From: an uncultured Alphaproteobacteria bacterium
Lineage (GTDB): Bacteria > Pseudomonadota > Alphaproteobacteria > UBA6615
Direction of reading: 5' to 3'
NCBI GenBank assembly: GCA_943787445.1
Contig: CALSML010000026.1
Span: 122,187-186,186, forward strand
Length of the DNA: 64,000 nucleotides
Each line of letters begins with the position of its first letter. Position 1 is the first letter of the stretch. Shown here in pieces: positions 1-64,000 of the stretch. A program made the translations under genes and the position numbers. The notes beneath the pieces were generated by a model. That model made no database searches. It was not told the DNA's origin and worked only from the letters and a program-made list of their open reading frames with translations.

Positions 1-441
1 CCGCCGGCGCCCTCGACCGTCAAGACGGTCTTGATCGTCCCCGTCGTTCGGATGGCGGGAAGGAGCCGCTCGGCGAGTTTCTCGGATGACACGATCGCAA
101 CTTTCGGGTCGCAATCTCGTGATCAGATGGATGTGATCATCGACGGTGTTGGTCGTGTAGGCGGGAACCGTGATCGCACCGGCCGACATGATCGCGAGAT
201 CGGCGATTCCCCATTCGGGGCGATTTTCCGACACCAGCAGCACACGGTCGCCGTGCTGCACGCCGGCGGCGCGCAGACCGCGCGCCAGCTCGTGACCTCG
301 TCGCGCGCTTGGCCCAGCTGGTCGCCTGCCAGGAGTCATAGTGTTTGGCCCAGAACAGTGGTGCGTCACCGATTCGGCGGCTTTGTCGAAGAAGACCTGT
401 GGCAGGTTTTCCCAGTTGTCGTAGCGTGTTGCGTAGTCCAT
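1..441 (-). CDS. AMP-dependent acyl-CoA synthetase/ligase, N-terminal part (partial at window edge, frameshifted)
   Basis: Minus-strand reading MDYATRYDNWENLPQVFFDKAAES... and ...GVQHGDRVLLVSENRPEWGIADLAIMSAGAITVPAYTTNT, typical of long-chain acyl-CoA ligases. Confidence 0.75.
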   Translation of the reverse strand, partial: MDYATRYDNWENLPQVFFDKAAESVTHHCSGPNTMTPGRRPAGPSARRGHELARGLRAAGVQHGDRVLLVSENRPEWGIADLAIMSAGAITVPAYTTNTVDDHIHLITRLRPESCDRVIRETRRAAPSRHPNDGDDQDRLDGRGRRR

Positions 442-573
442 TGGTGTGCGTCTCGTCCCGGAGCCTTCCCGGTGTTGAGCCGAAGCACGCAATTTCGCGT
501 GATTCGTCGCACCGGTGGTTGTTGTCCCTCTATATGGACCTTATCTGAAGGCGTGTTTCAAGGAGCTGTTCAT

Positions 574-2418
574 ATGCCAAAAACCGCAACCACCCGCCAG
601 CGCAAGGGAAGCCCGGCCCGCGATAAACTGGGCCCGCTGCCCGAATGGGATTTGTCCGACCTCTATCCGTCCTCGGATGGTCCGGAAATCACCAGAGATA
701 TTGCGGCTTCGGGCAAGGCGGCCCAGAAATTCGCCAAGCGCTATCAGGGCAAACTGTCGGATATCGATGGCGATACGCTGGCCAAGGCGATCGCGGATTA
801 TGAGAAGATCGACGAGGTGCTCTCCCGGGTTATGAGCTACGCCTCGCTTCTCTATGCGGCAGATATGATGGACCCGGAAAATGGTCGCTTCTATCAGTCG
901 ATGCAGGAAACAGTGACCGGGATATCCTCCCATGTGCTGTTTTTTGCGCTGGAGCTCAACCGTATCCCCGAGCGCATCTTGAGCAAGAAACTGAAGGCGT
1001 CCGCAAAGCTGCGGCGCTACGAGCCCTGGCTGCGCGACTCGCGGGCTTACCGGCCCTATCAGCTTGGACGATCAGCTCGAGAAACTTGCTGCACGAAAAG
1101 CGGGTTGCCGGACGCTCTGCCTGGAATCGTCTCTTCGATGAGACGATGGCCGAACTGACGTTTGAGGTGGATCTTCCGCAAGGGCAAGAAGAACTGCTCA
1201 GCAGCGCCGAAGCCCTTAATTTGTTGTCCGATGGTGATGGTGCGGTTCGCAAGGCGGCGGCCAAGGCATCTGGGCAAGGGGCTGGGTGACAATGTGCGGA
1301 TCTTCTCGCTGATCACCAACACTCTGGCCAAGGACAAGGAGATCGAGGACAAGTGGCGTGGATTTGCGCGTCCGGTATCCAGTCGAAATCTTGTCGAACT
1401 ATGTCGAAGACGAGGTGGTCGACGCCCTGTCGCAATCGGTTCGCGATGCCTTTCCGGATCTGTCGCACCGTTATTACAAGCTGAAGGCCAAGTGGTTCGG
1501 CGTGCGCAAGCTTGACTACTGGGATCGGAACGCGCCGTCTGCCCGATGACGATGACAGCGTGATCCGCTGGGATGATGCCGTCGATAAGGTGCTCGATGC
1601 CTATGGACGCTTTTCGCCGGGCCTGGTGAGGGTTGCGCAGGATTTCTTCGACAACAACTGGATCGACACGCCGGTGCGGCCGGGCAAATCGCCGGGCGCT
1701 TTGCCCACCCGACTGTACCAAGCGCGCATCCCTATCTGCTGCTGAACTATCAGGGCAAGACGCGGGACGTGATGACCCTGGCCCATGAACTTGGGCCATG
1801 GCGTTCATCAGGTTCTGGCTGGCGGGCAGGGGCATCTGATGTCCGACACGCCGCTGACGTTGGCCGAAACGGCTTCCGTGTTCGGCGAGATGCTGACTTT
1901 CCGAAAATTGCTGGCGGAAGCCGACAATCCGAAGCTGCGCAAGACCATGCTCGCATCGAAGAGTTGAGGACATGCTGAACACTGTCGTGCGTCAGATCGC
2001 GTTCTATGAATTCGAGCGCCGGGTCCATGACAAGCGCTCGGGAAGGTGAACTGCTCACCGAGGAAATCTGCGATATCTGGATGGACATCCAGAAGGAGAG
2101 CCTCGGGCCCGCGATCCGGTTTGAGGACGAATACAAGTACTTCTGGACCTATATCCCGCACTTCATTCACTCGCCCTTCTATGTCTACGCCTATGCGTTC
2201 GGCGATTGTCTGGTGAACTCGTTGTATGCGGTCTACGAGAACGCCTCCGAGGGTTTTGCGGACCGCTATCTCGACATGCTGCGCGCCGGCGGTACCCTTG
2301 CGCCACAAGGAGCTGTTGGCACCGTTCGGGCTCGACGCATCCGATCCGGCCTTCTGGCAGAAGGGGCTCAGCGTCATCTCCGGTCTTGATCGACGAGCTT
2401 GAGGCGCTCGACGACTAG
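574..2418 (+). CDS. M3-family oligoendopeptidase F-like metallopeptidase (several frameshifts)
   Basis: Merged frames; zinc motif HELGHGVHQ near 1790; C-term IPHFIHSPFYVYAYAFGDCLVNSLYAVYE. Confidence 0.85.
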
Positions 2419-3766
2419 ATGAGCGATGATGAGCGTTCTACTGTTCGCGGCCGGGTGGGCCGTTACGGCCGGGTCGGGTTCGCCGTCGGTGGCGCGGCGT
2501 ACGGATGGCGGGGAACCGGTATCTTGGGCCGCGAGCGGACCACGAGACGCAATGCCGCGGACCTGAAGCTCGCACTGGGTGGTCTCTAAGGGCCGCTCAT
2601 GAAGGCGGCTCAGATTCTGGCGACCATCCCGATGCCCTGCCCGCGGACTATGCCCGTGAATTGGCAGAACTGCAGGCCAATGCGCCGCCAATGGGGTGGG
2701 CGTTTGTGCGCCGCCGGATGGCGGCAGAACTGGGACCGACTGGCAGAGTCAAGTTCCGCGAATTTCCCGCGCGAAGCCTCCGTGCGGCCTCACTCGGCCA
2801 AGTTCATGCGGCCACAGACATAGACGGCCGCGAAGGTTGCGAGCAAACTGCAGTATCCGGATATGGCCTCGTCGTGTCAGCGGACCTTAACCAGCTCAAA
2901 CTCGCATTCTCGGTCTATCGCCGGTACGACCCGGCGATTGACCCATCGCAGATTCATGCCGAGCTGGCCGAGCGCCTGACCGAAGAACTCGACTATCTCC
3001 GCGAGGCGCGCACTACGCGGCTCTATGGGGCCATGCTCGCCGACGAAACCGGATGTTCATGTGCCCGAAGTGATTGAGGATCTCTCGGCCCCTCGCCTGC
3101 TGACGACCACCTGGCTCGAAGGCCGGCCGATGGCGCAGTTTGCCGAGGAGGCGGGTACGACCCAGCGTGAAGCCGCCGCTCTGAACATGTTTCGGGCCTG
3201 GTATGTGCCGTTCTATGGCTATGGCGTGATCCACGGTGACCCGCATCTGGGCAACTATTCCGTCAATGCGGATGCTTCGATCAACCTCTACGATTTCGGC
3301 TGTATCCGGGTATTTCCCCGCGTATTTCGTCGAAGGTGTGGTCGAGCTATATCACGCGCTACGCACCGATGACCGGGATCGGGCGGCACATGCCTATCAG
3401 CGCTGGGGCTTCGACGACATTTCGAACGAACTGCTGGACACGTTGAACATCTGGGCGGGGTTTCTCTACAAGCCGCTGCTGGAAGACCGGGTGCAGCGGA
3501 TTCAGGAATCGGAGTCGGGCACCTATGGCGCGACCGTCGCCGGCAAGGTGCATGAAGAGCTTCGCAGAATTGGTGGCGTCACCCCGCCGCGTGAATTTGT
3601 CCTGATGGACCGGGCAGCCATCGGGCTCGGATCGGTGTTCCTGCGCTTGCGCGCGGAACTGAACTGGCACCGGATATTTCATGACCTGATCGATGAATAT
3701 GATCTGGATGGTCTGACGAAACGGCAAAGCGGTGCGCTGACCGCACAAGGTCTGGAGTTGCCCTAA
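2419..3766 (+). CDS. ABC1/AarF-UbiB family atypical kinase (frameshifted)
   Basis: GPLMKAAQILATIPDALP, SLGQVHAA, GVIHGDPHLGNY, LYDFGCIR. Confidence 0.85.
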
Positions 3767-3825
3767 TCGGGCGTGCTCGCGCGATCGAAAAAGTTCTGAA
3801 GTTCCCTGGTGTCCACTACGTCGAG

Positions 3826-4209
3826 TCAGGCCAGCGCCGGGCCGATCTCGATGAAGTATCTGTAGTGAATGTCGGTCTGCCGACCTGTCTCGCTCATGGC
3901 TTTCCAGGGCGGCATGATGATTTTCGTGTCGAGGGACGGAGCTACAACGATTGCGCCTTGCGCGCGGTGGGCCAGCGCATAATCAAAGACCTCGCGGGTT
4001 ATGTCCTGAATTGAATAAAGTTCGGAGTTGGTGATTCCGGACGGATCGGTCGTGCTGTGAAACGCCAGCAGATTTCGATAATCAACTGCTGGTTCTGCGT
4101 GTTTCGCAATCGTGCGAACCGCATGCTCGATTTGCGCATGTGTGACATCACGGAAGAAATGGAAGGCCAGCAGTCTGGCCTTGCGATCAACGAGTTGATG
4201 TACAGGCAT
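3826..4209 (-). CDS. hypothetical protein
   Basis: 127-aa ORF with no recognised motif. Confidence 0.4.
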   Translation of the reverse strand: MPVHQLVDRKARLLAFHFFRDVTHAQIEHAVRTIAKHAEPAVDYRNLLAFHSTTDPSGITNSELYSIQDITREVFDYALAHRAQGAIVVAPSLDTKIIMPPWKAMSETGRQTDIHYRYFIEIGPALA

Positions 4210-4335
4210 GTTCCCGATCCGGACTGACGGAAACCAATATCAGGGAAATTGCATATTAAAACAACTATGGAGTGTGTGGGCGCAGTTCTTATCCCGCCGT
4301 ATCGGCTGTTGCCTGTCGCACGCGCCAGAATTGGG

Positions 4336-5561
4336 CTATTCGGCCGGGCGTGCCCGCCAGCCCGCGATACTCGCAATGAAGGCCGCGAACTGTGTGAAGA
4401 AAATGACCCCGGCAAGCGGCAAGATGGGTCGTGTGTGGCAGGAGGGCGACAATCGACGGTCGCGATGGCTGCCGTTCCGTATTGCACCAGTCCGTTCAGT
4501 GCTGCCGCGGTGCCTGCATAGTCGGGTCGAACGCTGACGCCGGCCGCCATGACGCTGGGAAATGCCATGGCCAGTCCGATGTTGAAGAGGAAATATGGGC
4601 GCGATGGCCGCGACCGGGGTGAACACACCCATCAGGGGTAGCGCCAGATAGACTGCCGCACCCAGCAATCCGACCGTGGTGCCGAGGATGATCATGCGGT
4701 TGACGCCCAGCTTTCCGGTCAGCCAGATCGCACTGCCGTAGCCGCAGAACGCGCCGGAGGTGGCCAGCAGCATCATGTAGCCGAAGGTGTCCGGTGCGCA
4801 ACGCCGTAGCTGTCGATCAGGACGACGGGCACCCCGGCAAAGAACGCGAAGGCGCCTGCGGCGATGAACCCGATGTTCAGGTTGTAGGACACGAAGGACC
4901 GCTCGCGCAGCAGCACGCGATAGCCCAGCGCCATGGTGCGGATGCTGGTGATCAGATCGCCTCCCTGAACCACATTGGTTTCCGCCATCCGTGCCCAGCA
5001 GTAGACAAACAGCACTGTGCCCAGGATGGCAAGAAACAGGAACGAGGCCTGCCAGCCGAAATGGGTGTGGAGATATCCACCAATGGCCGGTGCCGTGGCG
5101 GGAGCAAAGACCATCACAGTCGAGATGATGGCGAGCGCCCGTGCTGCGTTTTTGCGGTCATAGAGGTCGCGCACGATCGAGCGCACCATCACCATGGATC
5201 CGGCAGCGCCGATGCCCTGCAGGATGCGCGCCAGCAGCAGCATGGTCATGGACGGTGCGAAGGCGCAGAGCAGGCTGGCGACCACATAGATCGCCAGGCC
5301 ACAGAGCAGGGTCGGTCGGCGTCCAAACCGATCGGATACGCTGCCATAGAGAAACTGTGCCAGCGCATAGGCAACCAGAAACGCGATCAGGGTGGTCTGT
5401 ACCGTGAAAATGGGTACGCCGAAGGCCACGCCGATATCCGGAATCGACGGCAGGAACAGATTGTAGGCAATCGCACTGCCAGAAATCAGGGCGGTCAGCA
5501 GCGGAATTCTGGGTGGCTTGCGGAGAATGTTGTAAATCCGATGGAGAATTGGACAGGACAA
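4336..5561 (-). CDS. MFS transporter, Bcr/CflA drug-resistance type (one frameshift near 4790)
   Basis: Hydrophobic segments; YGSVSDRFGRRPTLL motif; RILQGIGAAGSMVMVRSIVRD. Confidence 0.8.
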
Positions 5562-5652
5562 ACGGTGCTGTGGTCAGTCTATCACGCACGGAAACGCAGT
5601 TCGCCATCTCGGCGAGAGCCTGTCTATCCCCGCGGGCCGGTGCAGATCCCTG

Positions 5653-6207
5653 CTACTGAGCGGGGGGCGGTTTCCCATGCAGGCGGGCCAGGTTCTTGCG
5701 GGCGTTGGTGTTGCCGTTGCGTGCACTTTCCTCATACCAGTAGAGCGCGATATCGAGGTCGCGGTTCGTGCCGCGTCCGGTTTCGTAGAGTCGGCCGAGA
5801 TTGTTCTGGGCGCGCGCTTCCCCCTGTTCTGCGGCGCGCAGGAACCAGAAGAATGCCGCTTCGAGGTTCTGTTCTGCGCCGTTGCCGCTTTCCAGTCCAT
5901 GACCGAGGAACAATTGTGCTCCGGCATGGCCACGTTCTGCAGCGCGCCGATACCAGTCCATGGCGCGGGTATCATCCTTCGGTACTCCCTGGCCGAATGT
6001 GTGCATCACCCCGAGCCCGAATTGTGCCTTCGGGTCTCCAAACTGGGCCAGAACGTCCCATTCCAGCAATGCTGTTTCATAGTCAGCCCGATTGTAAGCG
6101 GACAAGCCCCGCTCATAATCCTCGGCGATGGCTGCGGGTGCGGCCAGAACCATGAGCGCCAGAGCAATCAGGCCGGGGGTCAGCAGGTGGAGTCGAAGTT
6201 GGTGCAT
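5653..6207 (-). CDS. exported Sel1/TPR-repeat protein
   Basis: Signal peptide followed by Sel1 repeats (GDPKAQFGLGVMHTFGQGVPKDDTRAMDWYRRAAERG). Confidence 0.8.
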   Translation of the reverse strand: MHQLRLHLLTPGLIALALMVLAAPAAIAEDYERGLSAYNRADYETALLEWDVLAQFGDPKAQFGLGVMHTFGQGVPKDDTRAMDWYRRAAERGHAGAQLFLGHGLESGNGAEQNLEAAFFWFLRAAEQGEARAQNNLGRLYETGRGTNRDLDIALYWYEESARNGNTNARKNLARLHGKPPPAQ

Positions 6208-6440
6208 TCAGAAGCCCCAGATTTGGCAGTTTTTCTTTCTACGCGTGTTGCGCATGTCGGATCAGCTCCTGTCATGCACAAAGCGGCCGGTTCCCACTTA
6301 AGGACGAGCTTTCTGCCGGGTTGCCCTGTCGTGCATCGCGCGGCATATTCGCCTGCGCGTGAACAATACGCACTGCCGGCCATATTCGGGGGCACAGGCC
6401 GGGTCCCGACGAGTTCGACTGAACCGAGGTTCCTCACGTT

Positions 6441-7679
6441 ATGAAGATCGCGATTGCCAAAGAACGGCGCCCGCATGAGCGGCGCGTCGCGGCGACGCCG
6501 GACACGATCAGGCGCTACCTGCAATGGGGTTTCGATGTGGCCGTGGAAAACGGGGCGGGTGAAGCCGCTTCGATTTCCGACGATGCCTATCGCGATGCCG
6601 GAGCAACGGTTGCCGCCTCTCGTGCCGAGGTGTTCGCCAATGCCGACATCGTCCTCAAGGTCCAGCGTCCGCTGGCACAGGACACAGGCGATGATGGATT
6701 GTCCGATATTCCCGAAGGCACATATCTGATCGCGCTGCACAACCCCTATGGGGACCGCGATGGTGTGGATGCCTATGCCAAGCACAACATCGTGGCGTTC
6801 TCGATGGAAATGCTGCCGCGTATCAGTCGGGCGCAGTCCATGGATGTGCTGAGTTCCCAGTCGAACCTGACGGGCTACAAGGCGGTGATCGATGGCGCGG
6901 CGAATTATGGCAAGGCCATGCCGATGCTGATGACCGCGGCGGGCCGGATCAATCCAGCCAAGGTCTTTGTCATGGGCGCGGGTGTTGCCGGATTGCAGGC
7001 GATCGCCACGGCACGTCGATTGGGGGCCATCGTCTCCGCGACCGATGTGCGCGCGGCGTCGCGCGAAGAGGTTCAGAGTCTCGGCGCGTCCTTCATCATG
7101 GTTGAAACCGATGAAGGCGAGACCGGCCAGACAGCTGGCGGTTACGCCAAGGAAATGTCCGAGGATTACAAACGTCGTCAGGCCGAACTGATCGCCGATC
7201 ACATCAAGGATCAGGACATCGTCATCACAACAGCGCTGATTCCGGGGCGTCCGGCACCAATTCTGGTGAATGACGACATGATCGCGTCGATGAAACCCGG
7301 CGCGGTGATCGTTGATATCGCAGCCGAGCAGGGCGGCAATGTCAGCCAGACCCGGCCCGGTGAAATTCATGTCACCGGCAATGGCGTCAAGATTCTTGCC
7401 GAGTACAACCTGCCGTCACGGTTGGCGACAGATTCGTCGGCTTTGTATGCACGAAATCTGATGAACTTCGTCGAGCTGCTGGTCAACACCGAGGACAAGA
7501 AACTCGAGATCGACTGGGAGGACGAAATCATTGTCGGCACATGCCTGACGCGCGATGGCAAGGTTGTTCACACCGCCTTGCTGCCGGAAGAAGAGAAGGC
7601 ACCGGAGCTGGCTCCCTCTGAAGATGCGGCTGCTGACGACAGCGCATCGGACACCGAATCAACCGAGAAGGGAGCCTGA
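6441..7679 (+). CDS. pntAA: NAD(P) transhydrogenase subunit alpha part 1
   Basis: MKIAIAKERRPHERRVAATPDTI; gene order with pntAB/pntB. Confidence 0.93.
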   Translation: MKIAIAKERRPHERRVAATPDTIRRYLQWGFDVAVENGAGEAASISDDAYRDAGATVAASRAEVFANADIVLKVQRPLAQDTGDDGLSDIPEGTYLIALHNPYGDRDGVDAYAKHNIVAFSMEMLPRISRAQSMDVLSSQSNLTGYKAVIDGAANYGKAMPMLMTAAGRINPAKVFVMGAGVAGLQAIATARRLGAIVSATDVRAASREEVQSLGASFIMVETDEGETGQTAGGYAKEMSEDYKRRQAELIADHIKDQDIVITTALIPGRPAPILVNDDMIASMKPGAVIVDIAAEQGGNVSQTRPGEIHVTGNGVKILAEYNLPSRLATDSSALYARNLMNFVELLVNTEDKKLEIDWEDEIIVGTCLTRDGKVVHTALLPEEEKAPELAPSEDAAADDSASDTESTEKGA

Positions 7680-7682
7680 TCC

Positions 7683-8090
7683 ATGGATCCTTCGACACTC
7701 GCCGACAATGCTGCGCGCCTGGCCACTGAGGCCGCAGCCCTGGCGGAAAAAACCGCCGGACTCGCTCAGGACGCCACACAGGTCGCATTGACTCAGACCG
7801 CGGGTGCGGGAGACCCCTTTGTCTTCCTGTTCACGGTTTTCGTGCTGGCCTGCTTCATAGGCTACTACGTGGTCTGGAGCGTGACGCCTGCCCTGCATTC
7901 GCCGCTGATGGCGGTTACCAACGCGATTTCGTCGGTGATCATCGTCGGCGCCCTGATCGCGGCAGGACCGGGTGACTGGAACCTTTCGAAGATTTTCGGG
8001 TTTATCGCCGTCATCCTGGCGTCGGTGAATATTTTTGGCGGATTCATCGTGACGCAACGGATGCTCGCGATGTACCGCGCAAAGAAGTAG
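7683..8090 (+). CDS. pntAB: NAD(P) transhydrogenase subunit alpha part 2 (membrane)
   Basis: [46 protein letters not shown]. Confidence 0.93.
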
Positions 8091-8100
8091 GGCGATCGAT

Positions 8101-9504
8101 ATGTCAGCATCACTCACTGCATTTGCGTATCTGGTCGCCAGCGTCTGCTTCATCATGGCGCTGCGTGGACTGAGTTCGCCGAAAAGCGCCCGTATGGGCA
8201 ACATCTTCGGCATCGTCGGCATGATCATCGCGATCCTGACCACGGTGGCCCTGCCCAGTGTCACTTCTTTCGACGCGATTGTCATCGGGATCGCCATTGG
8301 CGGTGCCATTGGCGCCGTGATCGCCCTGAAGATCGCGATGACCGCTCTGCCGCAGCTGGTGGCCGCTTTCCATTCGCTGGTTGGGCTTGCTGCTGTTCTG
8401 GTGGCCGGCGCGGCGTTTTTCTCGCCCGAAGCCTATGGAATCGGCACGGTGGGGCACATCCACACCGGCAGCCTGATCGAAATGTCGATTGGCACTGCCA
8501 TTGGCGCGATCACCTTCACCGGCTCGATCATCGCCTTCGGCAAGCTGCAGGGTCTGGTCACCGGCAAGCCGCTGGTCTTCAAGGGCCAACACATGATCAA
8601 TCTCGGACTGGGCATTGCGCTGGTTCTGGTGGTTGTCTGGCTTGCAGCCACGGAGTCATCCACCGCGTTCTGGCTGCTGATCGCGCTGTCCCTGATCATT
8701 GGCGTGACGCTGATCCTGCCGATCGGCGGCGCGGATATGCCGGTCGTCGTCTCGATGCTGAATTCCTATTCGGGCTGGGCGGCTGCGGGCATCGGCTTCA
8801 CTCTGGCCAATCCGGCGCTGATCGTTGTTGGTGCACTGGTCGGCTCTTCGGGCGCCATTCTCAGCTACATCATGTGCAAGGGCATGAACCGGTCCTTCTT
8901 CAACGTGATCCTCGGCGGCTTCGGCGGGGAAACCGCCGCACCGGGCATGGACGATCTGGGGGACCGCACGGTGCGACAGGGTTCGGCCGAAGATGCCGCC
9001 TTTATCATGGAGCAGGCCAATTCGGTCATCATCATTCCCGGTTACGGCATGGCGGTGGCGCAGGCGCAGCATGCGCTGGCGGAAATGGTCAGTGTGCTCG
9101 AAGAAAAGGGCGTCAGGGTGCGTTACGCGATCCATCCGGTCGCCGGTCGCATGCCCGGCCATATGAATGTGCTGCTGGCTGAGGCCAATGTGCCCTATGA
9201 CGATGTGCTCGAACTCGACGAGATCAACTCGGACTTCGCCTCGACCGATGTGACCTTCGTGATTGGCGCGAACGATGTCACGAACCCGGCGGCCAAGACC
9301 GACAAGTCGAGCCCGATCTACGGGATGCCGGTTTTCAATCTTGATGAATCCGGCACGGTGCTCTTCATCAAGCGCTCGCTGGCCTCGGGCTATGCCGGCA
9401 TCGACAACCCGCTCTTCTACAAGGACAACACGATGATGCTGTTCGATGACGCCAAGAAGATGTGTGAGAATATCGTCAAATCCCTGAAGGGCGGCGGGCA
9501 CTAA
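8101..9504 (+). CDS. pntB: NAD(P) transhydrogenase subunit beta
   Basis: IPGYGMAVAQAQHALAEM; YAIHPVAGRMPGHMNVLLAEANVPYD. Confidence 0.95.
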   Translation: MSASLTAFAYLVASVCFIMALRGLSSPKSARMGNIFGIVGMIIAILTTVALPSVTSFDAIVIGIAIGGAIGAVIALKIAMTALPQLVAAFHSLVGLAAVLVAGAAFFSPEAYGIGTVGHIHTGSLIEMSIGTAIGAITFTGSIIAFGKLQGLVTGKPLVFKGQHMINLGLGIALVLVVVWLAATESSTAFWLLIALSLIIGVTLILPIGGADMPVVVSMLNSYSGWAAAGIGFTLANPALIVVGALVGSSGAILSYIMCKGMNRSFFNVILGGFGGETAAPGMDDLGDRTVRQGSAEDAAFIMEQANSVIIIPGYGMAVAQAQHALAEMVSVLEEKGVRVRYAIHPVAGRMPGHMNVLLAEANVPYDDVLELDEINSDFASTDVTFVIGANDVTNPAAKTDKSSPIYGMPVFNLDESGTVLFIKRSLASGYAGIDNPLFYKDNTMMLFDDAKKMCENIVKSLKGGGH

Positions 9505-9528
9505 CCCGATCACCGGACAGGATGAAAC

Positions 9529-9562
9529 GAAAACGGCCCCGGAAATTTCTGGGGCCGTTTTG
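9529..9562 (+). terminator. Rho-independent terminator after pntB
   Basis: Inverted repeat aaaacggcccc-ggaaatttct-ggggccgtttt. Confidence 0.8.
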
Positions 9563-9597
9563 CATTCATGTGTTTTCCAAAGAAGGGGAGAGACGGG

Positions 9598-9813
9598 CTA
9601 GAAGCCTTCGCGCTCCTTGCGTTTGCGGGCAAGCTTGCGCTGACGGCGAACGGCCTCGGCGCTTTCGCGCGCACGTTTCTCTGATGGCTTCTCGTAAGAG
9701 CGCCGCAGTTTCATCTCACGAAACACGCCTTCGCGTTGCATCTTCTTCTTCAGCGCTTTCAGCGCCTGATCAACATTGTTGTCGCGTACAACAACCTGGA
9801 CGATGGGAATCAC
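9598..9813 (-). CDS. rpsU: 30S ribosomal protein S21
   Basis: [46 protein letters not shown]. Confidence 0.93.
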
Positions 9814-10061
9814 CCCCTTCCGAATGAATTGACACCGGACACCGGGAAAACGGCCGGTTCCGGGCCAGCCTCTTGCGAGGAGGGGTCGTCATACACGCCC
9901 GCGACGGTTCTGCCAAGGCGTGCAAACCACGGAATTTCGCGGTCGCGGGGGCGTGAGGAGCGGAGAAATGCCGAAAAATCGACATATTTCCGTCCTTAAT
10001 GAAGGCTCAGCCTGCACGTCAGTTGAGGTGGTACAACCATTCGCTGTAGCATTGTGACAGC

Positions 10062-11018
10062 GTGAAACAGAGGAGAACACAGGTGCACAACCTGTCTCGT
10101 TGGACTCATTCTTTGAGTGTGGTTGCATTGGTCACGCTGGCGGTACCGGCATGGGCACAAACTGAGTCCGGATCGCTTCAGGTGACGGCGACACCGGTCA
10201 CTGATTCCTGCGGTCAGGTCGGGGTTGAATACACCGATGAAGCCGGGCTGACCCTTGAAGAGAAAATCCGGCGCATGGATCAGGCCCTGACGCGTTCGTT
10301 GAACAAGTTTGACGAGTGTCAGGATGAGGACGAGAAACGGCCCGAAGAGCAGGCCGAAACCGATCCCGAGACCCGGACGGATCAGGCCGCTGCCGAATCC
10401 GAAGGTGGTGAAGCCGAAAGCGAGTCTGCGGCACAGGAATCCGAAGCAGAGGCATCCGAAGCAGAAAAATCCGAAAGTCAGGCGAGCAGTCAGGCTGGGG
10501 GTACAACCTCCACAGCACCGGGTGATATTTCCGGAGACCAACCCGGGCCGGCACCCCAGCAACAGGCCACGACCACCCCACCGCAGGCGCTGCCGAACTT
10601 TACGCCGCCGCCGGCATCGAGCGCGTCAGGCGGGTCGTCTGCCGCCGCGTCGGGGGTTCAGGGAGATGGAGGCGCCGAGCACCTGCCAGCGGGTCCGTCA
10701 TCGATTGCTTCGGGTGATCTGGCCGGTAATGAACCGGAGCCTGAACCAGCCCAGCAGGCTAGTGTTGGTGGCACGGGAGTCGAGGGCGACGAGGCGCCTG
10801 AGCCGCGCGGTGGTGGCACCGAGGATGGTGTTGCCGCCCGTTCGGGTGGCCAGGTGCTGAACAACGGCAAACTGCCGGATGATATCCCGCCGGCAGATAA
10901 TGATAGTATTCTGGAAGCGCAGATACGTCAGGCTGCGATCAACGAACCGGATCCGGAGTTGAAGAAAAAGCTCTGGAACGAATACCGGAAATATAAGGGC
11001 CTCCCTCCGGTCAAGTAG
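10062..11018 (+). CDS. exported acidic low-complexity protein (first gene of candidate envelope operon)
   Basis: Signal peptide ...VVALVTLAVPAWAQ; long Glu/Ser/Ala/Pro-rich linker; conserved-looking ends. Confidence 0.7.
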   Translation: MKQRRTQVHNLSRWTHSLSVVALVTLAVPAWAQTESGSLQVTATPVTDSCGQVGVEYTDEAGLTLEEKIRRMDQALTRSLNKFDECQDEDEKRPEEQAETDPETRTDQAAAESEGGEAESESAAQESEAEASEAEKSESQASSQAGGTTSTAPGDISGDQPGPAPQQQATTTPPQALPNFTPPPASSASGGSSAAASGVQGDGGAEHLPAGPSSIASGDLAGNEPEPEPAQQASVGGTGVEGDEAPEPRGGGTEDGVAARSGGQVLNNGKLPDDIPPADNDSILEAQIRQAAINEPDPELKKKLWNEYRKYKGLPPVK

Positions 11019-11044
11019 CCGTTGTCGAGAGAAGAGAGATTGCG

Positions 11045-12307
11045 ATGCGTATGCTGATGAAGAAATTGGGTGTCTACACCGTTTGTTTTTGTTTTGCCCT
11101 GACCGGCTGCGTCACCAATCAGGGGGGGACAGGCAATGGAACGGGTGCCAGCGCGGGAACGAATGTGGGACCCCAGTTGTCATCGCTGTTCGGCAAGTCG
11201 GGTACGGCGGTCGTGGATCCGGCAAAGCCAAAGCTGGATGTCGTTATTCCGGTGTTCGACCCGGGACTTTCCGAAGAGGCCGAGGACTACAAGGAAGAAG
11301 GTGTCTGGCCGGAACTGCGCCGTGCCGAGTCCAATCGCTTCGCGGTCAAGCTGAAGGAAGCCATGGAGAAGACCGGCGCGTTTGGCGCTGTCCGGGTGAC
11401 GCCGGACCAGAACGCCACCGGAGACCTCTATGTGCTGGGGAAAATCGTCGAGTCCAATGGCGAGGATGTCGAGATACTGATCGATGTGGTGGATATCACC
11501 GGGGACCAGTGGTTCTTCCGATCCTTTGATCACACGGTGGGCCCGGGCTTTCACAAGAACACACGCAATGAAGGACTTGATCCCTACGATCCGGTTTTCG
11601 ATGCGGCCGCCAATCGCATTGCGCTGGAACTTGAGGATTATGAGGTTGCAGATATCGAATCGCTCCAGCGCGTGACCGAGTTGCGGTTCGGATCGAATTT
11701 TGCCGAAGAAGCCTTTGTCGAGCATCTGGACCTGACCGGGCGCACGGTCGATCTGGTCAGCTTCCCGGCCGAGGATGACCCGATGCTGCGCCGGACCCGC
11801 GCGGTTCGCGTGCGCGACCAGCTTTTCGTTGACGGACTGCAGGATCACTACCGTGCGTTCAGCGCCGAGATGCAGACCAGTTACCTGATTTGGCAGGAAC
11901 AGAGCCTGCTGGAGATCGAAGCTCGGTCTGAGGCCAATAAAAAAGCGGCCGGGCAGGCCGCACTCGGCGTGCTGGCCATTGGCCTGAGCGTTCTGGCAAT
12001 CATGGCGGGCGCCCGTTCGAATTCGACCGCAGGTTCAACCGCGGCGACGACCGGGGCTGTTGTTGGCGGCGTTGTGGGCGCGAAACTGCTGACCGACAGT
12101 TTCCGGACCAGCGAGGAGGCCAAGGTGCATCGTGAAGCGCTTGAGGAGCTGGGGCAGTCCATCGATATCGATCTGGCACCGCGGGTGGTGGCATTCGAGA
12201 AAGAGACCGTCGAACTGACAGGCACCGCCGCGGAGCAGTTTGCGCAATGGCGTGAATTCCTGCAGAAAATCTTCGAGCAGGAAAAGACGCCGCAGGTGCA
12301 GTTGTAA
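11045..12307 (+). CDS. lipoprotein with C-terminal hydrophobic/glycine-zipper segment
   Basis: Lipobox FALTGC; GVLAIGLSVLAIMAGA...TTGAVVGGVVGAKLL. Confidence 0.75.
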   Translation: MRMLMKKLGVYTVCFCFALTGCVTNQGGTGNGTGASAGTNVGPQLSSLFGKSGTAVVDPAKPKLDVVIPVFDPGLSEEAEDYKEEGVWPELRRAESNRFAVKLKEAMEKTGAFGAVRVTPDQNATGDLYVLGKIVESNGEDVEILIDVVDITGDQWFFRSFDHTVGPGFHKNTRNEGLDPYDPVFDAAANRIALELEDYEVADIESLQRVTELRFGSNFAEEAFVEHLDLTGRTVDLVSFPAEDDPMLRRTRAVRVRDQLFVDGLQDHYRAFSAEMQTSYLIWQEQSLLEIEARSEANKKAAGQAALGVLAIGLSVLAIMAGARSNSTAGSTAATTGAVVGGVVGAKLLTDSFRTSEEAKVHREALEELGQSIDIDLAPRVVAFEKETVELTGTAAEQFAQWREFLQKIFEQEKTPQVQL

Positions 12308-12322
12308 GTCCGTACCGGTTCC

Positions 12323-13862
12323 ATGCTGCTCGACAAACTTGAAGAGGCAAACCGGGCGACCCAGCGGCGCAGATTGCTTCTTGCTGCCGGTTTTTTCGGG
12401 GTTGTCGTATTTCTCGGTCTCTTCCTTCTGGCGGTTTTTGTTCTCCAAACGGACAATGATGCCGCGACACCGGATGAGTCGGTGCTGCGTGCCGACAATT
12501 CACCGGTCGCCCGAACGCCGGATGGGGCGGCAAAGCCCGCTGCGAAAGAGGATGACGTCACGCGTCTGCGGCCCGACCGTCCGGCCGCGTCGGCGACACC
12601 ACCCGCCCGGGTCGAAGATGCGGCAGCGAATGCGGCTGCGCGGGATCAGTTCAAGGTGGCCATTCAGGCCTTTCAAAAGGTTGTTGAACCCGGATTGACC
12701 GAGTCCGCATTCGCCGCATGGAATGCCGATGCCCAGACAACGTTGCTGGCCGGACGGGACGAGGCCTTCGAATTTTTCTCCAGAGGACAATATGCGGAGG
12801 CGCTGACCCGATTGGAGACCGTGTCGGACCAGGCCAGACAGGAACTGGCGGCGCGCGATGCCGCATTTGAAACCGCACTGGCCGCGGCGCAGAACTTTTA
12901 CGACGCTGATGATCACGAACAGGCAGCGGACAGGATTGCGCGGGCGCGCCAACTGAATTCCACATCCGAGGATGCGCGAGATCTGGAAGCCCGGGTGGCC
13001 AGACTTCCCGAGGTTCTGACCGCCATCGGCAAGGCTGCGGTGGCCCGGATCGAGAATGATCTCGAAGCCGAAGATCGTCATCTGTTCACGGCCTTGTCAC
13101 TGGATCCGGCGCGTACGGAACTGGCGGAGCGCCAGACACAGATCCGCACACAATTGCAGGAAAGCCGCTTCGCGGCTCAGATCGAGTCCGGATTCAGCAA
13201 TGTGCTGTCACGCAAACTGGGGGCGGCGCGAACGAATCTGAAGAATGCCCGTGCCATCTATTCGGGGCGCAGTGAAGTTGGTCTTCTGTCCCGGAAGATC
13301 GATGCGCTGGACCAGCAGTTGAAGTTCGAGACCTTGATGGCCAAAGCCGGTTCGGCCCGTGCAGCCGATGACTGGGTGGCGGCGGAGGACTTCTATGCTC
13401 AGGCGGGTGCTCTGGTTGCGGATGACCCGAAAGTCGTCGGTGACTTTCAACTGGCAGGCGAAGTGAACCGGTTGCGCACGGAACTGGAACGGATTCTCGA
13501 TGCGCCCGAACGCCTGTCATCACGTTGCGGTGGCCGACAACGCCAAAGGGCTGGTGTCGAAAGCGGGCGACGTCGCCGAACTCAGCCCGTCTTTGGCGGA
13601 CGCATCACGCAAAGTGGCCCGCCTGATTGATGAATATGGCCGGAAAGTCTCCATCCGGATTCTGTCGGACGGTGTGACGCGCATTTCCGTGCAGGGTGTG
13701 GGACAGGTGGGTGTGACCACGGATCGCACGATCCAGCTCCGCCCTGGAAGCTATGTCTTTGAAGGCGCACGCGCGGGTTTTCGCTCAAAACTGATACCGG
13801 TTGATATCCTGCCGGGGACCGAGGGTCTGGTCGTGGAAATATATCCCAATGAGCCAGTTTGA
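12323..13862 (+). CDS. single-TM protein with long helical/TPR-like region and C-terminal PEGA-like segment (frameshift near 13510)
   Basis: TM LLLAAGFFGVVVFLGLFLLAVFVL; frames 12323 and 13500 join; C-term RTIQLRPGSYVFEGARAGFRSKLIPVDI. Confidence 0.7.
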
Positions 13863-15852
13863 AGAGGGTCTGCGGCAGGCCCGCAGAAGTCAGGTTCGTT
13901 TCTATATCGGCGGATTGATCGGGCTGGTTCTGATCGGTTTCGCGGTCATCGGGGTGCTGATATCGACCAGTGGCACTGTGGTGGAGATCGCACCGGATGA
14001 GGCTGTCCCGGCCGGCCGTGTTGAACTGGTCGAAGGTCTCGGGCTTGTGACCGGCATGACGGTCTACAGCGTGGCCGGTGCGCCGACGGTGTCCATACAT
14101 TCTGAAGGGTTCCGCGATGTGGTGCGCGCAATTCAGCCCGACGAACTGGGCCGCACGATTACGGTGGTTCTGGAGCCCTTGCCGGGACGGCTCGATGCCG
14201 CGACCATTCGTGCATTGCCGGAGACGCGATGGCGCATCGACGGTGATCTCGTGGCCATTGCGACAAGCATTGATCGGGAGATGGAGGCCGGAACATATGC
14301 GCTGAGCGTCAACCATCCGCATTTCCAGATCGTCGAGCAAAGCGTTGAACTCGAGCGAGGCAAGACCAATGAATTACGTCTCGATCTTGCTCCTGTAGAC
14401 GGCCGGATATCCATCAATTCGAAACCGGCTGGCGCCGAAATTCTTCTCGATACCCGCAAGATCGGTGTGACCCCGCTGGAAATGCCGCTGGCGGGTGGGT
14501 CTTATCAGTTGCGGGTTGTGGCCCCGGACCGGCAGCCCGTCGAGGAGACCGTGCAGATCACGAACGCGGCGCCCCTGATCGAGCGTCAGTACAATCTGAA
14601 ACCCGTATCTTCGACATTGAAGATCGTCACCATTCCCTCGGGCGGGCAGCTTCTGGTCGATGGGCGGCGGGTGCCCCAATCCGGTGAAATCGAAGTCACA
14701 GCCAATGAGGATCACAACGTCACTTATGTGCGGGATGGCTATTTGCCGAAAAGCCAGACGGTGCGTTTGCGCGCCAATGAACAACGTGAGCTCACCCTCC
14801 GTTTGCAGGCGGATTTGGGTCTTGTGAGCATCCGGACCACGCCCGGTGCCGATATTCTTGTCGATGGCAAAAAAGTTGGCACAGGCGAAGCCACCCTGCA
14901 GCTGCTGGCGGTTCCGCAAAAGATCGAATTGCGCAAGAGGGGTTACCGGACGATCCGCAAGACCGTCACGCCGTCGAGCAAGCGGCCGCTCGTTATTCGC
15001 GAGGAACTGGTGGACGAAACTTCGGCGCGTCTCACGGAATCTCCGCGGAACTACAAGAATTCGGTGGGCATGTCGCTGCGCCTGTTCGAGCCGGGCACTT
15101 TCGTCATGGGTGCGCCGCGCAGTCAGAAAGGTCAGAGAGCCAACGAATTTGAAAAGAAGGTTCAGTTGACCAAGGCGTTTTATGCGTCCCGCCATGAAGT
15201 GACCAACGGACAGTTTGCTAGGTTCCGAAACGGCCGGAGTGGCCGGGCGAATGAACCGGTCACGGGTGTCTCCTGGATTGATGCAGCGTCATTTGCCAAC
15301 TGGCTGAGCGTGCGCGAAAAGCTGACGCCGTTCTATCGCATTTCGGGGGGGCGTCTGGTCGCTGGCAGTAAAACCAGTGACGGGTATCGCCTGCTCAGCG
15401 AAGCGGAATGGGAGTGGTTGGCACGTCGTGCGGGGCGCTCCAGCCAGTCAATATTTACCTGGGGGAACGGGGATACGGTACCAGCCAAATCGGGGAATAT
15501 CGCTGATGAATCGGCCAATGGATTGGTGCGGTTTTATGTGCCCCGATACAATGATGGATTCCCGCGCACATCCCCCGTTGGAAGTTTTCCGGCTGAGCCT
15601 TCCGGCCTGTTCGACATGACCGGGAATGTCAGTGAATGGGTGCATGACTTCTATTCACTGGACCCGCCGGAAAGGGGACAGACCGAAGTTGATCCCCTAG
15701 GCCCGAATTTCGGGGATTCGCATGTGTTCAAGGGGTCGAGCTGGAAGTCGGGGACTCGAACGGAATTGCGCGCTTCCTATCGTGAGGGCCGCTCCAGCGG
15801 TCGCGATGATATCGGATTCAGAATCGGGAGGTATCTCCATGGTGCGCAATAG
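13849..15852 (+). CDS. membrane-anchored PEGA-repeat protein with C-terminal SUMF1/FGE-fold domain
   Basis: Start MSQFEEGLRQARRSQ then TM; PEGA-like repeats (STLKIVTIPSGGQLLVDGRRVPQSG; GLVSIRTTPGADILVDGKKVGTG); EVTNGQFARF, PVTGVSWIDAASFANWL, YRLLSEAEWEWLAR, GLFDMTGNVSEWVHD. Confidence 0.85.
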   Translation: MSQFEEGLRQARRSQVRFYIGGLIGLVLIGFAVIGVLISTSGTVVEIAPDEAVPAGRVELVEGLGLVTGMTVYSVAGAPTVSIHSEGFRDVVRAIQPDELGRTITVVLEPLPGRLDAATIRALPETRWRIDGDLVAIATSIDREMEAGTYALSVNHPHFQIVEQSVELERGKTNELRLDLAPVDGRISINSKPAGAEILLDTRKIGVTPLEMPLAGGSYQLRVVAPDRQPVEETVQITNAAPLIERQYNLKPVSSTLKIVTIPSGGQLLVDGRRVPQSGEIEVTANEDHNVTYVRDGYLPKSQTVRLRANEQRELTLRLQADLGLVSIRTTPGADILVDGKKVGTGEATLQLLAVPQKIELRKRGYRTIRKTVTPSSKRPLVIREELVDETSARLTESPRNYKNSVGMSLRLFEPGTFVMGAPRSQKGQRANEFEKKVQLTKAFYASRHEVTNGQFARFRNGRSGRANEPVTGVSWIDAASFANWLSVREKLTPFYRISGGRLVAGSKTSDGYRLLSEAEWEWLARRAGRSSQSIFTWGNGDTVPAKSGNIADESANGLVRFYVPRYNDGFPRTSPVGSFPAEPSGLFDMTGNVSEWVHDFYSLDPPERGQTEVDPLGPNFGDSHVFKGSSWKSGTRTELRASYREGRSSGRDDIGFRIGRYLHGAQ

Positions 15853-15994
15853 GATCACGGCTGGCCGACCACGATTTCGAAGGGCGATTGTAGTCGCCAT
15901 GGCGATTGCGGTTGGCGGCGGCCTCATTGGCTTTGCCTATGCCCAGTCCGGAATAAGTCTGAATTCACCAGTGTCCTTCCCGGTGGACATTTAG
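15839..15994 (+). CDS. 51-aa exported mini-protein (predicted mature peptide QSGISLNSPVSFPVDI)
   Basis: ATG overlaps previous stop by 14 bp; Arg-rich n-region, hydrophobic core, AYA|Q cleavage-like site. Confidence 0.6.
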   Translation: MVRNRITAGRPRFRRAIVVAMAIAVGGGLIGFAYAQSGISLNSPVSFPVDI

Positions 15995-16018
15995 CGTGTC
16001 AGGAAAGCGAGTGGAAAC

Positions 16019-16795
16019 ATGATATCTGCAATCAAGAACACCCTCGCGCTGGTCATCTCGATCATCGTCGTTCATCTGTTCTATGTGGGCTATGTCTGGC
16101 CGGAATCCTCAGCAGCCATCGAGGCGGCCAGAGCCGCAGGTCAAAGTGCGCCGCGTGATCTGGCCGTGATCATCAAGGACTGGGAGCAGGAAATCTGCAT
16201 CATCATGATGCTCTGGGGCACCTTCCTGATTCTGGACAAGTGTTTTGCGATCATGAAGGACCGTTACCTCTTCAATGTGGATCTGCTCGAAGGTGCTGCA
16301 GAAGGCGCTGATGGCGAGGATGATCTGGCATCCATGCTCGAAGCGCTGGAGAATCTGCCGGCACGCATTCGAACCACGCCGCTGGTGCGGACCCTGTCGG
16401 CCAGTTTGCGTCGTTTTCTGATCACCGAGAATGTCCAGAACACATCCGAGACGATTGACGCCAATGTTGAGTCTCTGGCGGTGAAGCAGGAGGCCGAGAA
16501 TTCGATGGTCCGGTATCTGATCTGGGCCATCCCCGCGATCGGGTTTATCGGGACCGTGCGAGGCATCGGACAGGCATTGTCACAGGCGGATCAGGCTCTG
16601 GCCGGTGATATCGCCGGGATGACCGAAAGCCTCGGTGTGGCTTTCAACTCCACCTTTGTGGCCCTGCTGATCAGCATCGTCTTGATGTTCCTGTTGCACC
16701 AGCTTCAGCGGTTGCAGGATTCCATGGTGACGGACACTCAGGAATATTGTGAATCCTTCCTGCTCAACCGTATCAGCACACTGGGTCGAAACTGA
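16019..16795 (+). CDS. MotA/TolQ/ExbB-family proton channel
   Basis: YLIWAIPAIGFIGTVRGIGQAL and LGVAFNSTFVALLISIVLMFLLHQL, canonical ExbB/TolQ TM region. Confidence 0.88.
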   Translation: MISAIKNTLALVISIIVVHLFYVGYVWPESSAAIEAARAAGQSAPRDLAVIIKDWEQEICIIMMLWGTFLILDKCFAIMKDRYLFNVDLLEGAAEGADGEDDLASMLEALENLPARIRTTPLVRTLSASLRRFLITENVQNTSETIDANVESLAVKQEAENSMVRYLIWAIPAIGFIGTVRGIGQALSQADQALAGDIAGMTESLGVAFNSTFVALLISIVLMFLLHQLQRLQDSMVTDTQEYCESFLLNRISTLGRN

Positions 16796-17853
16796 GACCG
16801 CCCCGCAAATCCGAGGGATTCAACCTCGCCTTTCTGGACGTCATGTCCTGTGGGCTGGGCGCGATCATTCTTGTTCTCATGCTGGTCAAACACGATGTTG
16901 AGCATGTGTCGGATGAGAGCGAACGTCTGACGGCGGATCTCGAGCGGCTGAAGGAAACGGAAGAGCAACTCAGCGCCAAAGTCGTGAATACCTTGCGTGC
17001 GAAAGCGGCAACCACGGGCGAGGTTGAAGCGCTGGAAGCCGAGATTTCCAAGGTCCAACGGGAAATCGATCAGACCCGGGTGGAGATCACGCAACGCGAA
17101 AGCAAGGAAAAGGAGCTCGAGGAAACGATCAAGACCATCGAGGTCGAGGATAACACCGATGTGGTCGAGAACCGCCAGGTGGGAGAAGAGAATTATCTCA
17201 TCGGTCTGAAGGTGGAGGGAAAGCGGATCGGAATTCTGGTCGACAGTTCGGCATCCATGACGGAAGAAAAGCTGATCGACATTATTCGCCGGAAGAACAT
17301 GGCGCCGAATGCGCGCGCGCAAGGTGCGAAATGGCAACGCACGCGGCGTGTTGTGAACTGGCTGATTGCCCGTGTGCCAGTGACAGTGTCGTGCGCGTTG
17401 TTGCCTTCAATGACAAGACCAGGGACCTGAGTGATGCGTCCGGTGTTTCGGGCAGTGACGCCGCCGGGCTGGGCCGGATTGTGGCGGACATGAACGCTCT
17501 CATTCCCGGAGGTCCCACCAATCTGGCGGCGGGCCTCAAGGCGATTGCCGCGCACAAACCGACAGATATTTACGTGGTAACGGACGGTCTGCCCACGGCC
17601 GGGGATTCCGGGTATCGCAGCCTCAATCCGTTCTCCGGCTGCAGTGCGCTTTGGGGCGGGTCCACCTCGATTTCCGGGGAGTGCCGGGCGCGTCTGTTCC
17701 AGCATACGATCAACAATTCGGGACTGACCAAGATTCGTACCAATGTGATTCTGTTGCCGCTTGAGGGTGATCCGGAAGCCGCTGCTTTTTTCTGGCGCTG
17801 GACCGCCCTGACCAGTGGTCTGATGATCAGTCCCCGCGGAGACATGGCCTTGA
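16792..17853 (+). CDS. single-TM vWA-domain protein 1, ExbD/MotB-like N-terminus (probable CTG start; frameshift ~17380)
   Basis: N-term LRPPRKSEGFNLAFLDVMSCGLGAIILVLML; coiled coil; MIDAS-like DSSAS; frames 16843 and 17331 join; probable end ...MISPAETWP* if one C of CCCC at 17832-17835 is removed. Confidence 0.75.
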
Positions 17854-18806
17854 AGCGCAAATCACGCGAATTCGAGATATTCAGCCTCTCCTTCCTCGAC
17901 ATCATTTCATGCGGGTTCGGGGCGGTGGTTCTGCTTGTCCTGATTTCACCCTTTGCCGAATCCGTCCTACCCAATTTCACATCCGAAACCAAGCGCATGC
18001 TTGAAGAGGTGCTCGATGCGGAGGCCCGTGTGACGGCATTGGAGAGCGCCCTTGAGCAGGAACTGGAGCTACAGGAAGAGGTGGAGGAACGGCTCACCCG
18101 TGAGCAGACCAAAGCGGCCGAGGCGCAGAACGCGTTACGCGCAGCGAACGCCAAAGCAGAAAGTCTGAGCGAAAATCTGGCAGGTCTGCAGCTTGTGGAA
18201 CGGTCCCTGCGAAATTCGAGCCGGGCGAGCCTCACCCCGAACACATCGCAAACGCGCGATGAGGAGGTTGGCGGCATTCCCGTTGATAGCGACTATGTGG
18301 TGTTCATCATCGATACCTCGGGAAGTATGCAGGCCATCTGGAACCGGGTGACGAAGGAAGTCGAAAACGTCATTCGCATCCATCCCCGGATCAAGGGGTT
18401 CCAGATTCTCAACGACAACGGAACCCATCTGATCAGCGGCTATAGTGGTCGCTGGATTCCCGACACCAAAGCCCGGCGCGACAGCGTGATCCGGCTGTTT
18501 CGAAACTGGAAAAGTGCTTCGAACAGCAGCCCGATCGAAGGGCTGGGAGTGGCACTGAAACGCTATGTGAATCCGAGTCAGAAGGTCTCGATCTATATCT
18601 TCGGGGATGACTATACCGGTTCGACCTATGACCCCGTGATCAAGACGCTCCGCACGGCCAACACCAATCGGGTGACCGGCAAGCCGCTGGCCCGGGTCCA
18701 CGCCATCGGGTTCCTTTCCCCCACCTCGAATGGCCGTTTTGAAACCCTGATGCGGGAAGTCACGCGACAGAACGACGGCACGTTTGTCGCCCTGCCGATC
18801 AAATAG
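17844..18806 (+). CDS. single-TM vWA-domain protein 2, ExbD/MotB-like N-terminus
   Basis: MALKRKSREFEIFSLSFLDIISCGFGAVVLLVLI; coiled coil; MIDAS DTSGS. Confidence 0.8.
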   Translation: MALKRKSREFEIFSLSFLDIISCGFGAVVLLVLISPFAESVLPNFTSETKRMLEEVLDAEARVTALESALEQELELQEEVEERLTREQTKAAEAQNALRAANAKAESLSENLAGLQLVERSLRNSSRASLTPNTSQTRDEEVGGIPVDSDYVVFIIDTSGSMQAIWNRVTKEVENVIRIHPRIKGFQILNDNGTHLISGYSGRWIPDTKARRDSVIRLFRNWKSASNSSPIEGLGVALKRYVNPSQKVSIYIFGDDYTGSTYDPVIKTLRTANTNRVTGKPLARVHAIGFLSPTSNGRFETLMREVTRQNDGTFVALPIK

Positions 18807-18832
18807 GGGCGAACGGGTTTACGCCCGATCGC

Positions 18833-19759
18833 CTAGCGTCGCACGGAGCGCGGATCGAGAGCGTCCTGCAGGCCGTCCCCCAGAAAGTTGAAGGCCATCA
18901 CCGTTACGAAGATGACCGTGCCCGGCCAGATGGCCAGCGCCGGTGCGCGGGTGGCGAGTTCCTGGGCATTGGTGAGCATATTGCCCCAACTCGGGATCGG
19001 CGGCTGAATGCCGAGACCGAGGAAGCTCAGCACGGATTCCAGCAGGATCACCACCCCGATGGAGAGCGTCGTGGCGACGATGATCGGGGAGACCACATTG
19101 GGCAGGATGTGGCGCAACATGATCTTAGCGGAGCTGGCACCCATGGCTTCAGCGGCCCGGACGAACTCCCGGGTACGCACGGACAAGGTTGCGGCGCGCA
19201 CCAGGCGGGCGACGGTCGTCCAGCCGACAATCGCGATGATGAAAACGATGCGGTAGAGGCTGGCCATCTCGGAATTTGCGATCGCCTCGGGGATACCGAG
19301 TTTCGACAGATCGATGGCCGCGAGAACGATCAGCAATGGCAGCAGGGGAAGGGCGATCACCCCGTCGGTGGTGCGCATCAGCACTGTATCCAGCCATCCG
19401 CCATGATAGCCAGCAAACAGACCGATAGTGGTGCCGATCACCGCGGCACCGAGTGCGGCCACGAGACCGACGAGCAGGGAAATGCGCCCGCCATAGAGCA
19501 GGCGCACAAAGACATCACGACCCGCTTCATCCGTGCCCAGCCAGTGGGTGGAATCCGGTGCGGCATACTGGTTGAACAGATCGACCCGCGTGGCATCCAC
19601 GCCCAGAAGGAATTCGATCACCGGTGCCAGCAACGCCAGCGAGGTGATGATGATCAGAATGACCGCGCTGACCAACGCCGCGCGACTCCGGCGCAGTCGC
19701 AGCCAGAACAGCGGGGGTTCGGACTGTGCCGCGCCGGTCAAGGGTGCAATCGAGCTCAT
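18833..19759 (-). CDS. ABC transporter permease (Opp/DppC type)
   Basis: HWLGTDEAGRDVFVRLLYGGRISLLVG; FNFLGDGLQDALDPRS. Confidence 0.9.
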   Translation of the reverse strand: MSSIAPLTGAAQSEPPLFWLRLRRSRAALVSAVILIIITSLALLAPVIEFLLGVDATRVDLFNQYAAPDSTHWLGTDEAGRDVFVRLLYGGRISLLVGLVAALGAAVIGTTIGLFAGYHGGWLDTVLMRTTDGVIALPLLPLLIVLAAIDLSKLGIPEAIANSEMASLYRIVFIIAIVGWTTVARLVRAATLSVRTREFVRAAEAMGASSAKIMLRHILPNVVSPIIVATTLSIGVVILLESVLSFLGLGIQPPIPSWGNMLTNAQELATRAPALAIWPGTVIFVTVMAFNFLGDGLQDALDPRSVRR

Positions 19760-20751
19760 GCTGCCTCCAAAGCGCGAAAGGAAATGCGCGGATCGAGCAC
19801 GGCGTAGGCGATATCAGCGAGGAAATTGCCGATCAGCACAACGAGTGTGGCCAGCAGCAGCCCCACCAGCGCAAGATTGAAATCATTGCCGAGGATCGAA
19901 TCATAGATCAGCTTGCCCATGCCCAGATATCCGAACATGGTCTCGGTGATCAGGGCGCCCGAGAAGAGCGAGCCGAAGTCCAGCGCTATGATGGTGGTCA
20001 GGGGCAACATGGCATTGCGCAATCCATGCCCGAACACGGTACGGGCCGGTCCAAGACCCTTGGCGCGCGCGGTGCGGATGTAATCCTGTCGCAGGACTTC
20101 GATCATCGCCGACCGCGCGAACCGCGTGTAGCCAGCCAGACTTGCGATGGTCAGGGTTGCAACGGGCAGCACCAGAAATTCCAGCCGCGCGAACAGGCAG
20201 GCATCCGGCGCGCCCATGCCACCGGCCGGAAGCCAGCCAAGCGTGACGGCAAATAACAGGATGAAAATCAGTGCCAGCCAGAATGGGGGCACCGATATGC
20301 CGGCAAAACAGAATAGATTGATGGCCCCGTCCACAGGGGATTGCGGTCGTGTGGCTGCGATCACACCCAACGGAATGGCAATGGCAATGGCCGCCAGCGA
20401 ACTCAGCCCCAGCAGGATAACGGTGTTCCCCAGCCGTGGCAGCAGGATATCCAGGACCGGGCGATTATAGGTGCGGGAAAATCCGAGATCGCCGGACAAC
20501 GCAACGCCCAGCCAGTTTCTGTAGCGTTCCCAGAGTGGCAGATCGAGGCCGTGAAGGCGCTTCAGACGCTCACCATCGGCGGGTGTCAGCTCCGGATTGG
20601 ATGCAATCATGATGTCGATGGGGTCGCCGGGCATCAGCCCGATCAGCATGAAGACCACAAAGGACATGACCGCCAGGACGATGGTCATGCCCAGAACGCG
20701 ACGGGTCAGGAATGCAAGCACGGATGCCTCACTCCGCTGTCCAGTTTTCAA
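19756..20751 (-). CDS. ABC transporter permease (Opp/DppB type)
   Basis: RRVLGMTIVLAVMSFVVFML; ARAKGLGPARTVFGHGLRNAMLPLTT. Confidence 0.9.
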   Translation of the reverse strand: MKTGQRSEASVLAFLTRRVLGMTIVLAVMSFVVFMLIGLMPGDPIDIMIASNPELTPADGERLKRLHGLDLPLWERYRNWLGVALSGDLGFSRTYNRPVLDILLPRLGNTVILLGLSSLAAIAIAIPLGVIAATRPQSPVDGAINLFCFAGISVPPFWLALIFILLFAVTLGWLPAGGMGAPDACLFARLEFLVLPVATLTIASLAGYTRFARSAMIEVLRQDYIRTARAKGLGPARTVFGHGLRNAMLPLTTIIALDFGSLFSGALITETMFGYLGMGKLIYDSILGNDFNLALVGLLLATLVVLIGNFLADIAYAVLDPRISFRALEAA

Positions 20752-22380
20752 CCCATAAGGTACTTGGATACTGGTGCCCGGTCGGTGTCACGCCCTTGAG
20801 CCATTTGGGCATGATGAACGCATTGGCCCGGAAATAGAGCGGCAGAACTGGCAAATCCTGGGCATAGGTCTGCTGGATGGTGGTCCAGTGGCGTGTCTGA
20901 TCCTCTTCGCTGCATCCGACTTCGACCCTGTCGATCGCCGTATCCATCACGTCACTGCGGTATCCGGTGTAATTCTGTCCGGACCAGCCGTTTCCGACGG
21001 TCGGGATCATCGAGGAGTGAAGCGTCGTGCGCGGCACGTTGCGGGGGCTGGAGAACCAGGCAAACATTGCCATTCCGGTGAATTGGCGCTGCCGGATCGT
21101 CTGTCCGAACAGCACGCGCGCTGGTTGGTTGCGAATGCGCAGGTCAATGCCGATTTCACGCAGATTGGACTGAATGACCTGCTCCACCAGTTCGCGGACC
21201 CGATTGCCGGCGGTGGTCATGATTTCCAACAGCAACGGTTCGCCGGCCGCGTTGTGGCGAATGCCCTTGCGGATGTCGGTCCAGCCGGCTTCATCGAGCA
21301 GGGTGGCTGCCAGCGCGGGGTCGAAGGGATATTTGCGGACATCGTCCACATGATACTGGTCGAGCGGGTGGACCGAAGTATCGGCAACCGGCTGCTTGCC
21401 TTCGAACAGCCGCACGCTGATCGAATTGCGGTCGATGGCGTGCAGCATGGCCTGGCGGACCCGGATGTCTTCGAGCACCGGGTTGTCGAGGCGCAGATCG
21501 ATATGTTCGTAGAACAGGCCCGGCTTGAATACGACGTTGAAGCGTTCGCCGTGGCGTTTCTCGAAGGTCAGAGCCTGATCGAGCGATATCCCGTCTTCGC
21601 CGGCAATGTAGTCGATTTCGCCGGAGAGCAGGTTGGCTTCCAGCGCGGCAGTGTTTTCGACGGTCCGGATGGTGATTTTCCTGAAGAAGGGTGCTGTCCC
21701 CCACCAGGTTGGGTTGGGCTCCAGCACGACGGTGGCGCCGGGTTCAACATGGGTGATGCGATAGGGGCCGAAATACAGCCCGGGCTGCGTCGGGTCCGTG
21801 TCATAGGCATTGCGGGAGCGGTAGACGGACGGATCGCTGGCCGCATCGGCTTCCAGATGGGCCGGGACGACTTCGAAGTCGTTGATCGCCGCCACATCGC
21901 AGGTTCGCTTGTTCCAGAAGATCGTGAAGTTGTGCGCGTCCTGCGCTTCGATCTTCTCCATCCGCCGATAGAGTTCCTGATTGTTGACGCCGGATGTCTC
22001 TTCGCGTCCAATGGCCCAGGTGAACTGCACGTCCTTTGTGGTGATCGGCGTGCCGTCGCCCCAGGTTGCGCCGTCGCGGATCGTATAGTCCACTGCGAAC
22101 CCGTCTTTGCCATCCGGGGTTGTCCAGTCGCGGATGGTACCGGCTTCGCGGGTCGGCACGGTGGTGCAGAGCTGGCAGATCAGCTGCCATTCGGCGTCAT
22201 AAACCGTGAACGGACGCCGGGTCATCCCGTGGATCAGAGACAGGGCGACATGGCTGGCGATGTTGGGGTGGAAGCCCTGGGGAAACTGGCTGATCCCGAT
22301 GACCAACTCGTCTTTCTGGGCTTGAACCGCGCCGGTCGAAAGGACCGTGGCGAGCGCGGCGGGTGGCGATCATCCCTCGG
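20729..22380 (-). CDS. ABC transporter substrate-binding protein, family 5 (N-terminus frameshifted)
   Basis: GFAVDYTIRDGATWGDGTPITTKDVQFTW; location upstream of two permeases. Confidence 0.88.
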
Positions 22381-22482
22381 ATTGTCACGGTGTTACTCCC
22401 TCACATCATGCGGGATGATTGTAGGACATTGGAGTGTGGCGCTGTCGAGACCCTGCCAGTCACGAATGCGCGGGCCACTATT

Positions 22483-23172
22483 TCACGACGCCATGGGCGT
22501 CCATGTGTCCGGACTACTGAGGTATTCTTCCACGCTGTCCAGTTGTTCGGCGCTGAAGGCACTGTTTTCCCGCGCGGCGTCCAGAACATCCCACCATGTG
22601 GCGAGTGCGTGCAGCCCCACGCCCAGCTTCTCCATATTGTCCCACGCTTCCATGAAGATGCCGTAGTTGAACACGACATAAGTGTGCTCGACCGTGGCAC
22701 TGGCTTCACGCAGCGCGTCAATGAAACGAACCTTGCTGCCACCATCGGTGGTCAGATCCTCCACCAGCAGAACACGGGCATTGTCTTCCAGGGCGCCCTC
22801 GATTTGGGCCATGCGACCAAAGCCCTTGGGCTCCTTGCGGACATAGACCATAGGCTTTCCAAGCGCGACGGCGACGAAAGCGGCGTAGGGAATGCCGGCG
22901 GTTTCGCCGCCGGCAATGACGTCGATATTGTCCCGCCCGATTTCCCGATCGATCAATGCGACAGCGTGAGCGGTCATGGCTTCGCGCGCTTTGGGAAAGG
23001 CAATTACCCGACGACAGTCGATATAGCTTGGGCTGACCCGCCCTGAGGTGAAGGTGTAGGGGTCTTCCGGCTTGAAGTTGACGGCGCCGATATCGAGCAG
23101 ATGGCGCGCGGTGTCAGCGGCGGCCTGGCGCGCTTCATCGGATGTGTGTTGGGCTTTATCGGGACGTGCCAT
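22483..23172 (-). CDS. pyrE: orotate phosphoribosyltransferase
   Basis: VIAGGETAGIPYAAFVA; ARVLLVEDLTTDGGSK. Confidence 0.9.
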   Translation of the reverse strand: MARPDKAQHTSDEARQAAADTARHLLDIGAVNFKPEDPYTFTSGRVSPSYIDCRRVIAFPKAREAMTAHAVALIDREIGRDNIDVIAGGETAGIPYAAFVAVALGKPMVYVRKEPKGFGRMAQIEGALEDNARVLLVEDLTTDGGSKVRFIDALREASATVEHTYVVFNYGIFMEAWDNMEKLGVGLHALATWWDVLDAARENSAFSAEQLDSVEEYLSSPDTWTPMAS

Positions 23173-23258
23173 CGGGGCCTCGGATTGTTCTGTTAAGCGC
23201 AGTGAATTTGAGAACCCGAAAACTAGCGTTGTGTCCGGAGTCGCTGATACGGGTCGGA

Positions 23259-23862
23259 CTAGTGGCGGTATTTCGAAGGGCTTTCGGCGGTGATATCGAG
23301 TGCCGCGTCTGCCGATTCCGCTATCGTGCTGTCTCCAGGATCAGGTTCCGACCCGGCTGGGAGGTTCCAGTCCGCATTGTTGAGGACGGTCACAATCCCA
23401 TGGGAGAATTGCGCCAGCTGTTCATCGGTCAGCGGGATGTTGATGGACGTCGCTCCGTCCGTGATCTGGAGAATGTGCCGTCCCTTGCCCTGATCGACGA
23501 CCCGCAACCGTTTGACCAGATGCGAGAGAATGGGAATGGGGGCAGGATTTGGCTTTGCAGATGTGCCGCTGCTGCTGCCTCTTGCGCCAGAGATTGTAGA
23601 TTCGGCCTTCTCGTTCTCCCGGGCGCGAAATGCCGCGACTTCGGACGGGGGTCGGCGCGGGTGCCGGGCCGGTTGTGTCCGGGATTTGTGGCTGCACAAG
23701 ATGTCCAGCCTTGCTTAGAACCTTTTCCAGACCAGGGACAAGTCGTTTGACGAGACGGCGGGTCAGGCCAAAGACCTCCTCCTGATCGTTCTCGTCCGTG
23801 ACTATAATCAGAATGCGGTCTTCAACTTGTGAATAACGGAGCTGGAATTTTTGTGCGTTCAT
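23259..23862 (-). CDS. hypothetical protein (frameshift near 23600)
   Basis: MNAQKFQLRYSQVEDRILIIVTDENDQEEVFGLTRRLVKRLVPGLEKVL... joined to ...DGATSINIPLTDEQLAQF... Confidence 0.6.
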
Positions 23863-23963
23863 TATGTCGAGGCCATGAGACGTGGCATAATTGCAAGACC
23901 GCTCGCGCAAGTCGAGGTCGCGATCGGAATTAGACCATCGGCCGCAGGTTGCCGGAACGACAG

Positions 23964-24518
23964 ATGATGCATCACGCGTTCACCGTATTCTTTCTTTCGC
24001 TCTTCTTGTTGTGGGGCGGCGCTGCTGCTGCGCAGCAATCGGCAAAAAGCTGGGAAGGGAGCATCTCCGCACGCACGCTGAATGTGCGGGCCGGTCCGGC
24101 GAAAAATCAGAGCATTGTCGCCAAGGTGAAGCGCGGCGACCGGGTGCAGGCATTCGACGAAGAAGGATCGTGGGTGCATATCCGTGATTTCGATGACAGT
24201 GGCAAGACGGGCTGGGTCAGTCGGTCCTTTGTCCGATTGCCAAAAGACTTCATGGCGCCGGCCTTTGGGGATGTGGAGAACGCGTTCCTCGAATGGGCCT
24301 CGGCGCGCGGGGATCTGTCTGTTGTTTCGATCGAGTCAGACAACCGATTGTCACTGGTACTTGAATCGGCGGAAGGAAAAGCCCGGGCAATGGCCATTGC
24401 CCGCGAGGTGGCGTGTGCCTACCGCAACCGGCTGTCGATTAAGGATCGCGTCGTGGCGACCGTCTGGCCGGAGGCCGGACCTGGTAATGGTTGGACCGCA
24501 CAGGTCAACTGCCCTTAG
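23964..24518 (+). CDS. exported SH3b-domain protein
   Basis: Signal peptide; LNVRAGPAKNQSIVAKVKRGDRVQAFDEEGSWVHIRD. Confidence 0.8.
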   Translation: MMHHAFTVFFLSLFLLWGGAAAAQQSAKSWEGSISARTLNVRAGPAKNQSIVAKVKRGDRVQAFDEEGSWVHIRDFDDSGKTGWVSRSFVRLPKDFMAPAFGDVENAFLEWASARGDLSVVSIESDNRLSLVLESAEGKARAMAIAREVACAYRNRLSIKDRVVATVWPEAGPGNGWTAQVNCP

Positions 24519-25168
24519 TCAGGCAACGCCATTTGTCCGTTGCTCAGGGTGAGCGTGCGATCGGCGATGGGCTGCACGAAACCCGAGTTTTGCTCTGCAA
24601 TCACGACAGCTGCGCCTTTTTCGGTCAAAGCTTTCAGACTTTCCGCAACGTCCCGGGCGATACGCGGTGACAAGCCCAGCGAAGGTTCGTCGAGCAGGAA
24701 GATGCGCGGTCGGGCCATGAGGGCACGACCAATGGCGAGCATCTGTTGCTGGCCTCCTGACAACTGCCAGGCCCGGTCCGATGGCCGGTCGGCGAGGGGT
24801 GGGAAGAGCGCGTACACCTCGTCGATGGACAGGCGTCGTTCTGCGCGTCCGCGGATGCCGCCCACAAGCAGGTTTTCCTCGACAGTCATGCCAGGGAAAA
24901 CTCGGCGTCCTTCCGGAACGAGTGCCAGTCCGGCGCGAATGCGGTCCTCGGTCGCCAGGTGATTGATGTTGTCACCCTGAAAGAAAATATCGCCCTTGGA
25001 AGATGCCAGACCAATGATCGCGCGCAGCAGGCTTGATTTGCCAGCGCCATTGGTGCCGATCAGCGCGGTGATCTCGCCGGATCGTGCTGTGAAAGTGACG
25101 TCCCGAAGGGCTGTCACGGCACCATGGCTGACCGTCAGTGACTCGACGTGGAGGGAAGGCTGGCTCAC
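24515..25168 (-). CDS. ABC transporter ATP-binding protein, LivF type (GTG start overlapping upstream TGA)
   Basis: LIGTNGAGKSSLLRAI; LSGGQQQMLAIGRALMARPRIFLLDEPSLGL. Confidence 0.88.
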   Translation of the reverse strand: MSQPSLHVESLTVSHGAVTALRDVTFTARSGEITALIGTNGAGKSSLLRAIIGLASSKGDIFFQGDNINHLATEDRIRAGLALVPEGRRVFPGMTVEENLLVGGIRGRAERRLSIDEVYALFPPLADRPSDRAWQLSGGQQQMLAIGRALMARPRIFLLDEPSLGLSPRIARDVAESLKALTEKGAAVVIAEQNSGFVQPIADRTLTLSNGQMALPD

Positions 25169-26847
25169 AGCGTGGTCACTCCGAAATAGGCATCCTGAAC
25201 GCGTGGATCGGCGAGGACATCTTCCGGTGTCCCGTCGGCAATGATCCGGCCCGATTCCATGCAGACCATTCGTGTGACGAGTGGCTTCAGAAACGCGACA
25301 TTGTGGTCGATCAACAGGATGGCCAGACCGTTCTCTGCGAGAGTTCTGCATAGCGCGCTAATCTCTCCCTGTTCTTCGGGGGAAAGCCCGGCGCCGGGTT
25401 CGTCCAGCACCAGCGCGCCCGGTTCGGCGGCGACAGCGCGACAGACCTCAACCCGGCGACGAATGCCATGGGCGATCGTGCCGCAGGGCATATCTGCGAC
25501 GGCCAGCAGATTGAAATTGCGCAGAACCGCATCGGTGTTGGCCGCGGGACGATCCGCCTGGGCGATTCTGATAATGTCCCGAACAGAGAGGTCTGCGGGA
25601 AGTTGTGGGGTCTGGAAGGTCCGGGTCAGTCCCAGCTGAGCGATCTGGTATTCAGGCGCATGGGTGATGTCGTGACCAGCCAGAGTCACGGTTCCCGCGT
25701 CGCTGGTGGCTGATCCGGTGAGAATATTGGCCAGGGTTGTCTTCCCGGCTCCGTTGGGACCAATGACACCCACGATTTCGCCGGGCTGGATGCGCAAATT
25801 GACGTCATCCAGAGCCCGCACACCGCCATAGCGTTTCGATAGATGGGTCGCTATCAGTTCGCTGCCACCAATATCGGCGGGTTCACTTTTTTCATCGGTC
25901 GCGGTTCCCGCAGAAGGTTTGGGACTGGATTTGCCAAACCGCAGCAGCCCTTCAATTCCGTTGGGCGCGAAGACCACTGTCGCAAGCAATAGCACGCCGA
26001 CGGCAACAAGATAGTATTCCTGCAGGCCGCGAAACCATTCCGGCAAATGGGTGAGAAGCAATGCACCGATAACGGCACCTGGAATTCCGAAGCGACCGCC
26101 AACGACCGTCATGGTCAGACAGGTGATCATGACGCCGAAGCTCAGTGTTTCGGGCGATACGACACGGTTGGTGTGAACGAACAACGCACCGGCCGCGCCA
26201 CCAAAAGCTGCGCTGAGCAGAAAGGCACGAAACCGCAGCATGCTGCGGTCGATCCCGAAGGCCGCTGTTGCCAGTGGTGTCTCTCGCATCACGGTAAATG
26301 CCGCTTTGCGTGCGGTATTGATTTGCCAGTAGGAGACCAGCATGGCCAGGCCCGCGATGATCCAGACGAATGACAATAGCGGCAGACCGCGCGCGAGTTG
26401 CCAGCCCAGAATCCTGACCGGCGGTACACCGGACAATCCGTTGGCGCCGCCGGTCACAGGTTCCCAGTTGATGGCGATCAGCAGCAACAACTGGCTGAGG
26501 GCAAGGGTGGCCAAGGCAAAGTAATGGGATTGCAGGCGCAGCACCGGGATGGAAACCAGCACAGCGATGGTGACTGCTGCCGCTACGGAGAGCGGGAACG
26601 TCACCAGAAATTCGGCACCATACTGGCTGCCCAGAATGCCGCTTGTATAGGCGCCAAGCCCGAAGAACGCGCCCTGGGCAAGGCTGAGAGCCCCCGCATG
26701 GCCGAATATGAACTGATAGCCGAGCACCAGAACCACATAGATTCCGGACAAGGTCAGGAGACGCTGATCATAGGATGACGCAAAGAACAGGGCGTAGATT
26801 GCCAGCCCGCCGCCACCGAAAATCATAAGGCTGTTGCGCGGGTTCAT
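25165..26847 (-). CDS. fused LivM-type permease and LivG-type ATP-binding protein
   Basis: One 560-aa ORF: LivM-like TM half, then GVIGPNGAGKTTLANILTG ... LVLDEPGAGLSPEEQGE. Confidence 0.88.
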   Translation of the reverse strand: MNPRNSLMIFGGGGLAIYALFFASSYDQRLLTLSGIYVVLVLGYQFIFGHAGALSLAQGAFFGLGAYTSGILGSQYGAEFLVTFPLSVAAAVTIAVLVSIPVLRLQSHYFALATLALSQLLLLIAINWEPVTGGANGLSGVPPVRILGWQLARGLPLLSFVWIIAGLAMLVSYWQINTARKAAFTVMRETPLATAAFGIDRSMLRFRAFLLSAAFGGAAGALFVHTNRVVSPETLSFGVMITCLTMTVVGGRFGIPGAVIGALLLTHLPEWFRGLQEYYLVAVGVLLLATVVFAPNGIEGLLRFGKSSPKPSAGTATDEKSEPADIGGSELIATHLSKRYGGVRALDDVNLRIQPGEIVGVIGPNGAGKTTLANILTGSATSDAGTVTLAGHDITHAPEYQIAQLGLTRTFQTPQLPADLSVRDIIRIAQADRPAANTDAVLRNFNLLAVADMPCGTIAHGIRRRVEVCRAVAAEPGALVLDEPGAGLSPEEQGEISALCRTLAENGLAILLIDHNVAFLKPLVTRMVCMESGRIIADGTPEDVLADPRVQDAYFGVTTL

Positions 26848-27704
26848 GCACGCACCTGTTGCGGTTCGCCGAGCAGCCCCTGGGGACGCAGGAACAACAC
26901 CACAAGAACGATGACGTAGAGCAGGCCCTCAGCCAGGGGCTGGGATGATATGGCGGCAACACCGACTTCGAATACGGCGATCAGCAGGGCCCCGAGCGCG
27001 GCGCCCCGCAGACTGCCCCAGCCACCGATGACGACAGCAATATAGGCTTTCAGGATCAGGGGCGCGCCATCGGCCGGGCTGATGAAGAACTGGTGGGCCA
27101 GTAACAACCCGGCCGCGCCGGCGAATGCGGTGCCGAGTGCGAAGCTCAACAGCGTGATCCGGGTCAGTCGAATGCCGATGGCGCGCGCCATTTCCGGGTC
27201 CTGCGAACATGCACGGAACTGTCGTCCCAATTGCGTGCGTTGCAGCACGATGGCCAGGCCGCCGATCAGAACACAGGCTGTGGCGATGATGACCAGAGAT
27301 TGACGACTGATGCTCACGCCGATCAGGTCGATCGTGCCCACCCCGATCAGCGGCGGGGCGGTTCGCGGTGCGGCGCCGAAAGTGGCGTTGAGGCCATTGG
27401 CGACAATCATGCCGACCGCGATGGTCGTGACGAACACCGAGACTGGCGGACGGTTGCGGATCGGCAGATAGGCCAGCGCACCGATGGCAAGGCCGAGGAC
27501 CGCGGTGACGACAACGACACCGGGTAGCAGGATCAGGCCGGGAATTCTGAGATCGGGGGGCAGAAAGAAGGTAAGCGCCACGGCGGTGAACCCGCCGGCC
27601 ACAACGCTTTCGCCGTGGGCGAAATTGACGGCGGTGGTCGCGTTGAGAACAAGAACAAACCCCAGTGCCACCAGCGCATAGGCCGCGCCGAGAGGAAAGG
27701 GCAT
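26844..27704 (-). CDS. ABC transporter permease, LivH type
   Basis: ALVALGFVLVLNATTAVNFAHGE...; AVVIGGWGSLRGAALGALL. Confidence 0.88.
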   Translation of the reverse strand: MPFPLGAAYALVALGFVLVLNATTAVNFAHGESVVAGGFTAVALTFFLPPDLRIPGLILLPGVVVVTAVLGLAIGALAYLPIRNRPPVSVFVTTIAVGMIVANGLNATFGAAPRTAPPLIGVGTIDLIGVSISRQSLVIIATACVLIGGLAIVLQRTQLGRQFRACSQDPEMARAIGIRLTRITLLSFALGTAFAGAAGLLLAHQFFISPADGAPLILKAYIAVVIGGWGSLRGAALGALLIAVFEVGVAAISSQPLAEGLLYVIVLVVLFLRPQGLLGEPQQVRA

Positions 27705-27754
27705 TCAGAAGGAGCTGCGCTGCGAGCATGGGAGCGAGACTGCTGAGGTTCGCC

Positions 27755-28876
27755 CTAGAGCGTCCCGGTCAGGTTCTCGTATCGTTTGACGATCTGTGGC
27801 ACCCGGTCTTCAGCGCCATAGCAAATGATCACGGCCGAATGGGCCATATTGCCCTTGCCGTCTGATCTGTAGTTCATGGCCAGGCCTGCATGGGATGCGG
27901 TCTGCAAATGAGTGCGGACCTCATCAGCGGTTTTCGCTCCGGCTGCGAGAGCGGCGAGTATCATCTTCGCGCCGTCATATTGGCCCAGCGCGAATGCGTC
28001 GGGTTCCCGATCGAATGACCGACGATAGGCGTCCACGAATTCGCGCATTTCCTCGCTGTCATCCGACACCGGTGAAGAACCGGATTCGGCACACACGCCG
28101 TTGAGTTCCGCGGGTTCCAGCAAGGCCGCGGTTTCGGGCTGGTGCATGGCCGAGCCGGCGATGATCGGAATATCAAGGCCGAGCGCCCGCGCATGCCGGA
28201 TGATCAGCGCGGTCGGGCCGGAATGGAGATGCAGCAACAGTGCATCTGCGCCCGAACGCTGCACCTTCAGCAGGACGGGCAACATGTCCTTGACCGAGAT
28301 GTCCAGAGCTTCCTGAAGCACCGGCGACGCGCCAATTGCGGTGAGGTTTCGTTCCAGCTCGGCGCGCCCACTTTGCCCGTAGGCAGTGGTCTGGGAAATG
28401 ATCGCGGGACGTTTGACACCACGTTCCTCAACGGCATAGCGCGCCTGTGCTGTCTTCACCACGGCATCACCCGGGAAAAAACCGATAGACATTTGCACTG
28501 CCAAGTTCGGTGATCTTGGCCGTGCCGGAAACCGTTATCAGAGGGATGCCGAATTCATCTGCGATGGGCAAAAGCGCAAGCATCTGGGTGCCCAGCATGG
28601 GGCTACAACTGCGACCACACCTGCGGCGTCGACGGCGCGTTCGAACGCGTTGACAGCGATTTCGGGGGATGTGGCGGTATCGACGACACTGAATGCGATA
28701 TCACTGCCGACGAGGGCTAGCTCTGCACCATTTTTCTGACTGGTTCCTTCCAGCGACAGGAACCCCGTGATGGGCACGAGGACGGGGACACGTAATGGCT
28801 CAGCCTGCGCGCCGACTGTCGATAGCAAGCCAACAGCGGTGGCAATCGCAATGAATTGGCGCAAAAAGCTGGACAT
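27755..28876 (-). CDS. ABC transporter substrate-binding protein, LivJ/K (family 6) type (frameshifts ~28510-28610)
   Basis: Signal peptide MSSFLRQFIAIATAVGLLSTVGAQAE; VPVLVPITGFLSLEGTSQKNGAELAL; SGADALLLHLHSGPTALIIRHARALG. Confidence 0.85.
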
Positions 28877-28942
28877 CGGATACTCCCGATAATTGGCCGG
28901 AACTGCAGTGGCGGTGGAGCGTCTTCGAAAAGACCGCCGCAA

Positions 28943-29031
28943 CAACTCCCTCCGCCGGCATGACCCGGATCAGGTTGGTGGGTGTTCTCTCAGCCCCGTT
29001 CTGCGTGGTCAGGCAGGGGCACCCCAGAGTT
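28943..29031 (-). promoter_or_regulatory. TPP (THI-box) riboswitch upstream of Liv-type ABC transporter
   Basis: Reverse complement reads aactctGGGGTGCCCctgcctgaccacgcagaacgGGGCTGAGAgaacACCCaccAACCTGATCCGGGTCATGCCGGCGGAGGGAgtt, matching the conserved TPP aptamer blocks. Confidence 0.95.
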
Positions 29032-29081
29032 GCGGATGAAACGGACGATGAAAGATGATGAACTGTGAGTCAAGACGATCG

Positions 29082-29410
29082 TCAGTTTGCTTTCTGCCCC
29101 TTCAGATATCGTGTTCCGTCAAATGCCGAGAAATGCTCGCCGAGCAGCGGATGGGCAATCTGCGCCGGGTCCGGCTCGACCATCAGATTGCGCTCCGCCA
29201 CATAAGTCGTGTGCAACGCGTCATGGACCAGCACGTGATACCAGGGCGCGTCCTTGGGTGGCCGCGAGCGTGGCCACCTGCGTCATACCATTCCTCCGCT
29301 GCCCGCGTATAGTCCGGGTCGACATCGAACACCGCGCCGCGATAGCCGAACAGCGTGGTGCCGGACCATCTGGCCGACATGGGAAATTTGGCAGCGCGGA
29401 GGATGCACTC
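29082..29410 (-). CDS. hspQ: HspQ/YccV-like hemimethylated-DNA-binding domain protein (frameshifted)
   Basis: TLFGYRGAVFDVDPDYTRAAEEWYD ... WYHVLVHDALHTTYVAERNLMVEPDP. Confidence 0.8.
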
Positions 29411-29423
29411 ATGGCGGGCGTCC

Positions 29424-29883
29424 TTATGCTGCCGGACGTGGTGGCGGGGCGGCGCTGGGCGTCCCGGTCCACACAGGCGTAGACCGCCTCGGCCGCTGGC
29501 AACCAGATTCGCCTTCGCTCGTCATGCACCTCGGCGGCGGCGAAGTAGATGCGCCGCCCGGCCCGCACGAGTCTTGGCCGTGCAGATGATCAGTTGGTCG
29601 TGCCCTTCGCCCGGCCCACGAAGTTGACGTGGTCAGGGACACCGTGACGTTCCCCCGGCGCTTTTCGGGGTCGGGCTCGATAGACGCCGCAGAAGCCGGT
29701 TGCCGCATCGATCAGGCTCGCCGTGACGCCGCCATGCAGGCCGCCCTGGCGGTTCTTGTGACGCTCGTCCTGGAGGTCGACGGCGAAATCCGCGCGAAGC
29801 CCTCGCGCCAGTCCACCAGTCGGAAACCGAGATACGCCGTTGAGGCCCTCGGTCAGGTCACTGTGGCTTCGAAGTCTGCTCAT
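29424..29883 (-). CDS. PaaI-family hotdog thioesterase (frameshifted)
   Basis: GGLHGGVTASLIDAATGFCGVYRA. Confidence 0.75.
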
Positions 29884-30044
29884 GGCTCAGGAAAATCTCT
29901 GCGTGGTCCTGGTTATGCGGGTATTGGGTATGCGGCTGTGGGGTGCTGATATGCCCGATCAATCGGCGCAGGCGGGGCAATTCCCGTACGCTGCGCCGGG
30001 CGCGCTACACTGAGATCGCCAATTGTTGTCAGGAGTGTCGGACA

Positions 30045-31292
30045 TGTGAACGATACCGTTGAATCAATCGCCAATGGCGGACGTCGCCTGCGGCACTGGC
30101 GATCGAAGCGAACTCGAAGGCTCGCGGATCCGTCAAGGTCGCGGAAAGCAACATCGGCCGCGACGACGTGATCCCGCTCTGGTTCGGTGAGCCGGACCTG
30201 CCGACGCCCGGACTACATCAAGCAGGCGGCGCAGTGCAGGCATTGGCTCGAGGACGATCATGTCTTCTATGCGCAGAACCGCGGCATTCCGCCCCTGCGC
30301 GAGACCATTGCGGCCTATTCGACGCAAGCTGATCGGGCCGGCGATTGATCGGTGTCGACCGGATCACCGCGACCGTGCCTCCGGGATGGCGGCGATCATG
30401 CTCGTCCTCCCAGGTCGCTGGTCGATGCACTGGCGACAATGTTCGTGGTCGTCGGGCCGCTCTGGCCGAATCGTGCACGGGCACCGTGTGCAGTCATGGG
30501 CGGGGAGGCCCGCTCGGCTCCCCTGAAACCGCGCTGACGAACGGCGGCCAGTGGCATCTCGACCTCGACTGACGTCGCCGCAACGCAGTGCGACGAGCGC
30601 ACCCGCGCCGTGTTCTGTCAATTCGCCGGGCAATCCCGACCGGCTGGGTCATGGAGCAGTGACCAGCAGCGCGAGTTGCTGGCGTTCTGCGCCGCGAGCG
30701 CGGGCGTCTACCTGGTCTCCGACGAGGTCTATGTCCGGCTGATCTACGACCGGCCGCGCGCGCCGTCCTTTCTGGATATCGCCGAGCACCTGAGGACCGC
30801 GTGATCGTCGTCAACAGCTTCTCGAAGTCCTGGTCGATGACCGGCTGGCGGCTCGGCTGGCTGACCCATCCGGCCGGACCTCGGGCCGGATTTTCTCCAA
30901 GCTCAACGAGTTCAACATCGCCTCGCCCACCACCTTTGTGCAGCATGCCGGCGTGGCCGCGATGCGCGACGGCGAGCCCTTCAGTGCGCGAGATGGTCGA
31001 CCGCTACCGCCGCAACCGGGACCTCGTGTTCCAGCGCCTGGCCGCGCATGCCGCGGGTGACCCTCGCCGCGCCCGGAGGGCGCGTTTTATGCCTTCTTCG
31101 CCGTGGACGGGCATGACGGACAGCGTCGCCTATGCGCGCACAGCTGATCGCCGAGACCGGCGTGGGCATGGCGCCCGGCCGCGCCTTCGGCGAGGCCGGC
31201 GAGGGCTGGCTGCGGCTGTGCTTCGCGGCCGAGGCCTCGACGTCCTGTCGGCATGGCGCTGGACCGCCTCGAGCCGGCGCTGCTCGTAGTTT
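30045..31292 (+). CDS. PLP-dependent aminotransferase class I/II (many frameshifts)
   Basis: VIPLWFGEPDLPTP; SPGNPTGWVM; YLVSDEVYVRLIYD; NSFSKSWSMTGWRLGWL. Confidence 0.8.
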
Positions 31293-31317
31293 GGCGCGGG
31301 TCGAGGGAGAGGCGTCG

Positions 31318-32331
31318 ATGAAGGTGGTGATCACCGGCGGCACCGGGAATGCTGGGCCGGCAGGCTGGCGCTCCGGATCCTGGCCGCCGCCCGAGCTGTG
31401 CAGGCCCGGACGGCAGGCCGAGACGGCGATGTCGACAAGCTGGTTCTGTTCGACGCGTTCGATCCCGTCGAGCCGCCGCCCGACGATCCCGCGCGTCGAA
31501 GTCGTCACCGGGGATATCTGCGATCCGGGCCACCGTCGACGCGCTGATCGATGGCGCGACGGATTCGGTCTTCCATTTCGCGGCCGTCGTCAGCGGCGGC
31601 GCGGAGGCCGATTTCGACCTCGGCTATGCGGTCAATCTCGACGGCGGGCGCAACGTGCTCGAGGCGTGCACGGCACGTACCGGGCGTTGCCCCAAGATCG
31701 TTTTCACCAGTTCGCTGGCGGTCTATGGCGGCGAGCGGCTCGGTCGATGATTCCACCGCCCTGACCCCCCAGACCTCCTACGGCACCCAGAAGGCCATCG
31801 GCGAGCTGCTGGTCAACGACTACACCCGCAAGGGGTTTCGTCGACGGCCGGACCCTGCGCCTGCCGACCATCGTGGTGCGCCCGGGCAAGCCCAATGCGG
31901 CGGCGTCGGGCTTTCGCCAGTTCGATCCTCCGCGAGCCCCTCCAGGGCGACGACGGTGAGCAACCCCGTGACGCCCGGAAACCCGGATGCTGATCCTGTC
32001 CCCGCCAGCGCGCCGTGCAGGCCTTCGTCGACGTCCACAATGCGGATGGCGCGGCCCTCGGCCCCAACCGGGCCGTGATGATGAACGGCATTGTCCCCGA
32101 CCATCGCGAGACATGCTCGACGCGTTTGCGCCGCTATCGCGGGCGACGCGGTCGCGGACCGGGTGCGTTCGGATGCGCCCGACGCGCTGGTGCAGGCCAT
32201 CGTCGATGCCTGGGCCTGGTTCTGCCGACGGCGCCCGGGCCCGCGCCCTGCGGCATGGAGCCCGACGCCTCGGTCTCGGAGATCATCGAAAACTTCATCG
32301 CCGGCGCGTTGGGTGGCAAGTTCGCCGGCTA
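31318..32331 (+). CDS. NAD-dependent epimerase/dehydratase family protein, D-erythronate dehydrogenase-like (frameshifted)
   Basis: MKVVITGGTGN; VFHFAAVVSGGAEADFDLGYAVNLDGGRNVLEAC; YGTQKAIGELLVNDY. Confidence 0.75.
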
Positions 32332-32424
32332 GGTCGGTTTTTTAGATCCTCGTGCCGAGCTTGTCGAAGTACAAGGCGGCGGCCCTCTCCGTCGACAAGC
32401 TCCGGATGAGGGCCGATAACCAGT

Positions 32425-32954
32425 CTAGGCGTCGAATTCGAGCAGGGCCGTGATCGGCACGTCCAGATGGTCGCGCCCGCCGAGACCCGGCGAGCTCGAT
32501 GATGAAGGCGGCGGCGCGGACGTCGGCCCCCGCCTGGCGCCGCAACAGGTGCAGCGCGCCACCCGCGGTGCCCCCCGGTTGCCAGCAGGTCATCGAGGAT
32601 GACGACCTTCTGGCCGGGGGCTTGATGGCGTCCGCCTGCAGCTCGACCGTGTCGGAGCCGTATTCCAGGTCGTAGGTGTAGCGACGATCGTCTCGCCGGG
32701 CAGCTTGCCCGTGCTTGCGCAGCCATCGCGAAACCGCAGCCCAGCTGCAAGGCCAGCGGGGCTGCCGACCAGGAACCCCCGGCTTTCGATGCCCGCCATG
32801 CATATCGGGCTCGTGCTGGCGTATGGCGACCGCGAGCAGGTCCACCGTGTGGCGCCAGGCCTGCGCATGCGCCAGCAGGGTCGAGATGTCGTAGAACAGG
32901 ATTCCCGGTTTCGGGAAGATCCGGGATCGTGCGAATGTGCTCGGCGATGTCCAT
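32425..32954 (-). CDS. apt: adenine phosphoribosyltransferase (frameshifted)
   Basis: MDIAEHIRTIPD; GIESRGFLVGSPAGLAAGL; YDLEYGSDTVELQADAIKP; VVILDDLLATGG; TALLEFDA*. Confidence 0.85.
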
Positions 32955-33199
32955 GTTCAGCCGTTCCGCGCTGGCGGAGTTCGTGCCGCGATCGATGGGC
33001 GTAAAATCGCGCCGGATGCTAACCGGCGTCGCGGCGTTGTCACAATCGGCCGGCTGAGGACAGCCACATCACACACGGCGAAGATTGAATCGTTCGATTC
33101 GCGCTTGTACAGGAACCATGAAACGCTTGTTTCATAGCATCGAGGGGACGACTCAACTGTTGCAGAGTCTCAACAGGGTCAAAAGAACGGGGAGCCGAC

Positions 33200-34180
33200 G
33201 CCGTGGACTCGGGACCACGACCACATTTCCTGACGGCCTGTGAGACAGATTCTGGCTCGGATCTGCAGCAGGTCTATCCCAGGCTCAGCCCGCAGTTGCG
33301 CCGCGCCGCGCACTTCCTGATCGACCGGCCCGGACGAGATCGCCTTCACCTCCATGCGCCAGCTGGCCGACCGCGCCGGCGTGCAGCCCGCGACCATGGT
33401 GCGCCTGGCGCAGGCGCATCGGCTTTGACGGTTATGAAGTCCCTGCGCGAGCCCTTCCGCGACGCCCTGCGCCGAGCAGCCCGCGGGGTTCGGGCAGCGC
33501 GCCCGCAACCTCCTGGCCCGCACCGGCCGCCGCCGTGAGTGGCCGGGCGCTGGCCCAACTTGGCCACCGAAATGGTCGCCGCCGACCGGGACAATTCATC
33601 GCCCTCAGCCTGGAGGCGATCGGCTCGGACGAACTGGCCGACTGCCGCCAAGGCTCTCGCAGGATGCCCGCCGGCGCATCTATCTCGTCGGCCAGCGCAG
33701 CCTGTTCCCCGCCGCCTTCTATGTGCACTACGCCTGCTCCATGTTCCGGGAGGATCATGGTCCTGCTCGACGGCAGCGGCGGCACCTTCGCCGATCGGGC
33801 TGCGCGGCATTTCACCCGAAGAAGACGCGATCCTGGTCTTCTCCTTCGAGCCCTATTCGCGCGGCGACCATCGAGGCCGCCCGAGTATCGCGGCCGCCCG
33901 CGGCGCGACGGTCGTCGCCGTGACGGACAGCCTGGTCTCGCCGCTGGCTCGTCCCTGACCCGGCACCTGCTGCTGGTCGGCACGGACACGTCCGGCGCTG
34001 TTCCAGCTCGGTCGTCCCGGTCCATCACGCATCGCCCAGGTGCTGGTTGCGCAGATCCTCGCCCAGGGCGGCCAGGCGGCGCTCAGCCAGCGTCGACCGA
34101 AAGCGAGGACTTCAGCTCGAAGGCCTTCGGTGCCTATTGGACCGAGGCCGATCGGAGTGCACACGGTCGCCTTTTTGTCG
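33200..34180 (+). CDS. MurR/RpiR-family transcriptional regulator (frameshifted; approximate bounds)
   Basis: LSPQLRRAAHFLIDRP.EIAFTSMRQLADRAGVQPATMVRLAQA.GFDGY then SIS-like RIYLVGQRSLFPAAFYVHYACSM. Confidence 0.75.
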
Positions 34181-34336
34181 GACACGGATCGACGGCGGGA
34201 TATGACGATGCCCGTGCGCTTGCCGCTTTGAAGGACGCTGGCGCCGTTCGATCGGACCCGACGGAACAGCGGCGGCTCCTGATATGGGCAAGTCCGTGGC
34301 CGATTCCCCGTGCGCGCGGACTCTGACCTCGCGCGC

Positions 34337-35520
34337 CACAGACGCGGAAGTGCTGCACCGTCACGCCCACAGTCGAGCTGCCGGTCGCGGCATGGCGGGC
34401 GACGGCCCCTATGTCATCGACACGGGACCGGCAAGCGCTATCTGGACGCCTCGTGGCGGCGCGGCGGTGTCCGGCCTTGGGTCACAGCGATCAGCGATGT
34501 GATCAGCAGCGGTCCAGGCGCCAGAGTCGGCACAGATGCCCTTCGCCCATACCGCCTTCTTCACCAATGAGCCCATGGAAGCCGCTCGCCGACGCTGATG
34601 GTCGCCGGTGCGCCGGACGGGCCTGGACCGGGTCTACTTCACGTCCGGCGGCTCCGAGGCCGTCGAGGCCGCGCTGAAGATGGCGCGTCAGTTTTTCGTG
34701 GAGATCGGAGAGCCTGACCGTTCGGTCTTTATCGCCAGGCGCCAGTCCTATCATGGCAATACCCTTGGCGCTCTGGCTGTGGGTGGCAATGAATGGCGTC
34801 GGGCATCCTTCCGCGACATCATGGCCGAGTCCCGTCATGTTTCGCCTTGCTATGCCTATCTCGAGAAATTGGAGGGCGAGTCCGACGATGCCTTCGGGAC
34901 ACGGCTTGCTGAGGAACTGGATGCGGAAATTCAGGCCGCCGGACCGGAGCGTGTGATCGGTTTTGTGACCGAAACGGTGGTGGGTGCCACATCAGGTGGT
35001 GTGGAGCCCGTCGCGGGGTATTTTCAAAAAATCCGGGAGGTCTGTGACCGATACGGGGTGTTGCTGATCCTCGACGAAATCATGTGTGGTCTGGGCCGTA
35101 TCGGCACACTTTATGCCTTCGAGCAGGATGGTGTGGTGCCCGATATCGTGACTGTTGCGAAGGGGCTCGTAGCCGGGTATCAGCCCATCGGCGCGGTTCT
35201 GATGGCCGAGAAGATTTTCCGAGCCTTTTATGACGGTTCGGGTTTTTTTCAGCATGGACACACCTTCATCGGTCACGCGACGGCCTGCGCGGCGGGCCTC
35301 GTGGTATAGCAAAAGCTGCAATCTGCGGAAACTCAGGCCCGGGTCCGCGAACTGGGGACATTGCTCGATGCCGGTCTGCAGGATCGCTTCGGCAATCACC
35401 CCCATGTGGGTGAGATGCGCGGCCGGACCTTCTTTCGTGGGATCGAACTGGTCGAGGACCGATCCACCAAGAAACCCTTCGACCCTGGTTTGAAGCTGCA
35501 TGCACGGATCAAGTCCGAAG
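34337..35520 (+). CDS. PLP-dependent aminotransferase class III, apparently missing its C-terminus (approximate start)
   Basis: VYFTSGGSEAVEAALKMARQ; GVLLILDEIMCGLGRIGTLYAFEQDGVVPDIVTVAKGL; HGHTFIGHATACAAGL. Confidence 0.85.
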
Positions 35521-36134
35521 CCATGGCCGCGGTGCCGACTGGCGGGTTCTTCCGCAGTGTTCCCAGCCTCGATTCACCGGACCTGCAGCATCACATCGTG
35601 CTGTATTCGAACGGCGGCGCCGCGGGTAAGCATGGTTCGACCCTGCACGAATTCTCCGGCCTGTCGGCGACGACCATCATGCTGCGCCCCGAGAGCCTCG
35701 GGACGGTCGAGGTCGGCTCCGCAAACCCGCGCGATGCCCCGCTGATCAAGAGCCGTTATCTTGAGGCTGAACATGACCGCGTGGCGCTGATGCGCGGCGT
35801 GCGCGCGGTACGGAAGATCATGCGCCAGCCCGCCCTCGAGCCGTTCGTGGGTGACGCAATCGAACCGGGAGCGGACGTGGTCACCGACGACGACATGATC
35901 GAGTATCTCCGCAATTTTGGGAACACGGGGTTTCATCCAACGAGCACCTGCTGTAGGGGGGTGGACGAGACGGCCGTGGTCGACCCGCGGCTGCGTCTTC
36001 ACGGTTTCGAGGGGCTGCGTGTGGTGGATGCCTCAGTGATGCCATCGATCACCTCGGGCAACACGAACGCGCCCACCATCATGATCGCGGAAAAGGCCGC
36101 CGACATGATCCGGGAGGATGCACGCATCTCCTGA
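35521..36134 (+). pseudogene. GMC oxidoreductase (choline dehydrogenase-like) C-terminal domain, in frame with the preceding aminotransferase
   Basis: TIMLRPESLGTVEVGSANPRDAPLIKSRYL; VVDPRLRLHGFEGLRVVDASVMPSITSGNTNAPTIMIAEKAADMI. Confidence 0.8.
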
Positions 36135-36173
36135 ATGTCTTTGTCGTTGGAGCGATTGCAAAGCCGCGCCCGG

Positions 36174-36336
36174 CGTTGTATGAAACCCGCCGTCGGGAAG
36201 TAGCTCAGCCTGGTAGAGCACTACGTTCGGGACGTAGGGGCCGGAGGTTCAAATCCTCTCTTCCCGACCAGAATTTTCCTTATCCCTAAATCGAGATGGT
36301 GCGCGGTGCCGTGGCGTTGTGTGGGCGTCCGTATTC
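36174..36336. repeat. left 163-bp direct repeat (att-like) of tRNA-Pro island
   Basis: Identical to 43716-43878 except t36300/c43842. Confidence 0.9.
36194..36270 (+). tRNA. tRNA-Pro(CGG), copy 1
   Basis: 77 nt cgggaag...cttcccgACCA, anticodon stem ctacg-ttCGGga-cgtag, T-loop ggttcaaatcc. Confidence 0.93.
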
Positions 36337-36502
36337 GGCCAGTTCTTCCCACTCGTTGTTGGAATCACAGCGACTTTCCGTGGGTGAACGAGTTGGCTAC
36401 GGCGGCGTCAGGAAGCCGTGAATTTTGATAAGAGGTTAGGCGATTCTAGTGGTCGTTTAACAGGTTAGAAAACAGTCCAGCCTCCCTGCTTGTACCACTC
36501 CT

Positions 36503-37488
36503 GTGCCACAGGAGATGGATTTGGCATCAATAATGAAACGTAACGGGCGATATACGGCCCGTATTCGGCGTCAGGGTACGCCGTTGCAGACCAAGACCTT
36601 TGATCACCTGTCCGACGCTCGTCGTTGGGCTGCAGAGACGGAACGACAGATCGACCTTGGCCACTTAATTACAAATGACTGCACCGTCGGGCAGTTGCTC
36701 GAACGCTATGGTCGAAAGGTAACGCCAACCAAGCGTGGCTTTTATGTTGAGAAGTACATTGTCTCCCGGCTTAGACGCACATGGTTGTCTAATATCTGGT
36801 TGTCGAAACTGAACTCTGGCCATCTGGCCCGGTACCGCGATGAGCGGCTCAAAGAGGTTGGTGCATCCGCCTGTAACCGAGACCTCTCGATCATCAGCCA
36901 CGCCATCCGCATTGCGACGTCGGAGTGGGGCTTCAATTTGCCCGGTAACTCCGCACTTAACCTCCGGAAACCGACACAGCCAAAGGGTCGAACCCGAAGA
37001 CTGGAGGGCGATGAAGAGGCACGGCTGATGGTGTCGTGTCAGGCCTCATCGAACCCTTACCTTCAGCCGCTGGTTGTCCTCGCCATTGAGACGGCGATGC
37101 GCAGAGGTGAGTTACTCGGTCTTCGCTGGGAGCATGTCCAGCTCGACAAAAGCTACGTCATCTGCCCATGACCAAGAATGGTGACAGCAGGGATGTCCCG
37201 TTGTCGCCATTGGCACGACAAACCATCGAGGCGCTGCCAAGGAGCCTGACTGGTGTCGTCATACCGGTCCACCCCGAGGCACTAAAGGGCCTTTGGAACA
37301 GAGCAACCCGAAGGGCAGACATCATGGACCTTCGGTTCCATGACCTCAGACATGAAGCGACAACACGGTTCTTCGAGAAGGGTCTCGGCGTAATGGAGGT
37401 GGCAGCAATCACCGGTCACAAGGATCTCAGAATGCTGCAGCGGTACGTCCAGTTGCGACCCCAGGACCTTGCCCGGAAGTTAGCCTGA
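36503..37488 (+). CDS. phage-type tyrosine recombinase/integrase (one frameshift ~37165)
   Basis: AMRRGELLGLRWEHV; LRFHDLRHEATTRFFEKGL; ITGHKDLRMLQRYVQL. Confidence 0.9.
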
Positions 37489-37662
37489 CCGCGTCACACT
37501 CATGCCCGATTCCGTCTTTAGATTTAGACGCTAAACGACAATGACCCTGCCACCGGGGCCGCAGATGCGGGTGGGTGGATGCGGATTAGACGGTGAGTGC
37601 CGCAGTCGAAAAACCCCCGTCACAATATGGCGGTTTTCTCCTTTAGCCGCGCGATTTGACAG

Positions 37663-38105
37663 CTAATTCAGGCTCCCGCGAGGCATCGTCTCCGGGGGCC
37701 TTTCCTTTTGGACGGTGCCAATCACGTCCAGGTAATGGGCGATCTGTCGGTCGATTTCATCAGGATCGAGGTTGCGAACCTCCACTCGTCTGGCAGGTTC
37801 TAGGTTCTGCAGTCGCCCCAGAGTTGCCAATGCATTGTGAGCCACGGCAAGGCTCCCCGAGGCGACCGACATCCTGTAAAGGCCGATCAGTTCCTCGACC
37901 ACATCGAAGTTCTTCAGTCGCCCTCAGGACGGCGTCACGGTGGGTCTGGACGATGTTCTGCACCTCAGGGACCTTCAGCAGATCACAGGCCCGTCTTGGC
38001 GGCGCTGGTGTGGCTGTATCCGGCCTGTATCGCAGCAGCCCGACCGTTGCCGCCACACGCGACGTAGGCGTGGGCAAACCGGGTTTGTTTTTCGTTGAGT
38101 GGCAT
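37663..38105 (-). CDS. phage small terminase-like protein (two frameshifts)
   Basis: Reverse strand MPLNEKQTRFAHAYVACGGNGRAAAIQAGYSHTSAAKTG..LLKVPEVQNIVQTHRDAVLRATEE..VVEELIGLYRMSVASGSLAVAHNALATLGRL. Confidence 0.7.
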
Positions 38106-38302
38106 CGACAATCTCCCTGATCGTTGAAGGGATATTGTCTGTCATGCAGGGTAGTTTCCCCAGCCAATATCACTCCTTTTTATCAACCCAATAACCATCC
38201 ACTTTTCTTCTATTTGCTCCCGGTCCATCATAAGTAGTGCGGGGAGGGGGGCTAGGTTCTTCATTCTGATCTTTTACTTCAACCAAATATCCATTTACTT
38301 TT

Positions 38303-38614
38303 TTAAATTTTTTTATCTTCATTAGAAATTTTAGGTTCAGTTTTTTCTGGAGAATTAATGCTTTCGGATTCTTGCATCAGAGCAAATTCGGACCGCAAGT
38401 CCAAGAGCCGACGTATCCTCTGTTTTGGATAAATGGATTCAGCCTTCTCTTTATTACCTTCAGCTATTTCGTTTGCTCTTAAACTCGCAACACCATCAAC
38501 AAAACCCTCTTCCAATTCATCAGCCACTATCTGATATAATTGGTCTTCAGCGAGACGTTCGGAAAGTTTCTCTATTGATTTAAGAATTTTTCGGTCACGT
38601 CTGTTCATCATCAA
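38303..38614 (-). CDS. hypothetical island protein
   Basis: 103-aa charged ORF in AT-rich segment. Confidence 0.5.
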   Translation of the reverse strand: MMMNRRDRKILKSIEKLSERLAEDQLYQIVADELEEGFVDGVASLRANEIAEGNKEKAESIYPKQRIRRLLDLRSEFALMQESESINSPEKTEPKISNEDKKI

Positions 38615-38636
38615 ACCCTAAATAAAGAAAGCCATG

Positions 38637-38822
38637 TCAGCGAAGCGCCTCGACCTGACGCTGCATCGTCGGGGTCACCGACAATTCCCGCTTCTGGTCT
38701 GAGGCCATCTTCTGGGCTGTTGCACGAGAGACCCAGCAACCAACCAGATGCGTTGTCTTGGTGATCAGGTCTGCCATGTCACGACGCGACCTCACTCTTG
38801 AATAAGGCTGGGGCAGCTTCAC
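38637..38822 (-). CDS. hypothetical small island protein (possible fragment)
   Basis: 61-aa ORF. Confidence 0.3.
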   Translation of the reverse strand: MKLPQPYSRVRSRRDMADLITKTTHLVGCWVSRATAQKMASDQKRELSVTPTMQRQVEALR

Positions 38823-39155
38823 ACCGTTCGTATCGACAAAGGCACGGGCGGTCGATGACTTAATCCCGAATTTGTTGCATTTAAATTCCCCGGTATTCGC
38901 TTCTTACTACTATTCTTTTTTTCACCCATAATGTGAATTTCCCAAGGAATATCCAGTTGAAAATAGTAACAAACAGAACAACAGCGATCATAATAAAACA
39001 CTCCAAACAGCTGCCCAAATGGCGATGGGCTTGGAGCTGCAAACGTAAATGCGAACATTATTGTAATAATAGCTATTGCTATGATGCCGATCACAGAAAT
39101 TAGGCGGCTTATTCGGAATAAAAACTCTTTCATTCTTTCTATACTCCTCTGGGTA

Positions 39156-39973
39156 TCAACATCCCTTGTAGTTTCGCGCCAGACACTCTCGCGAAAGTCG
39201 CTGCGCCTCCGCGATCTGTTCACGGGTCATCAGCTTGGCAACGATGTCTTTGTTGTTCTTGGCTTTCTCAATTCCCTGCGCTGCCGACAAGTTCCACCAC
39301 ATGTAGGCGGCAACAAGGTCTTCGGGGACTCCCCGGCCATTAGCGTACATAATCCCAAGGTTGGTCTGGGCTTTGGCATCGCCCTGCTCGGCGGCCAGTC
39401 GATACCAACGGACAGCCTCGGTGTCGTCTTCGGGGACACCCCGGCCATTGGAGTACATGAAACCGAGATTGTACTGGGCATCGGCATCGCCCTGCTCGGC
39501 GGCCAGTCGATACCAACGGACAGCCTCGGTGTCGTCTTCGGGGACACCCTGGCCATCATCGTACTTTAAACCGAGGTTGAACTGGGCTGAGGCATCGCCC
39601 TGCTCGGCGGCCAGTCGATACCAACGGACAGCCTCGGTGTCGTCTTCGGGGACACCCTGGCCATCATCGTACTTTAAACCGAGGTTGAACTGGGCTGAGG
39701 CATGGCCCTGCTCGGCGGCCAGTCGATACCAACGGACAGCCTCGGTGTCGTCTTCGGGGACACCCCGGCCATTGGAGTACATGAAACCGAGATTGTACTG
39801 GGCTGAGGCAAGGCCCTGTTCAGCTAACGGTCGCCACTTCGCGCAAGGCCGCGGCGTAGTTACCTCGGTTATATGCGTCGACGCCCTTCTGAAAATCCTG
39901 TGCTGTCGCTGGAGGAGCGATGGCGGCGAGTGACAAACGCGATGGCTATGAAGATGGGGCGTAGTGGGTTCAT
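39156..39973 (-). CDS. exported Sel1-repeat protein with near-identical repeats (N-terminus frameshifted)
   Basis: Five YSNGRGVPEDDTEAVRWYRLAAEQGDA.AQ.NLG-type units; N-term MNPLRPIFIAIAFV...; LREWRPLAEQGLASAQYNLG after frame correction. Confidence 0.8.
39345..39820. repeat. tandem 108-bp repeats within the Sel1 gene
   Basis: gccctgctcggcggccagtcgataccaacggacagcctcggtgtcgtcttcggggacacc recurs at 39381, 39489, 39597, 39705. Confidence 0.9.
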
Positions 39974-40053
39974 GACGTTAGCCTAGCTTACCCAAATCCA
40001 CTTCTGAAACACCTTTCCCCATCGTAAAATTGGGGGATAGAAGGAGCATCGGC

Positions 40054-40437
40054 ATGGCAATTCAGATAAGTACGAACGACATCGACAAGGACGGGTTCTT
40101 CACCACCACATTCACCGGGGACGACACAGGACAACGACTGAAGGGTCGGATCAGCTGTCCGCGGCAGGGTCGGCCGGTTGTCGATTACTTTTACGTGTCG
40201 GTAACCGACCCCGGGGTAGCGACAACCACGACGGACTTCATCAGGGACCGTGATGGGGTGGTGGTTTACCTGAGTGGAGATGTCTTCAGACGGTTCTTCC
40301 ACCAGATGACGTCGGCAATCAGCGGGTCCTCGGACAGCTTCGAGGACTTCATCTGTGGTGTCGTTGCCGACAAATCATTGCCGAAGCAGACACGGGTCGA
40401 CTTCGTATCGAAGCAGTGGTTTTGGGCCTCTCAATAA
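40054..40437 (+). CDS. hypothetical island protein
   Basis: ORF MAIQISTNDIDKDGFFTTTFTGDDTGQRL... Confidence 0.55.
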   Translation: MAIQISTNDIDKDGFFTTTFTGDDTGQRLKGRISCPRQGRPVVDYFYVSVTDPGVATTTTDFIRDRDGVVVYLSGDVFRRFFHQMTSAISGSSDSFEDFICGVVADKSLPKQTRVDFVSKQWFWASQ

Positions 40438-40736
40438 CAGCATCATGTCGTTCTGATATCAAAGGGTTGCCGTTATACTTGATCGACGGGGCGGAGTTGT
40501 ATGGCGTCCATCTACTTGTTGAGTTTGCTGAGGCCTAGAATGCATAAGAAACAAACGCCTCCTGCTATTACGAACTTAACGCCAGACAACGGTTCGGTTT
40601 TCCATCCCGAAAAACGAGTGCTGCAACAAAACTAAAAAATCCCACAATCACCAAAATCCATTCCATGTTTGTTCTCCTTGGCTGCGGGGCGTTGCTTTAA
40701 GCGTTAGGCATAGTACTTAGGTTGGAAGAGGTTTTT

Positions 40737-41461
40737 ATGGCAACACGAAAACCCAAAATGGTCACGTGATGAACTCATCCTGACACTCGATTTTTATCTT
40801 CGATACAGACCCCTCCATCCCGGGCAAGGGTTCAACGCAGGTATCTGAACTCAGTGACTTTCTTAATCGTCTTCAATTGAAGCTGGGCGGAGAAACTGGC
40901 GATAAGTTCCGTAACCCCAATGGCGTCTACATGAAGCTGATGAACTTTCGTCGGTTCGATCCTACGTACGAAGGCAAGGGCTTGGAGAGGGGCGGCAAGG
41001 ACGAGGAGGTCGTTTGGAACCTCTACTCATCTAACCCCGATCACCTTCATGAACTCGCACGGGGCATCAAATCTCTTGTTGTGTCTGAAGCCCCCCGTCC
41101 CTCCCGCTGAGATCATAGGAGAGGGACGAAGAGGAGGGAGAGGAAGGCCAGATACTGACCAGAACCCATCGATACAGGGAACGAAACACGAAACTCGTAG
41201 CGCGAAAGAAGCAGCGCGTTCTGCAGGAGAAGGGAACTTTATCCTGCGAGGTATGCGGATTTGATTTCTCGTCGGCATACGGGGAACGAGGTGACGGCTT
41301 TATCGAGTGCCACCACACCAAGCCTGGTTTCGGAGCTAAGGGATGGCGAGACAACCAAGATAAATGAGTTGGCCTTGGTCTGTGCCAACTGCCACCGAAT
41401 GATTCACCGGCGCAAACCTTGGCTATCTGTTGAGGAACTTTCAGGCCTCTTATCTGATTGA
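40737..41461 (+). CDS. HNH endonuclease (frameshifts)
   Basis: MATRKPKWSRDELILTLDFYLRYRP after frame correction; CEVCGFDFSSAYG...IECHHTKPVSEL...LALVCANCHRMIHRR. Confidence 0.8.
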
Positions 41462-41574
41462 ACATCGATAGCAGCCTCGCAGTTTTCGTACTCAAAAACC
41501 TCTTGGGAAAGTCACGAATCGGCCTGATCATCTGGGTAAGCAGAAATCTGCGACACCCCGGACAGGACCAAGCT

Positions 41575-43021
41575 ATGGGACCCGACCCCAATTCCGAATA
41601 CACCGATGACACCCAACTCGCCGACTGCGAGGTACCACCGACGACGTCGGACCAAGATCAACCATCAAAATGGACGGCTCACTACGGCATAAACCCGTAC
41701 AGCGACGACTGGTCTGTACCGCTATCGTTTGCTCTGTCGAGCCAACATCCTGAGCATGTCGTTCTGATCAACAGGCTGTGTCACCAGTATCTGCCGGAGT
41801 ACCTGCCGGAGAGGCGCGAGTATCGGGAGTTCGGAGCGTATCCACGCCGGGAACTCCGCATCATTATCCTACACCTGTATCTGATGTGGTGCCGCGACGA
41901 ACGATTGTTCACGGCAATCCCGATGGGTAACGATACGGCCTACTGGGCTGAAGAAGTACCGATTCATGGACGGGCAGTACCCGAAGATTGTCCGCAACCT
42001 TGCCGACAAAGGGCTAGTCGATCTTGTGCCCGGCTACAGTGCCGAGAACTCAGACGGAAAACGTGAGGGTCGTTACACCCGCATACGACCTACCGACAAA
42101 CTCAGACAGTTATTCCTGACGGCCCGACCATTCGAGCAGACCATCCGTCGTGATCGGCAGGAGACCATCATCATCAACAACCGGGATGGTGAACGGCAGA
42201 CCTACAAAGACACAGCCAAGATCATCAAGGCGCGTAAGGCTGTTGATGCTGTGAACGATGTCCTTGCACTCCACCATGTCGGCCTGATGAATCAGACTGC
42301 AGACGCGGTCTATCAAAGGTACTGGGTTAAGGAGCGATCCCGGTTCGAGACGCGGTGTGTCTCGACGACACAGGCGAACAAGTTCATGGCCCGGGTGTTC
42401 AACAATCGACAGCTGACACTGGGCGGCAGGTACTACGGCCATTGGCCGGGCCAGATCGAGCGTGAACTTCGCCCCTACATCGGCATCGACGGCTCTTACA
42501 CAGTCGAATGGGACTACAGCTCCCTACATCCCGCATTGCTCTACGCCCAGATCGGGCTGGAGATCAGGGATGATCCCTACATCATCGAGACTGGTGTTGT
42601 CGGTCTCCGTGCCAAAGACCAACAGGTGGTCGGGTGGGACAGGACAGCATCAAAGCTAACCCTACTGGCAGCCATCAACGCTGCTGACCGGGATGGTGCC
42701 GTCCTCGGTGCAAAATCAAAGATCAGGAAAGACACCGGCATCAACTATGCCGCGGAAGACATCGCCGACTGTCTTGATCTGCTGCTGATCCGTAATGGGC
42801 CAATCCGACACCTGATCCATCAGGACAAGGGTATCAGCCTACAGGCACAGGATTCCCGTCTTGCTGAGATGGTGATGGGGGTGTTCACACAACTGATGAA
42901 GCCAATCATCCCGGTCCATGACAGCTTCATCGTGAAGGTCGAAGACGAGGGTCTGCTGCTCGATACGATGGAGACGGCCTACCAATCCATTGTTCGGATG
43001 GCTCCCCTACAAGATGGATGA
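41575..43021 (+). CDS. protein with polymerase-like palm motifs, putative replication protein (frameshift ~41990; may extend to 43289)
   Basis: VEWDYSSLHPALLYA (motif A-like), RTASKLTLLAAINA (possible motif B), IIPVHDSFIVK (motif C-like HDSF). Confidence 0.55.
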
Positions 43022-43715
43022 CGATAAATCATTGTTACCCCGTGGGATGCGTCAGATCATTGCCCAACACGGAATCAGGCCGGGGACAGTCATCAAATAC
43101 GAAGGTAAGGAATTTACCCCAACGGGCTGGTACCGGGGACGAGTAGACCGATTCTTTGAGCAGCAGCTGGAATACGGGAAGCCAGATTACAGAGTAGAAA
43201 GAAGAAGACAGAAAGAAGAAAACACAGAAGAGACTCACCACTGCACTACTAGGAGAGAATACCCGCAAAGCACTGGAAATGCTGGATAAACAGACAAAAT
43301 TATAGCCCTGCAGAGGTCTGATCTGTCTTCTGACACCTTCCCTGCGGCTGTCCACCAGAGCCTCTGTACAGGCCTCCTAGCCTCACCCAAGAGGGTTCTG
43401 TCGCTCAAGGACGCAGGGCAGTCCATCGAGGTCAACTCTGGTTACTCTGGCCTAAAATTTATCCGGGCCGTCTTCCAATATATATTCGGCAGGGGGTCGA
43501 TTTTTGTCCCCCGGGGTGGGGCTTGTCGTGCCGTCCAGAGATGGAACCGTGTCACAGCGACAATTTTCTCCTGACCCTAAAACCCTTGTTCCAATCCTGT
43601 TCCACTGACTAGTCGATTCACATCGGATTCAGGTGGGCGTATAATACGGGGATCAACATCAACCAAGGATGTGGAACAAGCAGAATACCGAAGATACTCA
43701 GGCTTTTCGGCCCGC

Positions 43716-43878
43716 CGTTGTATGAAACCCGCCGTCGGGAAGTAGCTCAGCCTGGTAGAGCACTACGTTCGGGACGTAGGGGCCGGAGGTTCAAATCCTC
43801 TCTTCCCGACCAGAATTTTCCTTATCCCTAAATCGAGATGGCGCGCGGTGCCGTGGCGTTGTGTGGGCGTCCGTATTC
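43716..43878. repeat. right 163-bp direct repeat (att-like) of tRNA-Pro island
   Basis: Match to 36174-36336 at constant offset 7542. Confidence 0.9.
43736..43812 (+). tRNA. tRNA-Pro(CGG), copy 2 (identical)
   Basis: Same 77-nt sequence as 36194-36270. Confidence 0.93.
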
Positions 43879-44121
43879 AACCAGATCCATCCGGGCATCG
43901 GCGGCATCCAGCAACTCTTCGCAGGTAAAGCTGATATCTGCCGCTGCGTCTTCCAGCGGTGCCAGGTCGCGGAGGTCTTCATCCTCGATGCGATTGCGGG
44001 CCCGATCGGCAGTGGCCCGACGCTGTAGGTTGGCAATGTCCCGCAGATAGGTTTCCAGCGCCGCGATCCGGGAGCAGATCAGCCGATGCTGCACTTCATT
44101 TTCGATAGGCGGTGTCGACAT
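43828..44121 (-). CDS. hypothetical protein whose 3' end lies inside the right repeat
   Basis: 97-aa ORF ending VEYGRPHNATAPRAISI; the same tail is duplicated at the left repeat. Confidence 0.65.
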   Translation of the reverse strand: MSTPPIENEVQHRLICSRIAALETYLRDIANLQRRATADRARNRIEDEDLRDLAPLEDAAADISFTCEELLDAADARMDLVEYGRPHNATAPRAISI

Positions 44122-44190
44122 GGCGGGAAGTTATTGCGAAAATCGCAACATCGCCAAACTGACACTGCCGGTCCACGATGTGCAGGGGCT

Positions 44191-45888
44191 TCAGGCGTTG
44201 AGCAGCACGTTGAGCAATGCGGACTGGCCATTGGCGATGGCGGCGAAGGCCTCTTCAAGCATGCCCGGCAGTTCTGCCGGGGTTTCGACTGTGGCGCCGA
44301 ACGCCCCAAAAGGCTTGGCGAGCTCTGCATAGTCGAACTCGGTGATCGGGTGACCGAGCCAGAGGTCGTTTTTGGCAGCGACCCCGTCGGGGAAATAGCC
44401 TTCCTGATCCTTTCGCATGGCGTTGTAGCCATGGTTGTTAAACACAACGGTGAGGGTCGCGAGGTTGTTGGTGCGTGCAAAGGCCAAAGCCTGAATCGCC
44501 GGATTGTAGAGGAAGGTGCCATCGCCGAGCGTGGTGACAACCGCGCGGTCCGGGACGGCAAGTTTGGCACCCAGTGCCACGCCCATGGCCTGACCCAGGC
44601 CGCCATGCACCCGGAAATAGCTCATCGGTCCATCGCTGTGCAGATGGCGCACGATGGCCGGCCGATGGGTGATGGTCTCATCCACAAATACCGTGCCTTC
44701 CGGTGCGACGCGAGACAGGGTGGCGGCGAGCAAGGCGGGCGAGATCGTGTCGTCGGTTTCCGCGTCCGTCACGATCTGACGCGCTTCGGCCGCGCGATCG
44801 ACGGTGGTGTCTTCCCATCGTGCCCGCCGGCGAGTGATGGCTGTCTCGTCAATTTTCGCCTGCCTGAGCGCGTCGACCAGCAGGGCAAGATTCGCCGCGA
44901 CATCTCCCTCGAGAAAACACTCGGCCGAACTGGGCTGGTAGACCACATGGTCGCGGAAGGGCGTGTCATCGATGCTGACGATACGCGCGTTCTTGGGGAC
45001 GTTGGCCAGCGGGTACCAGGGCTGGCGGGAGGCGATCATCAGAATGAGATCGGCTTCGTCGATGACCGGGGGGCGACCTGCACCGAGATAAAGGGGGTGG
45101 TCCTTGGGGAAATTGGCATAGGGGGCGAACCGGCCCTCGGCCACTGGTATGGCGAGCGTCTCGGCCAGTGCGATCAGGGCGTTGTAGCCTTCGGCGGTGC
45201 GACCGGACTCCTCGGTGATGATGGCTGGACATTCCGCGGCGAGCAGCATGTCGGTGACCTTTGCGATATCAGCCGGCGTGGCGGTGACCACAGGCGCTGC
45301 CGGCGGGTTGCGGCGTTCGCTGGGGGGTGTCCAGGGCTGCATCATGACTTCGATCGGTACCGACAGATATGTAGGTGCGCGCGGCGTGCGTTGGGACAAT
45401 TCACCGGCGGTCACGATCTGCTGATACATGTTCGAGATGCTGCCGGTCTGATGGGCCCATTTGACCAGCGGTTCGATGAGACGAGTGGGGCTGCCGACCT
45501 GATTGAGGATTGCCTGCCACTGAAAGCCAGGGTCGATGTCCGGGTCGTCACCGAAACTCACGGATTCACCGGAGAGAATCAGCATGGGGATCGCGCCACG
45601 CAGAGCGCCTTCGATGCCCAGTGAGCCCTGCAGCAGCCCGACGCCGGTGTGCAGCATGACGGCCTGCATCCGACCGGTGAGTGAGGTGTAGCCGATGGCC
45701 AGGTCGACGGCGAGGGTCTCATGGGCGCAGGTGAGATAGGTGGGGCCGGACTCATTGGTCAATTGCTGCTGGGCCATGGCTTCCCAGAACGGGCCCCATT
45801 CGGAGCCCGGTGAGGCCATCACATAGTCGATGCCGAGACTGCGAAAGGCCTGCAGGATTGCGTCGCCGCCGTCTGTCGAATTTCTCAT
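44191..45888 (-). CDS. thiamine-pyrophosphate-dependent enzyme, acetolactate synthase/benzoylformate decarboxylase-like
   Basis: GIDYVMASPGSEWGPFWEAM; CAHETLAVDLAIGYTSLTGRMQAVMLHTGVG; TLGDGTFLYNPAIQALAFARTNNLATLTVVFNN. Confidence 0.85.
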   Translation of the reverse strand: MRNSTDGGDAILQAFRSLGIDYVMASPGSEWGPFWEAMAQQQLTNESGPTYLTCAHETLAVDLAIGYTSLTGRMQAVMLHTGVGLLQGSLGIEGALRGAIPMLILSGESVSFGDDPDIDPGFQWQAILNQVGSPTRLIEPLVKWAHQTGSISNMYQQIVTAGELSQRTPRAPTYLSVPIEVMMQPWTPPSERRNPPAAPVVTATPADIAKVTDMLLAAECPAIITEESGRTAEGYNALIALAETLAIPVAEGRFAPYANFPKDHPLYLGAGRPPVIDEADLILMIASRQPWYPLANVPKNARIVSIDDTPFRDHVVYQPSSAECFLEGDVAANLALLVDALRQAKIDETAITRRRARWEDTTVDRAAEARQIVTDAETDDTISPALLAATLSRVAPEGTVFVDETITHRPAIVRHLHSDGPMSYFRVHGGLGQAMGVALGAKLAVPDRAVVTTLGDGTFLYNPAIQALAFARTNNLATLTVVFNNHGYNAMRKDQEGYFPDGVAAKNDLWLGHPITEFDYAELAKPFGAFGATVETPAELPGMLEEAFAAIANGQSALLNVLLNA

Positions 45889-45965
45889 GTCATCGTGCCC
45901 CGAACCGCAAATATGTGTTTGCGTGCCCATCGTGCGACAACGGGTTGCTGCTGGCAATGTTCCGG

Positions 45966-46410
45966 TCAGCCGCGCCCGGCCCAGATGATCAGGTGGAGAC
46001 TTTCCACCTCGGCGAGGGGGAACAACAATTCACGTTGCGGGTTGAACTGTTCGAGCACCAGCATATCCGCGCTTTGACGCAGGAACCGTTTGACCAGCGC
46101 GCGGGGAGCTTCCCCGTCTGCTTCGGGGCGGATCTGCACCACCACGAATGTGTCGTCGCCCGGCGTGATGGCGCTCCCCGGGTGGACATGCAGCGTCTCT
46201 CCCAGAAAATACCGCGGTACCATCGAAGTGTCGGCAAAATAGACCGCATAGGCGCTGGTGACCCCCTGAAGGGAGGGTGGGCGCTCGATGTAGTCATGCA
46301 CCTGACCGTTCTATCAGGAACATACCGTCTGACCCGGCAACGACGGTGCCCATTACGGGAAGGTCGCGCATCCCGGCCAGAAGTATCATCGGAACAGATT
46401 TCATCCGTTC
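45966..46410 (-). CDS. S24/LexA-like peptidase domain protein without recognisable HTH (frameshift ~46300)
   Basis: LPVMGTVVAGSDGMFLIE...; YFADTSMVPRYFLGETLHVHPG; ALVKRFLRQ. Confidence 0.65.
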
Positions 46411-46843
46411 AGGATTCCCCGGCGCGCCGGAAGGCAGCAAGTGCGAAGGAACCCCGCATGCCGCCGATCGCCAGAATGATCGCCAGTATGTGGATCGCGG
46501 CCTGAGGGTCAAACCCGTGGACCCGGGTGATCACGATCAGCGTGTCGAGGGTGAGCAAGATGAGCATAGTCACGATGGCGGCGCGGGACCTGCGCCAGGC
46601 ATAGGTGGCCAGCGCGCCGTAAAAGAACGCGATGAAGAGCTGAATCATCGCGGGCCAGAGAGCATCGCCGCTGATCACATTCTGTTCCGGAATGATCAGC
46701 ATGATGACAAAGGCACCGAGCACGAAATGCACAGCCACCATAATCCAGCCGGCCACGCCACCATTCTGCATGGCCCGTTCGGCTGCCGCGAAGCTGTCGA
46801 CCCGGGGATAGAAAATACGCTGTGCCAGTGCGGCAAATTTCAT
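46409..46843 (-). CDS. hypothetical integral membrane protein
   Basis: Four hydrophobic segments in MKFAALAQRIFYPRV... Confidence 0.65.
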   Translation of the reverse strand: MKFAALAQRIFYPRVDSFAAAERAMQNGGVAGWIMVAVHFVLGAFVIMLIIPEQNVISGDALWPAMIQLFIAFFYGALATYAWRRSRAAIVTMLILLTLDTLIVITRVHGFDPQAAIHILAIILAIGGMRGSFALAAFRRAGES

Positions 46844-46940
46844 AACTAACTCCTGTTCTGCGCATCCAACCATTCGCACCCGCGCGGCGCCAGCCGGAAT
46901 TCGAAATCATGAATATCTGCACACGAGAAGGAGACCTCCG

Positions 46941-47000
46941 ATGAGTGGCATTTTCTCCAAACCCTCTCCGCCACCCCCACCCCCGCCGCCACCGGTTCCG
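46941..47000 (+). pseudogene. 5' fragment of a Pro-rich small protein gene (phage-associated type?) interrupted by IS remnant
   Basis: RBS aaggaga then MSGIFSKPSPPPPPPPPPVP, abruptly changing into transposase sequence. Confidence 0.5.
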
Positions 47001-47169
47001 CGACGAGCTCCTGAACGGAGAGATCTTCTACAGCCTCAATGAAGCCCGGAACGTGATTGAGCAGTGGCGACGGCACTACAACACGAAGCGCCCACACTCA
47101 GCCCTCGGATACAGGCCACCGGCACCGGAAAGCATCATGCCTATGGAGGTCAAAAGAATGATGCACTAA
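46998..47169 (+). mobile_element. IS3-like transposase C-terminal remnant
   Basis: RDELLNGEIFYSLNEARNVIEQWRRHYNTKRPHSALGYRPPAPE. Confidence 0.85.
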
Positions 47170-47227
47170 CATTTAAATCGGACCAGTCAGTGGGGGCAGG
47201 TCACATGACACATCCCGGTTTCTGGCC

Positions 47228-47641
47228 ATGGCGGATGGCAGTGTCGAGAAAATTCGTGCCACGGCGCGTTCGGAAATCGCCCGACGGGCGATGGGGGTCA
47301 TTGAGACCTTTGCGCTGGTCTTCAAGGTTGTCTTCTTTGCGATCGTGCTGGAATGGGGGGTGCGCACGTTTTCGGCCTGGTTGGGTGCGCCGCTTGCCGC
47401 TGCGGCCACACTGCCAGGCATGCTGTCCGAGTTGAGCCCGGTCGCGGAACTGATCTGGGCACCGTTGTTGGGATCCTTCTGGGCCAGCGTGGAGATCGTC
47501 AAAAAATACATGGGTGTGCGGGATCGTGACAAAGCCCATGAATTCGAATTGCGGAATGGTGGCCCGCTTCAGTCCACACAGGCGTCCATCGAGGCAGCGG
47601 GCGGAACGGTTGCCCGAATTCTGCGGGTGTTGCGCCACTAA
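47228..47641 (+). CDS. hypothetical membrane protein
   Basis: 137-aa ORF with hydrophobic segments. Confidence 0.55.
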   Translation: MADGSVEKIRATARSEIARRAMGVIETFALVFKVVFFAIVLEWGVRTFSAWLGAPLAAAATLPGMLSELSPVAELIWAPLLGSFWASVEIVKKYMGVRDRDKAHEFELRNGGPLQSTQASIEAAGGTVARILRVLRH

Positions 47642-47812
47642 AGCGACCTGTCCCGTGATTGAGCCATGCATTGGCCCTTGCGATCCCGATCTGTTCGGGG
47701 CTCGCAAGGGCCTTTTTTGTTGGCCGTGGCCTTGCAACGTGACCGCGCCACGCCCAACTTGTGGCACTTCACAAAATCCCGTTCCGATGCTGCGGAGAGA
47801 GTTTCACCTTCG

Positions 47813-49267
47813 ATGATCGACCTGATTGTCAGCTATTGGCCGCTTGGTACCTCCATCCTGGTGGGCCTTGTCGTGATCGTGCTCGTCGGATCGGTGATCC
47901 TGCACAAACGCGATGAAAGCGCCGCGATTGCCTGGGTGGGGCTGATTCTTCTCTCGCCGGTCATGGGTGCGATTGCCTATCTCCTTTTCGGGATCAATCG
48001 CATCCGCCGTCGAGCTGCGCGCACGCGGCCTGGTCCGTCAACGCCGTCCGACTGGAATCCCGCACGGACTGCGAGCGGATCGATGATTGCAGATATGCCC
48101 GAGGGCGATGACACGGCGCCAGCGCGGTTGCGACGCAGATTGCTCGACAGTCTGACGACCAACCCGATGGTGACGCAAAATACCGTGCAGGTTCTGCACA
48201 ATGGGGATGAAGCCTATCCGGCCATGCTGGCGGCCGTCGATCAGGCGGAGCATTCGGTTGCATTGACTTCCTACATATTCAGGTCCGACCAGAGCGGTCG
48301 TGAATTTGCCGCCGCACTGGCCCGCGCGGTTGAACGCGGGGTCAAGGTGCGGGTGCTGGTGGATGGGGCGGGCCAGATGTATTCGCTGCCGACCACATCA
48401 CGCATGCTGGCAGGGTTGGACATTCCGTTTGCCCGCTATCTGCACTCGTTCTGGCCCTGGAGGATGCCTTATCTCAATTTGCGCAATCACCGCAAAATGC
48501 TGATCGTCGATGGCAAAACTGGATTTACCGGCGGCATTAACATTTCCAGTGCCAATCTGATAACGCGCAACCCGTCGCGGCCTGTTCGCGATATGCATTT
48601 TCGACTGGCGGGACCGATCGTGTCCCAACTCATGGAAAAATTCGCCGATGACTGGGCCTTCACCACATCGGAATTGTTGAAAGGGGATACCTGGTTCCCG
48701 TCACCGAAAGCCGGCGGTGACGTGGTGGCGCGGGTGATCGCGTCGGGTCCCCATGAATCGATCAATCGCATGCGGTGGATACTACATGCGGCGATCTCGC
48801 AGGCGCAGACACGTATCTGCGTGATGACGCCCTATTTGCTGCCCGATGAAATTCTGGTGTCCGCGCTGCGGCTGGCAGCCATCCGCGGGGTGCGGATCGA
48901 CATCATCATTCCTGCGCGCAGTAATTTGCGGTTTGTGGACTGGGCGGCCCATGCACGTCTCGATGAATTGTTGGTGGATGGGTGTCATGTCTGGTTCGGG
49001 CCCGAGCCGTTCAATCATGCCAAGCTGATGCTGGTGGATGATGATTGGGCGCTGGTGGGGTCTTCGAACTGGGACCCCCGGAGCCTGCGACTGAACTTCG
49101 AGTTGAACGTGGAATGTCAGAGCCCGATATTGGTACGAGAACTTGATGCCGTGTTTCAGGTAGAAAAATCAGCCTCCCGCGCGGTGTCGCTTGATGAGAT
49201 GGAGCAGCAGGGCATGCTGGTGCGGCTGCGCAATGGTGTGGCGCGTCTGTTCTCTCCCTATCTCTAG
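47813..49267 (+). CDS. cls: cardiolipin synthase-like phospholipase D family protein
   Basis: Two HKD motifs: HRKMLIVDGKTGFTGGIN and HAKLMLVDDDWALVGSSNWDPRS. Confidence 0.9.
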   Translation: MIDLIVSYWPLGTSILVGLVVIVLVGSVILHKRDESAAIAWVGLILLSPVMGAIAYLLFGINRIRRRAARTRPGPSTPSDWNPARTASGSMIADMPEGDDTAPARLRRRLLDSLTTNPMVTQNTVQVLHNGDEAYPAMLAAVDQAEHSVALTSYIFRSDQSGREFAAALARAVERGVKVRVLVDGAGQMYSLPTTSRMLAGLDIPFARYLHSFWPWRMPYLNLRNHRKMLIVDGKTGFTGGINISSANLITRNPSRPVRDMHFRLAGPIVSQLMEKFADDWAFTTSELLKGDTWFPSPKAGGDVVARVIASGPHESINRMRWILHAAISQAQTRICVMTPYLLPDEILVSALRLAAIRGVRIDIIIPARSNLRFVDWAAHARLDELLVDGCHVWFGPEPFNHAKLMLVDDDWALVGSSNWDPRSLRLNFELNVECQSPILVRELDAVFQVEKSASRAVSLDEMEQQGMLVRLRNGVARLFSPYL

Positions 49268-49282
49268 AACGCGAGAATTGCC

Positions 49283-50206
49283 GTGGCTGACAGCCAAGTC
49301 AAAGCCGAAGAACACTGGGCCGGAAAGGGCGATGTGCGCCTGTTCCTGTTTCGAAAATGCCTGTCAGCGCCAGCAGAGAGGCCCCGGCCTGTCCTGTTTC
49401 TGGTGCACGGGTCATCCCTGAGCGCGCGAACCGGGTTCGATCTCGACGTGCCTGGTAAGCCCGGCTATTCGATGATGGACTGGTTTGCCCGACAGGGCTT
49501 CGATGTCTGGACCATGGACCACGAAAATTATGGGCGTTCGTCGCGAACGGATTCGAATTCGGATATTGCCAGCGGGGCAGATGATCTGGCGGCCGCGCTG
49601 CCCATTGTGATGGAGGACACTGGTGCGCGCCGTCTCCATCTGTTTGGGAGTTCGTCGGGTGCATTGCGTGCCGGATTGTTTGCGACCCGTCACCCGGATC
49701 GTGTGGCGTCTCTTTCACTTGATGCCTTTGTCTGGACAGGTGTGGGCTCACCGACCCTGGAGAAACGCCGGGACAATCTTGAAGCGTTTCGTCGCGAGCC
49801 AACCCGAAATGTCGATCGGGCATTCTTTCACTCGATTTTCAACCGCGACAAGGTCGGTCTGGTGGAGGACGGTGTGGCGGATGCGTTTGCAGATGCCGAA
49901 CTGCAATATGGCACGACCATGCCGACGGGAACCTATCTCGATATGTGTGCGAATCTGCCGGTGGTTGATCCCGAAGCGCTGACCTGTCCGGTGCTGCTGT
50001 TGCGTGGAGAACATGATGGTATCGCGACGGAAGAGGATGTGACGGCATTCTTCCTGAAGCTTGCCACCAGTGACAAACAGCTCGTGGTCCTGCCGGGACA
50101 GGCTCATGTGGGAACTCTGGGCGTGAACCGCGCGCGGTTGTTCAGTGTGCTGCTGGAATTTCTGAATCGGCCCGAGCGTATCGACCAGGCTGACGGATTG
50201 ATCTAG
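49283..50206 (+). CDS. alpha/beta hydrolase
   Basis: LVHGSSLSARTGFD; LHLFGSSSGALRAGLFA; LLRGEHDGIATEEDV; GQAHVG. Confidence 0.8.
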   Translation: MADSQVKAEEHWAGKGDVRLFLFRKCLSAPAERPRPVLFLVHGSSLSARTGFDLDVPGKPGYSMMDWFARQGFDVWTMDHENYGRSSRTDSNSDIASGADDLAAALPIVMEDTGARRLHLFGSSSGALRAGLFATRHPDRVASLSLDAFVWTGVGSPTLEKRRDNLEAFRREPTRNVDRAFFHSIFNRDKVGLVEDGVADAFADAELQYGTTMPTGTYLDMCANLPVVDPEALTCPVLLLRGEHDGIATEEDVTAFFLKLATSDKQLVVLPGQAHVGTLGVNRARLFSVLLEFLNRPERIDQADGLI

Positions 50207-51231
50207 TAGGCGCGCTCGACGCAGAAATCGACAACGTCTTCGAGGGCCTTGCGGTAGTCGTTCTCCGGCAGGTCGGCGAGCGCGGCACGGGCCGTGTCGG
50301 CATAGCCGCGGGCCCGGATCAACGTATCGGCAAGACCTTCGCGCACCTTGAGAATTTCCATGGCGCGTTCGAGATCGCCGTCTTGCTGCTCGCAGGATTC
50401 GAGGGTCCGTTTCCAGAACGCGTGCTCTTCATCCGTGCCGCGCCGCATGGCCAGAACGACGGGAAGCGTGATCTTTCCCTCCCGGAAGTCATCACCGATG
50501 CCTTTGCCGAAGGAATCATCGGTTGCGGCGTAATCGAGATAGTCATCGACCAGCTGGAAGGCGATCCCGAGATTTGCGCCATATTGCTCAAGGGCCGGTG
50601 TCGACGCGGTGCTGTGATCCGCGACCAGGGCACCAACCTCGCAGGCCGCTGCGAAGAGAGCGGCTGTCTTGGAGCGGATGACAAAGAGGTAGTCCTCTTC
50701 GCTCGTCGCGGTGTCATTGGCCGTGATCAGCTGCGCGACCTCACCTTCGGCGATCACCGCGCTGGCATTGGCGAGAATGTCGAGGACCCGGAGCGATTCA
50801 CTTTCGACCATCAGGCGGAAGGATCGGCTGAACAGAAAATCGCCAACAAGGACGCTGGCCTGATTGCCCCAGACGGCATTTGCGGTCTCACGACCGCGGC
50901 GCAGGTCGGACTCGTCGACAACATCGTCATGCAGCAAGGTCGCGGTGTGAATGAATTCGACGGCCGCGGCCAGACCGATATGCTTGTCACCCTCATAGCC
51001 GCAGAGTCGGGCGCTGGCGAGGGTGAGCAGCGGACGCAGGCGTTTGCCGCCAGCAGCCACAAGATGACCTGCCAGTTCGGGGATGAGAGGTACATCCGAC
51101 TGCATGCGGTCGACGATCAGCTGATTGACCCGTGCCATATCTGCAGCACAGAGCTTGCTCAACTTGTCGAGTGCGTTGGGATCTTTCTGCGTGTCTGATC
51201 CAGTGAGGCGGGCGACAACGGCCAAAATCAA
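50203..51231 (-). CDS. ispB: polyprenyl (octaprenyl-type) diphosphate synthase
   Basis: GGKRLRPLLTL; FIHTATLLHDDVVD; AFQLVDDYLDY. Confidence 0.9.
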   Translation of the reverse strand: MILAVVARLTGSDTQKDPNALDKLSKLCAADMARVNQLIVDRMQSDVPLIPELAGHLVAAGGKRLRPLLTLASARLCGYEGDKHIGLAAAVEFIHTATLLHDDVVDESDLRRGRETANAVWGNQASVLVGDFLFSRSFRLMVESESLRVLDILANASAVIAEGEVAQLITANDTATSEEDYLFVIRSKTAALFAAACEVGALVADHSTASTPALEQYGANLGIAFQLVDDYLDYAATDDSFGKGIGDDFREGKITLPVVLAMRRGTDEEHAFWKRTLESCEQQDGDLERAMEILKVREGLADTLIRARGYADTARAALADLPENDYRKALEDVVDFCVERAY

Positions 51232-51352
51232 TCTCCAAAATACAACGATGCCAGATTGAAAGGACCTGGCGAGATTTCGCGGGCAAGCGCGCGGCCAGGA
51301 GCATATGATCTTTCAAGGAGGCGTCAAGTAACGCCAAGTTCAACGACGACCC

Positions 51353-51598
51353 ATGCTGAGGTGCCAGATGCGTGATGTGTTGCGCACAAATGACCCTGTC
51401 GAGCTGTCTCTTGCAATGGCCTTGCTAAAGGATGCCGCACTTGAACATGTCGTGATGGACGGCAATATTTCGGTTCTCGAGGGTACGATTGGTATCTTCC
51501 CCCGCCGCCTGATGGTTCTGGATGACGACTACGGAGCAGCGCGAAGTATCCTAGTGGCAGCAGAAATCTTTGATTCCAAATCAGTTTCAGAAACCTGA
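51353..51598 (+). CDS. DUF2007-like small protein
   Basis: MRDVLRTNDPVELSLAMALLKDAALEHVVMDGNISVLEG...RRLMVLDDDYGAARSIL. Confidence 0.7.
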   Translation: MLRCQMRDVLRTNDPVELSLAMALLKDAALEHVVMDGNISVLEGTIGIFPRRLMVLDDDYGAARSILVAAEIFDSKSVSET

Positions 51599-51600
51599 CT

Positions 51601-52350
51601 ATGACAACGTCACATAGCCAGACGAAGGATTATTTGCTCGGTGGCAGGGTCGAGATCGCCCAGCCGGACGAAGGATACCGGGTTTCGATCGATGCGGTTT
51701 TTCTGGCCGCTGCTGTCGCGCCGAAAGCCGGTGCACGGGTGCTCGATGTCGGGTGTGGCGATGGTGGTGCGACGCTTTGTCTCGCGTGGCGTGCGTCGGA
51801 GACTCGCATCGATGGTCTCGACCTGCGGCCCGACGCGATTGACAGATTTTCCGACAGTGTGGAACGGAACGGCTGGTCGGATCGGGTTCACGGTTTTGTC
51901 CATGATATTGCGGAGGGGCCTCCCGACCGGTTTGACATGGCATGTGACTGGGTCATTTCCAATCCGCCCTATCTTCCTGCCGAGAGGATGGATCACCGTG
52001 ATCGGGGGGGTGCGCTGAATCCAGGCACGACCGAAACCATGCCGTTGTCTCAATGGATCGCTTTCATGGCCGGATGTCTCAAGGATGGCGGGAATTTTGC
52101 GGTTGTGCATCGCGCAGATCGCATCACGGATTTGCTGGCCGCACTGTCGCTGCATGCTGGCGACATCAAGGTGTTTCCCCTCTGGCCCAGAACAGGGGTC
52201 TCTGCCAAACGCGTGATTGTCACCGCGCGGAAGGGTGCGCGCGGGCCAGCTGAAATTCTCGGCGGCCTGGTGCTGCACGACGATGATGGGGGATTCACAC
52301 GCGCCGCGCAGGAGGTTCTGAATGAGGGTCAGGCCCTGATGCCGGATTGA
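51601..52350 (+). CDS. SAM-dependent methyltransferase (TrmN6/YfiC-like)
   Basis: GARVLDVGCGDGGATLCLA; DWVISNPPYLP. Confidence 0.85.
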   Translation: MTTSHSQTKDYLLGGRVEIAQPDEGYRVSIDAVFLAAAVAPKAGARVLDVGCGDGGATLCLAWRASETRIDGLDLRPDAIDRFSDSVERNGWSDRVHGFVHDIAEGPPDRFDMACDWVISNPPYLPAERMDHRDRGGALNPGTTETMPLSQWIAFMAGCLKDGGNFAVVHRADRITDLLAALSLHAGDIKVFPLWPRTGVSAKRVIVTARKGARGPAEILGGLVLHDDDGGFTRAAQEVLNEGQALMPD

Positions 52351-52400
52351 AATTGAGATCGTGACTTGATTGAACGGCCAATAGGCGTGAAGTTCCGCTC

Positions 52401-53267
52401 ATGAACTGGAAACGCCCTTTCTCTCGCAAAAAATCTCCCGTGGTCGCTGTTCTGCGGCTGGATGGGGCCATCGGCGCATCGGCGTCGCGGTTTCGCGGAT
52501 CGATGCTCAACATGCAATCCCAGGCCGCGCGTATTGAGCGCGCCTTCAAGCTGAAGCGGCTGACAGCCCTCGCTTTGGTGGTGAACTCTCCGGGTGGGTC
52601 GCCCGTGCAGTCCGCGCTGATCGCCGGTCGCATTCGCGCGCTCGCCGAAGAGAAGGATGTGCCGGTGCTGGCTTTTGCGGAAGATGTTGCGGCATCCGGT
52701 GGGTATTGGCTGGCCTGTGCGGCCGACGAGATTTTCGTGAACGAGGCTTCGATCATCGGTTCGATCGGTGTGGTCTCGTCTGGCTTCGGCTTTCAGGACC
52801 TGATTGCACGACATGGCATCGAACGTCGGGTTCATACAGCCGGTGAGAGCAAGGCTATTCTCGACCCGTTCCTGCCCGAAAAGCCCGAAGATGTGGCAAG
52901 GCTGAAAGCAGTGCAGGTCGATATTCATGAACAGTTCAAGACTTATGTCGGTGCCCGCCGGGGATCACGTATTAATGCGAGTTCCGAGAAACTGTTTTCC
53001 GGTGCATTCTGGACCGGCGCACGCGCGGTGGAACTCGGGCTTGCCGACGGGATGGGTGATATTCGTAGTGTTCTTCGCGAGAAATATGGCGACGAGGTTC
53101 GCATGATCCCCATCGATGCGAAAAAATCGATGGTCCGGTCACTTCTGGGGCGAACCAGTATGCGGACTGGCATGGGGTCATCGATGGGTGATGCGCTGAG
53201 CGCAATGCCGGAGAAGACGATTACGGCGCTTGAAGAACGGGCTATCTGGGCCCGGTTCGGTCTGTAG
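52401..53267 (+). CDS. S49-family peptidase (SppA-like)
   Basis: LALVVNSPGGSPVQSALIAGRI; EDVAASGGYWLACAADEI; ASIIGSIGVVSSGFGF. Confidence 0.88.
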   Translation: MNWKRPFSRKKSPVVAVLRLDGAIGASASRFRGSMLNMQSQAARIERAFKLKRLTALALVVNSPGGSPVQSALIAGRIRALAEEKDVPVLAFAEDVAASGGYWLACAADEIFVNEASIIGSIGVVSSGFGFQDLIARHGIERRVHTAGESKAILDPFLPEKPEDVARLKAVQVDIHEQFKTYVGARRGSRINASSEKLFSGAFWTGARAVELGLADGMGDIRSVLREKYGDEVRMIPIDAKKSMVRSLLGRTSMRTGMGSSMGDALSAMPEKTITALEERAIWARFGL

Positions 53268-53283
53268 AAAGGGAGGATTTGCG

Positions 53284-53502
53284 ATGTTTGGCTTTTCTCT
53301 GACGAAGCTGGTTGTGCTTATCGTGGTTGTGGGTCTCGTTCTGGTGTTGTTCCGGTTCATAGGGCAACGCACCGCCGTTCCAACTGCTGCCCGGGCCAAG
53401 CCCAAAGTGAAGTCTCCGGACGAGACCAGCGCCTTCGATACGGAGTATGACGCGGAATCGGACACTTTCGTGGTCCGTGACGAGAAGAATCAGGATAAGT
53501 AG
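53284..53502 (+). CDS. small membrane protein
   Basis: MFGFSLTKLVVLIVVVGLVLVLFRF followed by short soluble tail. Confidence 0.6.
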   Translation: MFGFSLTKLVVLIVVVGLVLVLFRFIGQRTAVPTAARAKPKVKSPDETSAFDTEYDAESDTFVVRDEKNQDK

Positions 53503-53594
53503 CTGAATGGCAGGGTTGGATTGCTTGACCCTGCATAGAGGCACTTCTATTTTCCCCGCGTCGATAGGCACCCGGTCACCACGAAAAACAGGCA

Positions 53595-54503
53595 ATGGCG
53601 AACTTGAAACCCGATGCAGCTGGCTCGGCGGCGTCGCCGCAGAGTTTTCAGGACCTGATCCTCACCTTGCAGAGGTTCTGGGCGGATCGCGGCTGTGTGA
53701 TCCTGCAGCCCTATGACATGGAAGTCGGTGCCGGCACGTTCCATCCGGCGACCACGCTGCGCGCATTGGGGCCCGACCCCTGGAAAGCGGCCTATGTCCA
53801 GCCGTCCCGGCGTCCGACCGATGGCCGATATGGTGAGAACCCGAACCGGCTGCAGCACTATTACCAGTTTCAGGTGATCCTGAAGCCGTCACCCGAAAAC
53901 AGCCAGGAGCTCTATCTGGAGAGTTTGGCCGCACTCGGCATTGATGCTCAGGCCCACGACATTCGCTTTGTCGAGGATGACTGGGAAAGTCCCACACTGG
54001 GTGCCTGGGGGCTGGGCTGGGAAGTCTGGTGTGACGGCATGGAAGTCAGCCAGTTCACCTATTTTCAGCAGGTGGGCGGATTTGATTGTGATCCTGTTGC
54101 GGTGGAACTGACCTACGGTCTGGAGCGCCTGGCCATGTATGTGCAGGGCGTCGAGAACGTCTACGACCTCGATATCAATGGGGCGGGCACCAAATATGGC
54201 GATGTATTCCTGCAAGCGGAAAAGGAATTCAGCGCGTTCAATTTTGAACATGCCAATACCGAAGCGCTGTTCCGGCATTTCTCCGATGCGGAGAGTGAAT
54301 GCCAGTCTCTGATCGGAGCGAAGCTGGCGCTACCGGCCTATGACCAGTGCATCAAGGCCAGTCACACATTCAATTTGCTCGACGCGCGGGGCGTGATTTC
54401 GGTGACTGAGCGTCAGGCCTATATTCTGCGTGTGCGCGACCTTGCCAAGGCGTGCTGCGAAACTTGGTTGGCCGCGCGAATCGATGGAGCGACCAATGCC
54501 TGA
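53595..54503 (+). CDS. glyQ: glycyl-tRNA synthetase alpha subunit
   Basis: [36 protein letters not shown]. Confidence 0.96.
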
Positions 54504-56568
54504 GTTGCTCGTCGAGTATCGTTCAGAGGAAATTCCCGCCCGCATGCAACGCCAGGCTGCCGATGAACTGGCGCGTTTGTTCGAGACAGCGCTAAAAGAG
54601 GCCAATCTCGAATTCGAATCGATTTCTTCCTTTGCCACTCCGCGTCGGCTGGTTGTGCAGATTACCGATGTGCCAGTCAGTCAGCCGCCGCGGGAAATTG
54701 AACGCAAGGGACCGCGTACGGACGCGCCGGAAAAAGCACTTGCCGGCTTTCTCGGTTCGGTGCCGATCACCATCGATCAGTGCGAAACTCAGGAAGATAA
54801 AAAGGGCACTTTCTATGTTGCGCGATGGACTGAGGGCGGTGGCAAATCCCGGGATGTTCTGTCGGAGATCGTGCGTGATGTGACCCTGGGCCTGTCATGG
54901 CCGAAATCCATGCGCTGGTCGGCGACGTCTTTTCGCTGGGTTCGTCCATTGCATGGCATTTTGGCCGTGTTCGATGGTGCCCCTCTCGCTGGCTCGATCG
55001 ATACCGGGGATGGAGAACTCGTCTTCTCTGACACCACATGCGGTCATCGCTTCATGGCCCCGGATGCGTTTTCGGTGTCGGACTTCTCTGATTTTTCGGA
55101 GAAGCTGCGGGCCGCGCGCGTTCTTGTTGACGACGCAGAGCGCCAGCAGAACATTCGGGCCCAGATGGCAGACATGTGTGCAGCGAATTCTCTGGAGGTG
55201 CCGGAGGATGATGCGCTGTATCGGGAAGTTAGCGGGCTTGTTGAATGGCCAACGGTGTTGCTGGGCAGCATCGATGCGGACTTCATGGAGCTGCCCCGTG
55301 AGGTTCTGACCACATCCATGCGCGAGCATCAAAAATACTTCGCCATCAGCGACGGGAATGATGGGCTGGATCCCAAATTTGCTTTTGTTTCGAATGTCGA
55401 AACGGAACATCCCGAAGCCATCGTATCGGGAAATGAGCGCGTGCTGCGTGCGCGTTTGTCCGATGCCAAATATTTCTGGGATCTTGATCTGGGAACGCTA
55501 TTGGAGGACCGGGTGTCGGGGCTTGAAGGCATCGTCTTCCATGCCAAGCTGGGAAGTGTCGGCGAAAAGGTGTCCCGTGTTGTGGAGCTTGCTGGCTGGC
55601 TTTCGGAATTTGTCGAGGGTGCATCACGCGATGCGGTTGAGCGTGCAGCCCGGCTGGCGAAGGCGGATTTGGCTACGGGTATGGTCGGAGAGTTCCCCGA
55701 ACTCCAAGGCGTGATGGGGCGCTACTACGCCGTTGCGCAAAATGAATCGGCCGAGATTGCGGATGCGATCGCACAGCACTATGCGCCGCTGGGACCTGCC
55801 GATCAGTGCCCGAAAGCGCCAGTCAGTGCTGTGGTGGCGCTAGCCGACAAGCTCGACACGCTGGTGGGATTCTGGAGCATCGACGAAAAGCCAACAGGCT
55901 CCAAGGATCCATTTGCGCTGCGGCGCGCGGCGCTGGGAGTTATTCGGATTCTTCTGGAGAATCGTATTCGTCTGGATTTGCAACAGGTCTTGCAGGAGGC
56001 GCGACGAATTCACGGGTGTGCCGATGGCGAACTGGACGGAAATCTTCTGCAGTTCTTCGCGGATCGGCTGAATGCACATCTGCGCGATGAAGGTGTCCAG
56101 CATGATCACATCGGAGCTGTGTTTGCGCTGCCCGATGCGAGTGATCTGGTCGGTGTTGTGGATCGTGTGCGGGCGCTGGGACCGTTCCTGACCTCGGATG
56201 ATGGCGCCAACCTTCTGACGGCGTACCGGCGGTCAGCGAATATTGTCCGTGCTGAGGAAAAGAAGGATTCCAGCACCTATTCCGGTGATGACTACATAAA
56301 TGACGCCGCCCTGCAGGAGGCTGTTGAAATTGCGTTGATAATGCAGCTCGATGCGGCAGAACCGGCTGTCGCAGAGGCGGTGGCACAAGAAGACTTCGCG
56401 GGTTCAATGCAGGTTCTGGCCGAACTGCGCGGGCCGCTCGACGACTTTTTTGATCAGGTCACCGTTAACGTTGATGACTCTGCTACGAGAGCGAATCGCT
56501 TACGCTTGCTCGCACGCATCCAAAAGGTAATGAACAATGCTGCAGACTTCTCAAAAATCGAAGGTTGA
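54496..56568 (+). CDS. glyS: glycyl-tRNA synthetase beta subunit
   Basis: [21 protein letters not shown]; location after glyQ. Confidence 0.95.
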
Positions 56569-56578
56569 GAGGACATCT

Positions 56579-59260
56579 ATGTCGCAGAACTCAGTGAAAT
56601 GGGTTTACGGATTCGGGGCTGACGCCTCTGATGGCAGCGCAGAAATGCGCAATTTGCTGGGTGGCAAGGGAGCCAATCTTGCGGAGATGAGCAATCTGGG
56701 ACTTCCGGTTCCGCCGGGATTTACGATCTCGACCGAGCTTTGCACCTATTACTATGATCATGACGAAACCTATCCCGAAGATCTGAACGCTCAGGTCGAA
56801 GCCGCTCTGGCTGCAGTGGAGCGAGAGGTCGGGACGCGGTTCGGCGATTCTGAAAATCCGTTGCTGGTTTCCGTGCGTTCAGGCGCGCGTGCGTCGATGC
56901 CCGGTATGATGGATACCGTTTTAAATTTGGGATTGAACGATACAACGGTAAAGGGGTTGGCTGAAAAATCCGGCGATGCGCGATTTGCTTTCGACAGCTA
57001 CCGACGCTTTATACAGATGTACAGCGATGTGGTTCTGGGAGTGGACCATTATCTGTTTGAAGAGGTGCTTGAACAGCACAAAAGCGACAGCGGTCTGATT
57101 CTTGATACCGACCTAGAAGCTGATGACTGGCAGGAGATCGTCGCGGCCTTCAAGGATATTGTGGAGCGCGAACTTGCGGAGCCGTTTCCGCAGGATCCGC
57201 GCGAACAATTGTGGGGGGCCATTGTTGCGGTCTTCGGCTCCTGGATGAATCAGCGTGCGATGACCTATCGCCGCTTGCATGGCATCCCGGCCGCATGGGG
57301 CACGGCGGTAAATGTGCAGGCGATGGTGTTCGGGAATATGGGTGATGATTGTGCGACCGGAGTCGCATTCACACGTGATCCATCGACCGGCGAAAACATT
57401 TTCTATGGCGAGTATCTGGTCAATGCGCAGGGCGAGGACGTGGTTGCAGGTATCCGCACACCGCAGCACCTGACCTTGGCGGGCAAGGAGCGCAATGGCT
57501 CAGACCTTCCGGCCATGGAGGAGGTCATGCCCGTCGTCTTTGGTCAGTTGGCCGAGGTGCGACAAATTCTTGAAGCACATTACAAGGATATGCAGGACAT
57601 CGAGTTCACGGTGCAGCAGGATAAACTTTACATGCTGCAGACCCGGTCGGGTAAACGCACATCTGCTGCGGCGATCCGGATTGCCGTGGAAATGGTCAAG
57701 GAGGGGCTGATCACGGAATCCGATGCGGTCATGCGTGTGGAAGCGGGGCAACTTGATCAATTGCTCCACCCGCGTCTGGATCCGGACGCGCCACGCAATG
57801 TTGTCAGTCGCGGATTGCCAGCCTCACCGGGGGCGGCATCGGGAAAAATAGTTCTGAATTCTGATCTGGCCGAAGATCTGGCGCAGAAAGGTGAAGACGT
57901 CATCCTTGTGCGTATTGAAACGAGCCCCGAAGATATTCACGGTATGCACGCTGCACGAGGCATTCTGACGACACGTGGGGGGATGACCAGTCATGCCGCT
58001 GTCGTGGCGCGTGGCATGGGGCGCCCCTGCGTGGCCGGCGCAGGCGATATTTCCGTTGACTATGAGACTGGTGAAGTTCGGGTGGGCGGACGCACATTGC
58101 GTGCTGGTGACCTGCTGACTATCGACGGTGCCACCGGAGAGGTGATCGAAGGTGAAGTTCCGACCATCGAGCCAGCGATGTCAGGTGATTTTTCCACGCT
58201 TATGTCTTGGGCGGACTCGATCCGCCGCATGCAGGTGCGCACAAATGCCGAAACGCCTCTGGATGCGCGGACAGCAAGTGATTTCGGGGCGGAGGGAATT
58301 GGCTTGTGCCGGACAGAACACATGTTCTTTGATCCGGAACGGATCGTCGCAGTGCGCCGGATGATTCTGGCTGACGATGTGACTGGCCGCCGCGAGGCTC
58401 TTGCGGAGTTGTTGCCATTCCAGAGGCAGGACTTTGTGGAGCTTTTCCGGATTATGGGTGGACTCCCTGTCACCATTCGATTGCTTGACCCGCCATTGCA
58501 TGAATTCCTGCCGAAGTCAGATGAGGAGATCGCCGAGGTCGCCAGGGCGGCCGGACGAGATCCGAAGGCCATGATGGACCGGGCGGTTCAGTTGCATGAA
58601 TCGAACCCGATGTTGGGTCATCGGGGCTGCCGTCTGGGGATTACCTATCCAGAAATTTACGAAATGCAGGCGCAGGCAATTTTTGAAGCTGCGCTGAAAG
58701 TGTTCAAAGAGGATGGAGCCAGAGTGCTGCCGGAGATCATGATTCCGCTGGCGGTGACGAAACGTGAGCTCGATATCCTTAAGGAGAAGATCGATCGGGT
58801 GGCCGAGCAGGTTTTTGCCGATATGGGCGAACGGGTCGAATATCAGATCGGGACGATGATCGAGTTGCCGCGTGCCGCATTGCGGGCGCATGAATTGGCA
58901 GAAACTGCCGAGTTCTTCAGCTTCGGCACCAATGACCTGACCCAGACAACATTCGGCATCAGCCGTGATGATGCAGCTGGCTTCCTTTCGGATTATGAGC
59001 GTCAGGGGATTGTCGAGGTTGACCCGTTTGTTTCGATTGATGTCGATGGGGTTGGTGAACTTGTTTCGATTGCTGTTGAGCGTGGGCGGCGGACCAATCC
59101 TAATATAAAGCTCGGTATTTGTGGTGAGCACGGCGGTGATCCGGCGTCGGTGAAATTCTGTGAAACCGCAGGACTGGATTATGTGTCCTGTTCTCCGTAT
59201 CGGGTGCCCATTGCGCGTCTGGCTGCGGCTCAGGCCGCGGTTGAATCCGGGGATCGCTGA
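56579..59260 (+). CDS. ppdK: pyruvate, phosphate dikinase
   Basis: LLGGKGANLAEMSNLGLPVPPGFTI; ILTTRGGMTSHAAVVARGMGRPCV. Confidence 0.96.
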   Translation: MSQNSVKWVYGFGADASDGSAEMRNLLGGKGANLAEMSNLGLPVPPGFTISTELCTYYYDHDETYPEDLNAQVEAALAAVEREVGTRFGDSENPLLVSVRSGARASMPGMMDTVLNLGLNDTTVKGLAEKSGDARFAFDSYRRFIQMYSDVVLGVDHYLFEEVLEQHKSDSGLILDTDLEADDWQEIVAAFKDIVERELAEPFPQDPREQLWGAIVAVFGSWMNQRAMTYRRLHGIPAAWGTAVNVQAMVFGNMGDDCATGVAFTRDPSTGENIFYGEYLVNAQGEDVVAGIRTPQHLTLAGKERNGSDLPAMEEVMPVVFGQLAEVRQILEAHYKDMQDIEFTVQQDKLYMLQTRSGKRTSAAAIRIAVEMVKEGLITESDAVMRVEAGQLDQLLHPRLDPDAPRNVVSRGLPASPGAASGKIVLNSDLAEDLAQKGEDVILVRIETSPEDIHGMHAARGILTTRGGMTSHAAVVARGMGRPCVAGAGDISVDYETGEVRVGGRTLRAGDLLTIDGATGEVIEGEVPTIEPAMSGDFSTLMSWADSIRRMQVRTNAETPLDARTASDFGAEGIGLCRTEHMFFDPERIVAVRRMILADDVTGRREALAELLPFQRQDFVELFRIMGGLPVTIRLLDPPLHEFLPKSDEEIAEVARAAGRDPKAMMDRAVQLHESNPMLGHRGCRLGITYPEIYEMQAQAIFEAALKVFKEDGARVLPEIMIPLAVTKRELDILKEKIDRVAEQVFADMGERVEYQIGTMIELPRAALRAHELAETAEFFSFGTNDLTQTTFGISRDDAAGFLSDYERQGIVEVDPFVSIDVDGVGELVSIAVERGRRTNPNIKLGICGEHGGDPASVKFCETAGLDYVSCSPYRVPIARLAAAQAAVESGDR

Positions 59261-59291
59261 TTACACCAGACAAAATGCCAATCTGAATCAG

Positions 59292-59323
59292 AAAAGCCGC
59301 GCCCGGAAGGGCGCGGCTTTTTG
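59292..59323 (+). terminator. Rho-independent terminator after ppdK
   Basis: aaaagccgcgccc-ggaa-gggcgcggcttttt. Confidence 0.85.
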
Positions 59324-59353
59324 TGTTTGTAGTCTTGAGTCTTGGTTGTCGCG

Positions 59354-59510
59354 CTATTCAGCGGCAACAACGCCGCCGGTGAAGCCAGTTGCCTGTTCGT
59401 CACGCTTGGTGAAGAGATTGCGGAAGAAGCCCGCAATGGCAAGGCCGCGCTCCCGCTCGGCCAGACGAAGGATATCCTGTTCGGAAGATGCATTGAAATT
59501 GGTGTTCACC
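59354..59510 (-). CDS. small conserved-looking protein (probable GTG start)
   Basis: VNTNFNASSEQDILRLAERERGLAIAGFFRNLFTKRDEQATGFTGGVVAAE. Confidence 0.45.
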
Positions 59511-59676
59511 GATTTGCTCCTACGCTTCGTTTCAAATTTTATGAAACGGATATAGGGCGGTGTTAGTTCACTATCAATGAACATATCATGCAATTAATGC
59601 ATATCAGTTATCTAATGTGGATGACATCAGGTTCATATATCATGTATTTGTTCCATTTCGGAACTCTATAGCCTGT

Positions 59677-60537
59677 TCAGATTCGACGCAGAGGGGCGTC
59701 TGCCACTCGAATATCTGCAGAATCGTCCTGCAAGGCATCAATTCGCACCGAAGCAAGGACCAGGTCACCGCTTGCAGAACGAATATCGCCGACCACTTTC
59801 TCTCCCGCCATCACCGGATCTCCGGGCTTTACGCCTCGGGATTCGGTTCGAAACGCTCGAAGCCCGCGTTTGACCAATCCGCGATATTTGGTGCGCGCCG
59901 TGAGTTCCTGCCCCATGTAGCAGCCTTTGTCCCAGTCGATTCCGTGCAGGTCGTCGATATTGGATTCCAGCAGAATGGATTTTTCGATTTCAAGATCTCG
60001 CGATCCATCCGGGACCTGCAATGAAATTCTGAGTTGATCGTAGGTTTGAAACGCCGCTTCGCTGGAATCATGGGCCCTGAGCAGGTCCAGAACCGAATCC
60101 GGGCTGCCAGTCAGGCGGCACCCAAGCGCTTTCGTCCGTGGATCTATCGTGGCGATGATGTCATCCAGACGGGTGGTGGCACCTTCCTCGGTGTCGAGAC
60201 CGAACGCGTCTGTGACTCCTTCACCAAATACCGCGAAGACCACCAGATCGGGGCGCGTTTCCAATGCAACATTGGCCCGCAGTTTGAAGCGCGAAAGGCG
60301 TGTGATCAGGTCTGTTTCGCGACCGGCCTCGCAATCGAAGAGCAGATTGTCGCGATTCTGCTGAATAATGAAGTCATGAAGGTATTTGCCTTGTGGTGTT
60401 AGCAAAGTGCCATAGGCTGAATGCTGTTCCGTGACTTTATCGATATCCTGAGAGATCAATCCCTGCAGAAATGTCCGTTGATCCGCACCTGAAATTTCGA
60501 CCAGTGTACGGGGCAACTGCGTGAAGTAGATGGACAT
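59677..60537 (-). CDS. ygfZ: folate-binding YgfZ/GcvT-like protein
   Basis: GIDWDKGCYMGQELTARTKYRG. Confidence 0.9.
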   Translation of the reverse strand: MSIYFTQLPRTLVEISGADQRTFLQGLISQDIDKVTEQHSAYGTLLTPQGKYLHDFIIQQNRDNLLFDCEAGRETDLITRLSRFKLRANVALETRPDLVVFAVFGEGVTDAFGLDTEEGATTRLDDIIATIDPRTKALGCRLTGSPDSVLDLLRAHDSSEAAFQTYDQLRISLQVPDGSRDLEIEKSILLESNIDDLHGIDWDKGCYMGQELTARTKYRGLVKRGLRAFRTESRGVKPGDPVMAGEKVVGDIRSASGDLVLASVRIDALQDDSADIRVADAPLRRI

Positions 60538-60689
60538 GGATGCCTTTCCTGAGCGCGGTCGGTGACCTCTTGACCAACACGGCCAGCTTACAGAAAAATG
60601 TCACATGGGATGAAGATTGAATTCCGGCAAGCCTGTTTCTGCGCAATATTTGGTGCGATGCACCGCGTGCACGTATAAGCCTGCAGGTC

Positions 60690-61670
60690 ATGCGAATACT
60701 TTTTATCGGTCCCAGTCGAATTGGCGACACGGTTCTGGCATCCGGTGTTTTGAACCACTTGATTGCCACCTACCCGGATGCGCAATTCACGGTTGCCTGT
60801 GGCGCGGCCGCTGCACCGCTATATGAGGCAATGCCACAACTCGAGCGGTTGATCGTCATCAACAAGCTGCCTCGTGGCCGACATTGGTGGCGTTTGTGGA
60901 AACAGGTTTCGGGCCTGCGTTGGTCGCTGGTGGTTGATGTTAGACGCTCCCTTATTCCATGGACTGTGCTGACTGGGCGGCGCGCGGTGGCACCCTCTTC
61001 ATCGCGTCGCGATGAACATGCGGTCATTGCCTTTGCGCGAACGCTGGATCTGGCAGAATTACCACCCAGTCCTGAACTGTGGACGAATGCGGCTCATGAT
61101 GCGGAGGCTCACAAGCTGATCCCGCCTGGTCCGCCGGTTCTCGCCATTGGGCCGACTGCGAACTGGCCGGGGAAAATCTGGCCTGCTGACAGGTTTCTCG
61201 AAGCTGCCAATCGGATCACGGCAACCGGCGAGACGTCTTCGGATGCGTTTCTGGCTGGTGCCCGGGTCGCGGTTTTTGGTGCTGCGGGAGAACGTGACAT
61301 TGCACAGCCGATTCTTGATGCCATTCCGGAAGAACGACGGATCGATCTTGTGGGTCATGTGGGTTTGCCGACAGTAACAGCCTGTATGCGACGTTGTGCG
61401 ATCTATGTCGGCAATGATTCCGGCCTGATGCATATGGCGGCGGCATCTGGGTTGCCAGCGCTTGGGCTCTTTGGTCCAAGTCGGCCGGAACGATATGCCC
61501 CGTGGGGATTGCAAACGGCATGGGTAACGACGCAAAAGTCGTATGAGGAACTTATCGGAGTTCCAAATCTGTACGATCCCAATATCGGATCGCTGATGGA
61601 AAGCCTGTCTGTTGACGAGGTGGTTGCTGCAGCCTCCGGGCTATGGCGTCGCACCAACAAGAGCATGTGA
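60690..61670 (+). CDS. glycosyltransferase family 9 (heptosyltransferase-like)
   Basis: MRILFIGPSRIGDTVLASGVLNHL; YVGNDSGLMHMAAASGLPALGLFGPSRPERYAPWG. Confidence 0.88.
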   Translation: MRILFIGPSRIGDTVLASGVLNHLIATYPDAQFTVACGAAAAPLYEAMPQLERLIVINKLPRGRHWWRLWKQVSGLRWSLVVDVRRSLIPWTVLTGRRAVAPSSSRRDEHAVIAFARTLDLAELPPSPELWTNAAHDAEAHKLIPPGPPVLAIGPTANWPGKIWPADRFLEAANRITATGETSSDAFLAGARVAVFGAAGERDIAQPILDAIPEERRIDLVGHVGLPTVTACMRRCAIYVGNDSGLMHMAAASGLPALGLFGPSRPERYAPWGLQTAWVTTQKSYEELIGVPNLYDPNIGSLMESLSVDEVVAAASGLWRRTNKSM

Positions 61671-61695
61671 AGATGAATGTCGGGAGCAAGTTGTA

Positions 61696-62727
61696 GTGCG
61701 TTTGTTGCAAACAATGGCTGGCGCCGAAGTTGGCGGCGCGGAAGCGTTCTTTGTGCGCCTGGCTGTTGCAATCGAGAAAACCGAGGTAGAGCAACGGGTG
61801 GTCATTCGTCGCGATCCGGCGCGCGCGCGGGCTCTTCGCACCGGCGGCGTTGACCCGGTTGAATTGCCCTTCGGTGGACGGATGGATTTCCGCACACGCC
61901 CGGCGTTGCAGCGTGAGATTGACCGATATCGTCCCGATATTGTGCTGAGCTGGATGAGCCGGGCCAGCTGGGCAACGCCCGTAGCGCAGAAGCCTCTATC
62001 CTACAAGCTGATCGCCCGGCTGGGTGGGTATTACGATCTGAAGTATTACCGGCATTGCAATTACCTGATCGGCAACACTCAGGATATTGTCGATCACATC
62101 GTGAAGGCCGGATTTGCGAAAGAGCGCGCGGTCTATCTTCCGAATTTTGTCCATGCGCCGTCGCGCGAAGCCGTATCACGACTGGGCTTCGACACGCCCA
62201 TTGATGTGCCCTTGCTTCTGGCGATGGGACGGTTGCATGAGAACAAGGGGTTCGACGTTTTGTTGCATGCCATGGTGGAAATGCCCGATCACTGGTTGTG
62301 GATTGCAGGAGAAGGTCCCGAGGGCCCCGCATTGTCGCAGCTGGCAAGCGAACTTGGTGTGGCCGATCGGGTCCGGTTTCTCGGATGGCGTGATGATTCT
62401 GACGCCCTGATGCAGGCGTGCGACATGTTTGTGTGTTCGTCGCGTCACGAACCATTGGGAAATATCGTGCTCGAGGCCTGGGCTTCAGGAAAGCCCATGG
62501 TGGCTGCGGCGGCGGCAGGGCCATCGGGCCTGATTGGTGCAAACGAAGCTGGATTGCTGGTACCTGTTGAGGACCCGAAGGCACTTGCGCAGGGCATTGT
62601 CACCCTGTCGAATGATGCTGATCTGGCGGGGGGGCTTGCAGCGGAAGGGCACGCACGGTTCCTGCGTGATTACACAGAGGATGCCGTGGTGGCCAAATAT
62701 CTCGCCTTCTTTGAAAGCGTGCGCTAG
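61696..62727 (+). CDS. glycosyltransferase family 4
   Basis: AEVGGAEAFFVRLA; LLAMGRLHENKGFDVLLHAM; SSRHEPLGNIVLEAWASGKPMVAA. Confidence 0.88.
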   Translation: MRLLQTMAGAEVGGAEAFFVRLAVAIEKTEVEQRVVIRRDPARARALRTGGVDPVELPFGGRMDFRTRPALQREIDRYRPDIVLSWMSRASWATPVAQKPLSYKLIARLGGYYDLKYYRHCNYLIGNTQDIVDHIVKAGFAKERAVYLPNFVHAPSREAVSRLGFDTPIDVPLLLAMGRLHENKGFDVLLHAMVEMPDHWLWIAGEGPEGPALSQLASELGVADRVRFLGWRDDSDALMQACDMFVCSSRHEPLGNIVLEAWASGKPMVAAAAAGPSGLIGANEAGLLVPVEDPKALAQGIVTLSNDADLAGGLAAEGHARFLRDYTEDAVVAKYLAFFESVR

Positions 62728-62729
62728 CG

Positions 62730-64000
62730 ATGTGTGGCATTGCCGGACTCATGGCTTTGGGCGGCGTGGAAGCCGACTCCGGCACCCTCGATCGGATGAT
62801 GACGGCGTTGCAGCACCGCGGACCGGACGGTGAGGGCACCTACGCAGCGCGAAATGTTGCGCTGGGACAAACCCGCCTCGCGATCATTGATCTGGAGACC
62901 GGTAATCAACCGCTTTACGAACCCGGCGGCGCTGTACTCGTGGCGAATGGCGAAATCTACAACTATCTTGAGCTGCGCGACGAACTGGGGACCGACGGCT
63001 TTGCAACCCGTTCGGATTGCGAGCCGCCCTTGCACCTCTATCGCCGCTATGGCCTCGATTTTGTGGATCACTTGCGGGGTATGTTCGCAATCGCCCTTTA
63101 TGATCCGATCGAAGGCCAACTGGTATTGGCGCGAGACCCCTTTGGCATCAAGCCGCTCTACTATGCGCAGACCAGTGCGGGGTTTGCGTTTGCATCCGAA
63201 CCACAGGCTCTGATTACGGGCTGGTCTTGTCTCTCCGCGTGTCAATGCCGGCTCACGGACCGAATTGTTTCAGCTTCAGTTCACCACCGGGACTGAGACC
63301 ATATTCAAAGGCATCAACCGGGTGCTTCCGGGAGAGTCGGTCGTCATTCGTGATGGCCGGATTGTGGCCCCGCCGGCGACGCACTGTTCTGCCCATCGAA
63401 GGAGCGGCATCCTGGTCCGAGGATGAAGCGCTTGAGTTGCTCGATGCCGCGCTGCGCGACAGCGTGGAAGTGCATCAGCGCTCGGATGTTCCATATGGAA
63501 TGTTCCTGTCCGGTGGTGTGGACAGTTCGGTGCTCCTGTCGTTGATGAAGGATCTCAATGAGCAACCTGTTCACGCCGTTCACGGCAGGTTTTCTGGGAA
63601 CTTCCGTGAATGACGAACGCAGCCATGGCGCGCGCCGTCGCAGATGCAGCTGGTGCGCAGACGGTCGATATCGCGATCGGCGCGGATGATTTCTGGCGTG
63701 ACCTGCCGCGCATTGCCGGTGCGATGGATGACCCCACGGCCGACTACGCCATCGTGCCGACATTCCTGCTGGCCGAAGCCGTGCAGCGTGAAGGTCTCAA
63801 GGTGGTGCTGACCGGTGAGGGCGGCGATGAGCTGTTTTGCCGGTTACGGTCGTTACCCGCAGCGCGACCCGGCCGTGGTGGCAGGGGGGGACGCAAAATG
63901 CGTTCGCGCGGAGTTTTCGATGGTCTCGGTGTGTTGCGTGACACGCCGACGGGCTGGCGGGATGGTTTCACGGCTGTGGAACAGACCGTTAACACCGGGT
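62730..64000 (+). CDS. asnB: asparagine synthase (glutamine-hydrolysing), partial and frameshifted
   Basis: MCGIAGLMALGG; LQHRGPDGEG; VANGEIYNYLELRDEL; FLSGGVDSSVLLSLM. Confidence 0.88.

Follow-up and report, generated by a model that had tools for sequence, protein, structure and literature searches.

The eight-gene operon at positions 10062–18806 of the window (the whole 64,000-nucleotide stretch of alphaproteobacterial DNA analysed here) probably encodes a trans-envelope motor of the 5:2 type, driven by the proton motive force (PMF), in which the lipoprotein g2 is the target of von Willebrand factor A (vWA) heads; the probability of this reading is put at about 0.68. A motor of this type, with an axle formed by a vWA heterodimer, is suggested because the operon encodes a MotA_ExbB channel with two conserved threonines, and because both partner proteins combine a transmembrane (TM) aspartate, a coiled coil and a vWA domain. 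The same core has been predicted independently with AF3 for homologues studied by others (Mol Biol Evol 2025; PMC12204202), which is counted here as support for the motor. The initial annotation had proposed an undescribed system, but the motor core was already described and modelled in that paper, and the operon is, therefore, not a new kind of system.

Operon organization and genomic context

The source genome is assembled into 29 contigs, and its closest named relatives are alphaproteobacterial. The eight genes (Table 1) are tightly packed on the same strand, as the initial annotation had it, and form one operon with opposite-strand genes on either side. The 5' flank contains pntB-type transhydrogenase genes (plus strand) and rpsU (minus strand, 9598–9813), and the 3' flank an oligopeptide ABC transporter (minus strand). 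In a promoter and terminator scan, sites were no commoner than in shuffled sequences, and none framed the operon. Other MotA_ExbB genes are present elsewhere in the genome (strongest match 1.7e-37), and the g6 channel is, thus, an additional one.

Table 1. Genes of the operon, with positions in the window.
Gene	Position	Strand	Description
g1	10062..11018	+	exported low-complexity acidic protein, C-terminal motif DNDSILEAQIRQAAINEPDPELKKKLWNEYRKYKGL
g2	11045..12307	+	lipoprotein (lipobox in relatives, AlphaFold2)
g3	12323..13862	+	N-terminal TM, TPR-type repeats and PEGA-like C terminus; frameshifted
g4	13849..15852	+	N-terminal TM, 4 PEGA and SUMF1/FGE-like domain (Pfam)
g5	15839..15994	+	51-aa exported peptide, ending in SLNSPVSFPVDI
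g6	16019..16795	+	MotA/TolQ/ExbB-type channel subunit (Pfam MotA_ExbB)
g7	16792..17853	+	vWA protein 1: TM helix, coiled coil, vWA; indels, apparent CTG start
g8	17844..18806	+	vWA protein 2: TM helix 16–34, coiled coil 45–128, vWA 151–317

No frameshifts were mentioned in the initial annotation, but g3 and g7 are frameshifted in this assembly, and neither is a single open frame in the window. The frame of g3 changes near 13503–13530, and g7, by comparison with its closest relative (G003), is missing a G at 17379 and has an extra C at 17835; the annotated g7–g8 overlap (17844–17853) holds only when the g7 frame is followed across these indels. The indel check was made against loci from relatives, in which both genes are intact (about 480–540 aa for g3). 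Several further genes of the window have single-base frame changes (near 3306, 4788 and 37201, for example) in a tblastn comparison of ORFs from two relatives with the window, the matches of which include spurious antisense ORFs, so that these frame changes carry no rate. Given that the relatives are intact and that similar indels occur in other genes of the window, the g3 and g7 frameshifts would most simply be read as errors in an indel-prone assembly. Programmed frameshifting and gene decay are not favoured, in view of the intact relatives, the single-base shifts elsewhere and the g6 protein, which shares 99% identity with that of its nearest relative while the DNA shares about 84%. There is no ATG, GTG or TTG at the start of g7 (16792); the apparent start is a CTG (16792–16794) overlapping the stop of g6 (CTGA), and the matching position is occupied by CTG, TTG or ATG in several alphaproteobacterial relatives.

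The channel and the paired vWA proteins

The g6 protein belongs to the MotA_ExbB family (Pfam PF01618, 3.9e-13, 49.7 bits for a cut-off of 22.9), and about four hydrophobic TM segments can be recognized in it by eye. Two of its residues, T179 and T212, are invariant in an alignment of 33 sequences and fall on T148 and T181 of Escherichia coli ExbB, in an ungapped hhalign segment obtained with a single ExbB and with a low reported probability. A PDB profile search with g6 returned nothing at the limits used. The Pfam match and the aligned threonines agree with the initial annotation of a MotA/TolQ/ExbB-like channel.

In g7, a single N-terminal TM helix with the motif FLDVMSCG is followed by a coiled coil and then by a vWA domain with a DxSxS motif; the Pfam family VWA_2 matches this domain in intact relatives. 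The TM helix of g8, likewise single and N-terminal, carries D19, which is invariant in an alignment of 38 sequences; in the AlphaFold2 model of the protein (pLDDT 84.8), this helix is followed by one of 84 residues and then by a vWA domain. A Foldseek comparison of this model with the PDB gave 69 matches at E<=1e-3, and those listed were mostly vWA domains. The TM aspartate and DxSxS are present together in all of the g7 (63/63) and g8 (68/68) proteins with a recognized TM motif, most of the others being cut at the 5' end or having the same FLDC reading by eye. When g8 was aligned with ExbD by hhalign, the wrong region was matched and the TM helix was left unaligned, and the equivalence of the TM aspartates rests, therefore, on the position of the motif. 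The vWA domains called in the initial annotation are, thus, confirmed by VWA_2 in g7 relatives and by AlphaFold2 and Foldseek for g8, and the B-subunit-like arrangement that it saw in both proteins (TM aspartate, coiled coil, vWA) is supported by the motif counts and the g8 model. In the profile comparison that it suggested, MotA_ExbB matched the channel, and no operon protein had a Pfam match to ExbD, MotB or OmpA at E<=1; the lack of an ExbD/TolR-type protein is counted in favour of the vWA motor.

The putative envelope partners

No Pfam family matched g1 above its cut-off; its C-terminal motif DNDSILEAQIRQAAINEPDPELKKKLWNEYRKYKGL is common to most of the g1 relatives listed, many of which have an N-terminal signal or a lipobox. 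A lipobox was found with a strict pattern in 41/51 g2 relatives, with a near-lipobox cysteine in several others, as expected from the annotation of g2 as a lipoprotein. The AlphaFold2 model of g2 (pLDDT 80.4, pTM 0.76) has an N-terminal alpha/beta domain, followed by a pair of very long helices that contains a glycine-rich segment. Foldseek gave a weak, sub-threshold resemblance of g2 to LptE, HpaA and the TolB N-domain (best E 2.6e-3), and a PDB profile search gave nothing at the limits used. The g3 protein is TPR-like in a PDB profile search, and its PEGA-like C terminus was read by eye; g3 and g4 were localized on the basis of hydrophobicity only.

The description of g4 as a PEGA/SUMF1 protein is borne out by Pfam (four PEGA repeats, 7.3e-32; SUMF1/FGE-sulfatase, 5.6e-37). 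Formylglycine-generating enzymes (FGE) have a catalytic cysteine pair near a C-terminal GGSF-type motif. The corresponding region of g4 reads KGSSWKSGTRTELR and has no conserved cysteine in 29 aligned sequences, in which the only column exceeding 30% cysteine lies outside the catalytic region. As judged from this alignment, g4 is a SUMF1/FGE-like protein lacking the catalytic pair (pseudo-SUMF1). The domain is of the type found in GldK/PorK (NCBIfam GldK 1.4e-23, a match due to this shared domain), and PorK, in which the SUMF1 fold is retained, forms the ring of a PMF-driven system (PMC12635249). The operon might, accordingly, be read as a T9SS/Gld-like engine for gliding or secretion, in which the motor would move a periplasmic ring or track of g4, as PorLM moves PorKN. 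This seems unlikely given that the score of g4 (83.8 bits) falls far short of the GldK cut-off (350 bits), that g4 has a TM anchor in place of a lipobox (found in only 1/57 g4 proteins) and four PEGA repeats, that no operon protein has an NCBIfam match to GldM or GldN, and that no conserved secretion or adhesin genes are found alongside.

An ORF ending in P-x-D-I lies between g4 and g6 in 63/64 loci. It is a small ORF in 61 of the 64, and in two of the other three the ORF found there is longer or called differently but also ends in FPVDI. As the search pattern itself demanded P and D, chance was measured from FPVDI ends among the 12,513 ORFs of the locus set: there are 41, all of them (41/41) at the g5 position. 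The conservation of so short a sequence at a single position implies that there is a binding site for it, open to mapping, which makes the g5 tail a sharp handle on the system. Its alternating hydrophobic pattern recalls, by analogy only, the D-box of TonB, which binds ExbD by strand recruitment (PMC10907165).

Conservation across bacteria

A scan with the g8 alignment, using one genome per GTDB species, found at least 238 relatives, the best 80 of which were kept; these are close to moderate relatives rather than the whole superfamily. Among these 80, the genes stand in the same order in 47 of the 49 loci with a full left flank, with g1 present in 43 of the 49, g2 in 47, and g3, g4, g6 and g7 in 48 each. 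In L079, g1–g3 are on the other strand beside the remaining genes, as is g3 in L084. The locus set covers Alpha- and Gammaproteobacteria, Desulfobacterota and one MAG labelled Acidobacteria, and the genes, thus, co-occur across classes in the neighbourhood comparison that the initial annotation had recommended. The pairwise distance matrices of six operon genes correlate at 0.82–0.94. The conserved order and the distance correlations are far beyond chance, and these sequence comparisons indicate that the genes around the motor core are inherited as one unit. A Verrucomicrobia locus (L137) has g8 only, and the more distant channel-plus-vWA loci (L045, L048–L051) have no match to the other operon genes. 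With g8 found at 1e-20 in 16/399 sampled genomes of the phylum, the distribution of the operon is patchy.

Second copies also occur. A genome of the same genus carries most of the operon a second time, in divergent form (L047, G001:C123:3000-14547), with a channel 41% identical to that of the window, and another genome (G015) has the full operon twice, on different contigs (L039 and L040). The gammaproteobacterial version is often trailed by two lipoprotein-like genes and an M48 peptidase (L087:11026-13798, for example).

In about 33 loci, mostly from Gammaproteobacteria and Desulfobacterota, an extra gene, mostly of about 440 aa, lies between g6 and g7; the only one scanned (L097:7531-8895) has a C-terminal FHA domain (3.2e-11) and an N-terminal part without a Pfam match. 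Proteins with the SUMF1 fold serve in signalling elsewhere, TagR being one example. These two observations are those that speak for a sensor or regulated channel, in which the vWA domains and the pseudo-SUMF1 would sense an envelope ligand or stress, gate proton flow and report to the cytoplasm, through the FHA protein in the gamma variant. The variant in the window has no cytoplasmic signalling gene in its operon, and the pore threonines and TM aspartates are strictly kept, as in working motors, making this explanation somewhat less probable even than a T9SS/Gld-like engine.

Proposed mechanism

The best guess for the operon product is a force transducer that spans the envelope and acts on a lipoprotein. 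Five g6 subunits would surround one g7–g8 heterodimer, and proton flow past the two aspartates would turn or cock this axle, setting its paired vWA heads in motion in the periplasm. The N-terminally TM-anchored g3 (TPR/PEGA-like) and g4 (PEGA/pseudo-SUMF1) may form a periplasmic scaffold or ring, with g1 and g5 as flexible tethers, the conserved C-terminal peptides of which would dock onto other parts. The vWA heads would act on g2, probably at the outer membrane. The most speculative step is the output, which may be a Tol-like force or movement on an outer-membrane partner.

A more specific proposal, which we hold tentatively and at somewhat less than even odds, is that of a distinct, widely inherited trans-envelope machine with a job unlike those of Ton, Tol, flagella, T9SS and Zorya, in which the heterodimeric vWA motor drives a periplasmic PEGA/pseudo-SUMF1 and TPR assembly, and the P-x-D-I tail of g5 serves as a central docking element, perhaps through beta-strand recruitment of the D-box kind. 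An anti-phage system of the Zorya kind, hinted at by a weak PADLOC ZorA match of g6 (6.5e-4), is highly improbable given that there is no ZorB, ZorC or ZorD match and no peptidoglycan-binding OmpA-like domain, that the operon has no helicase or nuclease and housekeeping neighbours, and that no plasmid copies of g8 were found.

Comparison with known systems

The B subunits of ExbBD, TolQR and MotAB are homodimeric, with periplasmic domains of the ExbD or OmpA type. The operon shares with these motors the channel family, the aligned pore threonines and the TM aspartate of the B subunit, whereas a vWA heterodimer appears to take the place of their B-subunit domains and homodimers. Like Tol-Pal, it combines a PMF motor with a TPR protein and a lipoprotein, the latter weakly resembling the TolB N-domain and LptE, but TolA, the TolB propeller and the Pal OmpA domain are all missing from it. 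Membership of Ton or Tol-Pal was rejected, with no Pfam match in the operon to ExbD/TolR, TonB/TolA or TolB/Pal at E<=1. T9SS/Gld also links a PMF-driven MotA-like motor to a SUMF1-fold periplasmic protein, but its axle is made of GldM domains rather than vWA, its GldK/PorK is an outer-membrane lipoprotein, and its gene layout, with GldN, is unlike that seen here; the GldK score, the lipobox count and the absence of GldM and GldN matches given above led to rejection of membership. Zorya membership (ZorA and ZorB, plus ZorC/D or ZorE) was likewise rejected, the matches being weak and to ZorA only. The profile searches, thus, uphold the view of the initial annotation that the layout is not that of Ton, Tol, the flagellar stator, Gld or Zorya.

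The closest known system is the TPH-vWA family of Proteobacteria, in which TolQ-like pentamers are predicted to combine with a heterologous pair of TM-Asp vWA proteins, with no TolR or ExbD, and for which a 5:2 axle has been proposed; the function of related vWA transducers is stated there to be unknown (PMC12204202). The same layout is found here, with a TolQ-like gene beside paired, non-identical TM-Asp vWA genes and no TolR/ExbD, and it was likened by description to the Idiomarina family of that paper; loci of Agaribacter, Glaciecola and Opacimonas (L077, L078, L094 and L103) carry the present operon. The two differ in that no SUMF1, FGE or PEGA partner is named in the published text. In the open-access literature searched, the core is described in PMC12204202 only, and neither an experiment on any operon member nor an account of the complete set of parts was found, a set that adds to the core the SUMF1/PEGA protein, the TPR protein, the lipoprotein and two tether-like exported proteins, one of them the small peptide with the P-x-D-I end. 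The operon is best regarded as a better-defined variant of the published vWA motor core; the observation is good, and the class of mechanism is well supported. Few outputs are known for PMF-driven 5:2 motors, and the cassette provides the vWA class with a defined list of parts that stay together across classes. In a culturable carrier, such as Methylophaga aminisulfidivorans or Kineobactrum sediminis, its function can, therefore, be tested through the deletion of a single operon.
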